From Algoriphagus hitonicola (GTDB lineage Bacteria; Bacteroidota; Bacteroidia; Cytophagales; Cyclobacteriaceae): DNA of 64,000 nt. Below, one piece after another: positions 1 to 64,000 of the stretch (position 1 is the first letter of the stretch; each line of letters opens with the position of its first letter). Location: assembly GCF_900113375.1 (NCBI RefSeq), contig NZ_FOPC01000015.1, positions 1 through 64,000 on the forward strand, written 5' to 3'. Both the position numbers and the translations under genes were made by a program. The notes below the pieces were generated by a model. The model had not been told where the DNA came from. It saw only the letters and a list, made by a program, of their open reading frames with translations, and made no database searches.

Positions 1-532
1 CCCTTCTCTCTCAGGTTTTTACTATTTTTTTCGCCTTACATCACTTCAAAGAACTTGAAGGCGGACTCTTCCGCCAACTGTGGACCGCAGACCCGCTTCA
101 CCGGGTAGCCTCCTGTATTTTTTCTGTATTTTCTGCCAGACTTTCCGGCCCGGTCCGCCCCGTTCCTTCCGAACAGGAGTGCAAAGGTAAGAGAAGTTTT
201 TTCCTCCGCAAAACTATCGGGATATTTTTTTTTCTTCAGATCCCCGCACCATAAGCGGCACAATTCCCCGAAAACAACCCCCGATTCTTCAACTTTTTTA
301 TCCCCCGTCAAACACCGTTTGTGTCGATTGGGAGTGCAAATATCGGGGATTTTATCCATGATACAAGACAGGTATCAAAAAAAATCTGTTCTGAATCCTA
401 ATGATCTGATAGTGAACATGAAATTTTTTACCCGAATATTATTTGTGATTTCAAGTCTATTCTATCAAAAAAAATCTATCAGAGCAGTATTTTTGATTTA
501 AAACAAAATATTATTCTAAAATAAACCCAGAT
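1..532. other. Non-coding region left of the T9SS genes
   Basis: I see no convincing gene here. Open frames exist on both strands but have no recognisable domain, and the composition is uneven: pyrimidine-rich on the plus strand to about 340, then very AT-rich. The 10-mer GGAGTGCAAA occurs twice (about 175 and 331). Short G/C-rich words are mixed with poly-T runs. This could be a leader or flank of an operon lying to the left. No tRNA or rRNA sequence was recognised. Confidence 0.4.
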
Positions 533-1549
533 TCAAAATCTAAATGTAGGCATTGAATCAAAATATCGCTTTTTGGGGTTCTGTGAATAGAAAATATAGC
601 GAAGAGTCAGTTCGTGACTTCCTCCAGTCATCGATTGCCCGAGTTTGGAAATAGAAAAATCAAAACTGTATCCCAATTCTAATCCAGACTCTAAAATAAA
701 ACCTACCAAGGCGACTAAAGATTCATTATTAGGCAACTCATATTTGGTTGGAAGGCCTCGATACCAAAGCCCCAAAACTAGGGGTTCAAAGAAAAATTCC
801 CCACCCAAATCCAACTGAGAAAACTCCCCTTGACTTTTATAATTGAAAGCTAAAGCAAATGATCTTTCCTGATCGGTATTATTAAAATAATCATTGATAT
901 TACCAGGGGCAAGATTCCAGCGGTATCCTCCATGAACAGTATAACGAATCGGCAAATGATTGGCCTCAATATCCAAATAACTGATCGGTGGCTCAAACAA
1001 ATGAAAAATTCCTACACCCATCCAGAATTTTGGGCTTAAATAAAGCCCTCCAACATGCAAATCAGCCGCAGAAAGTTTACTATCTCCTTCAAACCCGTCC
1101 CCTGGCTCACCGATGATCACTCCCCTGTCAATATCCAGCTGATCTCCCAATATCACTCCATCGAATAGTCCATCCCGCATCATTAATCCCCCTTGAGCCC
1201 CAAATTGAAAGAAACGATTCCCCCCAAATTTTAAGCGATACGAGTAGTTTAACCCGATTTCAGTTTGTTGACTTTGCGTAAAAGAATCTCTCGTACCGGT
1301 AATCAATATCCCGAGTCCACTATTGAGTTGATCAAAATAATGGTCTCCATAGGCAGAAAATGCCAAAAAACTCTGGTCCAAAGCAGGCCATTGATTTCGA
1401 AAACTCAAGCCTACCCTACTTTGATCGGTGCTTCCTGCAAAAGCGGGATTCAGATAAAGCGGATTGGCATAAAACTGGGAAAACTGAACATCTTGCCCCA
1501 AACACTCCAAACTCAAAAAGAAAATCAATGCTATAAAAATTTTTTTCAT
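533..1549 (-). CDS. PorP/SprF family type IX secretion system membrane protein
   Basis: 338 residues, the usual length for the family. A signal peptide at 1-18 ends in CLGQD. The mature protein opens with QFSQFYANPLYLNPAFAGS, the hallmark N-terminus of PorP/SprF proteins, and continues as alternating strands of a predicted outer-membrane beta barrel. PorP/SprF proteins anchor or help export large cargo with a gliding-motility (type B) C-terminal domain through the T9SS. The gene follows just such a cargo gene and overlaps it by 4 bp (ATGA), so the two are co-transcribed and probably form a dedicated pair. Family assignment is firm; the exact role with this partner is inferred. Confidence 0.93.
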   Translation of the reverse strand: MKKIFIALIFFLSLECLGQDVQFSQFYANPLYLNPAFAGSTDQSRVGLSFRNQWPALDQSFLAFSAYGDHYFDQLNSGLGILITGTRDSFTQSQQTEIGLNYSYRLKFGGNRFFQFGAQGGLMMRDGLFDGVILGDQLDIDRGVIIGEPGDGFEGDSKLSAADLHVGGLYLSPKFWMGVGIFHLFEPPISYLDIEANHLPIRYTVHGGYRWNLAPGNINDYFNNTDQERSFALAFNYKSQGEFSQLDLGGEFFFEPLVLGLWYRGLPTKYELPNNESLVALVGFILESGLELGYSFDFSISKLGQSMTGGSHELTLRYIFYSQNPKKRYFDSMPTFRF

Positions 1550-3879
1550 CGTATCAATCTAAACTTTCCCGATTCCTTAACTGACTCCCCATCCACTGAA
1601 ACTCCGTTAAACCGATACACGTAAGTTCCTGCATCCAAAAGGTTTCCTTCCAGCCTTCCATCCCATCCTTCACCATCCAATTCATCGGAGCGAAAAAGCA
1701 ATTCCCCCCATAAATTAAAAATCAACAACTCAGCCGACACCAGACCTTTGTATTTAGGCGTAAAAAACTGATTTGTATTTTCCTCAGGAGTAAAACCCGT
1801 GGGAACCATCACCCGGTAACTTTTGGTAATCGAAACCAATTTCTTCACAGAAGACTGACAGCCATTCTCATCAGTAATCACAAGTTCTACCTCAAACTCT
1901 CCTTTTTCACCAAAAACATGAGTAGGATTTTCTGATTCTGAAGATAATCCAGGGCTAAATATCCATTCATAAGAAACAGCCCTATCGTCTGACAAATTAG
2001 TAAACTGAATAGTATCATCCGCAAAAATCCCCCCGTCCTCATCACTTTTGATCCCAGTACCTGCAACTTCAAAATCAAAATTCGCAACCAATGCATCTTC
2101 GTAAATCTCCACTTCAAAATCCGTTGCTGGCCCATAGCAATCCAAATCTTTGTGTTTTACCTCCAACTGGTAAATACCTGACTCCGAAATCTGGACGATC
2201 TCTTCATTGATCAGTTCAACTCCGTCTTTGGTTAGTCTGTAATCAAAATTTTCAAGATCAAGATTAGCTATTGCAGATAAGCCATCGACAGGCTCTCCGG
2301 GGATGCAACCGATTAAAGGCAAATCCAGCTCTGCCTCTGGAAATTCCGGATAGTCAACGGATACCTCATTGGAAAAGGCAGGACAATTTTTTCGGTTGTA
2401 TACGATCACAGAATAAAGCCCTTTGTCGGAAACCTGCAATTCCTCTGATTCAGCATCGGTAATAATCTCTCCATCCTTATACCATTCAAATCGCTCATAT
2501 TCTTCATCTCCTACAGCCTCAAGGACTATACTTTCATCAGGACATAATCGAATTTCATCCAATTCTTCTTCTGACCCGGCCAATCGCAAGGTTACCGGAT
2601 CTGGAGACTCTTGGATAAGTAAGGTCATCGAATTCCCCGTGGAAGTCTTACCATAGGTATCAGTAATCGTGTAGTAAACCGTGACGTTTTGGTCAGTAAA
2701 TCCTTCGTTAGGAAAAAAAGTAAAATCTCCTCCTTGACCTGCTGCTCGAAAAACTCCTTCTGGCAAAACCAATTCTCTATTTTCTTCTCTGCATCTTCCC
2801 TGTGAACATACATCAGATTCTTCTTCCTCAATATCCTCAAGTGACCTATAAAATTGTAAACACCGGATTTCTGAATTGGGATTGGGCAAAACCACCTCTT
2901 CATCCGTGATAAAATATGTATTTTCCTGACCTTCGCAGCTCGCTTTATCCAAAAAGTCGACCCCTTCAGGCTCTAATAATCCATCATCATTGGAAACCTC
3001 CACGATCAAGTTTCTGATTTCATGAAAATTGGTCTCTCCACCTGTTGAAGCTGAGAACCCTACTTTCAAATCTTCAGGAGCTTCAAATCGATAAGGCAAA
3101 CGTTCGAAAATGGAAATTAATCTCGAGTTATTGGCTTCTGTGGTGTACTGCATTTCCACCGTTATCAAATAGCCAACATCATTTGGATTTGGCTCCAAGT
3201 TGATAAAAACCTTTCGATAGCCAGGCTGATTGGGATCGGTGACTCTTGTCGTACCTACTCCACCGGAGCTAATGGGAAACTGCTGATCCGAGGGAAGACC
3301 ATCAGCCCCTGCTTCCATCGTTCGACGTCCTGCGATAAACTCATAGCCATCAAACCCATTTCCCGGTCCCCTGATGACAATAGCGTCGGGCACTTGTTGA
3401 TCTCCCACACCTGGAAATCCCCCGGATCTAGCCTCTGTGGAGTTCCCAAAATTGCCAAATTCATCAAAACCAATTCCCATGTATGCCCCTGAAACGCCGG
3501 GTTCATTATTTCTTTTGGAGTATCCAAGAGAACCCCCAAATCCCCCAATGGTAAAATTGGACACCTCTGCATCGTATAGAAAAAAGGAAAGTCCATCTGC
3601 TCCAGTACCTCCGTAAGAAAAATACTCGAAGGAAGCTTTGATCCCAAAAACAGAAGAAAACGGAATATCGACGTACACATATCCCCGCTGATCTAATTCA
3701 TTGGAAGTCAGTCGCAGCACATCACCAGCAAGCACAGCATCAGCTCCAAAAACGGTAGCGGACTGGGTATCGTTTCCCTCAAATGTCTCGCAATACGGAA
3801 AGCCAACTTGACCAAATACTGAATTTGTCATCAAAAACAATCCAATAAAAAATCCCAACACCCATCTAAGATCAAACAT
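1546..3879 (-). CDS. Secreted lectin-like/PKD protein with type B T9SS sorting domain
   Basis: 777 residues with a signal peptide (about 1-24, ending VFGQ). Residues about 27-295 look like a concanavalin/L-type lectin-like beta sandwich (GADGLSFFLYD, GIGFDEFGNFG). The middle holds Ig-like or immunoglobulin-type repeats with paired cysteines. About 600-690 is a PKD-like domain (SYEWIFSPG, GEFEVELVITDENG). The last 90 residues are the gliding-motility C-terminal domain (PTGFTPEENTNQFF, WGELLFRSDE, GTYVYRF), which targets proteins to the type IX secretion system. It probably acts at the cell surface, binding glycans or acting as an adhesin; the ligand is unknown. It is translationally coupled to the PorP gene downstream. 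Confidence 0.9.
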   Translation of the reverse strand: MFDLRWVLGFFIGLFLMTNSVFGQVGFPYCETFEGNDTQSATVFGADAVLAGDVLRLTSNELDQRGYVYVDIPFSSVFGIKASFEYFSYGGTGADGLSFFLYDAEVSNFTIGGFGGSLGYSKRNNEPGVSGAYMGIGFDEFGNFGNSTEARSGGFPGVGDQQVPDAIVIRGPGNGFDGYEFIAGRRTMEAGADGLPSDQQFPISSGGVGTTRVTDPNQPGYRKVFINLEPNPNDVGYLITVEMQYTTEANNSRLISIFERLPYRFEAPEDLKVGFSASTGGETNFHEIRNLIVEVSNDDGLLEPEGVDFLDKASCEGQENTYFITDEEVVLPNPNSEIRCLQFYRSLEDIEEEESDVCSQGRCREENRELVLPEGVFRAAGQGGDFTFFPNEGFTDQNVTVYYTITDTYGKTSTGNSMTLLIQESPDPVTLRLAGSEEELDEIRLCPDESIVLEAVGDEEYERFEWYKDGEIITDAESEELQVSDKGLYSVIVYNRKNCPAFSNEVSVDYPEFPEAELDLPLIGCIPGEPVDGLSAIANLDLENFDYRLTKDGVELINEEIVQISESGIYQLEVKHKDLDCYGPATDFEVEIYEDALVANFDFEVAGTGIKSDEDGGIFADDTIQFTNLSDDRAVSYEWIFSPGLSSESENPTHVFGEKGEFEVELVITDENGCQSSVKKLVSITKSYRVMVPTGFTPEENTNQFFTPKYKGLVSAELLIFNLWGELLFRSDELDGEGWDGRLEGNLLDAGTYVYRFNGVSVDGESVKESGKFRLIR

Positions 3880-3910
3880 AGTAAGCTAAAATAGAGGGAA
3901 TAGGCCAGAA

Positions 3911-3948
3911 AATAAAAAAACCTCTAAAATTTTGACATTTTAGAGGTT
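3911..3948 (-). terminator. Rho-independent terminator after purA
   Basis: An 11-bp stem (AACCTCTAAAA with TTTTAGAGGTT) closes an 8-base loop and is followed on the minus strand by seven T. It lies 20 bp beyond the purA stop and separates it from the T9SS pair on the same strand. Confidence 0.85.
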
Positions 3949-3967
3949 AAATGGTCTATTTGTGAAA

Positions 3968-5251
<1,284 letters not shown>

Positions 5252-5404
5252 CTAAACGGTTTATCTAAGACTTTTTGAAGGGCGAAATTTGCGATAAGCC
5301 CATAGAAAACCAAGTGAATGTCGGTAAATAATTCCAAGAGAATTGGTTTCTAACCATGAGGACGCGCTCAAACGAATTTTAAAAGGTGACTTCAGATTTC
5401 TTAT

Positions 5405-5746
5405 TCAATTCCGGTTTTTGAAATGCTCCACAGAATCAAACACGGTAAAAATATTGTTTAACTTAGTGATAATCAATAGTTTTTTAACGTGATCTGATGG
5501 TGCTGTCAAATAAACATCTCCTCCCTTATTTCGCATTTTGGTCAGCATCGTGATCAATAAACCTATCCCACTAGAGCTGATGTAGCGAACTTCACTTAAG
5601 TCCACCACAAAATTTTTAGCGCCTTCTTCTATGGCATCGGATACGACTTCGACCAGCTTGGGGCCTACCTCATCCCCTATCAAATCACCCGTTACAAATA
5701 AATAATGTGCCTGAGAATCCTTTTCTGTTTTATAGGTTAGTTTCAT
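5405..5746 (-). CDS. STAS-domain protein (anti-sigma factor antagonist-like)
   Basis: 113 residues, one STAS domain. The motif [20 protein letters not shown] (about 49-68) holds the serine that is phosphorylated in SpoIIAA/RsbV-type antagonists. Such proteins bind an anti-sigma kinase when unphosphorylated and so free a sigma factor or another output. No anti-sigma kinase (RsbW-like HATPase) or PP2C phosphatase is encoded nearby, so the partner must lie elsewhere. The start codon overlaps the stop of the Fur-like gene (ATGA), so the two are coupled. The family is certain, the pathway is not. Confidence 0.88.
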
Positions 5747-6216
5747 AGTTCTTTGACGGGTCTATTTTCACACTTCTCCTTGTTGCAGTTTCCATACAAA
5801 ATCAAAGAATGATGGAGAACCTGAAAATTTAAAATATCTCCTACGGTATTCTGGATATTTTGGATTCGAGGGTCGCAAAATTCCAACACCTGATTGCAAT
5901 CCACACAGATCAAATGGTCATGTTGTTTAAAACCATAACTTTTTTCGAATTGTGCCAAATTCTTACCAAACTGATGCTTAGTTACTAAATCACACTCGAC
6001 CAATAAATCCAAGGTATTATAAACAGTGGCTCGGCTGACTCGGTAATTTTTATTCTTCATACTGATGTACAAAGACTCGACGTCAAAATGACCCGACCGA
6101 GTATATATTTCCTCCAAAATCGCATAGCGTTCAGGCGTTTTACGGAGTTTTTGATTTTCCAGATAGGCAGTAAATATCTTTTTGACCTCTTCGAAATGAG
6201 CTGTATTCAAGGACAT
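5743..6216 (-). CDS. Fur-family metalloregulator (Fur/PerR/Zur type)
   Basis: 157 residues from the ATG at 6216. A longer frame to 6264 adds 16 residues that do not match the family, so the inner start is preferred. The N-terminal winged helix (about 20-85, [26 protein letters not shown]) binds DNA. The C-terminal part has [16 protein letters not shown] followed by NCNKEKC, giving the two CxxC pairs of the structural zinc site. It represses genes in response to metal or peroxide. Which branch (Fur, PerR or Zur) cannot be settled by eye. It sits 52 bp after the RelA/SpoT gene and is coupled to the STAS gene. Confidence 0.9.
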
Positions 6217-6268
6217 CTTGTGTTTTTTTTCAAATATAACTTTTGTTACCAAGAAAAGATTCAATCTC

Positions 6269-8488
6269 TTAGTCGAAACGGGAGACCTTAATGATTCCCT
6301 CTACCTCTTGGAGATTTCGCATCAGTTGGTCCAAGTGCTGAGTATTGTGAACGTACAGTTTAATAGTCCCTTCGAAAATTCCCGCATCCGAATCAACGGT
6401 GATGGATCGCATGTTGACTTTCAGTTCATTGGAAATCACTTTGGTGACATCGTTGATCAATCCTACCCGGTCAGTCCCCACAATATGTAATCCCGCCAAG
6501 AATGCGATTTCCTTTTGACTGGTCCAGCGTGCTTTGATGACTCGGTTTCCGTGATTGGACAATAACTCAAGTGCATTGGGACAGGAAGTTCGATGGATTT
6601 TAATTCCTTCATTAACAGTCACAAAACCAAATACATCGTCTCCTGGGATTGGATTGCAGCATTTTGCCAAAATGTAATCCACCACATCCATATCTTCCCC
6701 GATCAGGAGCTGATCATGATCTGGCCCTTTCAGATTTTTGATCTCTTTGGTAAAGGATGATTCGTCTTTTACCTTTTCTTGGATTGCTTTATGCTTAAGC
6801 TTTTGATTTTCTTTGAAATCCTTAAATGACTTGATCGTAGTGGGATCGATAATCCCTTTACCGACCCGATAATAAAATTCATTGGCGGTTTTCAACTCGA
6901 AGTAAGCCCTTAGCTTGTCCACAGTCTCCGAATTAAATTCCATTTTCATTTGCTTCAGCTTTCGCTGTACGATCTCCTTGCCATCTCCAATGGCGGATTT
7001 TTTGTCCTCACGAAGTGCATCCTTGATTTTGGCTTTGGCCCGTGAAGTGACCACATTATTGAGCCAATCCTCCGTGGGCTTTTGTTTATTAGAGGTGAGG
7101 ATCTCGACCTGATCGCCATTTTTTAGCTTATGATTGATAGGAACTAGTCGCTGATTTACTTTGGCTCCAATGCATTTGGCGCCCACTTCTGTGTGAATTT
7201 CAAAGGCAAAATCCAACGCAGAAGCGCCGAAAGGAAGTACTTTCAGATCTCCTTTGGGAGTAAAGACAAAAATTTCCTCGTGAAATAAATTCCCTCGGAA
7301 ATCATCCATAAATTCTATGGCATTACCTTCATTGGACTCCAGCATACTACGTACTTGCGTGATCCATTCATCCAATCCAGAACCGGATTTACCCGGATGT
7401 TCCTTTTCTTTATATTTCCAATGGGCCGCATATCCCCTTTCCGCGATCTCATCCATCCGATTGGTGCGGATTTGCACTTCTACCCACTGACCCGTATTAC
7501 TCATTACTGTGGTGTGCAATGACTCATACCCATTGGACCGCGGTGTACTGATCCAGTCCCTCAATCGATCCGGATTGGGGCGATAAAAATCAGTGACGAT
7601 CGAATAAACCTGCCAACAATCAGCTTTTTCGTTTTCCAACTCGCTCTCAAGGATAATCCGGACAGCAAATAGGTCATAGACTTCTTCGAAGGGAATCCCC
7701 TGCTTTTTCATCTTATTATAAATCGAATAGACAGATTTGGGACGACCTTTAATACTAAAGACAAAGCCCTGTCTGTTCAACTCCTCTTCGATCGGATGGA
7801 TAAATCCTTTTATAAAGCGATTGCGATAGCTTTTGGACTCATTGATCTTATTGACAATGTCCCGATAAGTATCACTATCGGTGTATTTCAGATAAAGATC
7901 CTCAAGTTCAGATTTAATCGCATAAAGCCCCAGTCTATGAGCAAGTGGGGCATACAGATACATGGTCTCCGAGGCGATTTTCAGCTGCTTGTGTCGGGGC
8001 ATACTTGCCAGGGTTCGCATGTTGTTTAGCCGATCGGCCAGTTTGATCAAGATCACCCGCACATCATCGGAGAGGGTCAAAAGCATTTTTCGGAAATTCT
8101 CAGCTTGCTGTGAACTCCCGTATTCAAATACTCCTGCGATTTTAGTCAGCCCATCGATGATTGTCATGACCTTTTGACCAAACTCGCGTTCGATATCATC
8201 CAACTCCCACTCAGTATCCTCTACCACATCATGCAGTAGCGCGGCCACAATAGACGTGGTCCCCAGTCCGATTTCCTCCACGCATACCAATGCCACCTCC
8301 AGAGGATGGTAGATATAAGGCTCCCCTGACTTTCTTCTCATATCTTTGTGAGCGTCAAGAGACACATTAAAAGCGCGTTTGATCAACTTGGCATCACCGG
8401 GTTTCAATATCGGTTTGGCTTGCCGAAGTAATCTGCGGTAGCGTTTTAAAATCTCTTTTCGTTCTTCTTCAACATCAACATCAATCAT
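6269..8488 (-). CDS. rel: Bifunctional (p)ppGpp synthetase/hydrolase (RelA/SpoT family)
   Basis: 739 residues, the standard length. Order: an HD hydrolase domain (about 45-200, with [14 protein letters not shown]), a synthetase domain (about 240-360, with [12 protein letters not shown] and [12 protein letters not shown]), a TGS domain (about 400-460, [20 protein letters not shown]), a helical and zinc-finger-like region ([14 protein letters not shown]) and a C-terminal ACT domain. It makes and degrades the stringent-response alarmone in the cytoplasm. The intact HD motif argues for hydrolase activity, so this is the bifunctional Rel type rather than a RelA with a dead hydrolase. It is probably the first gene of the run to purA. 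Confidence 0.97.
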
Positions 8489-8565
8489 AGAGAAGGAATT
8501 TAATACAAAAATGAGTGGTTTAGCATAAGTTTTTCGAAGATTCCTTGATTTTTTTTATTCTGCCA

Positions 8566-8596
8566 TTTGCAATTTCTCATTTAGTACCTACATTTG
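8566..8596 (+). promoter_or_regulatory. Bacteroidota-type promoter for tRNA-Leu
   Basis: TTTG at 8566-8569 and TACATTTG at 8589-8596 are separated by 19 bases. This is the best match in the window to the Bacteroidota primary promoter (TTTG at -33, TAnnTTTG at -7). The predicted start, about 8602, lies 40 bp before the tRNA. Transcription could continue into tig. Confidence 0.72.
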
Positions 8597-8642
8597 CATC
8601 CACAATTGAGAAGGGGATCAAATCCTTCCCAAATTGGATACT

Positions 8643-8724
8643 GCGGATGTGGCGAAATTGGTAGACGCACTAGACTTAGGATCTAGCGCCGCGAGGCATG
8701 GGGGTTCGAGTCCCTCCATCCGCA
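8643..8724 (+). tRNA. tRNA-Leu (anticodon UAG)
   Basis: An 82-base cloverleaf can be drawn. The acceptor is GCGGATG paired with CATCCGC and discriminator A. The anticodon stem CTAGA/TCTAG closes the loop CTTAGGA, giving anticodon TAG. There is a variable arm and a TTCGAGT T-loop. CCA is not encoded. It reads CUN leucine codons. Confidence 0.96.
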
Positions 8725-8819
8725 CATATACCGAACCCTCAATCACTACACTGTCTTTGCGAAGCAGGAAAGAGATTGGGGGTTTTTAGTTCACTTTCAT
8801 CTTAAAATGTAAAAGCGCT

Positions 8820-10148
8820 TTGGAAATCACACTAGACAAGCACTCAGCAAATCAAGCTTCAATTAAAATTAAACTAACTGAAGCAGATTATCAACCGAAG
8901 GTAGATGCGAAACTGAAAGACTATGCCAAAAAAGCCAATATTCGTGGCTTCAGACCTGGCAAAGCTCCTGTTTCGATGGTGAAAAACATGTACGGGACAT
9001 CTGTATTGGTAGAAGAAATCAATACAATCTTAGGCGAATCGCTTAATAAATACCTAAAGGAGCAGACATTTCGTGTCTTGGGAGATCCGCTTCCGGTAGA
9101 ATCTACCGAAGAAAATATCGATTGGAAAACCCAAAAAGAATTTGATTTTGAATACAAGATCGGATTTATCGAAAATTTTGAGCTTCCTCTCGACGAAAAA
9201 ATCAAAGCGACTAGCTACTCAATCAAAGTTGACGACAAACTAGTCAATGAGACCATCGAAAACCTAAAATCCCAATACGGAAACAGCACCAATCCCGAGA
9301 AAGCTGAAGCAGGAGACCATATTTATGGCGACCTGAATCTAGTGGACGGTGATTTTTCTAAAACTCTTTCTCTTCCGTTGGACAAAGTGACCAAAAAATT
9401 TGCCGGTAAATTTATTGGAATCGGAAAAGATGAGGTTGTTGAGTTTGAGGGTAAAGAAGTGAAAAAAGGAGAATGGACAGAGGCTTTTGGACTGGAAGAA
9501 GAAGAACTTGAGCATACCAAAGGATCATTCACTTTTACAGTGAAAAATATCAATCGAACTACCGAAGCTGAGCTAAATCAAGAGTTTTTTGACAAGATTT
9601 TTGGTCCTGATCAAGTAGCATCTGAAGAAGAATTCGTTCAAAAAGTGCGAGAAACACTTCAGTCCAGCTATGATCGGGAATCTAAAGTGTTTACAGAAGA
9701 GGAATTGAAGAAAGTCTTGGTGGAAAAAGCCAACCTTGACCTTCCCGAAGATTTCTTGAAGGAATGGCTACTCAAAGCCAATGAAGGCAAAGTAAGCGAA
9801 GAGGACGTGGAAAAAGAATTTCCCCAATATGCCCAGCAGTTGACTTGGTCTCTGATCTCCAACGAACTAGCCAAAGCCAACGAAATCAAAGCCGAGCATG
9901 AGGAGGTCATCGAAAAAACCAAAGAAATGATCCGTGAGCAATTTGCCTCTTCCGGACTAGGTTCCCAGATGGAAAGCAGCATGGATTTGTTTGTGGACAA
10001 CTACCTCAAAGGCGAGGAAGGTCAGAATTACATGAACATGCTGACTTCAGTCCAAAATGAAAAAGTCCTGAACTTTGTCAAAGAGAAAATCAAGCTTACC
10101 GAAAAGGAAATAACAATCGATGACTTTAAGGAACTTTTAGAAAAGTAA
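8820..10148 (+). CDS. tig: Trigger factor (ribosome-associated chaperone and peptidyl-prolyl isomerase)
   Basis: 442 residues. It binds the ribosome exit tunnel and shields nascent chains. The N-terminal domain carries the ribosome-binding loop FRPGKAPVSMV (about 44-54), a variant of the GFRxGxxP signature. A PPIase-like domain lies at about 150-250, and the rest forms the helical chaperone arms. The start appears to be TTG at 8820: the only upstream ATG in the neighbourhood is followed at once by a stop, and MEITLDK matches the usual N-terminus of the Bacteroidota protein. It precedes clpP-clpX, the conserved order, but a hairpin lies between. Confidence 0.94.
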   Translation: MEITLDKHSANQASIKIKLTEADYQPKVDAKLKDYAKKANIRGFRPGKAPVSMVKNMYGTSVLVEEINTILGESLNKYLKEQTFRVLGDPLPVESTEENIDWKTQKEFDFEYKIGFIENFELPLDEKIKATSYSIKVDDKLVNETIENLKSQYGNSTNPEKAEAGDHIYGDLNLVDGDFSKTLSLPLDKVTKKFAGKFIGIGKDEVVEFEGKEVKKGEWTEAFGLEEEELEHTKGSFTFTVKNINRTTEAELNQEFFDKIFGPDQVASEEEFVQKVRETLQSSYDRESKVFTEEELKKVLVEKANLDLPEDFLKEWLLKANEGKVSEEDVEKEFPQYAQQLTWSLISNELAKANEIKAEHEEVIEKTKEMIREQFASSGLGSQMESSMDLFVDNYLKGEEGQNYMNMLTSVQNEKVLNFVKEKIKLTEKEITIDDFKELLEK

Positions 10149-10167
10149 AATCCTTCTTAATTGAATT

Positions 10168-10196
10168 AAAAAAGTCCTTATTCAAGGGCTTTTTTT
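10168..10196 (+). terminator. Terminator or attenuating hairpin between tig and clpP
   Basis: GTCCTT pairs with AAGGGC (one G-T pair), flanked by A6 and T7, giving a short intrinsic terminator 20 bp after the tig stop. It may be leaky, since clpP begins 29 bp later with little room for a promoter. Confidence 0.7.
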
Positions 10197-10224
10197 ATTT
10201 TTGTTTACCACAACATATCAAAAC

Positions 10225-10899
10225 ATGATCAATAAAGAAGAATTCAGAAAGTACGCCATTCACAATCAAGGCGTCAGCGGGACGGCATTTGACCAGTACA
10301 CCCAGCATATCGAAAATATGACTCGGTCGGTGATCGAGGAAAGACCACAAAACTTCCGGGAAATCGACGTGTTTTCCCGACTCATCATGGACCGAATTAT
10401 TTTTCTCGGAACAGGTGTAGATGACCACATTGCCAATATCATTGTGGCTCAGCTTCTTTTCTTGGAATCTGTGGATGCGAAAAAAGACGTCCTCTTGTAC
10501 ATCAATAGTCCTGGAGGATCTGTGACAGCTGGATTAGGGATATACGACACCATGCAGTACATCGGACCTGATGTAGCGACCATCTGTACCGGCATCGCAG
10601 CTTCTATGGGAGCAGTATTATTGGCAGGTGGAGCAAAAGACAAACGCTCAGCACTAAAGCATGCCCGGGTGATGATTCATCAGCCTTCCGGTGGAATGCA
10701 AGGCCAATCCAAGGACATGGAAATCTCCCTTAAATTAATCTTGGCTATGCGTCAGGAGCTTTATCAAATCCTTGCCAATCATTCAGGCAAATCCTACGAA
10801 GAGATCGAAAGGGATTCAGATCGAGATTATTGGCTCAGAGCACCTGAGGCCAAAGAATACGGTCTAATCGACGAAGTACTCATTAAAAAAACAGTCTAA
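10225..10899 (+). CDS. clpP: ATP-dependent Clp protease proteolytic subunit
   Basis: 224 residues from the ATG at 10225. A TTG at 10201 would add eight residues inside the terminator flank and is unlikely. It is a serine peptidase that forms a double heptameric chamber. The catalytic triad is visible: Ser127 in GIAASMGAV, His152 in MIHQPSGG and Asp201 in [16 protein letters not shown]. The N-terminal extension of about 35 residues before the core is typical of Bacteroidota ClpP. The clpX start overlaps its stop by one base (TAATG), so ClpP and ClpX are made together. Confidence 0.97.
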
Positions 10900-12125
10900 T
10901 GGCTCAAGTAACCTGCTCATTTTGCGGTAGAAATAAAAAAGATGTAGATCTGATGGTATCGGGGATTTCAGCCCATATCTGTAATTTCTGCATCGATCAA
11001 GCCCACATGATTCTCGGTGAAGAAGAAAAAACCAAGAAAAGTGTCGGCAGCAAACCAAAATTCAAACTCAAAAAACCAAAGGAACTGGTTAGTTATCTTG
11101 ACCAGTATGTCATCGGTCAGCAAGATGCCAAAAAAGTCCTTACAGTAGCAGTTTACAATCACTACAAGCGTCTCCAACAAAAGGTAGATCCCGACGAGAT
11201 CAAAATCGAAAAATCCAATATCATCATGGTCGGTGATACCGGCACAGGAAAGACCTACCTGGCAAAAACCCTGGCAAAAACGTTGGAGGTTCCATTTTGT
11301 ATTGCTGATGCTACGGTTTTGACAGAGGCAGGTTATGTTGGAGAGGATGTAGAAAGCATCTTGACCAGACTTCTCCAAGCTGCCGATTATAATGTCGAAG
11401 CGGCTGAGCGAGGAATAGTTTATATCGATGAGCTGGACAAAATCGCGCGAAAATCCGACAACCCATCCATCACACGTGATGTCAGCGGAGAAGGGGTGCA
11501 GCAGGCTATGCTAAAACTTCTCGAAGGAACCATAGTCAATGTCCCACCCCAAGGTGGACGAAAGCATCCTGACCAAAAAATGATTGCCGTGAACACAGAG
11601 AATATTCTTTTTATCTGCGGAGGAGCATTTGATGGCATTACTCGTCACATCGCCAAAAGACTAAATACCCAACCGCTAGGATTTTCGAAATCCAAAAGTG
11701 AGGCTGTCGCAGATCGGGAAAACCTGCTTCAATATGTTACTTCACAGGATTTAAAAGCTTTCGGTCTGATTCCAGAATTAATTGGGCGTTTGCCTGTTTT
11801 GACCCATTTGGATCCTTTGGATCGAGATGCCTTAAAACAAATCCTGACGCAGCCAAAAAACGCATTGGTAAAACAATATACCAAACTGCTAGAAATGGAA
11901 GGAGTAAAGTTGGTTTTCGAAGAAAGCGCAATTGACTTTATCGTAGAAAAAGCAGTGGAATATAACCTTGGAGCTAGGGGACTTCGTTCGATTTGCGAGG
12001 CAATCATTACGGATGCCATGTATGAGTTACCATCTGATGAAAGCATCAAAGAATTGATTATCGACGAGGAATACGCCAAGTCACAATTTGACAAATCTAA
12101 ATTTAAGCGATTGCAAGTTGCCTAA
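10899..12125 (+). CDS. clpX: ATP-dependent Clp protease ATP-binding subunit ClpX
   Basis: 408 residues. An N-terminal zinc-binding domain has Cys6, Cys9, Cys28 and Cys31 (CSFCGRN, CNFC). The AAA+ module has Walker A GDTGTGKT at 112-119, Walker [12 protein letters not shown] and the sensor region [10 protein letters not shown]. It unfolds tagged substrates and feeds them to ClpP. It is coupled to clpP and ends in a strong terminator. Confidence 0.98.
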
Positions 12126-12146
12126 ATCCTAGATTCTTATTGAAAC

Positions 12147-12176
12147 AAAAAAACCAGCGAATTCGCTGGTTTTTTT
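12147..12176. terminator. Bidirectional terminator between clpX and the HtrA gene
   Basis: A perfect palindrome AACCAGCGAATTCGCTGGTT is flanked by A-rich and T-rich runs, so it can stop transcription from clpX on the plus strand and from the convergent protease gene on the minus strand. Confidence 0.9.
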
Positions 12177-12195
12177 GTTAGTCAAGGTGCTGAAT

Positions 12196-13695
12196 TTAAT
12201 CCAACTCCACTTCAAAGTAATATTCGGTTCCATCCTGGAACATACCCAATATCACCAATTCTTCTCCTGAGAGATCATTCAATTGATCCAGTAAATCATC
12301 TACATTTTCTATTCTACTTCGACCATTTTCGCTAATAATGGAAGTAATGATAAATCCGGACCGTGCACCGGCTCCGCGCCATTTAGAGCTTCCTACCGAA
12401 GTGATTAAAGCTCCACCAGATACACCCAAGCGTTCCAGCTGTTCATCCGAAAGATTTTCAAACATCACCCCTTCAAAGTCATAGGTTTTAGGAACCACTT
12501 TTTCTACGATATCCACTCCACCCTCGAAGTTTTTTAGTGTAGCTTGAGCTTTAAATACTTCTCCTTCACGGATGTATTCCACTTCTACTTGATCACCTGG
12601 ACGCTTTCTTGCTACCATTTCCTGAAGAGTGGCCACATTGTTGGTTTGTCTGCCATCTACTCCTACGATGATATCTCCCTCTTGTAGACCGGCTTCCTTG
12701 GCACCACTATCGTCATTTACACTTCCGACATAAACGCCTTGTTTGACAGGAAGTTCTTTTCCAAGTTGCTCCTCAAGCTCAGGAGATACATCATTGATAT
12801 TGATACCAAGAAGTCCCCGCTGTACGGCACCATATTTCATCAGGTCATCCATTACTTTTTTCACCAAGGTGCTGGGCACAGCAAACGAGTAGCCTGCAAA
12901 GCTTCCCGTATTGGAGGCAATCGCGGTATTGATTCCAATCAATTCTCCGGCAAGATTGACCAAAGCTCCTCCGGAATTTCCCGGATTCACCACAGCGTCA
13001 GTTTGAAGAAATGACTCGATTTGTAGATTATTTTCAACCCCGCGGAGAATTCCGATGTTCCGTGCTTTGGCAGAAATAATTCCCGCCGTGACAGTTGAAT
13101 TCAAATTAAAGGGATTCCCTACAGCCAAGACCCATTCTCCGATTTGAGTTTGATCCGAATCACCAAATTTTACGAAAGGCAACCCCTCTTCCTCAATTTT
13201 TAAAAGTGCCAGATCAGTAGTCGGATCTGTTCCGATCACCTTAGCAACATATCTATTGTTGTTTTCCAGAGAAATATCAATCTCTGAAGCTCCCTCCACA
13301 ACGTGATTGTTGGTTACAATATATCCATCCGAAGAAATAATAACTCCAGACCCTGAACTCATCGGTGCTCGTCCTCCTTCTCCCTGTCCACCTCTTGGCG
13401 GAAGGCCAAACCACTCTTCCAGCGGATCACGCTGAGATCGGGGAGAGTAGGACAAGGTGCTTTTGACATGGACTACAGCTGGGGTGACGATTCCGGCGGA
13501 TGTTACAAAATTGATCCCGTCCGGTATTGTGAAATTTTCTCCGTTGAGTAAGTTGACAAAGCTGGTCTTTTGCTTTTCATCAAAATTGGCTGCTTCTCGA
13601 GGTTGGACGAGGAAACTGACACCTGCCAATGCAACTACACCCCCAATTAGGGAGGCAAGGAGCATTCCTAGAAAGAATTGTTTTTTACTCATCAT
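12196..13695 (-). CDS. degP: Periplasmic Do-family serine protease (HtrA/DegP type)
   Basis: 499 residues with an N-terminal membrane or signal segment (7-30). The trypsin-like domain has the triad His131 (IVTNNHVVEG), Asp161 (TDLALLKIE) and Ser241 (NPGNSGGALVN). PDZ1 (about 310-395, GLQEGDIIVGVDGRQ) is clear; PDZ2 (about 410-499) is diverged. A Gly/Arg-rich linker (PPRGGQGEGGRAP) precedes the protease core. It degrades or refolds damaged envelope proteins. It is monocistronic and convergent with clpX. A second, shorter homologue lies at 23.2 kb. Confidence 0.95.
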   Translation of the reverse strand: MMSKKQFFLGMLLASLIGGVVALAGVSFLVQPREAANFDEKQKTSFVNLLNGENFTIPDGINFVTSAGIVTPAVVHVKSTLSYSPRSQRDPLEEWFGLPPRGGQGEGGRAPMSSGSGVIISSDGYIVTNNHVVEGASEIDISLENNNRYVAKVIGTDPTTDLALLKIEEEGLPFVKFGDSDQTQIGEWVLAVGNPFNLNSTVTAGIISAKARNIGILRGVENNLQIESFLQTDAVVNPGNSGGALVNLAGELIGINTAIASNTGSFAGYSFAVPSTLVKKVMDDLMKYGAVQRGLLGININDVSPELEEQLGKELPVKQGVYVGSVNDDSGAKEAGLQEGDIIVGVDGRQTNNVATLQEMVARKRPGDQVEVEYIREGEVFKAQATLKNFEGGVDIVEKVVPKTYDFEGVMFENLSDEQLERLGVSGGALITSVGSSKWRGAGARSGFIITSIISENGRSRIENVDDLLDQLNDLSGEELVILGMFQDGTEYYFEVELD

Positions 13696-13850
13696 GTTTA
13701 GGTTGTGTTCGAGTGATAATACAAAACCTAAGACTCAAGAATGGAGCCTTAGGATTTGAATTGCTATTCAAATTAACAAGAATTAACCGCATTTTGGCAT
13801 TCTTATCAATCTAACATTAAAGCTTTATCGGAGTTTGGATTACAGGCAAA

Positions 13851-14282
13851 TTATTTTACTTCAATAGCGGATTTGAGAACTTTTTTCTCCGCTTTGGGAA
13901 GAATGATTTTTAACACTCCATCTTCATAGGACGCATCGATTTTTTCGGAAACCACATTGTCCGGCACATAGAAGGAGCGAGAAAATGCACCATATTGAGT
14001 TTCGATGCTGTGGTAATTTTTACCTTCTTTTTTCTCTTCGATTTTGCGCTCTCCCGAAATCGTCAATCTTCCTTCAGTCAAGTCTACATGAAAATCCTGC
14101 TTTTTCATTCCTGGAACGGCTACCTGAATTTCAAATCCTTGCTCATCTTCAGAGATGTCCACAGCTGGGCTAAATTTTCTGATTTCTCCATTTCCGAAGG
14201 ATTCATTGAATAGCTTATCGATCATTCCGCTGAATGAGGAGGGATAAGCTGGGTCTAGTTGGTTAAATCTTACTAGTTTCAT
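13851..14282 (-). CDS. Small heat shock protein, Hsp20/alpha-crystallin family
   Basis: 143 residues from the ATG at 14282 (MKLVRFNQLDP). The in-frame ATG at 14321 adds 13 residues without family support. The alpha-crystallin domain covers about 40-135 (FSPAVDISEDEQGFEI, VAVPGMKKQDFHVDL, GVLKIILPKAEKK). It is an ATP-independent holdase that keeps unfolding proteins soluble. Two copies of a TGTCA-type inverted repeat lie upstream and may be its stress operator. Confidence 0.95.
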   Translation of the reverse strand: MKLVRFNQLDPAYPSSFSGMIDKLFNESFGNGEIRKFSPAVDISEDEQGFEIQVAVPGMKKQDFHVDLTEGRLTISGERKIEEKKEGKNYHSIETQYGAFSRSFYVPDNVVSEKIDASYEDGVLKIILPKAEKKVLKSAIEVK

Positions 14283-14348
14283 GGTTTTGTTGGTTTTTGT
14301 TATCACTGAAATGCTAATCAAGAAAATTTATACCAAGTGAAAAATCGA

Positions 14349-14403
14349 GTCATAATGACAGAGATTTGTGATTTTTATTCCAAATAGTTAGTCATTTTGA
14401 CAG
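14349..14403 (-). promoter_or_regulatory. Two related inverted-repeat motifs upstream of hsp20
   Basis: AGTCATAATGACAG (14349-14362) and AGTCATTTTGACAG (14390-14403) differ at two bases and are spaced 41 bp, start to start. Each is an imperfect palindrome. A similar word, AGACATTTTGACAG, lies just upstream of lon at 20171. They are candidate regulator-binding sites for heat or envelope stress; the factor is unknown. Confidence 0.45.
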
Positions 14404-14487
14404 CAAACCGAGACAATTTCCTGATATTTAAAGGGGACCTTCAGATCAAAAAATCAAAACCTCCATCAACGGATCAATTAGAAAAAA

Positions 14488-14519
14488 CAAAAAAACCCTG
14501 AGATTATTTTCCCAGGGTT
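14488..14519 (-). terminator. Terminator after the cold-shock gene
   Basis: On the minus strand CCCTG and CAGGG enclose a loop of about 12 bases and are followed by seven T. It lies 30 bp past the cold-shock gene stop. Confidence 0.8.
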
Positions 14520-14548
14520 CCAGTTGACATACACTCACTCAATATCAG

Positions 14549-14740
14549 TTATGCTTTTTTGACATTGATGGCATTGGGTCCTTTTTTGCCATCCTTGACT
14601 TCGTAAGATACTTTGTCATTCTGGGCAACTTTGTCGACCAATCCGGTGGCGTGGACGAAGACTTCGCTTTGGGACTCATCATCTACTATAAATCCGAATC
14701 CTTTGGCTTCATTGTAAAATTTTACTGTTCCGGTAAACAT
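14549..14740 (-). CDS. Cold-shock domain protein (CspA family)
   Basis: 63 residues, a single cold-shock OB-fold. RNP1 is GFGFIVDD (about 15-22) and RNP2 is EVFVHATGL (about 26-34). It binds single-stranded RNA or DNA and melts RNA secondary structure. The AT-rich 89-bp gap upstream is shared with the divergent sixA gene. Confidence 0.95.
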   Translation of the reverse strand: MFTGTVKFYNEAKGFGFIVDDESQSEVFVHATGLVDKVAQNDKVSYEVKDGKKGPNAINVKKA

Positions 14741-14829
14741 AATAAATTGTTATAAATTGTAATTGAAAGTACTTTAAAAGTAAATATTCAGCGAAAAAAA
14801 ACAAAATAATCATTTTTAATTTTGAAGAA

Positions 14830-15318
14830 ATGAAGAAAATTATTTTGATCCGTCATGCCAAATCCGCCTGGGACCAGCCTTCACTTGCAGATCATGATCG
14901 CCCATTGGCAGAAAGAGGACTCCTCGCAGCTCCCAAAATGGGTAAACGACTATCAAAAATGGGCATAAACCCAGATCGAATTATCAGCTCCACAGCCGAA
15001 CGCGCCAAATCTACTGCCCAACTTATCGCCAAGGAATTGAAATCACCTAAAAATACCATTTGGCTAGAGCGTGATCTCTACCATGCTTCAGCTCAAACCA
15101 TGATTTCTATTCTAAAAAGTTTACCAGAATCTATCCAAACCGTAATTCTGGTAGGACATAATCCGGGCATGAATGATTTTGTTGATCGTCTAGGTGGAAA
15201 AATCGGAAATCTACCAACAGCAGGAATATTTGCCGTAAAATCATCTGCTCAGTGGAAAGATTTTGACCTGAAGCAGGTGGATTTCTGGTTTTTTGACTTT
15301 CCTAAAAACCGGAACTAA
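14830..15318 (+). CDS. sixA: Histidine phosphatase family protein (SixA-like)
   Basis: 162 residues. The N-terminal LIRHAKSAWD holds the RHG-type phosphohistidine motif (RHA here, as in SixA). HDRPLAERG and the C-terminal VGHNPGMNDF with the second catalytic His complete the site. SixA removes phosphate from phosphohistidine proteins such as HPt domains or PTS components; the target here is unknown. A TAATTTTG element (14817-14824) ends 5 bp before the ATG, so the transcript may be leaderless. The last 4 bp overlap the convergent SDR gene. Confidence 0.88.
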   Translation: MKKIILIRHAKSAWDQPSLADHDRPLAERGLLAAPKMGKRLSKMGINPDRIISSTAERAKSTAQLIAKELKSPKNTIWLERDLYHASAQTMISILKSLPESIQTVILVGHNPGMNDFVDRLGGKIGNLPTAGIFAVKSSAQWKDFDLKQVDFWFFDFPKNRN

Positions 15319-16049
15319 GGAAGCTCTATGTTTCTCACATCCTGGATTACCTCGGGGAAATTTTGAACATTACCAAGGAGAAATCCAATCTTTTCGGCCA
15401 CGATTCCAGGCTCAGTCAAATCACCTTTTTCCTTAAAGGCCTTAAATTTCTCCAACTCTGGAAAATTATTTTCATCGGATTTTCTGATGTCTTCTTGCAT
15501 TGGGGTATCAACGATCCCCGGTGCCAAACTATAAAAATGAAAAGAGTCTGATTTGTTATCCCGATCAGCAACCATGGTAAACATGGCCAATGCGGCCTTG
15601 GTACTGCAATATCCACCCCATCCAGACACAGGACGGCTTGCGGCACCAGAGCTGATATTACATACTATTTTTTCTGCTGGACTTGACTTATACTTTTTTA
15701 TAAAGGCATTGGTCAAAAACATAGGAGCCAACAGATTCAAATTCACCTGCTGTCGCAACTCCTTGGGTGAAAGTTCTCCAATCGGTTTAATTTCCCCTAT
15801 CCAGCCTGCATTGTTAATCAAAATGATTTGCTTGAAATCACCATCAGGGAAAATTCCATCCAATTCATTCTGCAAAACCGGCAAATCAGATAAATCCAAA
15901 CTTCGCTCGATCAAGTTGGGGTGATCCATCGAAATTGAACTTCTGGATATTGCCAATACTTGCGTCTGATCCAGTTTCAAGTAATAATCCAAGATAGCTC
16001 TTCCCAGACCTTTACTATGGCCGGTAAGAATTAATAGTGTTTTAAACAT
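15315..16049 (-). CDS. Short-chain dehydrogenase/reductase (benzil/sepiapterin reductase-like)
   Basis: 244 residues, Rossmann fold. The cofactor loop is TGHSKGLGRAI (about 9-19), a TGxxxGxG variant. NNAGWIGE follows, and the active site has CNISSGAAS and Tyr in WGGYCSTKAAL with its Lys four residues on. It reduces a carbonyl with NAD(P)H. The closest family I recognise is the sepiapterin reductase/(S)-benzoin-forming benzil reductase group; the substrate is unknown. It is convergent with and overlaps sixA. Confidence 0.88.
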   Translation of the reverse strand: MFKTLLILTGHSKGLGRAILDYYLKLDQTQVLAISRSSISMDHPNLIERSLDLSDLPVLQNELDGIFPDGDFKQIILINNAGWIGEIKPIGELSPKELRQQVNLNLLAPMFLTNAFIKKYKSSPAEKIVCNISSGAASRPVSGWGGYCSTKAALAMFTMVADRDNKSDSFHFYSLAPGIVDTPMQEDIRKSDENNFPELEKFKAFKEKGDLTEPGIVAEKIGFLLGNVQNFPEVIQDVRNIELP

Positions 16050-16170
16050 GGGTGAAAGGGCGATTGGTTAATATTCCTTATCAAGGATCGACCCAATTTT
16101 TCTCAAAAAAATGCAAATTTTTGTATTATACTGAAGATCAGAAAGTTAATAATTAAAAAAAATTGAACTA

Positions 16171-16204
16171 TTAAAAGAAAGTGGGTAATCCCACCTTCTT
16201 TTAA
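16171..16204. terminator. Terminator after hslU
   Basis: TTAAAAGAA-GTGGG pairs with CCCAC-TTCTTTTAA around a TAAT loop, giving a long stem with A/T-rich arms that can act in both directions. It lies 9 bp after the hslU stop. Confidence 0.75.
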
Positions 16205-16212
16205 TCCAATAT

Positions 16213-17607
16213 TTACAAAATATACTGGGACAAATCCCTGTTTTTAACCAGTGTGCTTAGCCTTTCCTGTACCATCTCATGCGTGATCATGATTTTTGAA
16301 TTGGGCTCTATAGTATCCGGCACATCAAAAAGGAAATCATTTAACAGATGCGACATTACAGTGTGCAGTCTTCGCGCTCCGATGTTTTCTACCTCTTGAT
16401 TGATCAAAAATGCCAGCCTGGCCAATTCATCAATGGCATCCTCAGTGAATTCCAAAAACACCTCTTCTGCTTCAAACAAAGCCTGATATTGTTTAGTCAA
16501 CGCATTCTTTGGCTCACGCAAAATCCGTGAAAAATCCTCCTCAGTCAGTGCATTTAACTCCACTCGTATCGGAAACCTACCCTGCAGTTCCGGAATCAAA
16601 TCCGAAGGCTTGCTCACATGAAATGCTCCTGCAGCGATAAATAATACGTGATCAGTATTGATCACCCCATATTTGGTATTGACAGAGGTACCCTCTACGA
16701 TTGGGAGTAAATCCCGCTGTACACCTTCGCGACTTACGTCTGGTCCACCCCCGTTTTTACCGGATTTAGAGGCGATTTTATCAATCTCATCGATAAAGAT
16801 GATTCCGTTGTTTTCAGCCAATCGTATTGCTTCTTCCTTTAATTCATCAAAATCAATCAGTTTGGAAATTTCCTCTTCTAACAAAACTTTTCGTGCCTCG
16901 GCAATGCTAAGCTTTCGCTTTTTCATCTTTTTTGGCATCATTCCGGAGATCATATCCTGTAGTCCCGCCATACTGGCATCGTCCATCATCCCATTGCCAA
17001 TCATTCCTATTCCCACAGGAGAGGATGCCTTGACATTGATTTCTATTTTTCGGTCATCTAGCTCTCCATTTCTGAGTTTTTCCCTAAATCGCTCCCGAGT
17101 TCGCTCATTGAGTTCTTCATCAGACTGAGGCTCGTCTTGTTGATTGATGCTCAGACTATTTTGCCTGAATCCAGCATTTTTGACCGGCGGAATCAGGATA
17201 TCAAGAATGGTTTCTTCTACAGCATCCGAAGCCTTCTCCTTGACTTCTTCATTTTTCACCTCACGAACCAAATGCACCGATTGCTCCACCAGGTCACGAA
17301 CCATACTTTCGACATCTCTACCCACATAGCCGACTTCTGTGAATTTGGACGCTTCTACTTTGGTAAAGGGAGCTTGAGCAATCTTTGCCAACCTTCTGGC
17401 AATTTCGGTTTTTCCCACACCCGTGGATCCGATCATTAAAATGTTATTCGGGACGATATCTTTTTGAATATCTGTCTTGACCATCATTCTTCGGATTCTG
17501 TTCCTTAGGGCAATGGCTACGTTGCGCTTGGCGTCTTTTTGACCAATGATATATTTATCCAGTTCAGAAACAATCTGTCTGGGTGTCAATGATAGTTTTT
17601 GATCCAT
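16213..17607 (-). CDS. hslU: HslU, ATPase subunit of the HslVU protease
   Basis: 464 residues. It is an AAA+ unfoldase. The N-terminus TPRQIVSELDKYIIGQKDAK is the family start, Walker A is GSTGVGKT (about 57-64), and Walker B is IIFIDEIDKIA. Between them lies the charged I-domain (about 115-240), and the C-terminus SQYIL is the HslV-activating tail. The peptidase partner hslV is not adjacent and not in the window. Whether it lies elsewhere cannot be seen. It has its own terminator. Confidence 0.97.
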   Translation of the reverse strand: MDQKLSLTPRQIVSELDKYIIGQKDAKRNVAIALRNRIRRMMVKTDIQKDIVPNNILMIGSTGVGKTEIARRLAKIAQAPFTKVEASKFTEVGYVGRDVESMVRDLVEQSVHLVREVKNEEVKEKASDAVEETILDILIPPVKNAGFRQNSLSINQQDEPQSDEELNERTRERFREKLRNGELDDRKIEINVKASSPVGIGMIGNGMMDDASMAGLQDMISGMMPKKMKKRKLSIAEARKVLLEEEISKLIDFDELKEEAIRLAENNGIIFIDEIDKIASKSGKNGGGPDVSREGVQRDLLPIVEGTSVNTKYGVINTDHVLFIAAGAFHVSKPSDLIPELQGRFPIRVELNALTEEDFSRILREPKNALTKQYQALFEAEEVFLEFTEDAIDELARLAFLINQEVENIGARRLHTVMSHLLNDFLFDVPDTIEPNSKIMITHEMVQERLSTLVKNRDLSQYIL

Positions 17608-17651
17608 GATTTCTATTTTTTTGAAGTTTCCTTGGCATTTAACTTAACCAA

Positions 17652-17687
17652 GGAAGAAAAAAGGGAAAGGTCAAATTTCCTTTCCCC
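17652..17687 (-). terminator. Terminator after lon
   Basis: GGGAAAGG (17663-17670) pairs with CCTTTCCC (17679-17686); on the minus strand a T-rich run follows. It sits 7 bp after the lon stop. Confidence 0.78.
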
Positions 17688-17693
17688 AATGTG

Positions 17694-20168
17694 CTAGTTC
17701 GAATTTGATTCCGAATTGAATGAAAACTGAACCGGTCGATCTACCTTGGTTTTCAGCAAGGCAATTTCCAAAACCTCTCCTACCCGATCCACGAAATGAA
17801 ACTCCAAGCCTTTGAGATAGTTTTCGTCGATTTCCTCAATATCTCTACGATTTTTCTTACAGAGGATGATTTCCTTGATTCCGGCTCGTTTTGCCGCCAA
17901 AATCTTTTCTTTAATTCCCCCTACGGGAAGCACTTTGCCAATCAAACTGATTTCCCCTGTCATGGCCACTTTCGACTTGACTTTTCGCTGTGTGTAAACC
18001 GAAGCCATGGCAGCAAGCATGGTAATCCCTGCTGAGGGACCATCCTTTGGTACCGCACCCGCAGGCACGTGAACGTGTAGATCATATTGGTCAAAGACCC
18101 GGTGGTCAATCCCCAATTTATCCGCTTTGGATTTTAAGTAGGAAAGTGCCGTCACAGCAGATTCCTTCATGACATCCCCCAGCTGACCGGATAATGTCAA
18201 TTTTCCCTTTCCGCGACTTAAGCTGGATTCGATAAAGAGGATCTCCCCTCCTACACTTGTCCAAGCCAGGCCAGTAACAACCCCAGCAACCGAATTATCC
18301 TGATAGATTTCCTTATCAAACATCTCAGATCCCAGAATCTTACGTACCGCATCTGGAGTGATTTTCGGATCGTATTCCTCTTCCATAGCAATGGATTTGG
18401 CTACATTTCGGATTACTTTCCCAATCGCTCTTTCGAGATTTCTGACCCCGGATTCCCGAGTATAATCCTCGATGATTTTTACCAAGGCGGATTTGTCAAA
18501 ACGAACCTGATTGGTCTTCAAACCATGCTCTTTGCGTTGCTTAGGAACCAAATGCCGCTTAGCTATTTCCACCTTTTCCTCTTGGGTATATCCTGTCACC
18601 TCGATGATTTCCATCCGATCCCGCAAGGCTGGCTGAATGGTATCTAGTGAGTTGGCTGTCGCAATAAACAGTACTTTGCTCAGATCGTATTCTACTTCAA
18701 GGTAATTATCCAAAAAGGCAAAGTTTTGCTCCGGATCCAATACCTCCAAAAAGGCTGAACTTGGATCTCCTCTAAAATCGGAAGAAAGCTTGTCAATTTC
18801 GTCCAATACAAATACTGGATTGGAGATTTTCACCTTCTTCATATTTTGGACAATCTTCCCTGGCATAGCCCCTACGTATGTTTTACGGTGTCCGCGGATT
18901 TCCGCTTCATCGTGCAAACCACCCAAAGACATCCGGATGTATTTTCTACCCAAAGCTTTAGCTACGGATTTCCCCAAAGAGGTTTTTCCTACTCCAGGAG
19001 GTCCATAAAGGCATAAAATGGGTCCTTTGAGGTCATTTTTCAGCTTCAACACAGCCAAGTATTCGATGATCCGATCTTTTACTTTTTCAAGTCCAAAATG
19101 ATCCGCATCCAATATTTTCCGGGCATGCTTCAAGTCAAAATTATCTTGGGTAAATTCATTCCAAGGCAACTCCACCATGGTCTCTGCATAGTTGAGCGCA
19201 ATCGGGTACTCTGCCGCAGAGGGATTGATTCTCAAGATTTTATTCAGCTCTTTTTCAAAATGAAGCGCCACTTCCTTTGGCCAATTTTTTGATGATCCGC
19301 GTGCCCGGAGATCCTCCACTTCCTTTTCGGGACCTTCCTCACCGAGTTCGGTCTGAAGCACTTTCATCTGCTGTCGCAAAAAGTAATCCCGCTGCTGCTG
19401 ATCGATATCGGTATGGACTTTTTTCTGGATTTCGGATTTCAGCTCCAGCATTTGGATATCCTTCATCATAAACTCCAGCAATAAGGTCGCCCGCTCCACT
19501 CCGTCATTGATTTCCAGAAGTCGCTGCTTGGATTCGACAGGGGCATTGATATTGGAGGAAAGAAAGTGCGTTAAAAAAGGCGTGTTGTCGATATTATCCA
19601 ACGCTACCTGAGCTTCTCTAGGAATCTCGGGATTGAGGTGTAAGATGCGGGTTGCGGCTTCTTTCAGAGATTCCTCCAAAGCCTGGATTTTTTTAGAGCT
19701 CTTAGGAAAGTTTTCTTCGAGAAAATTGACTTTAGCGATAAAATACGGATCATCGGTGACTTCTTCGCGAATCCGGAACCGCTTTTTACCTTGAATGATT
19801 ATGGTTGTATTTCCGTCAGGAAGAACAATCATTTTGATGATTTTGGCCAAGGTCCCCACATGATAGATGTCCTCCCATGAAGGATCGTCATTATTGGGAT
19901 TGATCTGCGCGCATACACCGATATATTTATCGCCTTTGTGGGCTTTTTTAACTAATCTGATGGAGCGCTGCCTTCCTACGGTAATAGGAATCACCACACC
20001 CGGAAACAATACCGTATTTCTGACAGAAAGAATCGGAATTTCTTCACCCGTTAATTCTTTACCCTGTTCTTCCTCTTCTTCGTCAGTGATCAACTGGATC
20101 AGATCTCCTTCCGCTACATAATCACCACTCATAAGATTATCGAATAGGGGTTTTTCAAATTGACTCAT
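17694..20168 (-). CDS. lon: ATP-dependent protease Lon
   Basis: 824 residues. The N-terminal substrate-recognition domain spans about 40-250 (ILSVRNTVLFPGVVIPI). Walker A is GPPGVGKT at 389-396, and the AAA+ module follows. The C-terminal protease has the Ser-Lys dyad: Ser712 in KDGPSAGITM and Lys753 in VGGIKEKILAAK. It degrades misfolded and some regulatory cytoplasmic proteins. Just upstream, AGACATTTTGACAGGCAAGC resembles the repeats before hsp20, hinting at shared stress control. Confidence 0.98.
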   Translation of the reverse strand: MSQFEKPLFDNLMSGDYVAEGDLIQLITDEEEEEQGKELTGEEIPILSVRNTVLFPGVVIPITVGRQRSIRLVKKAHKGDKYIGVCAQINPNNDDPSWEDIYHVGTLAKIIKMIVLPDGNTTIIIQGKKRFRIREEVTDDPYFIAKVNFLEENFPKSSKKIQALEESLKEAATRILHLNPEIPREAQVALDNIDNTPFLTHFLSSNINAPVESKQRLLEINDGVERATLLLEFMMKDIQMLELKSEIQKKVHTDIDQQQRDYFLRQQMKVLQTELGEEGPEKEVEDLRARGSSKNWPKEVALHFEKELNKILRINPSAAEYPIALNYAETMVELPWNEFTQDNFDLKHARKILDADHFGLEKVKDRIIEYLAVLKLKNDLKGPILCLYGPPGVGKTSLGKSVAKALGRKYIRMSLGGLHDEAEIRGHRKTYVGAMPGKIVQNMKKVKISNPVFVLDEIDKLSSDFRGDPSSAFLEVLDPEQNFAFLDNYLEVEYDLSKVLFIATANSLDTIQPALRDRMEIIEVTGYTQEEKVEIAKRHLVPKQRKEHGLKTNQVRFDKSALVKIIEDYTRESGVRNLERAIGKVIRNVAKSIAMEEEYDPKITPDAVRKILGSEMFDKEIYQDNSVAGVVTGLAWTSVGGEILFIESSLSRGKGKLTLSGQLGDVMKESAVTALSYLKSKADKLGIDHRVFDQYDLHVHVPAGAVPKDGPSAGITMLAAMASVYTQRKVKSKVAMTGEISLIGKVLPVGGIKEKILAAKRAGIKEIILCKKNRRDIEEIDENYLKGLEFHFVDRVGEVLEIALLKTKVDRPVQFSFNSESNSN

Positions 20169-20170
20169 AT

Positions 20171-20196
20171 AGACATTTTGACAGGCAAGCTGTCGG
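20171..20196 (-). promoter_or_regulatory. Motif before lon resembling the hsp20 repeats
   Basis: AGACATTTTGACAGGCAAGC matches the hsp20-upstream AGTCATTTTGACAGCAAAC over most positions and has the same orientation relative to the gene. It also overlaps a small inverted repeat (GACAG...CTGTC). Only 2 bp separate it from the lon start codon, so it could act on translation as well as transcription. Confidence 0.35.
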
Positions 20197-20360
20197 TTTA
20201 GGACTTTATTAAAGAAAGGACCTTCAAGTTACGAAGGATTCACGGTAAAGTTCAATGCGCATGCCAAAGGGTTGAAGGCGTCAGATTGGCAGGAACTCAT
20301 CGAAAGGGTTAAAAATTCATTTTTCCTACCAAATTCAACTAAATTGAAATTGGCAGGAAT

Positions 20361-20390
20361 AAAAAAACAGACCCCGTCCCGAGATCTGTC
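20361..20390 (-). terminator. Terminator after rseP
   Basis: On the minus strand ACAGA and TCTGT enclose a GC-rich loop, followed by T7. It lies 24 bp past the rseP stop. Confidence 0.65.
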
Positions 20391-20413
20391 GATTTATTCC
20401 AAAATTTTGAAAA

Positions 20414-21733
20414 TTATCCCCCGGTAAAGATTTTCAAAATATCATTTCCGATCGCAAATACCATCAGAGCGAGTAGAATTACCATACCGACTTTTTGGGC
20501 ATTTTCGAGAAATTTATCCGAGGGTGCTCTTCCCGAAATCATCTCGTACAGCAAAAACATCACGTGCCCACCATCCAGTGCGGGAATCGGAAGCAAGTTC
20601 ATAAATGCCAAAATCATCGAAATCAATCCGGTAATGCTCCAGAATTTTCCCCAATCCCAGGAATTACCATAAATCTTCGCCATCCCGATAGGACCGCTGA
20701 CGTTTTTAGCAGACACTTCTCCCGTAAACATTTTACCGAGAGCTTTCGCATTGATGATGACCACCCCAAATGCTCGCTCGGTACCTTTTGAAATCGCCTC
20801 GCCGAAACCAAATTTCTTTCGAACAGGATCTAACAGCGGATTGGCGGCAATTCCTATTGTTCCTTCAGCCGAAACGGGCACTGCCAAAGTATCCAAGCTT
20901 CCTTCTGAAGAAACAACCAATTGAGCCTCCTCATTTTTCACTTGATCGAGTGCAGTCTGCAGTTCATCAAAAAAATAAACTTCTTGACCATTCACCGAAA
21001 GGATTTGATCACCAGGATCGATTCCAGCGGTCTTGGCAGCCCCATCAGGGGCTACATCCAACACATCAAAAGGAAACCGTATACTGATAAATTTGTCAAA
21101 TGCTTCCTCCGAATTAAAGGTATTGATAAACCCACGCGGGATCTCCACTTTCAATTGCTCACCATTTCGCTCTACCGTGTAGTATCCATTTTCACTGAGT
21201 AAAACACTTCCACTGCTCAGTTCATTGATGCTTTCGTAGGGTTCGCCATTGACATCGATGATTTTGTCCCCGGTCTTTAAGCCAATTGACTCTCCATATT
21301 CATAAGCAACAATTCCGTTTTCTACTACTTGATCCCTAGAAAAATAAGTTTCCCCATTGTTGTAAACCAAAAACACAAAGATGACAATACCGGTAATGAC
21401 ATTGACAATAATCCCTCCTAGCATAACGATCAGTCGCTGCCAAGCCGGCTTGGAGCGAAACTCCCAGGGCTGAGGCTCCGAGGATAGTTGGTCGGTATCC
21501 ATGGATTCGTCCACCATCCCGGAGATTTTCACAAATCCTCCAAGCGGAATCGCTCCGATCGAATATTCTGTTTCTCCCCACTGAAATCCTGCGATTTTTG
21601 GAGGAAATCCGATGGAGAATTTCTCCACACGCATGCCAAACAGTTTGGCAGTCAACAAGTGTCCCAATTCATGCAGCCCGACTAGGATTGATAATCCTAG
21701 GAGCAATTGGCCCACCATAATCAAAGTATCCAT
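20414..21733 (-). CDS. rseP: RseP-type site-2 zinc metalloprotease
   Basis: 439 residues. The first membrane helix has HELGH at 21-25, and the last part has PIPALDGGH (LDGG at 386-389), the two zinc-site motifs of the S2P family. A PDZ domain is clear at about 205-280 (GIDPGDQILSVNGQE), and a second, weaker one precedes it (GLKTGDKIIDVNGE). It cleaves membrane-embedded anti-sigma factors or leftover signal peptides. It overlaps the dxr stop by one base, the dxr-rseP order seen in many bacteria. No anti-sigma factor is encoded nearby. Confidence 0.96.
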   Translation of the reverse strand: MDTLIMVGQLLLGLSILVGLHELGHLLTAKLFGMRVEKFSIGFPPKIAGFQWGETEYSIGAIPLGGFVKISGMVDESMDTDQLSSEPQPWEFRSKPAWQRLIVMLGGIIVNVITGIVIFVFLVYNNGETYFSRDQVVENGIVAYEYGESIGLKTGDKIIDVNGEPYESINELSSGSVLLSENGYYTVERNGEQLKVEIPRGFINTFNSEEAFDKFISIRFPFDVLDVAPDGAAKTAGIDPGDQILSVNGQEVYFFDELQTALDQVKNEEAQLVVSSEGSLDTLAVPVSAEGTIGIAANPLLDPVRKKFGFGEAISKGTERAFGVVIINAKALGKMFTGEVSAKNVSGPIGMAKIYGNSWDWGKFWSITGLISMILAFMNLLPIPALDGGHVMFLLYEMISGRAPSDKFLENAQKVGMVILLALMVFAIGNDILKIFTGG

Positions 21734-22899
21734 TATTTATTACGCTTAATTAATTCCTGTGTAACTATTCTTGCTTGCTCATCGGTAGATATGTAATCCG
21801 ATATATTGGGTTTGGACACAAAATCCACCCGATCCATCGTCTCGGCAATCAATTCCGACATCTGAAGAAACCCAATCTGATCTTTTAGAAAAGCATCAAC
21901 GACCACCTCATTGGAAGCATTGAGAATACAGGCCGCATTACCGCCTTTTTCTAAAGCGTCAAATGCCAGCTGAAGGTTCCTGAATGTTTTTTTATCCGGC
22001 TGCTCAAAGGTCAAATTTGGGTAATTGATAAAATCGAATCGCTCGAAATCACTTTTTAACCGATGGGGATAGCTCAAAGCAAATTGAATGGGAATACGCA
22101 TATCCGGCAGTCCAAGTTGTGCTTTTATGGAACCATCTTCAAATTGCACCAAAGAATGCACGATGCTTTGGGGATGGACGATCACATCGATCTGAGAGGT
22201 TTTCAGGCCAAAAAGCCATTTAGCCTCGATGACTTCCAGACCTTTATTCATCAGCGAAGCAGAATCGATGGTGATTTTGGCTCCCATATCCCAGTTGGGA
22301 TGCTTGAGGGCTTGAGCTTTGGTCACTGTCTCAAGAAAAGCCCGGTCTTTCCCTCTGAAGGGTCCCCCGGATGCGGTCAGAATAATCTTCTCAATCGGGT
22401 TATGAAATTCACCGACCAAGCATTGAAAAATCGCTGAATGCTCTGAATCAACTGGATAAATATTAACGCCATATTCCTTAGCAAGTGAAGTCACCAAATC
22501 TCCGGCTACAACCAGTGTTTCTTTATTGGCTAAGGCAATTTGCTTACCGGCTTTGATGGCACTGATCGTAGGCAATAATCCAGAATAGCCCACCAAGGCA
22601 GTCAAAACCACATCAATGGTTTCCATTTCGACGATTTGCTCCAGCGCTTTTTGTCCAGCAAAAACCTTGATATCATGAGGGATCAAGGCTTCTTTTACCT
22701 TCTCATAATTGGATGGATTTCCAATGACCACCGCATTGGGAATGAATTCCAGGGCTTGAGAAATCAGTAAATCGCAATTATTTTGAGCAGTGAGTACCTC
22801 TACCGTAAAATCATCTGAATGCTGACGAATCACCTCCAAGGTTTGGGTACCGATACTTCCTGTGCTTCCAAGGATGGCTACACGCTTTGCTTCTGTCAT
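21733..22899 (-). CDS. dxr: 1-deoxy-D-xylulose 5-phosphate reductoisomerase
   Basis: 388 residues. It converts DXP to 2-C-methyl-D-erythritol 4-phosphate with NADPH, the second step of the MEP isoprenoid pathway. The NADPH loop ILGSTGSIGTQTL is at 9-21. ANKETLVVAG, DSEHSAIFQCL and LTASGGPFRG (metal and substrate loop) are all present. It is cotranscribed with rseP. Confidence 0.98.
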   Translation of the reverse strand: MTEAKRVAILGSTGSIGTQTLEVIRQHSDDFTVEVLTAQNNCDLLISQALEFIPNAVVIGNPSNYEKVKEALIPHDIKVFAGQKALEQIVEMETIDVVLTALVGYSGLLPTISAIKAGKQIALANKETLVVAGDLVTSLAKEYGVNIYPVDSEHSAIFQCLVGEFHNPIEKIILTASGGPFRGKDRAFLETVTKAQALKHPNWDMGAKITIDSASLMNKGLEVIEAKWLFGLKTSQIDVIVHPQSIVHSLVQFEDGSIKAQLGLPDMRIPIQFALSYPHRLKSDFERFDFINYPNLTFEQPDKKTFRNLQLAFDALEKGGNAACILNASNEVVVDAFLKDQIGFLQMSELIAETMDRVDFVSKPNISDYISTDEQARIVTQELIKRNK

Positions 22900-23187
22900 T
22901 CAATACTATTTTGAAGAAATTTAAACCCTCGCAAAACGGGAAGGTTTAGCTGATTGGCTGACAAAATTACAAGATGCCCAGACTTTTCCTTGTACAAATC
23001 GTCAGTTTTTACGTTTGGGAAAAATTTTTGAGGTGAAAATTGAAATGATTCAATGAAAATAATCTAAAAAAGCTTCCTAAAAGCTGGAAATGGAAATCAT
23101 CTTTCCTAACCTAAATTGGGATTAATTCGGTTAAAATTTGTGAATGAATCAAACCGGAGAATATTTCCTCCGTCAAATTGAAAAAAT

Positions 23188-24642
23188 ATGCGCATGGAAC
23201 ATTTTCTTAAAACCACCGGAATATCATTTGTTGCGGGTTTGGCAGGAGCGGCTCTTTGGACCTCGGTTAATGTCAATGAACCTCAACATACCAATGAATC
23301 AAGCCCAACCATCGAGTCGGTCAGTACCTCCCTTGCTGAAAATACACCGACGCCTCAACGCCCATCCTATCGGACTGATCCTCCGATTTCCTTTGTAGCC
23401 GCCTCTACCAACAGCACCGAATCGGTAGTTTTTATCAAAAATTTCTCTGGAAGCGATCCAAGGAGATACAGCATGTTTGATTATTTCTTTGGGACCGGTC
23501 CCGCGCAGCAGGTCAGTACGGGATCGGGGGTGATCATCTCCGAAGATGGCTACATCGTCACCAATAATCATGTCATTGATCGTGCGGAAACCATCGAAGT
23601 AGTCCATAAAAAGCGAACCTATCAAGCCCGATTGATCGGAACCGATAAAAACACGGATATCGCTGTTTTGAAAATCGAATCAGATAATTTGCCTGCGATC
23701 AAAAGAGGTTCTTCCCGTGACCTCCAAATCGGAGAATGGGTTTTGGCTGTGGGAAATCCATTTAATTTAACTTCCACGGTCACTGCCGGAATTGTCTCGG
23801 CCAAAGAAAGACAAATTAATATTTTAGGCGGCGATTTTCCGTTGGAAAGTTTCATCCAAACTGATGCTCCCATTAACCCAGGAAATTCAGGGGGAGCTCT
23901 GGTCAATGTCAATGGCGAGCTGGTAGGAATCAATACCGCGATTTTATCCCGAACAGGTTCTTATACGGGCTATGGCTTTGCCGTCCCCGTAGATATTGCC
24001 TTAAAAGTAGCCAATGACCTGATTCAATACGGAGAAGTACAAAAAGCCATCCCCGGAATAGAAGCGGTTGAAATCACTCCTGAACTGGCTGAAGAAATGG
24101 ACATTGCTTCATTGGACGGTGTGATTGTCAAGCATGTGATCAAATCCGGTGCAGCTGAGGCAGCAGGCCTACAGCGAAACGACGTGATCATTCAGCTGGG
24201 AAATCAAGCCATCACTGGGATGGGAAGTTTTGAAGAAGCACTATCGTATTACTATCCTGGTCAAGAGCTGCCAGTCACATTTACTCGCGCTGGAAAACGA
24301 ATGAATGCCACACTCACACTTCAGAATCTGGAGGGAGGCACCGGGGTCATCAAGCGGGAGTTTTACAGTTCCAGACTTCTTGGGGCTCGATTAGAGGCAG
24401 TGAATACCATCGAAAAAGACCGATTGGGAATAGAATTTGGAATCAAAATATCGGCCCTGAGCAGAGGATATTTAAGGGACTTGGGATTGAGGGATGGTTT
24501 TGTGATCACTCAGATAAACCGGGAACCTGCCAAAGATCCAAAATCCGTAGGAAAATACCTGGAGGAATATAGCGGTAGGCTCTTGCTCGAGGGAGTCGCT
24601 TCAAACGGACAACCATTTATGCAAAGCTATACGGTCAGATAA
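23188..24642 (+). CDS. Second HtrA/Do-like serine protease with PDZ domains
   Basis: 484 residues from ATG 23188; an in-frame ATG six bases on is equally possible. An N-terminal hydrophobic segment (11-27) suggests export or a membrane anchor. The trypsin-like triad is His128 (IVTNNHVID), Asp157 (NTDIAVLKIE) and Ser234 (NPGNSGGALVN). PDZ1 is at about 295-375 (GLQRNDVIIQLGNQ), and a second, weaker PDZ-like region ends the protein. It is a paralogue of the protease at 12.2 kb, without the Gly/Arg-rich linker. It is divergent from dxr-rseP, which fits an envelope-stress setting. Confidence 0.93.
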   Translation: MRMEHFLKTTGISFVAGLAGAALWTSVNVNEPQHTNESSPTIESVSTSLAENTPTPQRPSYRTDPPISFVAASTNSTESVVFIKNFSGSDPRRYSMFDYFFGTGPAQQVSTGSGVIISEDGYIVTNNHVIDRAETIEVVHKKRTYQARLIGTDKNTDIAVLKIESDNLPAIKRGSSRDLQIGEWVLAVGNPFNLTSTVTAGIVSAKERQINILGGDFPLESFIQTDAPINPGNSGGALVNVNGELVGINTAILSRTGSYTGYGFAVPVDIALKVANDLIQYGEVQKAIPGIEAVEITPELAEEMDIASLDGVIVKHVIKSGAAEAAGLQRNDVIIQLGNQAITGMGSFEEALSYYYPGQELPVTFTRAGKRMNATLTLQNLEGGTGVIKREFYSSRLLGARLEAVNTIEKDRLGIEFGIKISALSRGYLRDLGLRDGFVITQINREPAKDPKSVGKYLEEYSGRLLLEGVASNGQPFMQSYTVR

Positions 24643-24716
24643 TGAATAGGGAAGGTTTCGGCTTTTCTTTTATTAAAAATAAAAGCTAACTTTTAAGTAG
24701 AAAAACCAATACCCTC

Positions 24717-25133
24717 ATGAAATCCCTCCCCCCCTCCTGCGAACAGTGTTTTGAGGAATTCAAATCGTCGCTTGAAGACCTTAGGATTTATGGTCAAAGA
24801 AGTAAAAAAGGACCACTTTCTGATTCTCAATCCAGAGAATTGATCATAAGTTTTGAAGTGTCTCATGAACTGGCGCTGAAGGTCATGAATGGTTATTTCA
24901 AAAAATTTGACAAAGGTCCATTTACCGGTTCCCGGGATCTCACGGTAGAAGCTTTTCATGCCGAATTGATCGATGAAGGTAAACCTTGGCTGGATATGGT
25001 GATTGATCGGATCCAATACAACCCAATCTACGATATTGATACTCAGGGCAAATTCATTGAGAATATTCTAAAGAAATATATTTCCCTGTTAGAAAAGTTT
25101 GAGGAAACGATGGGAAAAAAGCTGGATCAATAA
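24717..25133 (+). CDS. Orphan HEPN-like protein of the HI0074/nucleotidyltransferase substrate-binding family, catalytic His missing
   Basis: 138 residues, all-helical. The pattern LIISFEVSHELALKVMNGYF, SRDLTVEAFHAELID and WLDMVIDRIQYNPIYD follows the HI0074 (NTase substrate-binding) family, a HEPN-fold group normally encoded beside a minimal nucleotidyltransferase (MNT). In the family the last motif is usually DRN-x3-H-x-Y (the R-x4-H RNase motif of HEPN toxins). Here the His position is Pro (RIQYNP). No MNT gene lies on either side: the neighbours are an HtrA protease and dnaA. It is therefore either a degenerate toxin or antitoxin relic, or a protein reused for another role. The stop overlaps the convergent dnaA stop by 7 bp. 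The frame is intact. Confidence 0.7.
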   Translation: MKSLPPSCEQCFEEFKSSLEDLRIYGQRSKKGPLSDSQSRELIISFEVSHELALKVMNGYFKKFDKGPFTGSRDLTVEAFHAELIDEGKPWLDMVIDRIQYNPIYDIDTQGKFIENILKKYISLLEKFEETMGKKLDQ

Positions 25134-26551
25134 GATCGCATCTTGAATTTTTTCTTCAGCTCAGTAATCGCATTCCTGAAAGAATTATCCGTTTCAATCA
25201 TGTCATTTACGGTATGCACAGCGTGAATCACGGTGGAGTGATCCCTGCCGCCAAAATGATAACCGATTGATTTGAGGGAATGATTGGTAAATTCTTTTGA
25301 AAAATACATGGCTACCTGACGGGCCACCACGATCTCCTTTTTACGCGTTTTGGCTTTCAGATCATCTAAATTGATCGAATAGTATTCCGAAACGGTCTTT
25401 TGGATAAAATCAATACCGACCTCAGTTTCAATATCCTTAATGATGTTTTTCATCACCGTCTTGGCCAACTGCAGATTGATCTCCATTCGATTGAGCGAAG
25501 CGTGAGCGATCAAAGAAATCAAAATCCCCTCCAACTCCCGGACATTGGTATCCACGGTATAGGCGAGATATTCGACCACATCATCCGGTATAAAAATTCC
25601 TTCAGACTGCATTTTGCGACGGATAATCGCCACTCTCGTCTCGAAATCCGGCATTTGCAGATCTGCGGTCAATCCCCATTTGAATCTCGAAAGCAATCGC
25701 TCTTCCAAACCTTTCAGATCCCTCGGAGGACAATCCGAGGTCATAATGATTTGTTTTTTATTCTGATGAAGATGGTTGAATATATGGAAAAACATCTCCT
25801 GAGTACGATCTTTTCCCGCCAAAAATTGAATGTCATCGATGATCAACACATCCACTTGCATGTAAAAATTGGTGAAACTTTTCACATTTCCATCCTTAAT
25901 AGAATCCATGAATTGATTCACGAATTTTTCAGAAGAAACATAAAGTACAAATTTCGTTTCTGGTCCATTTTTGATCTCATTTCCAATAGCCTGAACCAGA
26001 TGCGTTTTTCCCAAACCTACTCCTCCGTATACCATCAAGGGATTAAAAGAAGTAATCCCCGGCTTGGTAGCGACTGCAAATCCAGCTGATCGGGCAAGGC
26101 GATTACAATCGCCCTCAATATAGGTGCCGAATGTATAGGTTGGATTTAAATTGCTTTGAGTAAGGGCTTCTGCTCCAAGGGATTGCATCTCAAAAGGAGT
26201 AATCTTTTGCTCGGTTGGCATCTGATTGTTTCCTTTTTTAGAACCGTGATTCCCCTGTGGATAGGACACGACGTAGGGTTGATTTGCCGAGTTTCCTTTG
26301 TCCACAACTACGGCATATTCCAATCTCCCGCTGGATCCCAGGGTCGTCCTTATGGCCAGCTTCAATTCCTGGATATAATTATCCTCCAGCCATTCGTAAA
26401 AAAACTGACTGGGGACCTGAATCGTCAGACTCGTCCCTTCCAGCTTTACAGGATTGATTGGCTTAAACCAAGTTGAAAAGCTCTGCTCATTCACGTGTTG
26501 CTCGATGACACGTAAACATTCATTCCAAACTGCGCTAGCTTCTGAACTCAT
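25127..26551 (-). CDS. dnaA: Chromosomal replication initiator DnaA
   Basis: 474 residues. Domain I is at 1-85 (VWNECLRVIE, FSTWFKPI), followed by a linker. The AAA+ domain has Walker A GGVGLGKT (176-183) and Walker B VLIIDDIQFL. The C-terminal DNA-binding helix-turn-helix carries GGRDHSTVIHAV, the DnaA-box signature. It opens the replication origin. No cluster of DnaA boxes is visible next to the gene, and dnaN or recF are not adjacent. Confidence 0.98.
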   Translation of the reverse strand: MSSEASAVWNECLRVIEQHVNEQSFSTWFKPINPVKLEGTSLTIQVPSQFFYEWLEDNYIQELKLAIRTTLGSSGRLEYAVVVDKGNSANQPYVVSYPQGNHGSKKGNNQMPTEQKITPFEMQSLGAEALTQSNLNPTYTFGTYIEGDCNRLARSAGFAVATKPGITSFNPLMVYGGVGLGKTHLVQAIGNEIKNGPETKFVLYVSSEKFVNQFMDSIKDGNVKSFTNFYMQVDVLIIDDIQFLAGKDRTQEMFFHIFNHLHQNKKQIIMTSDCPPRDLKGLEERLLSRFKWGLTADLQMPDFETRVAIIRRKMQSEGIFIPDDVVEYLAYTVDTNVRELEGILISLIAHASLNRMEINLQLAKTVMKNIIKDIETEVGIDFIQKTVSEYYSINLDDLKAKTRKKEIVVARQVAMYFSKEFTNHSLKSIGYHFGGRDHSTVIHAVHTVNDMIETDNSFRNAITELKKKFKMRSY

Positions 26552-26887
26552 TAGAGAAGATTTCTGAAAAACAAAGACCCGGACGGATTTCTACAAGGGG
26601 GTCAAATTTGTAGAAAATTCACTTAAATAAAAAATGTTTCCAAACTTGAAAATCAGGATTTTTGTTTATTTCTCTGCTTCGCCAAATTAAATTCTGTTTT
26701 TCTGCTTTCCCGAAAAAGTTGAATGAGCTATTCCAAAGAAAACTCCATTATTGCGTTTAAAATATAAATTCCACCGCTAGCCTAGAGGGCAGAATTGATC
26801 AAAGTATTTCCACACCGTTTGGGACAATTCATTAATTTTGAAATGCTCTGATAGGAAAAACCTAAACGCATCCGATAAAAACCCAAT
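26552..26887. other. Divergent intergenic region between dnaA and mutA
   Basis: 336 AT-rich bases with no gene. One weak DnaA-box-like word (ATTTCCACA near 26806) is present, but there is no cluster, so it does not look like oriC. TAATTTTG at 26833-26840 fits a -7 element for mutA, 48 bp before its ATG, although the only exact TTTG upstream is too close (11 bp). Confidence 0.45.
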
Positions 26888-28288
26888 ATGACTCAATCTG
26901 ATTTTTACCCTTTTGAACCGAGTCGGAAATCCGACTGGCTCAAACAGGTGGAAAAAGACCTGAAAGGAAAAGACTTTGACCAGTCTCTCCTAAGTTTTGC
27001 CTGGGGAGAAATCCGCCAAGAACCCTTCTATACTCGGGAAGATCTCGAGGATCCAATTCAACCCATGAAATTTCACCTTGATCCAGAGCTGCCCGGAATG
27101 GGCGCTAGGTACTGGTCTAATGCCGTTTTGATTGAAAACACGACGAATCCCAAGACCAATACGGAGATTCTTGATCAACTCCAAAACGGTGCAGAGGCGC
27201 TGATCTTGAAGCTCGAAGGGAATGAAAACTGGGATACTCTTTTCAAAGATGTCTTATTGGAATACATCAGTGTTTATCTGCTTCCATCGAAAAACAATCT
27301 GGATCCTGTTTTTGAATTTATCAATTGGGTAAAATCCAAAAACTTCAATCCCAAACAATTGCAGGGAGCTATACTTTGGTCGCCTACGACCTCTCTTTTT
27401 GAGGGAGAAACTACTTTTGAAAAAGGTCTAAAACTTGGGATAGATTTACTCCAATCCCTCAGCCCCTTTCCTAAATTCCATGCTTTCACCTTGGATTTGG
27501 CTAGATATGCCAATTCTGGTGCCACGGGAATCCAGGAAGTTGCGTTCGGATTAGGTGAATTAATTGAGTTGGTGGCCCAACTTGAAGAAAGAGGAATTGA
27601 TAAGAAAACCTGTTTCCAAAATATCACTTTTCACAGTGCCGTGGATTCAGATCATTTTCCTGAAATCAGCAAACTCAAAGCATTAAGAAATTTGATCACC
27701 GAAGTTGCCGATAAATTCCAAATAGAATTAAGCCAAGAAGACATCCATTTACTGTGCTCAACTTCCACTTGGAGCAAATCATTTGTGGACAAAAACTCAA
27801 ATTACATCCGACAAACCTATGAAGCGATTTCTGCGGTTTTGGGTGGATGCAATGCTCTTTGGATTTGCCCGGCAGAGAAAATTCCAGGAGCTCTAGAGCG
27901 GCGAATCGCTCGAAATATCTCCACGCTGCTTCGGGAAGAAAGTTATTTTGATAAAGTCATTGATCCCGCTGCGGGTTCGTATTATTTGGATAAAATTCAA
28001 TCTGGTTTTGAGACAGAAATCAAAAAGCGAATTGCCACCCTTGAAAAAAATGGCGGATGGCTACACAGTTTTTCCAATCGCTCCATTCACACTGAAGTCA
28101 GAAAAAACCGAGAAGCAATCCAACGACAAGTGCTCAACCAAGAAAAAACGGTTGTAGGTGCCAATCGATTCAGCCCTGAGGGAAAATTAGTCAACAATTT
28201 GGCCTTTGAAGTGATTCAAGAGCAAGAATTTGAATTGAAACCCACTCGGGCAACTTACCTCCTTGAAAGCCAAAAATTAAGCTCATGA
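26888..28288 (+). CDS. mutA: Methylmalonyl-CoA mutase, small (beta) subunit
   Basis: 466 residues. It aligns with the TIM-barrel half of the mutase ([23 protein letters not shown]) but has no C-terminal B12-binding domain and no DxHxxG motif. It is thus shorter than the roughly 620-residue small subunits of actinobacteria; short forms are usual in Bacteroidota as far as I recall. It is the structural, non-catalytic partner of MutB. The 4-bp ATGA overlap with mutB shows coupling. Confidence 0.93.
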
Positions 28289-30402
28289 GACCTGATTTTA
28301 CCCAATGGAACTCCAAAATAAATGAGCTAGGCAGCTCTGAAATCCAGAGATGGGAAGCTCCAGAGCAGATCGAAATTCCCTCGGTTTTTGATCCTAAAAA
28401 AATCATCAGACTCCCACATCTGGATTTTTCGGCGGGAATAGTTCCCTACTTACGCGGCCCTTATTCGACCATGTATGTACAGCGACCTTGGACGATCAGA
28501 CAGTATGCGGGTTTTTCGACTGCCGAAGAATCCAATGCATTCTATCGGAGAAATCTAGCTGCCGGCCAAAAGGGCCTTTCTGTGGCCTTTGATCTGGCAA
28601 CTCACCGGGGATATGATTCGGATCATCCCCGAGTCGAAGGCGACGTCGGCAAGGCCGGAGTGGCGATAGACACGGTTGAGGACATGAAAATCCTTTTTTA
28701 TCAAATTCCTCTTGATCAAATGTCCGTTTCGATGACAATGAACGGAGCAGTAATTCCGGTTTTGGCTTTTTACATCGTTACGGCCGAAGAGCAAGGCGTG
28801 AGTCCCGAAAAACTGAGCGGAACGATCCAAAACGATATTCTGAAGGAATTTATGGTGCGAAACACCTACATCTATCCTCCTCTTCCAAGTATGGATATCA
28901 TCGCAGATATTTTTGAATATACTTCCAAAAAGATGCCTCGATTCAATTCCATTTCCATATCAGGTTACCACATGCAGGAGGCCGGTGCTACGGCGGATAT
29001 TGAGCTTGCCTATACCTTGGCAGATGGGTTGGAATATTTGAAAACCGGAGTCAAAGCCGGACTGGACATTGATGATTTTGCACCAAGATTATCTTTCTTT
29101 TGGGCCATAGGAATGAATTATTTTATGGAAATCGCCAAACTCAGAGCGGGAAGATTGCTTTGGGCCAAAATCGTCCAAAAATTCAACCCAAAAAACCAAA
29201 AATCCCTAGCCCTGAGAACGCACTGTCAAACCTCAGGATGGTCGCTCACCGAACAGGATCCATTTAATAATATCGCACGCACAGCCATCGAAGCACTCGG
29301 TGCGACCATGGGCCACACGCAGTCACTGCATACGAATTCCCTGGATGAAGCGATTGCATTGCCGACAGACTTTTCTGCTCGGATCGCAAGAAATACGCAA
29401 TTGATTTTGCAGGAGGAAACCGGAATCACCGAGGTAGTAGATCCTTGGGGCGGTTCATATTATGTCGAATACCTCACTGACCAACTGGTTCAGCGAGCTT
29501 GGACCCTGATCGAAGAAGTGGAAAATCTGGGTGGAATGGCCAAAGCCATTGAAGCTGGTTTGCCGAAGCTCCGAATAGAAGAGGCTGCCGCAAAAAAACA
29601 AGCCCGGATCGATGGAGGCAAAGATATCATTGTGGGTGTAAACCGCTATCAGGTAGAGGAAGATTCGGAAATTGAGGTTCGTGAAGTGGATAATCAATCA
29701 GTCAGAGAATCCCAAATCAAGCGACTGGAAAACGTAAAAAGGAGTAGAAATTCTCAGGAAGTCATCCAAAGCCTGGAGGCAATAACTGTTGCTGCCAAAA
29801 ACAAAACAGGAAATCTACTGGAATTAGCAGTCGAAGCAGCCCGAAAAAGAGCTACTTTAGGTGAGATTTCCGAAGCGATGGAAAAGGCTTTTGGAAGACA
29901 TCAGGCCCAAACAAAATCGATTACAGGAGTATATGCCGCTGAAGTGAAAAACCAAGATTCATTTAAAAAAGCCACAGCCCTCGCTGATCAATTTGCTGAA
30001 ATGGAAGGACGCAGACCGCGCATCATGATCGCAAAAATGGGACAGGATGGACATGATCGAGGAGCCAAAGTCATTGCGACTGGATTTGCTGACTTAGGTT
30101 TTGATGTGGACATTGGGCCTTTGTTTCAGACACCCAAAGAAGTCGCTGAGCAAGCCATCGAAAACGACGTCCACATTGTAGGAGCTTCTTCTTTAGCCGC
30201 AGGCCACAAAACTCTCATCCCCCAATTGATCCAAGAATTAAAAAACTTAGGCAGACCGGATATTATGGTCGTGGCCGGAGGAGTGATCCCATCAAAGGAT
30301 TATGACTTTCTTTTTGAAGCGGGTGTAGCGGCAGTTTTTGGACCGGGAACGGTATTATCGGAGGCGGCGATTAGGATTTTGGAGAAAATGCTCAATGTCT
30401 AA
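28285..30402 (+). CDS. mutB: Methylmalonyl-CoA mutase, large (alpha, catalytic) subunit
   Basis: 705 residues. It interconverts succinyl-CoA and (R)-methylmalonyl-CoA using adenosylcobalamin. The barrel has [18 protein letters not shown] and [15 protein letters not shown] for substrate binding. The B12 domain begins near 570 with [13 protein letters not shown] (His590 is the cobalt ligand), then SSLAAGHK and VVAGGVIP. It serves propionate or odd-chain and branched amino acid catabolism. The chaperone MeaB is encoded 11 kb away. Confidence 0.98.
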
Positions 30403-30446
30403 AACCTCTGATCTTGATTAAATCCGGTAAGAAATTACCATCTTTC

Positions 30447-30836
30447 TCAAGAATCAGTATTATAGACCAACACCGGTTTTCCTCTCTCACAGATCACATC
30501 AGCTGGCGGCCCGACATACATACAGTCCGAAAATCGGTTGTTCTGAATATTATCCTTCTCCTGAAGCTCATTTTAGCGTTTTACTTTGGCTAGAAACTCA
30601 GGAACATTTATTCGCTTGGAATAGGCGGTATATTCCCAAGGGCCTCCGCAAGGCTTACTTCCCAAAGCGACAAAAGACCATTCACCGAGATCAGAACAAG
30701 TCTGCGAACTGGACAAGCTTTGGATTTCCTCATAAAGCACTTCCATCTCAGCCAAAAAATCTTCCTTTTGCTCGCTCTCAAAAGCAAAGCAGGAAGAAAG
30801 GAAAAGCAATAAAAATAAAGCGTGATTTATTTTCAT
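30447..30836 (-). pseudogene. Small lipoprotein gene interrupted by an in-frame TAA
   Basis: From the ATG at 30836 a lipoprotein signal (LFLLLFLSSCFAFES) leads into GSKPCGGPWEYTAYSKRINV. The frame stops at TAA 30573-30575 after 87 residues. Reading on in the same frame gives 42 more codons, NELQEKDNIQNNRFSDCMYV and later CERGKPVLVYNTDS, ending at a TGA at 30447-30449. The continuation has two cysteines and looks like the true C-terminus of the Bacteroidota small lipoproteins I recall with a GSKxCGGP motif. The preceding text KVKR-stop-NEL suggests a Tyr codon (TAT/TAC) changed to TAA. It is therefore a recent nonsense pseudogene, a sequencing error, or a truncated protein. Function unknown. 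Confidence 0.7.
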
Positions 30837-30993
30837 GACAATGAGAAAGAGTTTTGTACCTAAAGACGGTTTTGAGTCAAAAAACGATACAAAACCTATC
30901 ATTTTCCGATTGGCAATCGAATAAAACTCTAAAACCAATATAGTTCTATATCCGTCGAACAACAGATAGCCTAAAAATCTCTTATCTTTAACC

Positions 30994-31566
30994 ATGACAA
31001 ATAACTTTTTTCCATTGATTTTAGCTCTTCTATTTTTGAGTAGCTGTACAAAAATTGATTTACCCGATATTCAGGAGGAGCCTTATGGTGTGTACAACGC
31101 GGTATCCATTACCACTGCGATTCCGATTGATTTTTCAAGATCTGGTCGGCAGACTACGGAGCACATTGACGACTTCTCCTATTGCAGTGAATTCTTTTCT
31201 ATCGAATGGCGTCTGAACAAAGAAACCCCCATCATGGATTTTGACTATTTCGACTTTCACAGATGGTATAATGAAGAGATCATGGAAGAAGAAACAATCA
31301 TGGGCTGTGGGGTCACGAGAAGAATTGTACACCTGGGAAAAAATAACAGCTTAGAATTAAGTTTTTTTGGAGATGACGGCACTTATTATACCGACCCAAA
31401 TAGGATTGACACCTATTTTAAAATCAAAAGTCTGGAGTTTTTCCAAAGGCAAAAATCCATCAAGCTTGTTGCCCAGCAGCAATTTTATGACTTCGTGACT
31501 GAGGAATTTGTAGAGACTGAGGTTACTTATCGTTTTGAATTTGGATCACCTGCTTTTAATTATTGA
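30994..31566 (+). CDS. Hypothetical lipoprotein
   Basis: 190 residues. A lipoprotein signal peptide ends in FLSSC (Cys18). The rest is rich in acidic and aromatic residues with predicted beta strands (SIEWRLNKETPIMDFDYFDF), and two further cysteines lie in the mature part. I do not recognise the family. The alternative start upstream is on the other strand and not relevant. It is convergent with the ferredoxin operon, with a terminator between. It may be membrane-attached in the periplasm. Confidence 0.8.
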   Translation: MTNNFFPLILALLFLSSCTKIDLPDIQEEPYGVYNAVSITTAIPIDFSRSGRQTTEHIDDFSYCSEFFSIEWRLNKETPIMDFDYFDFHRWYNEEIMEEETIMGCGVTRRIVHLGKNNSLELSFFGDDGTYYTDPNRIDTYFKIKSLEFFQRQKSIKLVAQQQFYDFVTEEFVETEVTYRFEFGSPAFNY

Positions 31567-31583
31567 AATCGATGAGAACGAAA

Positions 31584-31607
31584 AAACCACCCATTTCTAG
31601 GTGGTTA
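31584..31607. terminator. Terminator between the lipoprotein and ferredoxin genes
   Basis: AACCACC pairs with GGTGGTT around an 8-base loop. On the minus strand TTTTTT follows directly, so it best serves the ferredoxin operon; the plus-strand tail (AAATTTAT) is weaker. Confidence 0.8.
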
Positions 31608-31629
31608 AATTTATATTTTTATTTATTTC

Positions 31630-31953
31630 TCAAATCACATCCTCTCCTCGCAATTTGATCACAGCGCCTTCCAGCATTTCCGAAATTCGGATTTGGCAGG
31701 CCAATCGGGATGTAGGATAATACTCCGGTAAATTTTCCAATTGATCAAGCTCTATATCGGAAGCCTGACCCAATTCATCCGAGCCTTCAAGGACTTCGAT
31801 GTGACAAGTAGCGCAGAGGGCCATTCCTCCACAAGTCGCTAAAATGGGATATTCTGAGGCCTTCAGAATTTCCATTAAACTAAATCCCATGTCATCGGGA
31901 GCTTCTATTTCTTGACGATTTCCGTCGAGATCTTCAACTGTAAAATTCACCAT
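31630..31953 (-). CDS. 2Fe-2S ferredoxin (adrenodoxin-like)
   Basis: 107 residues. The cluster ligands are Cys41, Cys47 and Cys50 in ATCGGMALCATCH and Cys86 in RLACQIRI, the C-x5-C-x2-C...C pattern of vertebrate and bacterial-type [2Fe-2S] ferredoxins. It carries single electrons in the cytoplasm. It lies 16 bp after the ferredoxin reductase gene, its likely donor. The acceptor is unknown. Confidence 0.94.
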   Translation of the reverse strand: MVNFTVEDLDGNRQEIEAPDDMGFSLMEILKASEYPILATCGGMALCATCHIEVLEGSDELGQASDIELDQLENLPEYYPTSRLACQIRISEMLEGAVIKLRGEDVI

Positions 31954-31969
31954 GCCGCAAATTTAATCT

Positions 31970-32974
31970 TTAGAATGAATTGACACCATTCACGGTGGTA
32001 TATTTGAAGCTCAATTTTTGGTCAGGATAGACATATTTGAATGCGGAATGCATCATGATCGCTGCCTCATGAAATCCACAAAGAATCAATTTTAATTTTC
32101 CCGGATAGGTATTGATATCTCCGATCGCATAAATACGCTCTACACCGGTAGAGTAGTCTCTGGTATCCACTTCGATAGCGTTTTTGTCGATACTCAAACC
32201 CCATTCGGCAATTGGACCCAACTTGGGACTCAAACCAAAAAGTGGAATCAAATAATCCGATTCGATCTTGATTTCCTCCTTCGTTTTGGATTCCAATGTC
32301 ACGGCATTTAGCTTTCCATTTCCGCTGACTTGTTTCAAATTGGCAGACAAAATCAAATTTATTTTTCCCTGATTAGCCAGGTCAAACACTTTGGCAGCCG
32401 AATCCGGGGCACCGCGGAAAGTCTCATTTCTGTGTACTAGGGTTACTTTCTTGGCCACATTGGATAAAAATATCGTCCAATCCAAAGCAGAATCGCCTCC
32501 TCCGGCCAAAACTACATTCTTATCCCGGAACGTCTCCGGATTTTTCACCATGTAAGTCACGCCTTTGCCTTCAAAAAGCTCCAGATTTTCCAAAACAGGT
32601 TTCCTTGGTTCAAAACAACCCAAGCCTCCTGCAATCACAATTACTTTTGCGTGAATATGGGTTTTTTCATTGGTGGTGACGACAAAGGAACCATCCTCCT
32701 GCCGATCAAGATGATCCACTCGCTCACCTAGGGTAAATGTGGGTGAAAACGGCTTGATCTGCTCCATCAGATTGTCCACCAATTCCTGCGCCTTCACCTC
32801 AGGATAGCCTGGAATATCATAAATGGGCTTTTGGGGATAGATCTCCGAAAGCTGCCCTCCCACCTGGGGTAGAGCATCGATAAGATGACAGCGCATTTTA
32901 AGCAATCCTGCTTCAAATACTGCGAATAAGCCAACAGGTCCGGCTCCGATGATGCAAAGGTCTGTATGAATCAT
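31970..32974 (-). CDS. Ferredoxin-NADP reductase, thioredoxin reductase-like type
   Basis: 334 residues. FAD-binding GAGPVGLFAVFEAGL lies near the start and NADPH-binding VLAGGGDSALDW in the middle. The CxxC redox pair of thioredoxin reductase is absent, which with the length points to the TrxR-like FNR (type 2) group. It moves electrons between NADPH and the ferredoxin encoded next. A MarR gene lies upstream on the same strand, 73 bp away. Confidence 0.92.
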   Translation of the reverse strand: MIHTDLCIIGAGPVGLFAVFEAGLLKMRCHLIDALPQVGGQLSEIYPQKPIYDIPGYPEVKAQELVDNLMEQIKPFSPTFTLGERVDHLDRQEDGSFVVTTNEKTHIHAKVIVIAGGLGCFEPRKPVLENLELFEGKGVTYMVKNPETFRDKNVVLAGGGDSALDWTIFLSNVAKKVTLVHRNETFRGAPDSAAKVFDLANQGKINLILSANLKQVSGNGKLNAVTLESKTKEEIKIESDYLIPLFGLSPKLGPIAEWGLSIDKNAIEVDTRDYSTGVERIYAIGDINTYPGKLKLILCGFHEAAIMMHSAFKYVYPDQKLSFKYTTVNGVNSF

Positions 32975-33021
32975 ACTATTTTTACTTTATGGGAAAAACC
33001 CCCGAATGATGATTTTTGTTC

Positions 33022-33046
33022 GTATAATAATTATTAGCACACTAAA
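33022..33046 (-). promoter_or_regulatory. Candidate MarR operator before the ferredoxin reductase gene
   Basis: On the minus strand TTAGTGTGCTAATAATTATT holds an inverted TTAG...CTAA. The same TTAGTGTG core occurs before the MarR gene itself (33505-33513). Sharing of one word upstream of a regulator and its neighbour suggests a common binding site. Confidence 0.4.
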
Positions 33047-33047
33047 C

Positions 33048-33497
33048 TTATTCTTCTAGCAATTGTCCATCCAGATTTTGATAAATCGTATTCAGAATCC
33101 GTTTAAACTCTTCAAAATCCTGTTCGCTAAGATTTTCCCATGCTTTTTCGCGAATCTCAAGAATTTTAGGTCGAAGGGCAGTGACTTTGGACACACCCTC
33201 AGGGGTGAGATTTAGATGAAAACTTCTACGATCCTGAGGATGAGGCTCTCGCTCCACATATCCTTTTTTGCAAAGCAAATCCACAATTCGGGTCAATGTC
33301 GGATGATCTTTAAATACTAAGTTGGCCAACTCAGTCTGACTTATTTTCCCATTTTCAGATAGGTTTTTTAAAACCAACCATTGATCCACGGTTACGTCAA
33401 AATCACCATCCTTAAACTGCTGCTGTGCATACTGCTTTACCTTTCGGGCCGTACGGTCCAGCAAAAAGGAATATTTTGCAAATTGCTCTTGTGTCAT
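33048..33497 (-). CDS. MarR-family transcriptional regulator
   Basis: 149 residues. The winged helix-turn-helix spans about 35-105 (ISQTELANLVFKDHPTLTRIVDLL, then the wing REPHPQDRRSFHLNLT with the conserved DxRS). It forms dimers that usually repress nearby genes and let go on binding a ligand or on oxidation. The linked ferredoxin-reductase genes are its likely targets. Autoregulation is suggested by the shared motif at its promoter. Confidence 0.93.
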   Translation of the reverse strand: MTQEQFAKYSFLLDRTARKVKQYAQQQFKDGDFDVTVDQWLVLKNLSENGKISQTELANLVFKDHPTLTRIVDLLCKKGYVEREPHPQDRRSFHLNLTPEGVSKVTALRPKILEIREKAWENLSEQDFEEFKRILNTIYQNLDGQLLEE

Positions 33498-33500
33498 ACC

Positions 33501-33525
33501 AATAATTAGTGTGACAAATATATAA
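33501..33525 (-). promoter_or_regulatory. Promoter and candidate operator of the MarR gene
   Basis: On the minus strand TATATTTG (33515-33522) matches the -7 consensus TAnnTTTG. It is followed by TCACACTAAT, the reverse of the TTAGTGTGA word, placed where the transcription start would be. The -33 TTTG is not at a standard distance. Confidence 0.45.
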
Positions 33526-33577
33526 ATAAAGTTTTTGCAAAAAGCAATTCCCTATAAAATTGATAGGAATAGTGTGT

Positions 33578-34549
33578 TTAATTTTTTCTCAAAAAATCAA
33601 TCAATTTGTCCAGTCTTGAGAATTCCAGCTCCTGGTATCGGAGAAGAATGGGATTACTCTGAATTAAAACGGGCCCATCTAACTGTTGAAATCCAGCTTT
33701 CAGCAGTGCTTTCTTCACCCAAAAAGTCAAATCCTGATCTCCGATGATTTCTAAATTCGAGGATTCTTCCCGAAGTCTTACTCTTCCCCGGAGAAGATCA
33801 AACTCATAGCGATCGGAAGGATAAAGTTGATTGATCTGACCTGAAATAACCAAATCTTCTGGCTTTCCGGTAATCAACGGAAGTCCGCAGGAAAGCAACC
33901 AAAATTGATCAGCGGACTCCAGCGCAATCTCTAAATCATGCGTGACCACTAAAATAGCCTTGGATTCCGCATGCGCGATTTCTTGCAAAAGTCGCATGAT
34001 TTCGTACCGATTGATCAAGTCCAAATGAGCAGTGGGTTCATCCAAGATCATCACGGGACTATCCTGAGCCAATGCCCTTGCGATCAATACTTTTTGCCGC
34101 TGTCCATCGGATATTTCATTGACCAGTTCTTTTCTGATATAATCCACCTGAGTAATTTCCAAGGCCCGGTTAACCGCAGCCTTGTCGCTGGTATCCAAAG
34201 CACCGTACCATTTGAGATAAGGAGTTCGTCCTAATGAAACCAACTGCTCTACGGTCAAATTACCCGGCAAATGAGGTTCAGAAAGCACCACCGAAAGCAT
34301 TTTTGCCCGAGAGTCATGAGCATATTCCGAGACATTTTTTTTCTTCAGTTCCAGTTTTCCTTCAAATGGAATCAATTGGCCCATCATGGCTTTGACCAAG
34401 GTGGATTTTCCTACGCCATTTGGACCGAGCAAACAAGTAAGCTCTTTGGTTTTCAACTCAAAATTGAGCTGCTCCAAAATCACTTTGCGCTGCTTCCCTT
34501 TCAGATAACCCAAAGAAAGACCTTCTCCTTTTACCGCGACGCTTTCCAT
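33578..34549 (-). CDS. btuD: ABC transporter ATPase, BtuD/FecE type, with C-terminal extension
   Basis: 323 residues. Walker A is GPNGVGKST (42-50), the signature is ISDGQRQKVLIARAL, and Walker B is MILDEPTAHLD. Family members of this kind are about 255 residues; here roughly 75 extra residues follow (from about 250) with no motif I recognise. It powers the inner-membrane permease encoded just upstream, with which it makes a BtuFCD-type importer. B12 as substrate is inferred from the divergent riboswitch-btuB-btuG; haem or siderophore is the alternative. Confidence 0.88.
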   Translation of the reverse strand: MESVAVKGEGLSLGYLKGKQRKVILEQLNFELKTKELTCLLGPNGVGKSTLVKAMMGQLIPFEGKLELKKKNVSEYAHDSRAKMLSVVLSEPHLPGNLTVEQLVSLGRTPYLKWYGALDTSDKAAVNRALEITQVDYIRKELVNEISDGQRQKVLIARALAQDSPVMILDEPTAHLDLINRYEIMRLLQEIAHAESKAILVVTHDLEIALESADQFWLLSCGLPLITGKPEDLVISGQINQLYPSDRYEFDLLRGRVRLREESSNLEIIGDQDLTFWVKKALLKAGFQQLDGPVLIQSNPILLRYQELEFSRLDKLIDFLRKN

Positions 34550-34551
34550 AC

Positions 34552-35577
34552 CTAAAATTCTTTACTGAAGTTTCTTCGCAATACCAAGCCAATCACCACA
34601 GGAGCACCGATTAAAGAAGTTACTGCATTAATCGGAAGGCTTTCGGCCATGCCGGGGAGTTGTCCTATACTGTCACAGACTAATAATAACATCGCCCCTA
34701 AAATTCCCGAAGCAGGAAAAAGGATCCGATGGTCGGCAGTTTTGAAGACAATCCGAGCAAGATGCGGTACGGCAATTCCTACAAAAGCAATCGGTCCACA
34801 AAAAGCCGTAATCGCCCCTGCCATCAATCCCGTGCTTCCGATCATCCACCATCTCAAGCGAACCGTACTTATCCCCATACTTTTGGCATAGGATTCACCG
34901 AGCAAAAGAGCATTAAATGATCGAATTGAAAATAAAAGCGGCAGCATTCCGATAATTACAGTTACTGCTAAAACTCCCACTTGATTCCAGCCCAAACTCC
35001 CCAAGCTTCCCATCGACCAAATCGTGAATAATTTGAGCGCTTCGGCACCTGAAAAATAGGAAAGCACTGAAATCACCGCAGACACGGCTGCGCCAAACAT
35101 GATCCCTACGATCAATAAAGTCATGGAATCTTTCACTCGCCAAGCTACCAAACTTACTAGAGAAAGAACCAATCCTGCCCCAAGTGTACCCGCTATGGAA
35201 ATGGTCCAGGGATGAATACTGCCCGCACCGTATCCTAAAATAGATCCTGCCAAAATCAAAATCGCTACGCCAAATCCAGCACCCGAACTGATCCCCAATA
35301 CATAAGGACCGGCCAGAGGATTTCTAAAAAAAGTCTGCATTTGTAATCCACTTAGGCTCAGCCCAATTCCAGCAATAATTGCCACAATTGCCTTTGGAAA
35401 TCGATAGTTGATAATAATCTGCTCATAGGAGCTCCGACCCCAATCTGAAAAAAATAACCCATGTATGATCTCTGAAACTGAAATACTGACCGAACCCAAG
35501 CTAATATTGACTAGAAAAAAAAACAGCAATAGGATAAGTCCCAAAATCAGAAAATATGTAGGTCGATTGCTATTCAT
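34552..35577 (-). CDS. btuC: FecCD/BtuC-type ABC transporter permease
   Basis: 341 residues from the ATG at 35577 (MNSNRPTYF), preferred because the longer frame to 35604 runs back inside the binding-protein gene. About ten membrane helices. Family motifs include NPLAGPYVLGISSGAGFG and GPIAFVGIAVPHLAR. It overlaps the end of the binding-protein gene by 8 bp and is 2 bp from the ATPase gene, a tight operon. It transports a cobalamin- or iron-chelate-like substrate. Confidence 0.92.
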   Translation of the reverse strand: MNSNRPTYFLILGLILLLFFFLVNISLGSVSISVSEIIHGLFFSDWGRSSYEQIIINYRFPKAIVAIIAGIGLSLSGLQMQTFFRNPLAGPYVLGISSGAGFGVAILILAGSILGYGAGSIHPWTISIAGTLGAGLVLSLVSLVAWRVKDSMTLLIVGIMFGAAVSAVISVLSYFSGAEALKLFTIWSMGSLGSLGWNQVGVLAVTVIIGMLPLLFSIRSFNALLLGESYAKSMGISTVRLRWWMIGSTGLMAGAITAFCGPIAFVGIAVPHLARIVFKTADHRILFPASGILGAMLLLVCDSIGQLPGMAESLPINAVTSLIGAPVVIGLVLRRNFSKEF

Positions 35578-36712
35578 GAATTTGGGTATAAAAATACAAT
35601 TCATACTCTGGAAGCAGCTCAGGATGTAGGATTTTGATCAAATCCTTCAATACCCAATCTGGACGCATATAGCCTAATTCAAAATATTCAAGTCCGCCTT
35701 TCGGTCCTTTTTTACCCGTATACGTGTAAATTTTCCCATTTTTGAATGCATCAAATGACCGATAACGAGGTTCTGCACTTGCCATTTCGCCCAAACTGGA
35801 ATAATCAGCTGAACCGATCCAATATTCCGCGTCCATCCCCTGATCCAAAACATATTCATAGCTCAACTCCAGGCTTCCAGTTCCTTTTTGATTTTGAAAA
35901 ATATAATTTCCCCCTGCATTTTTTAAAATCTGTGCGCCCCAACTATCCGCTCCCGGAGCAAACCAGACATCCTGATACAGTACTCCCGACAAAACCGTTG
36001 GCTTGGGTAATTCAGGACCTTCAGTCACCAATTTTAAGGCGTCCTGATAATCCTTTTCAATTTTCTCAAAAACAGCGGTTGCCTCCTCCAAATCCCCGAG
36101 TAAAAGCCCTGTAAACTTGATCCATTCTGCTCTTCCCAGGGGATGCTGCTCGACATATTCTCCATTGATCACCGCCGGAATTCCAGATCGATTGAGCACC
36201 TCTAGATTTTTCAGATCCTCACCCAGTGTCGAAATCATCACCCAATCGGGCTCCATATCGAGTAGCATCTCAATGTTGGCAGATGGGCCAGACCCCAAAT
36301 CAATGACCTGATTTTGCTCGATCAGGTCCCATACTTTTCCAGAAGAAATCAAGTCAAGATTTGGAAAACCTTTCAGCTTGGCAGTTTCACCTAATAAGTC
36401 CAAATGCGGGATCTGGGTAGTCGAAGTCAAGACAACTTCCTTGACCGGTAGTTGAATTACCGCATCATAGCCCTGACTTTCCTGCTGGCTATCTTCTTCC
36501 AAAATCAAATACCGAAACGTTTGATCCGCTCCGGTCCATGGTTGGGTCACACTCACCACCCAAAAATCTGCTCCCCGCTCAATTTCGAAACCTTGGGCAT
36601 AGTTGAGCTCTATTGGATTGAGTTCAGCAATATCCCGTTTTGGACTCGTACAGGAAAATAAAACCCAGAGTCCCAGCAAACGAATTGACGTAAAAACAGG
36701 AAAATTTTTCAA
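35570..36712 (-). CDS. btuF: Cobalamin/iron-chelate periplasmic binding lipoprotein (BtuF-like)
   Basis: 380 residues from a TTG at 36712, which gives a clean lipoprotein signal (LGLWVLFSC, Cys21). The frame to 36796 adds 28 residues without sense. It is a class III solute-binding protein: two alpha/beta lobes joined by a long helix (EPDWVMISTLG, PKPTVLSGVLYQDVWFAPG, NAGGNYIF). It delivers its ligand to the BtuC-like permease. It is divergent from the cobalamin riboswitch and btuB, so B12 or a precursor is the likely ligand. Confidence 0.85.
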   Translation of the reverse strand: MKNFPVFTSIRLLGLWVLFSCTSPKRDIAELNPIELNYAQGFEIERGADFWVVSVTQPWTGADQTFRYLILEEDSQQESQGYDAVIQLPVKEVVLTSTTQIPHLDLLGETAKLKGFPNLDLISSGKVWDLIEQNQVIDLGSGPSANIEMLLDMEPDWVMISTLGEDLKNLEVLNRSGIPAVINGEYVEQHPLGRAEWIKFTGLLLGDLEEATAVFEKIEKDYQDALKLVTEGPELPKPTVLSGVLYQDVWFAPGADSWGAQILKNAGGNYIFQNQKGTGSLELSYEYVLDQGMDAEYWIGSADYSSLGEMASAEPRYRSFDAFKNGKIYTYTGKKGPKGGLEYFELGYMRPDWVLKDLIKILHPELLPEYELYFYTQIHE

Positions 36713-36783
36713 GGGTTGATCAGGTAATTTTGACCCAAATAAACAGGAACCAAAATCCGAATACAAAAAAAATCTTTGGCAGC

Positions 36784-36816
36784 CTTGCATTACCAAGGGA
36801 ATACCGACTATGTTTG
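36784..36816 (+). promoter_or_regulatory. Promoter for the riboswitch-btuB-btuG transcript
   Basis: TATGTTTG (36809-36816) matches the -7 element. CTTG at 36784-36787, 21 bases upstream, is an acceptable -33 element. Transcription would begin near 36823, at the 5' edge of the riboswitch. Confidence 0.55.
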
Positions 36817-37035
36817 CATTGGAAACGGGTTCTTAAAATCATCTGATTTTAGGATTAAAAGGGAATTCGGTGTAAAACCGAAGCTGTCCCCGCAACTGTA
36901 AGTCTGATCCGTCCCGATAAAATCGGGATTTGCCGGAAAAAGCTTTTGCTCACACACGCCATTGGTCCAAAATATCGAGACTGAGAAGGCAGCAAAAGTC
37001 AGACGAGCCAGGAGACCTGCCTGATTCTGTAGATT
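36817..37035 (+). promoter_or_regulatory. Cobalamin (B12) riboswitch
   Basis: Conserved core pieces in order: GGGAATTCGGTGTAAAACCG, then AGCTGTCCCCGCAACTGTAA, a variable arm with the stem TCCCGATAAAATCGGGA, and ACGAGCCAGGAGACCTGCC. These are the B12-box and adjacent consensus elements. When adenosyl- or other cobalamin binds, it shuts off the downstream gene, here btuB from 37161. The 125-bp tail would hold the expression platform; I cannot tell a translational from a transcriptional switch by eye. Confidence 0.96.
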
Positions 37036-37160
37036 CTGTGCTTTCGGAGGAAAAGCGAAGAAGACATGCATCAGCCGTCGGGATTTTCCGATTACGTTTC
37101 ATCTCTTCCCATTTCTCTTCAAGCCCGAATCGAATTGACCAATTATTAATTCGATCAGGC

Positions 37161-39011
37161 ATGATTTTATTTGTATGGGTATTATCCTTTTTCGGGCAAA
37201 TTCCGGAAAAGCAGGATACAGTTTCCTTATCGGAAATTGAAGTGAATGCTGCTGTCCTAGAGCGATACAGCCAAGGCCAAAAGCAAATCACCTGGAAAAA
37301 AGAGGATCTTGCACTAGTGGGATCGCAAAGTCTCGGGGAACTTTTGTCTGCCCAAAGTCCCGTTTTCATCCGGGAATATGGTCCGGGAATGCTTGCATCT
37401 CCCTCCTTTCGCGGCACTTCTGCTGGACATACAGCTATTTTTTGGAATGGAATGCCGCTCAACAGCCCCTCTCTTGGCCAAAGTGACCTTTCCCTTTTAC
37501 CGGTTTTTGCTTTCGAATCCGCCAGTTTACACTTCGGATCAAATGGTGCCTTGATTGGAAATGAAGCCATCGGAGGAAGTCTACACTTAAACTCGGAGAA
37601 TAAATTTGATCAGGGTTCTGAATTTTCATTTACTCAAGAAATCGGAAGTTTCGGTCAATCCAATACCCAATTGAAAGGGAGTTTTTCTTCAAAAAAATTC
37701 TATTCCCAAACAAAGTTTTACCGGCATTTTACAGAAAATAATTTCTCCTTCCGGAATCTTGCATTACCCGAAACCCCAATCCAAAAACAACATCATGCCC
37801 GAGTAAATCAACAGGGTATCGTCCAAGACCTCGCTTGGAAAATTACCGAAAACAAAAAGCTCAAAACAGCACTGTGGTACCATGATGCCGATCGGGAAAT
37901 CCAGCCCCCGATGGGTTCTTCAACTCAAGACCAACAGCAGGATCAAAGTCTCCGCTGGGTATTGGATTACGAGCGATATGGCGATAAAAGTACCATTCAG
38001 TTAAAAACTGGTTTCATTGCCGAAAACCAGATTTTCAATGAAAGTCTCAATCGAACCAAGCAATTTATACTTGGAGCCGAATGGGATTATCAGGCTCACG
38101 AGCATTGGTTTTTTCATCTGGGAACGAGATTCACCCACCAAACCGGAGAGCTCAGCACCTATCAGGCGTTGGATCAGCGGGCCGAACTTTTTCAGTCTGT
38201 CAAATTTGAACCATCAGAGAAACTGGACATCGCGCTGAATTTGCGACAAATCGCCTACAGCGAACGGATTCAACCATGGATTCCCAGCTTGGGATTGGGT
38301 TGGACTTTTTGGGAAAATAGAAGTCAAGAGCTGAAGCTAAATCTCTCAGGAGGCAAAGGATTCAAAGTACCCACGCTCAACGATCGATTTTGGTCTCCAG
38401 GAGGAAATCCCGATCTCCTACCCGAAAACTCCTGGACTTCCGAAGCGGGATTAGAATGGAAATCTGGAACACTTGAGCAAAGTCTGACTGGCTACTATAT
38501 GAATGTGGACAATTGGATCATTTGGCTCCCTCAGGGAAATGTATGGTCACCGGAAAACATCCGAAAAGTCAGATCAGAAGGAATCGAATACCAAGGAAAA
38601 GTTTTCTTTAAAACAGGGGAAATCACCTGGACAAACCTATGGCAATACAGCCTAAACCGAGCCGTATCGATTCGAGGAATCTCTGAAAATGACCCTAGCT
38701 TGGGAAAACAACTTCCCTATACTCCTCAGCATCAAGCAAACTTTTCCATCAAAGCACACTATCGGGCCTTCTACCTTTTTGCACAAAATACCTTTACGGG
38801 AAAGCGGAATGTGACTGCGGATAATCCCCGGACCTTGGACGCTTTTTCCCTTAGTGATTTAGCTCTGGGATGTTCCGGTTTTCAGCTGGGAGATTTGAAA
38901 ATACCCGTTCAATTCCGTATCCAAAACCTTTTCAATACCGAGTATCAGGTCCTCTATCTCAGACCGATGCCGGGCAGATCTTATCATATTAATTTATCCA
39001 TTCAGCTATGA
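37161..39011 (+). CDS. btuB: TonB-dependent vitamin B12 receptor BtuB
   Basis: 616 residues from the ATG at 37161. An in-frame start at 36930 lies inside the riboswitch and is rejected. A signal peptide (1-15) precedes a TonB-box-like SLSEIEVNA. The plug domain (about 40-145, SLGELLSAQSPVFIREYGPG) is followed by a 22-strand-type barrel ending SYHINLSIQL with terminal aromatic-type residues. It imports corrinoids across the outer membrane using TonB energy. The riboswitch and the coupled btuG make the B12 assignment strong. Confidence 0.93.
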   Translation: MILFVWVLSFFGQIPEKQDTVSLSEIEVNAAVLERYSQGQKQITWKKEDLALVGSQSLGELLSAQSPVFIREYGPGMLASPSFRGTSAGHTAIFWNGMPLNSPSLGQSDLSLLPVFAFESASLHFGSNGALIGNEAIGGSLHLNSENKFDQGSEFSFTQEIGSFGQSNTQLKGSFSSKKFYSQTKFYRHFTENNFSFRNLALPETPIQKQHHARVNQQGIVQDLAWKITENKKLKTALWYHDADREIQPPMGSSTQDQQQDQSLRWVLDYERYGDKSTIQLKTGFIAENQIFNESLNRTKQFILGAEWDYQAHEHWFFHLGTRFTHQTGELSTYQALDQRAELFQSVKFEPSEKLDIALNLRQIAYSERIQPWIPSLGLGWTFWENRSQELKLNLSGGKGFKVPTLNDRFWSPGGNPDLLPENSWTSEAGLEWKSGTLEQSLTGYYMNVDNWIIWLPQGNVWSPENIRKVRSEGIEYQGKVFFKTGEITWTNLWQYSLNRAVSIRGISENDPSLGKQLPYTPQHQANFSIKAHYRAFYLFAQNTFTGKRNVTADNPRTLDAFSLSDLALGCSGFQLGDLKIPVQFRIQNLFNTEYQVLYLRPMPGRSYHINLSIQL

Positions 39012-40060
39012 AAAAACATCTATTTCACTTCAGCAAGGTAATCGCACTCGCATTCATCTTATTTTCCTGTACAAACAGCGAAACCGAAAAACCACTTGGA
39101 GAATTCGACTCTGGTATCCTGATTATGAATGAGGGCGCCTTTGGTAGCAATGACGGTGAGGTTTATCATTTAAATCCTGCTACAGACGAACTGAAACCTA
39201 ATATATTTGAATCTGCCAATGGAAGACCCTTTGCTGGATTGCTTCAGGATTTGGTTTTAGAGAATGATCAACTTTATCTAGTCGCCAATACCGGAAAAAT
39301 TGAAATCGTCAACTCAGGCGATTTCGCAAGCATCGGTGCTGTCACTGCGGATCTGGATCAGCCCCGCTCCTTGACTGTGAACTCAGGGAAACTTTTTATC
39401 TCAGATTACGGACCCTATGACGCCGATTTCAATACTCCCGATTCCTACATTGCAGTCGTTCAAGATGTCAATGGAGGCGGTGTCACCAACAAAATCCCCG
39501 TGTCCAGAAAACCCGAAGATTTGATTTCTTTTGGAAAATTCATCTTGGTAGCTGGCTCGGAAGAAGGAATCGTGGAAGTCATCGATGCTGAAGAAGAGGA
39601 GGTCATCGAAACCATCGAGGTGGAAGGAAGCCCAAAAGTATTCTTCGAAGCCAATGGAGGCATTTACCTCTTTTCCACAAGTTTGGAGGAAGTGACAATC
39701 TATAGTTTTAATTTGGATGATTTTACCACAGCCTCTACCGATGTTTTTCCTATTTCCAATGCCACTGGCAAAATCGCTTTTGGAAATGACGGCATCATGT
39801 ACTTGATCAGAAGTTCCGGATTTCCGGATTATGTGGATGCTGTTGCTACCCTTTCGCTTTTCAATTCCACGGTAAACCCAACTTGGTACGAGGGTTCTGG
39901 TTTTTATGGAATAGGTGCAGATCCGCTCAGAGGTGAAATTTATTTGGCAAATGCCAATGGGTTCCAAGGAAATGGTACAGTCACTGTCTTGGATGAAAGC
40001 GGAAATGAAGTTCGGGACTTTGAAGTGGGTCGGGGTCCTTCTGGATTTTTGATGCGTTAA
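39008..40060 (+). CDS. btuG: Surface lipoprotein, YncE-like beta-propeller (BtuG homologue)
   Basis: 350 residues with lipoprotein signal (FILFSC, Cys21) and seven-blade-type propeller repeats (GILIMNEGAFGSNDGEVYHL, GKLFISDYG, GIMYLIRSSG). In Bacteroides, BtuG is an extracellular B12-binding propeller that sits on BtuB and lowers the dissociation of ligand (known from B. thetaiotaomicron). Here the gene overlaps btuB by 4 bp behind a cobalamin riboswitch, the same arrangement. Function by homology and context; the binding residues cannot be judged by eye. Confidence 0.88.
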   Translation: MKKHLFHFSKVIALAFILFSCTNSETEKPLGEFDSGILIMNEGAFGSNDGEVYHLNPATDELKPNIFESANGRPFAGLLQDLVLENDQLYLVANTGKIEIVNSGDFASIGAVTADLDQPRSLTVNSGKLFISDYGPYDADFNTPDSYIAVVQDVNGGGVTNKIPVSRKPEDLISFGKFILVAGSEEGIVEVIDAEEEEVIETIEVEGSPKVFFEANGGIYLFSTSLEEVTIYSFNLDDFTTASTDVFPISNATGKIAFGNDGIMYLIRSSGFPDYVDAVATLSLFNSTVNPTWYEGSGFYGIGADPLRGEIYLANANGFQGNGTVTVLDESGNEVRDFEVGRGPSGFLMR

Positions 40061-40066
40061 AATTAA

Positions 40067-40375
40067 GAGGCTGTCTCAAAAGAGAAGTTTGTCACATGGA
40101 GCACTTGAGAGACGAGAGTCTCGAAATCGTAAGGTGGGCTAAAACGGTAGAAATGGCCTTCGACTCCGCTACCAATGACAAAGATGCTTAATATCACAAA
40201 ATTGGGGTCAGTCCGAGCACCCGAAAGACGGGAGTCTGAAGGTACGAGGACGCTTCGACTCCGCTCAGCGTGACCAAAAATTTGATTCAAACCATAATTT
40301 TCGTAATCTCCTTTTTGTATGTTCGAAGAATATTTAAGACTCAGGCTGACAATAAATCTATTTATGAGACAGCCC
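40067..40375. mobile_element. MITE-like element with terminal inverted repeats
   Basis: About 309 bp filling the gap between the convergent btuG and RsiV-like genes. The ends are GAGGCTGTCTCAAAA on the left and TGAGACAGCCC on the right, inverted (10-11 matching bases), like transposase TIRs of insertion sequences. No complete transposase is inside. The interior holds two diverged direct units, each with a GAGAGACGAGAGTCT or AAAGACGGGAGTCT word and then CTTCGACTCCGCT (40153 and 40253 region). No clear target duplication was seen. Confidence 0.6.
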
Positions 40376-40379
40376 TTTT

Positions 40380-41111
40380 TTATTGCCTCACGATTCCTTT
40401 TAACTTTTCCAGCTCAAAGCTCAACTCCGTATAGCCCATGGCATACGGACCAATCTCGTAGGGACTGTAAATCAACCAGAATTTCCCGTCTTTGAATCCC
40501 ATCGCCTGCGGCAAAAAGAAACCCGATTCGGGAATGAAAAACTGATTGCTTTCATTCAATTCCTGCGTTTGAGGGATTTGATGAAATTCCCGAAAGGACT
40601 GCTCTGCCATTCCCATCAATTCCTTGTCGTCCAAGATCAAATCCTCCATACCCACTTCTTCTCCCGTCAGTGCATCAAAATTCAAAAAACTTACCGAGGA
40701 ATTGGGGTGTGCTCCTCCGGTAAATACATAATACTCAAAAAAAACACTGATCAAAGAGTCTGATTGATAAGTGATATCGGATTTGACTTCCAATTCCCAA
40801 TCCCCCGAAGCCTCTGGAAATTCAGCTTTGAACTCCGAAAAATCTTTGATAAAAACCTCAATCTTATCCTCCAGCACAAGATCCGCCGAATCGTCAAAAA
40901 AATAAGTATGGAGTTTTTCCTCAATCCTTAAATTGATCGAGTCACCGCCGTCATTGCCAGAAAAAATAGGAAAAGTCAAATTCACACGGGCACAGTTTTC
41001 ATCGGGACATTGCTCACCACTCAATTCTTGAATTTCCCAAGTATAATTTTGGGCTGTTTTTGATTGGCAGGAAACCAAACCCAAAAGAAGCGCATAGAGT
41101 AATGCTTTCAT
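40380..41111 (-). CDS. Lipoprotein with RsiV-like/DUF3298 domain
   Basis: 243 residues. A lipoprotein signal ends at Cys15 (LLGLVSC). The C-terminal half (ISVFFEYYVFTGGAHPNS, LNFDALTGEEVGMEDLI) is the RsiV/DUF3298-type fold, where TGGAHPN is the typical motif. RsiV binds lysozyme in Firmicutes, but most Bacteroidota members have no known ligand. It overlaps meaB by 4 bp, which looks like co-transcription without any evident functional link. Confidence 0.85.
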   Translation of the reverse strand: MKALLYALLLGLVSCQSKTAQNYTWEIQELSGEQCPDENCARVNLTFPIFSGNDGGDSINLRIEEKLHTYFFDDSADLVLEDKIEVFIKDFSEFKAEFPEASGDWELEVKSDITYQSDSLISVFFEYYVFTGGAHPNSSVSFLNFDALTGEEVGMEDLILDDKELMGMAEQSFREFHQIPQTQELNESNQFFIPESGFFLPQAMGFKDGKFWLIYSPYEIGPYAMGYTELSFELEKLKGIVRQ

Positions 41112-42091
41112 GAAAAAAATAATTTAGTCAGTTCACGGGCAAAAGTCATTGGACTCTTTATCCCTTTTTGGACTTCGATTTCTCCCTTTTGGAGCATTAT
41201 TTTTACTTCGGGATGGGTATAAAAAAGTTTCCCCAAAATTGCATGAACGGATTCATGCAGCCATGTTAAGCGTTGATCTGCTCTATTTTTTTCAAACCAA
41301 CCCGAGCGGATCATTTGATCCTGAAATACTTGGATTGCTTCCCAAACTTCAGATAAACCATCACCCGTCTGTGAGGAACCCACCAGCACTTTCGGAGCCC
41401 AGGAATTTTCTCCCAAAGGAAACAAATGCAGGGCATTGGAATAAGTAGATTTTGCTCTTTTGGCTGCGGGGAGATTATCTCCGTCTGCTTTGTGAATCAA
41501 GAGCGTATCGGCCATCTCCATGATTCCTTTTTTGATTCCTTGCAGTTCGTCACCTGCCCCGGCGAGCATCAGCAAAAGGAAAAAATCCACCATACCTTTT
41601 ACCGCGACTTCCGATTGGCCGACGCCGACCGTTTCCACCAATATCACATCAAATCCCGCCGCTTCGCAGATAAGCATTGCTTCCCGTGTTTTGGCACTGA
41701 CTCCTCCCAATGTACTTCCCGAGGGACTGGGTCTGATAAATGCCCGCTTATCCAAGGCTAGTTTTTCCATTCGAGTTTTGTCCCCAAGGATACTTCCTTT
41801 GGTTTTTTGGCTGCTGGGATCCACTGCCAAAACGGCTACTTTTTTTCCTTTTTCTAAAAGCAAACTTCCAAAAGCCTCAATAAACGTACTCTTCCCTACA
41901 CCCGGAACTCCCGTGATCCCAATTCGAATGGATTTACCCGAATGCGGCAGTAGCTCCTGAACCAATTTTCCGGCAAGTTCCGAATCCGATTCAAGATTAC
42001 TTTCCACCAAGGTAATGGCTTGAGAAAGAACCACCCGATTTCCATCGAGCACTCCCCGTTTGTATTCTTCCAGACTTTTCCTTTTAATCAT
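41108..42091 (-). CDS. meaB: Methylmalonyl-CoA mutase-associated GTPase MeaB (ArgK)
   Basis: 327 residues, a G3E-family GTPase. Walker A is GITGVPGVGKSTF (58-70) and the switch region has VDPSSQKTKGSILGDKTRM. Further on come SGSTLGGVS and ETVGVGQSEV. It gates cofactor loading and protects methylmalonyl-CoA mutase from inactivation. Its clients MutAB are encoded at 26.9-30.4 kb on the other strand. Confidence 0.96.
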   Translation of the reverse strand: MIKRKSLEEYKRGVLDGNRVVLSQAITLVESNLESDSELAGKLVQELLPHSGKSIRIGITGVPGVGKSTFIEAFGSLLLEKGKKVAVLAVDPSSQKTKGSILGDKTRMEKLALDKRAFIRPSPSGSTLGGVSAKTREAMLICEAAGFDVILVETVGVGQSEVAVKGMVDFFLLLMLAGAGDELQGIKKGIMEMADTLLIHKADGDNLPAAKRAKSTYSNALHLFPLGENSWAPKVLVGSSQTGDGLSEVWEAIQVFQDQMIRSGWFEKNRADQRLTWLHESVHAILGKLFYTHPEVKIMLQKGEIEVQKGIKSPMTFARELTKLFFS

Positions 42092-42491
42092 TGCCTAAGT
42101 AATTAAACCGCTCTTCACTCATGGGAGTCTTCAGAAAACTCGCTAGCAAAAAAGGATTATGGACAGGATCGAAGTAGGGTTCCTTTGGTCCCACTTTCAC
42201 TTGCTCTTCAATTTTATCGGAAAAGAAAAAAACCATGGTTCTCCCATATTTAGTGTGGGGCATCAGTTTCGCATATTCCTGCATCATTTCTTGGTCTGCT
42301 TCATAAACTTTGACAGCATAAATCCTCAAAACAGGACCCGTATTATTTTCATTGCGATAAAAGTCCATTTCTTCCAATTTTCCCTCAAATTGGTTCAAAT
42401 TCCTGCCCGAAAAACTTTCTACGGTAATATAGGCAATCAAGGCTGTGACCGAAATAGCAAACACAAAGAAGATAATACGGTTAGTTTTCAA
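42084..42491 (-). CDS. Hypothetical single-pass membrane protein
   Basis: 135 residues. One N-terminal hydrophobic helix (7-24) with a short basic start, then a soluble part of about 105 residues (MDFYRNENNTGPVLRIYAVK, KYGRTMVFFFSD). I do not recognise the family. It overlaps the start of meaB by 8 bp and is probably the first gene of a meaB operon. Divergent from hemJ. Confidence 0.75.
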   Translation of the reverse strand: MKTNRIIFFVFAISVTALIAYITVESFSGRNLNQFEGKLEEMDFYRNENNTGPVLRIYAVKVYEADQEMMQEYAKLMPHTKYGRTMVFFFSDKIEEQVKVGPKEPYFDPVHNPFLLASFLKTPMSEERFNYLGND

Positions 42492-42542
42492 AAACTTTAG
42501 GGCTTAAACTGTTTAGGCCTTAATTTAGCCGAAAATTCTGAC

Positions 42543-43079
42543 ATGGGTTTCGAATACATCAAAGCACTTCACATCATTTTTGTAGTCACTTGGTTTGCAG
42601 GGCTTTTCTACATTGTCCGATTGTTTATCTATCAGACTGAGGCGATGGAGCGCCCGGAGGCTGAGCGGAAAATCCTCAAACCCCAACTTGACCTCATGGC
42701 TTCACGGCTTTGGTATATTATTACCTGGCCATCGGCGATTCTAACTTTGATCTTTGGCACTTGGGTATTGATGTACCGCCTGGGCTATTTGGAGCTGGGT
42801 TTTATGCAGGCAAAATTAGCTTTTGTCCTTTTGCTGTATGTCTACCACTTGGGTTGCCATAAATTATTCAAAGAATTACAAAATGGACGAACTCGCTGGA
42901 CATCCACTCAGTTAAGGATTTGGAATGAAGCTTCCACCTTGCTACTCTTTGCGATTGTATTTTTGATCGTATTAAAAAACACCCTCAGTATGATTTGGGG
43001 AATCGCGGGATTAGTAGGATTGGGAATCATTTTGATGCTAGGCATCAGAATTTATAAAAAATATCGCACCAAATCTTAA
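42543..43079 (+). CDS. hemJ: Protoporphyrinogen IX oxidase, HemJ type
   Basis: 178 residues, four membrane helices. YIKALHIIFVVTWFAGLFYI at the N-terminus carries the conserved His10, and PEAERKILKPQLDLMASRLW follows. HemJ is the oxygen-independent oxidase replacing HemG or HemY in haem synthesis. It is followed 7 bp later by a SCO gene and a cytochrome c, so haem supply and respiratory assembly are grouped. Confidence 0.93.
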   Translation: MGFEYIKALHIIFVVTWFAGLFYIVRLFIYQTEAMERPEAERKILKPQLDLMASRLWYIITWPSAILTLIFGTWVLMYRLGYLELGFMQAKLAFVLLLYVYHLGCHKLFKELQNGRTRWTSTQLRIWNEASTLLLFAIVFLIVLKNTLSMIWGIAGLVGLGIILMLGIRIYKKYRTKS

Positions 43080-43086
43080 ACTTCAC

Positions 43087-43740
43087 ATGCGTAAGTCCAT
43101 AATACTTATTGGTTTAGTATTCACCGGAGGAATTTTCTGGCAATGCAACTCCGGAAATCAAGAATCTGAGCAGCCTCTACCCAAATTGGGCAATTGGCAT
43201 ATGGAGGAAACTGAAGTAGACGGAGAAGTCCAACAGGATACGGTTTATCATAAAATCGCCGACTTTTCATTTATCAATCAAGAAGGTCAGGTGGTTGACA
43301 ATTCGACCGTAGAGGGAAAAGTCTATGTGGCCGACTTCTTTTTTACTACCTGCCCTACCATCTGTCCGATTATGAAAAAAGAAATGCTCCGCGTCTATGA
43401 TGCCTTTGGTGACAATCCGAATTTCAAAATCCTCAGCCACAGTATAGACCCGACCCACGATACGCAGGAAGTCTTGAAGGAATACGCCGAAAAACTAGGT
43501 GTAGAAAATGCCTCCACCTGGAATTTTCTGACGGGAGAATCGGAAAAAATCTATGAAATCGGGCAGACGAGCTATCTCACCACGGCCATGGAAGATCAAA
43601 ATGAGCCAGGGGGATTTCTACACAGCGGCGCATTTGTACTCGTGGATCAAAACGGCCACATCCGAGGAGTTTATGACGGCACTAAATCCGATCAGGTGGA
43701 CCGTTTGCTTGGCGATATCCCAAAACTGCTCCATCCATGA
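43087..43740 (+). CDS. SCO1/SenC family copper chaperone lipoprotein
   Basis: 217 residues. Lipoprotein signal (IFWQC, Cys20). The thioredoxin fold has the copper motif TTCPTICPIM (CxxxC) and the later His in FLHSGAFVLVDQNG. It supplies copper to, or reduces, the CuA site of cytochrome c oxidase. The 4-bp overlap with the following cytochrome c gene suggests tight coupling. Confidence 0.94.
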   Translation: MRKSIILIGLVFTGGIFWQCNSGNQESEQPLPKLGNWHMEETEVDGEVQQDTVYHKIADFSFINQEGQVVDNSTVEGKVYVADFFFTTCPTICPIMKKEMLRVYDAFGDNPNFKILSHSIDPTHDTQEVLKEYAEKLGVENASTWNFLTGESEKIYEIGQTSYLTTAMEDQNEPGGFLHSGAFVLVDQNGHIRGVYDGTKSDQVDRLLGDIPKLLHP

Positions 43741-44183
43741 AAAAGGCACTGATTATTATAATCGCGCTGAGCTGGGCTTGTGCACCAAAATCCACCAATG
43801 AGGAAAATGAGTTGTCCAAAATTTCGGATCCAGAAGTGATGCAGTATGCCGTAATCGGTAAAACACTCTATGAAAGCTATTGCGGAAATTGTCATCAAAA
43901 TGACGGAAGAGGTTTGGGTAAATTAATTCCTCCTTTGCGTGAAGCTGATTATTTCAAAGAAAGCATTCACCGGTCAGTTTGGATTATGCGTCACGGACAG
44001 AAAGGGGAAATCACTGTAAATGGGCAGGTTTACGATCAGCCCATGCCTGCAAACACCACACTAAAACCCTTGGAAATCGCCCAAATCACCACGTATTTAT
44101 ATAATATTTGGGGAATGAAGGAAGGAGTCATCTCCTCTTCGGAAGTTGAAAAGTATTTGAGAGAAAGGCCTGAAAATTACTGA
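43737..44183 (+). CDS. Monohaem cytochrome c lipoprotein
   Basis: 148 residues. The N-terminus (LSWAC, Cys15) is a lipoprotein signal. The haem site is YCGNCHQNDGRG, and the likely Met ligand is in YDQPMPANTTL. It carries electrons in the periplasm, perhaps to the oxidase served by SCO. The last 7 bp overlap the convergent lipoprotein gene. Confidence 0.92.
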   Translation: MKKALIIIIALSWACAPKSTNEENELSKISDPEVMQYAVIGKTLYESYCGNCHQNDGRGLGKLIPPLREADYFKESIHRSVWIMRHGQKGEITVNGQVYDQPMPANTTLKPLEIAQITTYLYNIWGMKEGVISSSEVEKYLRERPENY

Positions 44184-44602
44184 TTTGAAAAGTGCTTTTC
44201 GGCTTTTTCCAAAGCAGCTTTAATGTCATCATTGACTTTGGAAACTGATTCCATTTGTTCCTTAAGATAAGCCTCGATTTCCTCTGGAGATTTTTCTCCA
44301 TCTTCGATTTCATACTGGCGCATCCAAACGAACATTCCTTCGTAGGCCTGGTTTAGATCGTAATAAAGTGCTTTGAGTTCCTCTACACTAACCGAATCAA
44401 CGGATTCGGACTGTTCCAAGTCATTAATCTTATCATTGGCTTGTTTTTCAAACGATTTTAATTTGCCCATGAGAGGCATTACCTCGTCATGAACTGCAAT
44501 TACCTCTTCTCGTAATTCGGCATTAGTTTCCTCCAAACTCGGTTTACAGCCAACAAAAAAAGTTAATGTTATTAAAATTAAAAGTGAAGTTATTCTTTTC
44601 AT
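44177..44602 (-). CDS. Coiled-coil lipoprotein, function unknown
   Basis: 141 residues. Lipoprotein signal (LTFFVGC, Cys19), then a strongly helical, charged region with heptads (EETNAELREEVIAVHDEVMP, KLKSFEKQANDK) up to the C-terminus. There is no family I recognise; a hint only is the similarity to viral A-type inclusion or Bacteroidota small coiled-coil lipoproteins. It is convergent with the cytochrome c gene. Confidence 0.8.
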   Translation of the reverse strand: MKRITSLLILITLTFFVGCKPSLEETNAELREEVIAVHDEVMPLMGKLKSFEKQANDKINDLEQSESVDSVSVEELKALYYDLNQAYEGMFVWMRQYEIEDGEKSPEEIEAYLKEQMESVSKVNDDIKAALEKAEKHFSNQ

Positions 44603-44729
44603 GATTATTAGGCTTTTTGCAGAATAGTTTATATTTAATCTGTTTAAAATCTTATTTGGTTTTTTATTTCCCCAAATGTATTAAATATACTGGTAGGTTA
44701 GTAATTTTATCCATTCAAAATTCATCTTT

Positions 44730-45560
44730 ATGAAACCATTTTGCTTTGCCGACGGACAGATTGTTCCTACAGCCTCCGCTACCCTGCATCCTACAGACTT
44801 AGGATTAATCAGAGGATATGGAATTTTTGATTTTTTTAGGACTGTTGATTACAAACCTCTATTTCTCGACAATTATCTGGATCGATTTATTGCCTCAGCC
44901 GAGCGAACCTTTATTCCATTGCCTTATAGTCGAGAAGAGTTGACCGAGGTGATTTATGAATTAATCGAAAAAAACGATCTTAAAGAAGGCGGAATTAGGA
45001 TGGTTTTAAGCGGTGGAATTTCTGAAAACCATTTTTCTCCGGGAGAGGGAAAACTCTTTATTTTCGCTGAATCATTGATTTTTCCCTCTGAAGAAAAATA
45101 CCAAAACGGGATCAAACTCCTCACTCTGGAATATGTGAGGCCAGTGGCGGAAATCAAAACCACAAATTACGCCTTGGCTGTTTGGCATTCGGCAGGGTGG
45201 AAAAAACAAGGAGCAGAGGATGTCCTCTATCATCAGGGAAATTATATCAGTGAAAGTTCAAGAAGTAATTTTTTTCTGGTAAAAAACGGAGAACTCATCA
45301 CGCCGGACAGTAATATTCTTTTGGGAATTACCCGAAAATATGTGATGGAATTGGCAGGAGGCGCTCATGTCAGGCCTGTTACCATGCAGGAAATCCGTGA
45401 TGCGGATGAGGCCTTTATCACAAGTACTACTAAGGTCTTACTGCCAGTGACGCAGATTGATGATTTGAAAATTGGGTCTGGAAAACCCGGACCAGTTTCG
45501 CTTGGCCTTTTAGAAAAATTCAGACAAAAAGTAGGCGGACTTGCTTTGACGGATAAATAA
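44730..45560 (+). CDS. Class IV PLP-dependent aminotransferase (branched-chain/D-amino acid/PabC group)
   Basis: 276 residues. Catalytic Lys143 lies in AEIKTTNYALA, and GLIRGYGIFDFFRT plus SESSRSNFFLV match fold type IV. The enzyme could be a branched-chain or D-amino acid aminotransferase or an aminodeoxychorismate lyase; motifs alone do not decide. It stands alone, followed by a terminator. Confidence 0.9.
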   Translation: MKPFCFADGQIVPTASATLHPTDLGLIRGYGIFDFFRTVDYKPLFLDNYLDRFIASAERTFIPLPYSREELTEVIYELIEKNDLKEGGIRMVLSGGISENHFSPGEGKLFIFAESLIFPSEEKYQNGIKLLTLEYVRPVAEIKTTNYALAVWHSAGWKKQGAEDVLYHQGNYISESSRSNFFLVKNGELITPDSNILLGITRKYVMELAGGAHVRPVTMQEIRDADEAFITSTTKVLLPVTQIDDLKIGSGKPGPVSLGLLEKFRQKVGGLALTDK

Positions 45561-45566
45561 GATCAT

Positions 45567-45594
45567 AAAAAAACGGCTCTCAGGCCGTTTTTTT
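45567..45594. terminator. Bidirectional terminator
   Basis: AAAAAAACGGC and GCCGTTTTTTT enclose a TCTCAG loop. It lies between convergent genes (aminotransferase, and the CFFC protein). Confidence 0.88.
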
Positions 45595-45596
45595 AA

Positions 45597-46037
45597 TTAA
45601 TCCAATAATTCCGCATCGGTCAAAATATACATCAGTTTTTCGGGATCTTTGGAATTCAAGGTGAGTTTGCCTCTCACTCGGACTCGCTTGGAAGTGTATT
45701 TGATGGGGCTAGCCATCATGACTTCCATCACCGTTTCGGGTCCCCCTGATCCACAAAAGAAACATTCGGCCAAAGGAAGGCTGGAAAGAATAATATGCTC
45801 AGGTTTAAACATCCCCTCAAAAGGGATAATGTACCCATCTGCCTCTACTACTTTGCCTTCGAGACTTTTGATTTTATCAGAAAAGACCGGCACATAAAGC
45901 TCTCCGAAATTATCTTCGCTAATTTCATAGCTGACCTCGGCGAGATTTCTCCAGACATTGTCACTTTGGGCCTGTGCAGTCCATGGAAGAAGGACCGCGA
46001 CAAGTCCTACCAAGATTAAATGAACTATTTTTTTCAT
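45597..46037 (-). CDS. Exported protein with CFFCGSGGPE motif (DUF3299-like)
   Basis: 146 residues with a signal peptide (about 1-23, AQA). The core GKVVEADGYIIPFEG, PLAECFFCGSGGPE and SKRVRVRGKLTLN resembles the DUF3299 fold, whose members carry a CxxC pair and are thought to sit beside metal transporters. It lies 22 bp after an FtsX-type permease gene on the same strand, so it is probably part of that transporter operon. A role in metal handling is inference. Confidence 0.75.
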   Translation of the reverse strand: MKKIVHLILVGLVAVLLPWTAQAQSDNVWRNLAEVSYEISEDNFGELYVPVFSDKIKSLEGKVVEADGYIIPFEGMFKPEHIILSSLPLAECFFCGSGGPETVMEVMMASPIKYTSKRVRVRGKLTLNSKDPEKLMYILTDAELLD

Positions 46038-46059
46038 GATTTTAATTTTCTGCTGTTAT

Positions 46060-47316
46060 TTACGCTTTTGTCAGCTGCTTTGCAATGCTTGTTTGATATG
46101 CTGTCCAAGCTGGAATCAGCGAAGCTACGATTCCCACTAGTAACGCATAAACGACTATCCAAAGTTCTTGTTTTAAAAATACCCAGGGATGAAGTGAAGA
46201 GACTACTCCTTGGTCGTTTTGGGAAACCAGAAGAGAAAGAAAGGAATGCCCCAAAATTATCCCCAAAACCGCTCCCAAAACCGTGAGGATAATTCCTTCC
46301 AAAAATACCATCAGCAATAACTGAAATCGAGAGGCTCCGATCGCTCTCAAAATGGCGAGATCGTACTTCCGCTCTTTGAGCGAATTATATAAGGCAATGA
46401 AGATTCCCAAGCCCGAAATCCCGATTAAAACAAAAGCCAAGCCCTGAAGCAAGGTCACCCCTACTCCTAACAGCTCAAAAAGCCTCGACATCTCAAAAGT
46501 CGGTGAAGCTGCCTGCATTGAAGTAGCCGAATTGATCATTCGGGGCAATTGGACAGCTGCCATGGGACTACGATATTGGACCAAAAGTGCAGTCACATCC
46601 CGATCTTGCTCAGTTTTTGGAAATCCACTTTTGGCTACCGGACTATGAAATTTTTTCTGATGATCAGCATCGCTTTCCTCCACATGCGCTTCCTCCTCTT
46701 CCTCATCGTGGGTCAGCCAAACGGATTCGATGGAAGTCATCACTAGTCTGTCCACGACAGTTCCTTTTGGCTCCAAAATCCCGACTATCTCGTAATCATG
46801 AGCCTCATGATCATGACTTCCTTCGCTGATGCCATGGCTGCCGGTAAAAGTTTCCCCGACCTTCATGCCCGTTTTCTCCGCCACCATAGCACCTAAAACC
46901 ACTTCAAAAGGCAATTCCCAAGCCTTTCCTTCTTGATAATCCACTTCATGCATCGCCAAATAATCATGATTGGTGCCCACGATGCGATAGCCCAAATAAT
47001 TGTCGCCCAAGGCTAAAGGGATGGTGCTCTTTACCAGTCGGCTTTGATCTAGCCGCATCGCTTCTTTCATGGGAATATTCCCGGTCGGAAAATCAATATG
47101 ATAAACTGCCGAAAGTATAATTTGCAAAGGACTGCCTTTAGCACCAACGACCAAATCAATCCCCTCCGCATCCTGAGTCATTTTCTTCTCAAACTGATCC
47201 TGGATCAATAATAAAACCGTGATAATCGCCAGTCCCAGAGCCAGCAGCAGCATATTCAGTCCTGTGGACAAGGGCTTAAAGCTCAGATATTTCCAACTTA
47301 ATTTCAGGATATTCAT
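46060..47316 (-). CDS. ABC transporter permease, FtsX/MacB-like, His/acid-rich
   Basis: 418 residues: an N-terminal helix (about 17-42), a large extracytoplasmic region, then three C-terminal helices with the FtsX core (LAILRAIGASRFQLLLMVFL). The periplasmic part has SHGISEGSHDHEAHDYE and a later DEEEEEAHVEES, with several His and Glu, as if for metal binding. Partner ATPase is encoded at 47507. It may extract or move a lipid, protein or metal; compare LolCDE or the ZrgCD-like zinc systems. Confidence 0.85.
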   Translation of the reverse strand: MNILKLSWKYLSFKPLSTGLNMLLLALGLAIITVLLLIQDQFEKKMTQDAEGIDLVVGAKGSPLQIILSAVYHIDFPTGNIPMKEAMRLDQSRLVKSTIPLALGDNYLGYRIVGTNHDYLAMHEVDYQEGKAWELPFEVVLGAMVAEKTGMKVGETFTGSHGISEGSHDHEAHDYEIVGILEPKGTVVDRLVMTSIESVWLTHDEEEEEAHVEESDADHQKKFHSPVAKSGFPKTEQDRDVTALLVQYRSPMAAVQLPRMINSATSMQAASPTFEMSRLFELLGVGVTLLQGLAFVLIGISGLGIFIALYNSLKERKYDLAILRAIGASRFQLLLMVFLEGIILTVLGAVLGIILGHSFLSLLVSQNDQGVVSSLHPWVFLKQELWIVVYALLVGIVASLIPAWTAYQTSIAKQLTKA

Positions 47317-47317
47317 G

Positions 47318-47514
47318 TGTCTATAATTGAATTTTAAAGGTCACATGGAATCTCGCATGGTTAATAGTCGTACCAGTGTGTGATGGCCACATCATGCTCG
47401 ATTTCATCTGTTTATAATTTGTTTTTGAGCTGTCAGATGGAATCTCGCACGCTTTTCCCGATAGATCGGGGCATCCCACTTTGTGTCGCCTCCGACATGC
47501 TCGATTTCATGATG
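47318..47514. repeat. Two tandem imperfect-palindromic repeat units between ABC genes
   Basis: ATGGAATCTCGCA occurs at 47345 and 47437, and ATGCTCGATTTCAT at 47394 and 47497. Each unit thus pairs ATGGAATCTCGCA with a near-inverse ATGCTCGATTTCAT about 40-50 bp later and could fold as a hairpin. The second unit also holds CCCGATAGATCGGG. The last repeat runs over the stop codon of the ATPase gene. Looks like a REP-type interspersed repeat. Confidence 0.7.
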
Positions 47515-48139
47515 CTTTGACTTCTATAAAATTGGAAATGTGATTTTTGACCCGCTGATCGTGAGTAACAATAATCAATGCCGCTCCGATTTTACGGGAC
47601 TGGGTTTTCAAAAGACCAATTACTTTTTCGGTATTGTGATCATCCAGACTGGAGGTCGGTTCATCTGCGAGTATCAACTTAGGAGAATTTACCAATGCCC
47701 GCGCTATGGAAACCCGCTGTGCTTCCCCTTCGCTTAAAGTCTGAATCGCCGCATTCAGTTTCGAACCGATTCCCAATTCTTCGAGTAAGGACTTGATGGC
47801 TTGTCCGGATGTTTTGGCTAAAAAATGCGCCATTTCCAGATTTTCTTTAACCGAAAGTGGAGCAAGCAAATGGGGCTTTTGAAAGACAATCCCAATGTTT
47901 TTCCCCCGAAACAAATCCAATTTTGAACCACTAAGCTGACTTAGTTCTTTTCCATCCAATATCACCGAACCCGTCAAAGGGTGAAGCAATCCCGCCAAAA
48001 GATTTAACAAGGTAGTCTTTCCGCTTCCAGACTCGCCTAAAACCAGCAAGGCTTCGGATGCATCTAAACTGATATCGGGAAATTTTAGAATCTTTCGTCC
48101 CGGATGGGCAAAGCTTAATTCTTTGGTTTTGAATAGCAT
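47507..48139 (-). CDS. ABC transporter ATPase, LolD-like
   Basis: 210 residues, minimal size. Walker A is GESGSGKTT (35-43), the signature is LSEGEAQRVSIARAL, and Walker B is LILADEPTSSLD. It pairs with the FtsX-type permease at 46060; the 190-bp repeat-bearing gap between them is unusual for such a pair. Just 2 bp from the upstream kinase gene, so it may share its transcript. Confidence 0.93.
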   Translation of the reverse strand: MLFKTKELSFAHPGRKILKFPDISLDASEALLVLGESGSGKTTLLNLLAGLLHPLTGSVILDGKELSQLSGSKLDLFRGKNIGIVFQKPHLLAPLSVKENLEMAHFLAKTSGQAIKSLLEELGIGSKLNAAIQTLSEGEAQRVSIARALVNSPKLILADEPTSSLDDHNTEKVIGLLKTQSRKIGAALIIVTHDQRVKNHISNFIEVKAS

Positions 48140-48141
48140 GA

Positions 48142-49317
48142 TTAATCTACGGGTATCTTCACATGGAAAGTAGTTCCTTTCCCTACTTCGCTCGTAAAGG
48201 TAATATCTCCCTTGAGTACTTCAAGACACTTTTTGACAATTGACAGCCCCAATCCGGAGCCTTCGACGATTCCTACATTGTGGGCTCTGAAAAAACGATC
48301 ATAAAGTTGATCCTGTTCCCCTTTTGGAATCCCAATTCCTTTATCCTGGATTTTCGCAATCAATTGGCCATCCTCATAATTCAGGACAAATTTGACCTCT
48401 CCTTCGTCTTTGGAGTATTTGACTGCATTAGAAAGGAGATTTTCAAAAACCTGATAAAGCAAATCACTATCCGAAACGATCACTTTAGGCAAATCTCCTA
48501 GTTCGGTTTTGATTTTCACATTGTTTTCTACTCCCGCCTTGACCGTATCGAGCACTTCCTTGATAAAAGCCTGAACAAACATCTTTTTGGGTTTGTACTC
48601 CATTTTATTCGCGTCAGCTTTCCCGAAAAATAGAACCGAAGTCAGCAAATTATTCAGTGCCCGAACTGAATTTTCGATTTTCATCGCATGCTTTGCGATT
48701 TTTTGTTTGAAAGGATGGTCCTTTTCGGCGTAGAGTTGCAGCAACTGCGCAGAGCTCAAAATCGAAGTAAGCGGTGTCTTAAATCCGTGGGAAACATTTA
48801 ATACGATTCGGGATTTGAGTTCATTGATTTCCCGTTCCTTTTCGAGCGCTTTGGTCAGTTCCTTATTGGCTTCGTAGAGCTCGGCGGTCCGCTGTTTGAC
48901 TTTTTCTTCCAGCTCGTTGTTAAGTTTTTGAAGTTCTTTTTCTTTTCGGTCTTTGAAAATCGCCAACTCAATCACCATGTTGAGCTCACGGATGTTGAAT
49001 GGTTTGATTACATAGGCACTGGGATTGGTACCGACTACTTTATTGAGTGTTTCGGCATCCGAGCTGGCACTCAGGTATACGACAGGAATGTCAAACTTCT
49101 CATTGATGATCTCCGTCGTTTTGATTCCATCGAGCTCCCCTGAGAGATTGATATCCATCATCACGATTTCGGCCGGCTCCTCTTCCAAAATTTGAAGGGC
49201 CATCTCTCCAGAGTCCGCTATTCCAATGATTTCATGATTGTTTTTTTCCAGTGCTCGCTTCAATAAAAGTGCAGAGACCGAGTCATCTTCTACGATTAAA
49301 ACCTTTAGGCTAAACAT
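48142..49317 (-). CDS. Response regulator-histidine kinase hybrid (REC-HK) with atypical H-box
   Basis: 391 residues. REC domain 1-125 (phosphoacceptor Asp55 in VMMDINL, Lys105). A long coiled coil (about 125-170) follows, then DHp and HATPase_c (NLLSNAVKYS, DKGIGIP, GSGLGLSIVK). The phosphoacceptor His177 is followed by Gly (VSHGFKTPL); in HisKA kinases this residue is Glu or Asp and acts in catalysis. The kinase may be slow, work mainly as a phosphatase, or use a different base. It has no sensor or membrane part, so it is cytoplasmic and takes its input through REC. Confidence 0.92.
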   Translation of the reverse strand: MFSLKVLIVEDDSVSALLLKRALEKNNHEIIGIADSGEMALQILEEEPAEIVMMDINLSGELDGIKTTEIINEKFDIPVVYLSASSDAETLNKVVGTNPSAYVIKPFNIRELNMVIELAIFKDRKEKELQKLNNELEEKVKQRTAELYEANKELTKALEKEREINELKSRIVLNVSHGFKTPLTSILSSAQLLQLYAEKDHPFKQKIAKHAMKIENSVRALNNLLTSVLFFGKADANKMEYKPKKMFVQAFIKEVLDTVKAGVENNVKIKTELGDLPKVIVSDSDLLYQVFENLLSNAVKYSKDEGEVKFVLNYEDGQLIAKIQDKGIGIPKGEQDQLYDRFFRAHNVGIVEGSGLGLSIVKKCLEVLKGDITFTSEVGKGTTFHVKIPVD

Positions 49318-49349
49318 GTATCAAAATTTATTTTTTGAAAATACAAAAA

Positions 49350-52300
49350 TTATGAATTTGGCAAGGGAATTTCAACGATTACTGTGGTTCCTTTTCCTTT
49401 TTGACTGGTAATATTGATTTTGCCAGAGAGCAAATCAACCAAATGTCTCGTAATACTCAGACCAAGGCCCGTTCCCTCAAATTGCCGCTGATGCCCGGCA
49501 CTCTCCTGCTCAAATGGGTCAAATACCTTTTCCAAAAATTCAGATGACATCCCTACTCCCTGATCCCGAACTTCTAATTTCAACCAATTGCTGCTTACCT
49601 CCACCTTGATCCAAACACTCCCTTTCCAGGAATATTTGATCGCATTTCCCAGGATATTATTCAAAATAATTTCAGTAAATCTCCGATCAATCTGAATAAC
49701 CTGTTCTTGATCCGGCAACTCAGCCTTTAATTCCAATTTACTCTTTTTGGCAAGTACCTGAAAAGATTTCAACAAGTGAGTGGTAAATTCTCGAATCGGA
49801 GTAGGCAAATACTCCACTTCCATTTTCTTGGCTTCGATTTTAGCCATATCCAACAGGGAATTAATCGTCTGTAGTAGACGCTCTCCACTTTGAAGAATAA
49901 TATCAAGCTGAGAGATCAATTTGGGATTTTCGGCATGAGTCATCATGATATGCTCTGCTCCCCCGATGATCCCATTGAGTGGGGTACGGATTTCATGACT
50001 CACATTGGACAGCAGACTGGTTTTGAATCGGTTGGCTTGCTCGGCTTCTTCTTTTGCCTCCCGAAGTTTGGTCGCAATGGCTTTTTCCGACGATATATCT
50101 CTCAATACGGTCAAAATCACCTTTTTCCCCTCAAGGCTATCCTCTTGAATGACTCGGTTAAAGAGCGCGACATCCAAATTTCCTCTGGGTACGATGATTC
50201 GCGCTTCCATTTCAAATCCTTCCTCATCGATTTGATTCATTCTGCTTTTAAACTCATTGTAGGATGAATCCTCTCCATTTTCACTAAAAATCAACTCACT
50301 GAACTTTTTACCTGATAATTCCTCCGGGTCTATTTTTAGCCAATGAGCAATGGCGGGGTTGGCGGCTATGATCGTATCCCCATCGTAGCTCAGCGCCAAC
50401 CCGTCTTTTGAGCTATTCCATACATTTTTAAATTGCTCCTCGATAAATAACTTTGCCTTATCCGAGCGGTCAAACGCAGACTTAAGAGAACCCACTTTTT
50501 GGAATTGTCGAAAAAGCACATTGATCAAAATCCCAATGGCTACGAATACCAAGGCCACCAAAACCAAGAACCAAGCCCGGAGGTAGAAAGGCTTGAGAAT
50601 TCTAAAAGGTGTGCTCACAACCGTTTCAGAAAAGGAGCTCCCCGCATAGGAGGCTTTTAGTTCCAATTGATATTCGCCCGGAGCCAGATTCCCAAAAAAA
50701 AGCGTGGATGATTTGGGGTCCGTGATGATTTGCCAATCTTCCCCGAACCCATTGAGCCGGTAATGAATCCACAATGGCTCTGATTCATTAAATCCAACGG
50801 CCGTAAAATCTACTTCGAGAGAGTTTTGGTCATTTGGAAAACTCAACTCCTCCTGAGTTAACGTTTGATCTCCGATTTTCATTTGGCCAAGGCTGACTTT
50901 GGGACTGCCATAGGCTAGAAAATTTTCGGATTGAAAAAACATGGAAAATCCACGTACAGTACCGATCAAAAGGTTTTGATTTTCTGCTTCAATCAATGCA
51001 CCTCGATTGATTTCATTGGCGATTAATCCATTGGATTCATTATAATGAATGATCGAATCCTGCTCAATCCCATAAATCCCGTCATCCGTCCCGACCCAAA
51101 TCCGCTTTTTGCTGTCTTTCATCAGGACAAAAACCGGTCGGTTGATCAATTCATCGGTCAGAGAATAAGGCATGACTTGATCATCTTTGATGATTTTCAG
51201 TCCACTTTCAGTTCCTAAAAGCAGCCCATCTTCCGTTTCCAAAAAATCATAACCTTCGGCGATGACCATTCGATCATTTTCCACAAACGGAACCGGATTA
51301 TCCAGCTTAGAAGCCCGCATGATAATTAATCTCCCATCCGAAAGCACTGAAGATTTGCGGAGATAGAAAAAAGAATCACCTAGCAAATCCCTGATTTCTT
51401 CTTTCAGATTATTTTCATACAGCGCTTGTCCACGAGCGAAAATCGAAGAGATAAACACATCTTGTGGCCCCGTGATGATCAAGCTATCTCCGACAGTTTG
51501 CACATTGGAAATACTGACCCTAGAATCTGGTGGATAAAGCTGTATTTCTTTCTTTTCGGTATTCACCAAACCCACTCCGGCCCAATTTGCCGAAAACCAA
51601 ACCTGTCCATCTTGCCCTTGTGTAAAATTAATGATCCTTCCCGTGGGAATCCCATCTGGAAACTCATCCCGATAGAGGGTTTGGAGCTGATAGCGAGAAT
51701 AGTATTGAATGCCATTATTGAAGCCGAAAAGGTATTCCCCTTCTTTTACCCGGTGAATGGCTGTCACTTCTTCCCCCAAAAGCTCCGAACTCCAATAGCC
51801 ATAATTTTGAAAAATCAGGCTATTGATATTGACCAAACCCCGATTGGTGCTCATCCACAAAATCCCCTCTCGATCAATAAAATAATCCTGTATACTAAAG
51901 GAGTTGATAATAAACTCTAGTCCCAGTTCCAAGGGTCTACTCTGACCAAGTTTGAGCTTTCGCAAAGGAGAATTGAAATGATAAAAAACGTTTCCTTTAT
52001 CAAATCCCAACCCAAAATATTCGGTAGAGAAAAAATAATCTTTCGAAAAATTTTGATCCACAAATTCCTCTGGAAATCTCAAATCCGCACCTTTTGCCAG
52101 GTAATTTTTCCCTAGAAAATAATACTGATTGTCAGGTCCTTTTTTCACGTTTACGGGAAGTGAAGGTAGCTCTAGCCCTTCAAGCGGAATAGGCCTCAAT
52201 TCCCCCTCCCCGATCAAAAAGATCCCGTTTTCAAAAACTCCATAAACTTGATCGGAAAATTTTTCCAGCGAGTTCAATCGCCCCATGGTCTCGACCTCCC

Positions 52301-52793
52301 TGTTAATTTCTTCTGCTTCTCCATCTCCGACCCAAGTAAAAAACTGAAACTCCGTCTCCAAGAAAAAAAGCTGATCCTTTCCACTCCCGAAAGATTGAAA
52401 GTGAATATTTGAACTGAATTCTGAATCAATAGGCAGATTCAAATCAAATTCCTCCCATTCTCCATAGCCCCCTTTGAATAATTTGGGCAAACCCGAGTTG
52501 TTATAGATCCAAACCAAGCCATCTTCGGCGACGTGAAGCGAAACCTGAAAGTCAAAATTGGAATACAGCGAATCCGGCAAAGCAAAAGTCTGAAAACCGT
52601 CTGAATAAAAAACCCCTCTTGCCGTCGAAAACCACATGCGCCCTAGGCTGTCCTGCTCCATCTGAAAAATATTCTGAACCGGCAATTTGACGCCTTTGGG
52701 AACAGTATTGTACTTAAAGGATTGCCCAAATCCCAACGAAATATTTGCCAAAAAAAGCAGAGAAATAAACGACAATCGAACACGAATAACCAC
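49350..52793 (-). CDS. Membrane sensor histidine kinase with propeller and Y_Y_Y input domains
   Basis: 1147 residues. Signal peptide (1-23), then two periplasmic beta-propellers of Reg_prop repeats (about 30-640, [23 protein letters not shown]), a Y_Y_Y domain (about 650-730) and one membrane helix (about 740-762). A cytoplasmic PAS domain follows (about 795-895), then DHp with His933 ([12 protein letters not shown]) and HATPase_c ([12 protein letters not shown]). There is no C-terminal REC or AraC domain, so unlike a hybrid two-component system it needs a separate regulator; none is next to it, though the REC-kinase downstream is a candidate. The ligand is unknown. Confidence 0.94.
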
Positions 52794-52854
52794 GGAAGCG
52801 AAGTTAGAAAAAGAATTCCGATGTCAAATAACCCAGAGAATGTTAATCAATTCT

Positions 52855-52884
52855 TTTGTGAGCGGGTGGTTTCTCTTATTTTTG
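52855..52884 (+). promoter_or_regulatory. Promoter for sucD
   Basis: TTTG (52855-52858) and TATTTTTG (52877-52884) lie 18 bases apart, close to the Bacteroidota consensus. The transcription start is expected near 52891, 17 bp before the ATG. Confidence 0.62.
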
Positions 52885-52907
52885 TGCCAAACTTTAAAAT
52901 TCGAAGC

Positions 52908-53789
52908 ATGAGTGTACTAGTCAATAAAAATTCCAAGGTAATCGTACAGGGATTTACCGGGTCTGAGGGCTCATTTCACGCCCAGCAAATGATTGAATAC
53001 GGCACCAATGTCGTGGGTGGTGTCACCCCAGGCAAAGGCGGGTCAACTCATTTGGAAAGGCCAGTTTTTAATTCGGTAGAAGAAGCTGTTCAGAAGACTG
53101 GTGCCGACACCTCTATTATTTTTGTGCCTCCGGCTTTTGCCGCTGATGCCATCATGGAGGCCGCAGATGCTGGAATTCAAGTCATCATCACCATTACAGA
53201 AGGTATTCCTGTGGCGGATATGATGAAAGCCAAGCCTTACATCAAAGAGCGTGGTGTTACTTTAATCGGTCCTAACTGCCCAGGAGTCATTACTCCGGGA
53301 GAAGCTAAAGTTGGAATCATGCCGGGATTTGTTTTTAAGCCAGGACGTATCGGTATCGTGTCTAAATCGGGAACCTTGACCTATGAAGCCGCCGATCAAG
53401 TGGCAAAAGCCGGTCTAGGCGTGTCCACCGCCATCGGTATCGGAGGAGATCCTATCATCGGAACTTCCACCAAGCAAGCTGTCCAACTTCTGATGGAAGA
53501 TCCAGAAACAGATGCGATCGTCATGATCGGTGAAATCGGCGGAAATTACGAAGCAGAAGCGGCTAAGTGGATTCGTGAAACTGGAAACAAGAAACCTGTG
53601 GTAGGATTCATCGCGGGACAGACAGCCCCTCCGGGACGAAGAATGGGCCATGCCGGAGCAATCATCGGTGGAGCGGATGATACCGCTGCTGCCAAAATGA
53701 GAATTATGAAAGAAAATGGCATTCACGTGGCTGAATCGCCTGCTGAAATCGGAGCCGTGATGGCTAAGGTTTTGGGCGTAAACGCTTAA
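52908..53789 (+). CDS. sucD: Succinate-CoA ligase, alpha subunit
   Basis: 293 residues from the ATG at 52908 ([18 protein letters not shown]). A longer in-frame start at 52722 lies over the divergent kinase gene and its promoter and is rejected. It binds CoA and is phosphorylated on His248 ([13 protein letters not shown]), converting succinyl-CoA to succinate with NTP synthesis in the TCA cycle. The beta subunit gene sucC is not in the window. Ends in a strong terminator. Confidence 0.97.
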
Positions 53790-53813
53790 GGATAGACCTT
53801 TTAAAATTTAGAA

Positions 53814-53850
53814 AACCCGCTTTGAAATCAATCACAAAGCGGGTTTTTTA
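53814..53850 (+). terminator. Terminator after sucD
   Basis: AACCCGCTTTG pairs with CAAAGCGGGTT around a 10-base loop, followed by TTTTATTTT. It starts 24 bp past the stop. Confidence 0.92.
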
Positions 53851-53874
53851 TTTTAATTGAATCCAATCCCTCAC

Positions 53875-54471
53875 CTAAAAACTCAACCCTAAACTGGAAC
53901 TAAGCCCAAATAAGTAAAAATTAACTGTCTCTAAAGCAAATTCTTCATTGATAAAATCTATTCTTGGTGTATACCCTATCCTAAAAAAGAAACCTCCTTC
54001 TGGTTTTTGATACCTATACCCAACTCTCGGTACAATAGATTTAACCCAAAAGGCCTTATTTGTGGTAGTTCCGGGAATTTCTCCATCGACATAATAACGT
54101 TTATCTCGATACGTATAAAATCCAGTTCCAAACTCCAAATTATGCTTTGATCTCCCTGAGAAGGCGGTGATCTCTGTTAGAAAAACCGGTTTCACATAAC
54201 CTGAATGTATGGACTCAATTTCATCTTGAAAAAGCATAGAGAAACCTGCACTTCCAGCCAATTTTAGCTTGTCTTTTTGGAATATAATCCGACCATAATT
54301 AAGTGAATAGCCTACAGCGCTCCAGGCAAAATCAGCATGTAATACATTCTTCGCCATGAAAATCTCTGCTTTGGATTCTACCAGGTCTTTGCTTTGTGCA
54401 GTTGCATGATTTTTGGAAAACACCAAAATCATCAAAGCTGAAAAGAGCATATATTTATTAGGAATTGACAT
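53875..54471 (-). CDS. Outer-membrane beta-barrel-like protein, function unknown
   Basis: 198 residues from the ATG at 54471; a frame to 54528 adds 19 unlikely residues. Signal peptide (about 1-25, ending ATAQS), then alternating amphipathic strands (GFSMLFQDEIES, RVGYRYQKPEGGFFFRIGY) and a C-terminal Phe (SLGLSF), as in barrel proteins. I do not recognise the family. It lies 82 bp after a propeller lipoprotein gene and is AT-richer than the housekeeping genes around. Probably the third gene of a peptide-propeller-barrel transcript. Confidence 0.72.
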   Translation of the reverse strand: MSIPNKYMLFSALMILVFSKNHATAQSKDLVESKAEIFMAKNVLHADFAWSAVGYSLNYGRIIFQKDKLKLAGSAGFSMLFQDEIESIHSGYVKPVFLTEITAFSGRSKHNLEFGTGFYTYRDKRYYVDGEIPGTTTNKAFWVKSIVPRVGYRYQKPEGGFFFRIGYTPRIDFINEEFALETVNFYLFGLSSSLGLSF

Positions 54472-54552
54472 AAGATTTACATTTAAAGCGTAACTAATTT
54501 TTATGATCCCCCTCCTTTTATAAGGCAAATCAAAAACTCAACTTATTTTTTA

Positions 54553-55728
54553 TTAAAACTTCCTGAGTTGATATTTTGCTAGGACAAGGAAATCATCAGA
54601 GTCTAATTGTTTGGCTACTTTTGTAAAATCATTATCCATCCCTTTAAATTGGTCAGATTCATTCCTTAATTTGCTCATGAGTTCGTCAGGTTGGTAGAAA
54701 CTATAGATAATATTATCCCTAAGGTTTTTCATGAGAAATTTTTCCATTCCATTATCTATGTCATTTACAAACTTGTCGATTAAAATAGTTTTACCACTTG
54801 TGAGGTGGTATATAAAATGGCCGTAAAATAATCCAGATTTGAATCTACTTGAAATCAATCCATCATCACAGTAAAGCGTAGGGATATGATATCTGTATTT
54901 ATTAATGAAATCATCTCTATTCATTAGTGAAACCAAACCATTTGCATCATCTACATATGGGGAAACCATATCAAAGGGTAATTGATGGCTTTCAAAATCA
55001 AGGTAAATTTTTTGATGGATTGATTTATTTTTTATCCAATAGATAGTGTCTAACATTGTCAGAGAAAAAAATATATCAGCTCCGAAGCTTGAAGATACCA
55101 TCGCATTTTTCTCTATCCATGATGGAGTAGAAGGAAGATCAAAAATCTTTTCTGATAATATATCATTTTCATTATTATAAAAATGGAAGGTTCCCTTTTT
55201 GTTTTTTAAAGATTCCAGATTTGGTGAAGCGTAATACGTAAAGAAAAGGGCTTTTTCATTATTATTTAGAGATAGAAATAGATTTGGTTGAAATGGAAGG
55301 GATTCTTCTTCAATGAAATCTCCTGTAAGATCAAATTTCATAATTTTATTAATACTTAATACCTCGATGAGATTTTCAAATGGGTTAAAAGCTACATCAA
55401 TAATTGAAGTGGTCTTTCCAGGCCCTTCGCCATAAAATGAAAATTCCGACAATAGTTTTCCCTTCAGATCATAAACCAAGAAATTCATGGTATTAGTGTG
55501 GTCAGCCAAAATCATTACCGAGTCTGTAATAAATACTTTCTCAGGCCTCTCCATGTAATGACTTTTAGGAAAATCTAGTAGTAGGTAATCAATTGATTCT
55601 ACAATTTCTGAAAGGTTCGATATCCCTTTTCCACCCAAAGAAATTGAGGTGATATTGTTCTGATTTTGTGGCTTAGAGCAATTAATTAGAGCCAAGATGA
55701 GGAAAGAAAAAAAGTAATTATTTCTCAT
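54553..55728 (-). CDS. Six-bladed beta-propeller lipoprotein
   Basis: 391 residues. Lipoprotein signal (LALINC, Cys17). The opening SEIVESIDYLLLDF followed by VFITDSVMILADHT and VYDLKGKLLSEF is the pattern of the Bacteroidota 6-bladed propeller (BF3164-like, DUF5128) lipoproteins. The function of these is not known; they often sit beside short secreted peptide genes. Here a 66-residue Cys-rich peptide gene lies 56 bp upstream on the same strand. Markedly AT-rich. Confidence 0.85.
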   Translation of the reverse strand: MRNNYFFSFLILALINCSKPQNQNNITSISLGGKGISNLSEIVESIDYLLLDFPKSHYMERPEKVFITDSVMILADHTNTMNFLVYDLKGKLLSEFSFYGEGPGKTTSIIDVAFNPFENLIEVLSINKIMKFDLTGDFIEEESLPFQPNLFLSLNNNEKALFFTYYASPNLESLKNKKGTFHFYNNENDILSEKIFDLPSTPSWIEKNAMVSSSFGADIFFSLTMLDTIYWIKNKSIHQKIYLDFESHQLPFDMVSPYVDDANGLVSLMNRDDFINKYRYHIPTLYCDDGLISSRFKSGLFYGHFIYHLTSGKTILIDKFVNDIDNGMEKFLMKNLRDNIIYSFYQPDELMSKLRNESDQFKGMDNDFTKVAKQLDSDDFLVLAKYQLRKF

Positions 55729-55784
55729 TTTGAATTTTTTAAAGGGAGGGTAGCATTTGCTACCCTAAGTCTATTAAAATTAAA

Positions 55785-55985
55785 TTACATTCCGCATGCT
55801 TCCTCGCAAGGAATTTGCTCCTCAACTCCGCATGGATCCGTACCGACTAGTCTACATTTTGTCACTGGAACCCCACAATAACATTCCTCTATTGCAACAT
55901 AATAGGCAGAATAACCTTTTGTTGGAACAAAAGAAAGCGCGAACAGGCCCAACACAAAAACTGTTGTGATTTTAAAATTTTTCAT
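55785..55985 (-). CDS. Small exported cysteine-rich peptide
   Basis: 66 residues. A clear signal peptide (1-27, MKNFK...TKGYSA) leaves a mature part of about 39 residues with six cysteines (35, 37, 44, 52, 60, 64), enough for three disulfides. It starts EECYCGVPVTKC. The arrangement with a downstream propeller lipoprotein recalls the NVEALA-type short proteins of Bacteroidota, though the NVEALA word itself is absent. Function unknown: a signal, toxin-like or surface peptide are all possible. The reading frame is supported by its signal peptide, a conventional start and its place at the head of the set. Confidence 0.72.
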   Translation of the reverse strand: MKNFKITTVFVLGLFALSFVPTKGYSAYYVAIEECYCGVPVTKCRLVGTDPCGVEEQIPCEEACGM

Positions 55986-56098
55986 TAGTAAATTAGTTTT
56001 GGTTAATTAATTAATTTAATTATTAAACTTCATAATAAGGTTGTTTACAGAGCCTTTTATTCCATTTTTTTTTGATAAGAGGTTTAATTTGATTATTA

Positions 56099-56311
56099 GT
56101 GGATATTTCGGATTTACTTTTCCAGCCTTTTCAGTCAAACCGTGCCACTTTGAATGAAATGGGAGCAGACCTTTCGCAGCAAAAAGCAATTGAAATAGCA
56201 AAAGGAATCTACACCATAGAAGTGCAGCTCAAATCAACAGGCAAGGAGCTGAGAAAAACACTTTTATTGAACGAGAGTCAACAAAAATTAGCAAAAATGT
56301 TCCCCTTTTGA
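56099..56311 (+). pseudogene. Possible relic of a secreted protein's C-terminal sorting domain
   Basis: A 70-codon frame from a GTG. The text ATLNEMGADLSQQ and AKGIYTIEVQLKSTGKELRK resembles the last part of a type A T9SS sorting domain (...LSxxxKGIYxIxVxxxxxxxxKKLLL), yet it continues 14 residues after the end and has no upstream protein. No RBS or signal peptide was seen. It may be a remnant left by rearrangement of the AT-rich patch. Low confidence. Confidence 0.35.
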
Positions 56312-56370
56312 TAAAAACAGGCATTAATGATTTGCTTTCGATTTTAGATGTCCCCGTATCGAAGTCTTAG

Positions 56371-56412
56371 AAAAAAAAACAAAGCCATCCTGAGATTTCA
56401 AGATGGCTTTGT
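56371..56412. terminator. Bidirectional terminator before the metalloprotease gene end
   Basis: ACAAAGCCATC (56379-56389) pairs with GATGGCTTTGT (56402-56412). On the minus strand a T-rich run (the complement of A9) follows, so it ends the metalloprotease transcript. Confidence 0.85.
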
Positions 56413-56430
56413 TTACCATTATGGTTCTGT

Positions 56431-58875
56431 CTACTCCCCTTGCAAAATAGATTCAATCATCTCTTCAACATCTTTTAAGTGATACTGCATAATACCTGAA
56501 CTGTATCGAGCACTTGCAGAACCGGCTGTTGATTGAATAAACTTCAACTCAGCACGAACTGCGGCGCTGATATCAGACCGATTGCTGGCATCCTGCTCCA
56601 TCAGGGCAACTAACCTTTCGACATGAGCCCGTTGAAGATTTCTTCGGAAGGCATCAATTGGTTTTGTCCCGGAAAGCTCCGACCACAGTCCCTTTCGTAA
56701 ATCACTCAGCATAGCAGTCAAGGTGTACGCTTCATTCCCATTAAGGGCTTCATTTTCGATCATTCGTTCCAAACGGTCTCTCCTCAGCAGATTCCCAAGC
56801 ATTCTGGACTGCATGGAGCCAATCGCATCCACCGCACCACTAGGTTCGATGTTGCTGAGAATTTCCTTTTGCAGCAACCATTCCGGGGTGGTAAATACAT
56901 CTTGGATCAAGAAATCCATGGATTCTTTTTGAGATGCTTTGGCGATTGGCTGATAAGTGAATCCTTCCTGATCAGAGGTCTTCAATTCCTCATATACCCC
57001 TCCAACATTAGTGACCACATGCCCTGCAAATCGGGACCACACTCCAATCAATTCTCCATAAAGCTCTTCCAAATCAGCATATCCTTCACCCGGTTTTGTG
57101 GTCCATTTGGCTAAATTGGGAGCTACGATTTTCAGGTTAGCCAATCCATACCGGGTGGCTTTGACCGGATCATTTCCGACCGATTCTGTTTGAGAGCTTG
57201 GATCAAAGGAATTTGAACCCCCGAAAAGGTATTTAGGATCACCTGCTTTTTCGGCTATCCATTGATTCAGGGTTTCCTTTTCTGCTTCTGGAGAATCGGC
57301 ACCTGGAATATATCGATAGCCCCAGTTGATTGCGTACTCATCATAAGGTCCCAACATTCTCACCCAGCGAACTCCTTCATCACCTGGTTGAGCGACATAA
57401 TTGTAGCGGGTGTAATCCATGATCGTAGTAGCCAATCCCCACTTTTGGGTAAAAGTTGCCGATCGAAGGGAATCCGTAGGATAAGCAAAGGAGGCTTTCA
57501 TATTATGAGGCAAACCCAAAGCATGTCCTACTTCATGAGAAATCACACGTCGCATCATTTCGCCGATTTCGGCTTCAGGAGTATCTAGCGTTCGTGCTGA
57601 AGGGTTGGCAGCCCCAGTTTCGAGAAGGTAGCGATTTCTGTAAGATCGAAGGTGGTTATGATACCAGATAATATCACTTTCGATGATTTCACCTGAGCGT
57701 GGATCAGAAACACTTGGCCCAACTGCATTTCGGGTAGTCGATGCGACATACCTTACCGTAGAGTATCGAGCATCTTCAGGGCTCCAATCCGGATCTTCCT
57801 CTTTGGTCGGTGCATCTTTGGCAATGATGGCATTTTTGAATCCGGCAGCTTCAAATGCCACCTGCCAGTCCTCAATGCCTTGTCTGAAATAAGGTCTCCA
57901 TTTTTCCGGGGTAGCCGGATCCAAATAATACACAATCGGCTTCACCGGCTCGACCAATTCTCCTCTCGCATACGCTTCAGGATCTTTGGGTTCCAATCTC
58001 CATCTTCGGATATAGGTTTTGACATCAGACTTAAGCGCGTCAGATCCATAGTCAATCTGACGAACTGTAAACCAGCCTACCCGCGGATCGTGAAGTCGAG
58101 GCTGCATGGGAACTTCAGGCAGCAAATACATGGATTGACTCATTTCCATTGAAATCGTGCCGGATTTGGAATTAGAGGGAGGGGAAGTTGCATTATAGGT
58201 CATGTCATGACGCACTTCGATGTTTTCCGGATAGCTTTCCATTCTGCTGATGTAGCTTCTAGCTCTGTCCAGGTTTCTGACTTTGTAATTGGTTCTCATC
58301 CCGACAGAAAGTCCACTGAGTGAAGGATTGTCAGAAAGAAATAAATCACTGACCTCAATCAACGCTGCAGTGGAATCCGCATTAAACCCTTCGATCGAAA
58401 ATGCGGCTAAAATAGGATCGTAATTATTGGCTGAAACAGACAGCTGAATCGGCAGGGTATCATTGGCTACACTTCTAAAGGAAATAGACCTTAAATGGAT
58501 TTTATTTTCGACTCTCGACCATCGGATGACCTGCTCATTGGTTTTGGATCCAGCATTCATATATCCTCCACCTAATCCTTCCGCGATTTTTGAAATCCGA
58601 CTCACCAGAAGCATATCGGTATTTAACAATTCAAAGGGAATTTCATAATACCGTTTATCACCTACGGTATGGACTTTGAATAATCCATCATCCGAAACCG
58701 CTTCAGCGGTGACAATGTCCTCATATTTTTTAAATGGGCTCTTTTTTTCAGGCTTTGCTGCCTGAGTGGTTTGAGCAGGAGAAGCTGCGGCATTTCGCTT
58801 ACTCTTTTTTTGACCGTAACTCACCCCTGAAATCAGCAGGAACAAGACCAACAATAGTTTGGAAATATTTTTCAT
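56431..58875 (-). CDS. Zinc-dependent metalloprotease (DUF5117/DUF5118 family)
   Basis: 814 residues, signal peptide (1-21). A DUF5118/DUF5117-type N-terminal half (SPFKKYEDIVT, FKVHTVGDKRYYEIP) precedes the zinc motif HEVGHALGLPHN at 447-458 (His447, Glu448, His451, His457), in the style of metzincins. The C-terminal half is helical. It is predicted to be secreted or periplasmic. Substrates are unknown. It stands alone with a terminator. Confidence 0.92.
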   Translation of the reverse strand: MKNISKLLLVLFLLISGVSYGQKKSKRNAAASPAQTTQAAKPEKKSPFKKYEDIVTAEAVSDDGLFKVHTVGDKRYYEIPFELLNTDMLLVSRISKIAEGLGGGYMNAGSKTNEQVIRWSRVENKIHLRSISFRSVANDTLPIQLSVSANNYDPILAAFSIEGFNADSTAALIEVSDLFLSDNPSLSGLSVGMRTNYKVRNLDRARSYISRMESYPENIEVRHDMTYNATSPPSNSKSGTISMEMSQSMYLLPEVPMQPRLHDPRVGWFTVRQIDYGSDALKSDVKTYIRRWRLEPKDPEAYARGELVEPVKPIVYYLDPATPEKWRPYFRQGIEDWQVAFEAAGFKNAIIAKDAPTKEEDPDWSPEDARYSTVRYVASTTRNAVGPSVSDPRSGEIIESDIIWYHNHLRSYRNRYLLETGAANPSARTLDTPEAEIGEMMRRVISHEVGHALGLPHNMKASFAYPTDSLRSATFTQKWGLATTIMDYTRYNYVAQPGDEGVRWVRMLGPYDEYAINWGYRYIPGADSPEAEKETLNQWIAEKAGDPKYLFGGSNSFDPSSQTESVGNDPVKATRYGLANLKIVAPNLAKWTTKPGEGYADLEELYGELIGVWSRFAGHVVTNVGGVYEELKTSDQEGFTYQPIAKASQKESMDFLIQDVFTTPEWLLQKEILSNIEPSGAVDAIGSMQSRMLGNLLRRDRLERMIENEALNGNEAYTLTAMLSDLRKGLWSELSGTKPIDAFRRNLQRAHVERLVALMEQDASNRSDISAAVRAELKFIQSTAGSASARYSSGIMQYHLKDVEEMIESILQGE

Positions 58876-59176
58876 AGAATTTTAAGTAAAATCAATAAGA
58901 AAAGTAGAGTTGAAGTCACTAGAAAACAAGCATACATATATGATCGGTAAATTCAGTGTCTAGTTTCATTGCGTTGCTTCATGAAAAAAAGTTTTCCTGA
59001 TCCTATTTAGTTACACGATTCTCTAGGCAGAGAATTCTTACGAATATTTGATCAAACCATCCATCAAGATTTTGTCAATCGAATATTTGATTTAACTAAA
59101 AAAATGTTTTCTTGTTCCTAGTTATAGATACCATTTGTTAAGCAGGTAGATTTACCCGCAGTTAATCATTTCAATC
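58876..59176. other. Divergent promoter region with direct and inverted repeats
   Basis: 301 AT-rich bases with no gene. CGAATATTTGAT occurs at 59041 and 59080 (39 bp apart), and GATTCTCT...AGAGAATTC forms an inverted repeat at 59017-59037. Both are nearer the 1261-residue gene than the metalloprotease and may bind a regulator of it. Confidence 0.45.
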
Positions 59177-62100
59177 ATGAAAAACCCTGAATCCATTATC
59201 TCATCTAACCTTGAATTCCTTGACCGACAAAAAATAATTTCTGCAAATCAGCATCGACTATTTACCATTGATTCTATTCGTGACACCTTTATTTTAGTAA
59301 AAGATCGCGAATTAGGAGAGACTTTCCCCTATCGGATCTCCGAACTTAATGTCGGTGACCCGATCATCTTAAAAATCAATCGAGTCATACCGGGAAGAGT
59401 AGAGATGGAAGATTCTGTTTTGAACTTTATGCAAAACAGGGAAGTGAACCATTTTAAGATTTTAAGAAACGAATACCCTTACCTTCATTTACAAAAAGCG
59501 GATTCAAGTTTTTCATTTCTCTGCCGCACAGATCAGCCTGTCCATAAAAACAAAAAGAAATTGGACCTTCGGGTTAATGGCTTTGATCTAGTAAGAAATG
59601 TTCCGCTCATTGAGGAATCAAACTTCCTCTCATCACATTCCGACCCTTTGTTATCCACTTTTGATTTTGAAAAGAAAACTCGGGTAAAGGTAAAAGATCA
59701 AATCCATTCAGAAGAATCGATACAGCTATTGATTTCCCACGAGGATAAAGAGTTTTTCGTAAAAGGGTACACGCACCAGGTTAACGATAATTCTATCGAG
59801 GAGCTTGACCTTGTTCTCCGGCTCGAAAATGGAAAGTTGACTTTAAATCAAGATCGTAATTCCCTAGTAAAAAGCAGATATCAAAAGGAAACCTTGGATT
59901 CCTTTAAATTTTTAAGATGCGAATACAGCCCTGAAAAGGAAAAAGAGGTGCTTTTTTTCGAAGATGATTTTGGTTATGTACATTCCATCCTTGCTCCTGA
60001 CTTTTTAAATCAAGATCAAATCAATGAATTTGAAAAAGGAAAATTCTATAACCTATGGATTAAAGATATCGCAGAAAATGGATTTATGGTACTATTTATC
60101 AACCATTTTCGCACAAACAAAAACTCCTTTATCTCTCCTGAAAGACTGTTCACTGAGCTTGGAATCCCAGAATACCTAGAGGAGGAATTCCCTAAAATCG
60201 AGGCCGAATTCACCACTAACCCATATTTCAACAATCCACTTTATAAAAATCCCTTTGACTCACTCAAGAAGAAGGAAAACCTCTGGATCCTGTCTTTTGG
60301 TAATTGCTTGGATGTTTTTGTAGACAATCTAGTTTTTTTAGGAAGACCAAAGGAAGCAATTAAGATTTTGGATTTATTGATAAAAATTGAGCACTGGCTA
60401 CTTGGAGCCAATGATTTTTTAGAAAGTTTCAAAACGGAAAACCGCCAAAACATCATCGATAAGGCCAATGAGCAAATTGACCTAGGAAAGGATAAATTAA
60501 AAATCTTGGAAAAAATTAATGATGGCAATCCCACTGCAATCATTGAAGAACTCATTCGGATAGCGGAGTCGGCCGACCAACCCAGTATCCGAGACTTACA
60601 AAAAATTCAATTTAAATTTTTTGCCCTACCAACAGATCAGGTTTCAGGCACCAAAGATCTATTACTTCTGATGGTCAGATTAGTCCAAAAAGTCCCAAAT
60701 GACATCCATTTTCATTTTTCTCTTTGTAAAACCCTGGAAAAGCACATCATACATTTCCGAAATCAATTGAATCTCACAGGAAGAGAACGTTTTTGGGAAA
60801 AAGACCAGCTCCATCAGTTAAAAGAGAAGCTTTTTATTTCCATTCAGCTATTGGCCTTACAGATTAATCTTGACTCCAATTCCAGCAACCAAGAGCTACA
60901 AGTTCATCGTTCGGCTCGAATCTGTCGATTTGTCGCTTTGATTTATTGGGATAAAGACCTTGGATTTGAATGGATCAATCGCAGTGTAAAAATCATTACC
61001 GGCGAACATATCCTAAAAATCCCAATTGAAAAAATTGAAAGTCTTCCCGAAAATCTGGACTGGTTAAGTGCTATCATCAATCGGATGAAAAACCTATCAT
61101 CACCTCGATTATACTACAAAAACGGCGGTGTAATTCTCAAAGAAAACCAAAACTGGAGAGTTTTAGGACCTGCATACCAAGCTCAAATCACCTTTGAACC
61201 CAATTACCCTACCCATCAAATCGGAAGCTACTTCGATGGATTGATTGAGGTCCACACCCTTGGAAAACCAAAGTTTTCATTTAATGATAGCTCAAGCGCG
61301 AGTCAATTGGGAGAACATTGGAAAGCATATTACCAAGATAACGCGACAGACGCTTCCTTTAAATTTCTCAAAAAGGGAGAATTAATTACCGTCGAATTCC
61401 AGAGCATATTATCAACAAATCCCAATCTGGGTTTTGTGAAAATTCTCGATCCGGGGACTTTCACACAAGGTGGGATTCATATACTTCAAGTCTCAAGCGT
61501 CCACATCAAAGGACTAAATGGAATCCTGTCACCAGGAGATCGCTTCAAAGCTCGCTTCATTAAATCAGTTGATAAAAAAGCCAGAATTTCCTTGAAAGAA
61601 GATCTCGTCTTACTAATGAAAGACAAATCCGAACAAATCACCCAGACGATCTTCAAAGTACTCATGACTAATGGGACGATAGCCTTTGGAATAACCAAAG
61701 AAGGACTCTATGCCAGTTATTTATTTGAAAATGCAGCTACTGAACCTCAAGAAAGTCATTTTCATTATTTCTACCCAGAAGCCGATCAATCACACAAATA
61801 CGAATATGTCCACGGAACGCTTGGACAAGAGGTCGATACCTTTTTTGATGAAAAAAAGGTTTTACGAAAATTCATTGAGAAAAACCTCCTCATAAGTCCT
61901 AAAACAGAACTACCGCATAAGGAAGATTCTATTGTTTATAACTATGTCCAGGAAATCATTTGGAGTTGCGAGACGATTTTAAACTTTCCGAAAATATCGG
62001 ATTCTACCAAATTGGCCTATATCTATTTAGCAAAACTTCTCTCCTCATTATTAAAAAATTCCAAATCATTTTATTTAGATGAAATGGCCAAGTACTTTAC

Positions 62101-62962
62101 TTTTTTGATGAAAATAAAAGAAGAGGGAATCCTATCGGCGGTAGAAGACATAAAACCTATCTCAGAAGAAACGATACGGAATTTTCCAAAAGTCCAGAAA
62201 ATCCAAAAAATATATGATGCTGTAAGCTTTTATCCCAAAGCTGAATCAAGCGAGGGATTTTTGGACAAAATCAAAAACTCCTCCTCTTCGGACGAGTCCG
62301 ATATGATCGAATTTTTGATGGGAATGTGGATCCTTCAAAAACAAAATGCAATAAACCAGCGATTGATCCAGCGAATATTTCACTCCAAACTTTCTATTTT
62401 GGATACTGATACCAGCAGTCAACTGATTGAAGATGAGCTTCAAATCAGCGAAAGGCAATCCATCACAAAAGTAACTCCTTTGAATCTCGGTAAAGAAAAT
62501 AAAAACCAAGAATTCAAATCTTCAATTATCTATGATCCAGAGTCCAGTTCACCTAACCCCGAAATCCAAGAGTTTAATATTCTAAAGACGATAGCAGGCT
62601 TCCTCAATGCCTCGGGTGGTGACTTATACATTGGTGTAAATGACCAAGGAGATATCATTGGCTTGGCTAAGGATTATAAGTTTTTTGGTGAAAAAACCAA
62701 TGCTGACTCATATGAAAGACACCTCCGAAAACTGATCATTCGAGATTTTAATAAGGATATAAGCTCACAAATCGAAATCCAAATCATTGAATCCGAAAAA
62801 GTAGAATATGCAAAAATTCAAATCCCAGCCTACCATGTCCCCGTTTCCCTAAAAAACAGATTTTTCCAAAGGCAAGGAAATGAAACGCGTGAAATTGTAG
62901 GACAAGATTTGATTCTATTCATGGAACGAAAATTCAAATCCACAAACCAACCCTCGGATTAA
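59177..62962 (+). CDS. Large multidomain protein with C-terminal Schlafen/AlbA_2 domain, function unknown
   Basis: 1261 residues, no signal peptide or membrane helix, so cytoplasmic. The N-terminal two-thirds has no family I recognise, but several short beta-rich segments with an S1/OB-like rhythm recur (VGDPIILKINRVIPGRVEM, KGKFYNLWIKDIAENGFMVL, PGDRFKARFIKSVDKKARI). Helical stretches lie between about 400 and 620. The last part, about 1108-1251, is an AlbA_2 (Schlafen-type) domain: NQEFKSS, TIAGFLNASGGDLYIGVND, IIGLAKD. Such domains bind or cut nucleic acids, often in regulators and defence proteins. Monocistronic, AT-rich, with its own repeat-bearing upstream region. A nucleic-acid-binding stress or defence role is inference. 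Confidence 0.82.
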   Translation: MKNPESIISSNLEFLDRQKIISANQHRLFTIDSIRDTFILVKDRELGETFPYRISELNVGDPIILKINRVIPGRVEMEDSVLNFMQNREVNHFKILRNEYPYLHLQKADSSFSFLCRTDQPVHKNKKKLDLRVNGFDLVRNVPLIEESNFLSSHSDPLLSTFDFEKKTRVKVKDQIHSEESIQLLISHEDKEFFVKGYTHQVNDNSIEELDLVLRLENGKLTLNQDRNSLVKSRYQKETLDSFKFLRCEYSPEKEKEVLFFEDDFGYVHSILAPDFLNQDQINEFEKGKFYNLWIKDIAENGFMVLFINHFRTNKNSFISPERLFTELGIPEYLEEEFPKIEAEFTTNPYFNNPLYKNPFDSLKKKENLWILSFGNCLDVFVDNLVFLGRPKEAIKILDLLIKIEHWLLGANDFLESFKTENRQNIIDKANEQIDLGKDKLKILEKINDGNPTAIIEELIRIAESADQPSIRDLQKIQFKFFALPTDQVSGTKDLLLLMVRLVQKVPNDIHFHFSLCKTLEKHIIHFRNQLNLTGRERFWEKDQLHQLKEKLFISIQLLALQINLDSNSSNQELQVHRSARICRFVALIYWDKDLGFEWINRSVKIITGEHILKIPIEKIESLPENLDWLSAIINRMKNLSSPRLYYKNGGVILKENQNWRVLGPAYQAQITFEPNYPTHQIGSYFDGLIEVHTLGKPKFSFNDSSSASQLGEHWKAYYQDNATDASFKFLKKGELITVEFQSILSTNPNLGFVKILDPGTFTQGGIHILQVSSVHIKGLNGILSPGDRFKARFIKSVDKKARISLKEDLVLLMKDKSEQITQTIFKVLMTNGTIAFGITKEGLYASYLFENAATEPQESHFHYFYPEADQSHKYEYVHGTLGQEVDTFFDEKKVLRKFIEKNLLISPKTELPHKEDSIVYNYVQEIIWSCETILNFPKISDSTKLAYIYLAKLLSSLLKNSKSFYLDEMAKYFTFLMKIKEEGILSAVEDIKPISEETIRNFPKVQKIQKIYDAVSFYPKAESSEGFLDKIKNSSSSDESDMIEFLMGMWILQKQNAINQRLIQRIFHSKLSILDTDTSSQLIEDELQISERQSITKVTPLNLGKENKNQEFKSSIIYDPESSSPNPEIQEFNILKTIAGFLNASGGDLYIGVNDQGDIIGLAKDYKFFGEKTNADSYERHLRKLIIRDFNKDISSQIEIQIIESEKVEYAKIQIPAYHVPVSLKNRFFQRQGNETREIVGQDLILFMERKFKSTNQPSD

Positions 62963-63018
62963 TGGTAGTAAAAGGTGGTTAATTTGTTTTTTGTAGCCTG
63001 TCCAATTAGGATTTTGGA

Positions 63019-63026
63019 TAACTTTG
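63019..63026 (+). promoter_or_regulatory. -7 element for the ABC-F gene
   Basis: TAACTTTG fits TAnnTTTG, 20 bp before the start codon. The nearest TTTG upstream (62990-62993) is 25 bases away, slightly far. Confidence 0.45.
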
Positions 63027-63046
63027 CGGCTTCAATTTTCTAGAAT

Positions 63047-64000
63047 ATGATTTCAGTTGATAATGTGACTGTGCAGCATGGCGGCACAGCTTTATTTAGT
63101 AATATTTCCTTTGCCATCAATGACAGCGACAAGATCGCCTTGATGGGAAAAAACGGTGCGGGTAAATCTACCTTGCTTAAAATTATTGCTGGCCAGTCCA
63201 GGCCTACTTCCGGTGCGGTATCGGCTCCAAAAGATTACGTAGTCGCCTACCTACCCCAGCATTTGTTGACGAGTGATGACTGCACTGTCATGGAGGAAAC
63301 CTCCAAAGCATTTGCTTCCTATCTGGAAATGAAAACAGAAATAGAACGGATCAATGAGGAACTGACTGTCCGCACAGACTATGAGTCGGAAGAATATTAC
63401 AAACTCATCGAAAAGGTCTCCGAACTCAGCGAAAAATTCTATGCGATCGAGGAAATCAATTATGAAGCCGAGGTTGAAAAAGTACTCTTGGGCTTGGGAT
63501 TCGAGCGAGAAGATTTGATTCGTCAGACTTCTGAGTTTTCCGGCGGATGGCGGATGCGAATTGAGCTAGCCAAAATCCTACTCCAAAAACCGGATTTGAT
63601 TTTACTCGATGAGCCGACCAATCATTTGGATATCGAATCGATTCAGTGGCTGGAGGAATTTTTGATGAACAAAGCCAAGGCGGTGGTCGTGATTTCTCAC
63701 GACCGTGCATTTGTGGACAATATTACTACCCGGACCATCGAGGTGACAATGGGTAGGATTTATGATTACAAAGCCAAATATTCCCATTATTTGGAGCTGC
63801 GAAAAGAGCGTCGAGAACAGCAGCAAAAACATTACGAAGAACAACAAAAATTCATAGCCGACACCACCCAATTTATCGAGCGCTTTAAAGGCACTTATTC
63901 CAAAACCTTGCAAGTTCAGTCCCGGGTAAAAATGCTCGAAAAACTGGATATCGTAGAAGTGGATGAAGTGGACTCTTCTGCGCTGAAGCTCCGCTTTCCT
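63047..64000 (+). CDS. ABC-F family ATPase (partial, cut by window end)
   Basis: The frame opens at ATG 63047 (MISVDNVTVQHGG) and is still open at the last base, giving 318 codons. Walker A is GKNGAGKST, the signature is FSGGWRMRIELAK, Walker B is LILLDEPTNHLD, and then comes the ABC-F linker (YSHYLELRKERREQQQKHYE). There are no membrane segments. ABC-F proteins act on the ribosome, in translation or antibiotic resistance. The second ATPase half lies beyond the window. Confidence 0.95.
   Translation, partial: MISVDNVTVQHGGTALFSNISFAINDSDKIALMGKNGAGKSTLLKIIAGQSRPTSGAVSAPKDYVVAYLPQHLLTSDDCTVMEETSKAFASYLEMKTEIERINEELTVRTDYESEEYYKLIEKVSELSEKFYAIEEINYEAEVEKVLLGLGFEREDLIRQTSEFSGGWRMRIELAKILLQKPDLILLDEPTNHLDIESIQWLEEFLMNKAKAVVVISHDRAFVDNITTRTIEVTMGRIYDYKAKYSHYLELRKERREQQQKHYEEQQKFIADTTQFIERFKGTYSKTLQVQSRVKMLEKLDIVEVDEVDSSALKLRFP

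Follow-up and report, generated by a model that had tools for sequence, protein, structure and literature searches.

What does a solitary bacterial gene do whose product joins a long, unclassified core to a C-terminal Schlafen (AlbA_2) domain, and does it belong to the place where it is found? The gene occupies positions 59177–62962 on the forward strand of the window, by which we mean the 64,000-nucleotide stretch of the Algoriphagus hitonicola genome (contig NZ_FOPC01000015.1) that was analyzed here. It opens with an ATG at 59177, its stop codon ends at 62962, and its frame of 1261 aa contains no internal stops, exactly as given in a preliminary description made from the DNA alone. The highest 19-residue Kyte–Doolittle mean in the protein is 1.45, and since none exceeds 1.6 there is no signal or membrane stretch, which agrees with its earlier description as cytoplasmic and free of a signal peptide. 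Algoriphagus boritolerans DSM 17298 encodes a full-length homolog that is 53% identical overall and 51% identical over the core, and across 1260 aligned codons the two sequences differ 473, 306 and 793 times at codon positions 1, 2 and 3, respectively (dN 0.40). Given this homolog and this pattern of differences, 59177–62962 is a real gene. Its GC content is 0.370, compared with 0.399–0.467 in 24 of 25 other, hand-picked ORFs of the window and 0.315 in the remaining one, and its third-position GC of 0.374 lies inside the range of the other measured ORFs.

Domain Architecture of the Core

The order along the protein is beta, helical, beta with an S1 domain, helical, variable linker and AlbA_2, and all parts are given here with their forward-strand coordinates. 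In a model of the N-terminal part with a mean pLDDT of 54.8, residues 25–308 appear to hold four OB/S1-like units, an assignment to which we attach low-to-moderate confidence: unit 1, OB/S1-like, at residues 25–79 (59249–59413); unit 2, OB-like and poorly modeled, at residues 93–146 (59453–59614); unit 3, OB-like, at residues 167–225 (59675–59851); and unit 4, OB-like, at residues 239–308 (59891–60100). Helical block A follows in the structure model at residues 321–640 (60137–61096). The second beta block, residues 641–905 (61097–61891), is aligned in all three homologs and holds the S1 domain; its beta character is read by eye and from a model of residues 640–1261 whose mean pLDDT of 34.9 makes it unusable. 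Helical block B, residues 906–1085 (61892–62431), is predicted from low-confidence model secondary structure, is aligned in the distant homolog described below, and is 58% identical to A. boritolerans. The linker, residues 1086–1103 (62432–62485), shares 5 of 18 residues with A. boritolerans and the Schlafen AlbA_2 domain, residues 1104–1253 (62486–62935), 104 of 150, so that identity differs from module to module, at 69% for AlbA_2, 42–62% for the core segments and 28% for the linker.

An S1 domain at residues about 731–812 (61367–61612) is supported by two kinds of comparison. Searches with the core matched PNPase S1 domains in two genomes, and in an S1 profile comparison residues about 753–807 scored 33.5 at a probability of 40%, higher than the reversed core and than any of 60 shuffles, the best of which reached 18.6; the two overlap as evidence because the profile includes PNPase domains. 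NCBIfam yields sub-threshold S1 matches alone, at residues about 732–810, and PF00575 has no Pfam match in the whole protein or in ten pieces tried from the three homologs. The structure prediction and fold search that had been proposed for the N-terminal part gave OB/S1-type top matches (mean pLDDT 54.8): in Foldseek, searched with the N-terminal model only, the best two are bS1 and a tandem nucleic-acid-binding-domain protein (3go5). Of the OB segments that the preliminary description had spread across the N-terminal two-thirds, those at residues 25–308 are thus supported by the low-to-moderate-confidence model and the S1 domain at about 735–810 by sequence; with the helical block at 321–640 between them, OB segments leave part of that region unfilled. 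The claimed joining of OB/S1 modules to a C-terminal AlbA_2 domain is likewise upheld, by the model for residues 25–308 and by sequence for S1.

The N-terminal architecture had been called unrecognizable, and library searches agree. No characterized family matches the whole length in Pfam, NCBIfam, PADLOC, PHROGs or the PDB sequences, the core has no family match in Pfam, PADLOC, NCBIfam or PHROGs (the two homologs were run through Pfam and PADLOC as well), and the clear match in PHROGs is to the AlbA_2 part alone. Pfam finds no TPR in the helical blocks, no NTPase family in the protein and no Sir2-like domain, which in SAMD9 is a divergent variant, and a sequence scan shows the Walker A motif to be absent. 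RNA or single strands are the usual ligands of OB/S1 barrels, and helical blocks commonly act as scaffolds.

Distribution of Homologs

A whole-protein search of 58 near genomes returned, outside the gene itself, just pieces over the AlbA_2 end. In that search, the best AlbA_2 match outside the protein's own family is L006 of a congener (G019, 1225–1992), 30–31% identical; this AlbA_2 protein of 255 aa has, by eye, two hydrophobic stretches at its N-terminus where the core would be, and is perhaps a membrane-anchored Schlafen domain. In 390 genomes of the order, residues 1–1095 matched three sequences: the gene itself, its A. boritolerans homolog and, read through stops, the S1 end of a PNPase. 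A two-row profile then recovered a distant homolog in genome G868, from another genus of the same family (E = 2.5e-68). This protein has 1158 aa, is 22–23% identical, carries about 60 extra N-terminal residues and lacks the AlbA_2 domain by both alignment and Pfam. Thus, the core of about 1080 aa is a separate module that can exist apart from the nuclease and may serve a purpose by itself. The search proposed earlier for relatives of the N-terminal part has in this way produced one full-length homolog and one of the core only.

With a three-row profile, 72 genomes of the genus gave three tallied matches, of which two are real (window and A. boritolerans) and one is PNPase; 255 genomes of the family gave two (A. 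boritolerans and G868), 380 of the order gave two, and one of the two genomes in the genus of G868 had a match. The two-row profile tallied four matches, three of them real, in 295 family genomes and two in 395 phylum genomes. These draws of genus, family, order and phylum genomes overlap, so the counts are not additive. Residues 1–1090 had no match in 72,556 plasmid and 50,697 phage records. Scans with a few short peptide patterns, two each of viral contigs and genome contigs, could miss distant relatives: neither viral scan gave a match, and of the genome-contig scans the second did, with A. boritolerans as its single hit.

Insertion Sites and Neighboring Genes

The gene lies between a met-zincin gene (DUF4953/DUF5117; 56431–58875, reverse strand) and an ABC-F ATPase gene (63047–64000, forward strand, extending past the window end), and these two flank a gene-free site in relatives. 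Of 71 genomes of the genus, 67 yielded the ABC-F gene, and the 30 best of these loci were compared together with about 1.5 kb upstream of each. At 3 of the 29 other loci the met-zincin gene adjoins at 156, 157 and 240 bp and the gene is absent; at the other 26 the met-zincin gene was not found within 1.5 kb upstream. Matches to gene-free site L035 end at 58956 on the left and begin at 63019 on the right, which delimits an inserted segment of 4062 bp (58957–63018) containing one gene. The closest genome among the three gene-free sites, with ABC-F 98.5% and met-zincin 94.5% identical, has 132 unalignable bp in place of this segment; since these are unrelated, the segment did not simply enter between two adjacent bases. 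The preliminary description had considered a general RNA-related role equally possible because housekeeping genes lie close by; it speaks against a housekeeping role deduced from position that the nearest relative has the same neighbors without the gene.

The A. boritolerans copy sits at another site, between HlyIII and DUF5009 genes. Of 71 genomes, 33 yielded a HlyIII gene, and a comparison of 30 of these loci, over 1.5 kb each, gave the following: DUF5009 and HlyIII have the same order, 65–78 bp apart and insert-free, at 5 of the 29 other loci, DUF5009 is adjacent in the opposite order at 13 (the window's own genome included), and it was not found within 1.5 kb at 11. No integrase frame was seen in the window or the A. 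boritolerans segment, and the 4062-bp window segment holds no partner gene. These observations show an accessory gene of patchy presence whose two sites are unrelated and lack it in relatives, and its portrayal as a solitary single gene stands. The upstream region had been called repeat-bearing, and a 17-nt repeat in two copies (59041–59057 and 59080–59096, 88%) is indeed present together with shorter pairs; the stretches upstream of the window and A. boritolerans genes have no similarity (score 17, reached by 173 of 200 shuffles), and for this reason we give the repeat no weight. PADLOC-DB 2.0.0 has no match for the window protein or its two homologs, and no defense system was recognized among the neighbor genes scanned.

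Elsewhere in the window, a DUF5128 six-bladed beta-propeller gene (54553–55728, reverse strand) has the lowest GC of the 26 ORFs measured (0.315) and adjoins an ORF for a cysteine-rich, secreted-looking peptide of 66 aa (55785–55985, reverse strand); the two are possibly another recent insertion. A sensor histidine kinase of 1147 aa with two-component-regulator propeller repeats (49350–52793, reverse strand) lies beside a succinyl-CoA-ligase-like gene (52722–53789).

In one alternative, the protein regulates translation or RNA turnover as an accessory RNA binder and has no part in defense; the core would bind mRNA or ribosomes in the way of bS1 or a CvfB-like protein and AlbA_2 would add RNA processing or binding. 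This would suit an S1 domain recognized by sequence and a fold search headed by bS1 and a tandem-domain protein, as well as a G868 homolog that is the core alone and hence a core useful by itself. A regulator of this kind would, however, be expected in most relatives, and the gene is found in 2 of 72 congeners at two unrelated sites, so we regard this alternative as rather unlikely.

Predicted Catalytic Acids of the AlbA_2 Domain

The sole Pfam domain above cut-off in the 1261-aa protein is SLFN_AlbA_2 (PF04326) at residues 1107–1239 (E = 4.4e-15; 56.7 bits vs. a gathering cut-off of 25.3), which confirms the AlbA_2 domain claimed for the C-terminus; the A. boritolerans domain scores 54.8 bits. 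Ten bacterial AlbA_2 domains were combined in a profile: those of the window protein and its A. boritolerans homolog, and 8 of 12 other translated AlbA_2 frames (four being omitted). This profile matches PDB chain 5yd0 (E = 5.5e-13), in which residues 218, 223 and 261 align with E1107, E1112 and D1156. We take these chain residues to be E205, E210 and D248 of SLFN13, with a numbering offset of 13. By this profile alignment, the forward-strand codons at 62495–62497 (E1107), 62510–62512 (E1112) and 62642–62644 (D1156) would specify the equivalents of E205, E210 and D248 of rat SLFN13, respectively, and the E-x4-E spacing is identical in the two proteins. A SLFN13 register for the predicted catalytic acids is thus well supported. 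Every one of the ten aligned domains has all three acids, so they are a signature of the family that is retained here, and the match by itself is no proof of catalysis. In rat SLFN13 these residues are described as the active site, mutating any of them lowers cleavage, and E205A and E210A are each reported to leave the protein inactive (PMC5862951). In human SAMD9L, E198 and D243, two of the three equivalent AlbA_2 acids, are reported from joint mutation to be required for translation arrest and HIV restriction (PMC11221667).

It is conceivable that the domain binds DNA or RNA without cutting it and that the three acids are a structural signature of the family. Argonaute (2018) and SAMD9 (2017) papers term AlbA_2 DNA-binding, and some of the ten domains in which the acids are invariant are followed by long, regulator-like C-terminal parts. 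Against this, the acids fall in exact SLFN13 register, and SLFN13 and SAMD9L are reported to lose function when they are mutated (PMC5862951; PMC11221667); we find a non-catalytic binder improbable. Given the presence of SLFN13-type acids, the window domain is more likely to be an RNase than a passive binder.

The window's own genome encodes three further AlbA_2 proteins (L001, L002 and L003) that retain all three acids, and L003, a frame of 481 codons, has a long part behind AlbA_2. The bacterial AlbA_2 profile also matches PDB 9ylu, an AlbA_2-type chain named "CbCash" (E = 3.1e-4); a literature search by this name found no paper about the chain.

That the gene is a decaying or selfish orphan, a currently functionless passenger of some unknown element, is very unlikely, for although its rarity (2 of 72 genus genomes), its GC of 0.370 against 0.399–0.467 in 24 of 25 other measured ORFs and a segment without a partner gene would fit, the two Algoriphagus copies keep an unbroken frame across more than 1260 codons and diverge in the manner of coding sequence, and the triad and S1 region are conserved.

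Comparison with Known Systems

By profile, the protein has the Schlafen/AlbA_2 domain in common with mammalian SLFN11/12/13/14, including E, E and D in SLFN13 register. SLFN13 is described as having a pseudo-dimeric N-terminal Schlafen domain, whereas the window protein has one AlbA_2 domain, C-terminal behind the OB/S1-helical core; Pfam detects no second Schlafen lobe, and one that diverges as far as the SLFN N-lobe might go undetected. The SAMD9/SAMD9L proteins of animals and bacteria are, as described, likewise large single proteins with AlbA_2, helical repeats and an OB fold, and in SAMD9L the AlbA_2 acids are reported to drive translation arrest and virus restriction (PMC11221667). The SAMD9 family has a C-terminal OB fold and a TPR array; here the OB-like units are N-terminal and, by the model, several, and there are helical blocks. 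The resemblance is one of domain content, the domain order is reversed, and the window protein has no Walker A motif; lacking the family-defining NTPase, it differs from the SAMD9 family.

Bacterial Schlafen defense proteins are described as linking a Schlafen RNase domain of prokaryotic type to a putative sensor, as we propose here, and tRNA cleavage and abortive infection have been proposed for bacterial Schlafens (Taboada et al. preprint 2025, cited in PMC12839542). BREX-associated Schlafens are described there as fusions with a minimal histidine kinase and wHTH in BREX loci, whereas the window gene is solitary and has an unclassified core (PMC12839542). Proteins of the RecG-like AlbA_2 helicase/regulator type have an N-terminal AlbA_2 domain followed by a long part, and in the window protein AlbA_2 is C-terminal with little behind it. 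With bS1, the tandem-domain protein 3go5, which we take to be CvfB-like, and PNPase S1, the core appears to have S1/OB barrels in common, its own S1 domain falling below the PF00575 cut-off; none of these three is known to have a Schlafen domain or long helical blocks.

Proposed Function

We hypothesize, with a probability of roughly 0.48, that the gene was acquired horizontally and encodes a single-gene effector of conflict or stress, in which an RNA-sensing OB/S1-helical core is combined with a triggered Schlafen nuclease. OB/S1 units, helical blocks and a Schlafen domain behind a variable linker make a sensor-effector protein the most economical reading. The core would act as a scaffold that senses RNA or ribonucleoprotein and would hold the C-terminal nuclease in check by autoinhibition. 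On meeting its trigger, which might be something made by a phage or a disturbed state of translation, the core would release the Schlafen domain to cut tRNA or rRNA, presumably by means of E1107, E1112, D1156 and a metal ion, and translation would stop. A one-gene segment at unrelated sites with a patchy presence fits accessory immunity and likewise any other accessory function; the role is possibly a defensive one. We also entertain, as a tentative idea, that the core, with its tandem OB/S1 barrels and two helical blocks, represents a new family of RNA-surveillance scaffolds that read translation or phage RNA directly and that in Algoriphagus are wired to a Schlafen tRNase within one polypeptide, an NTPase-free, single-gene bacterial counterpart of SAMD9/SLFN immunity; the homolog without AlbA_2 would then pair this sensor with a different output.

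In mammals, Schlafen nucleases act against viruses. The AlbA_2 domain itself is already known; by sequence comparison, what is new is a Schlafen-domain protein with an unclassified core as its partner, and our literature search (preprints being searched within PMC) found no title or abstract opening that describes an OB/S1-helical-AlbA_2 architecture. A role in phage defense was recently put forward for bacterial Schlafens (PMC12839542), and the window protein brings a partner that matched no family in the libraries searched. An OB/S1-helical scaffold would suggest the sensing of RNA or ribosomes, not an NTPase switch like that of SAMD9, and the two natural sites with and without the gene, together with the nuclease-free core homolog, make sensor and effector separable by experiment. 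Possibly, then, this single gene acts as a switch whose product cleaves tRNA or rRNA once triggered, perhaps by phage.
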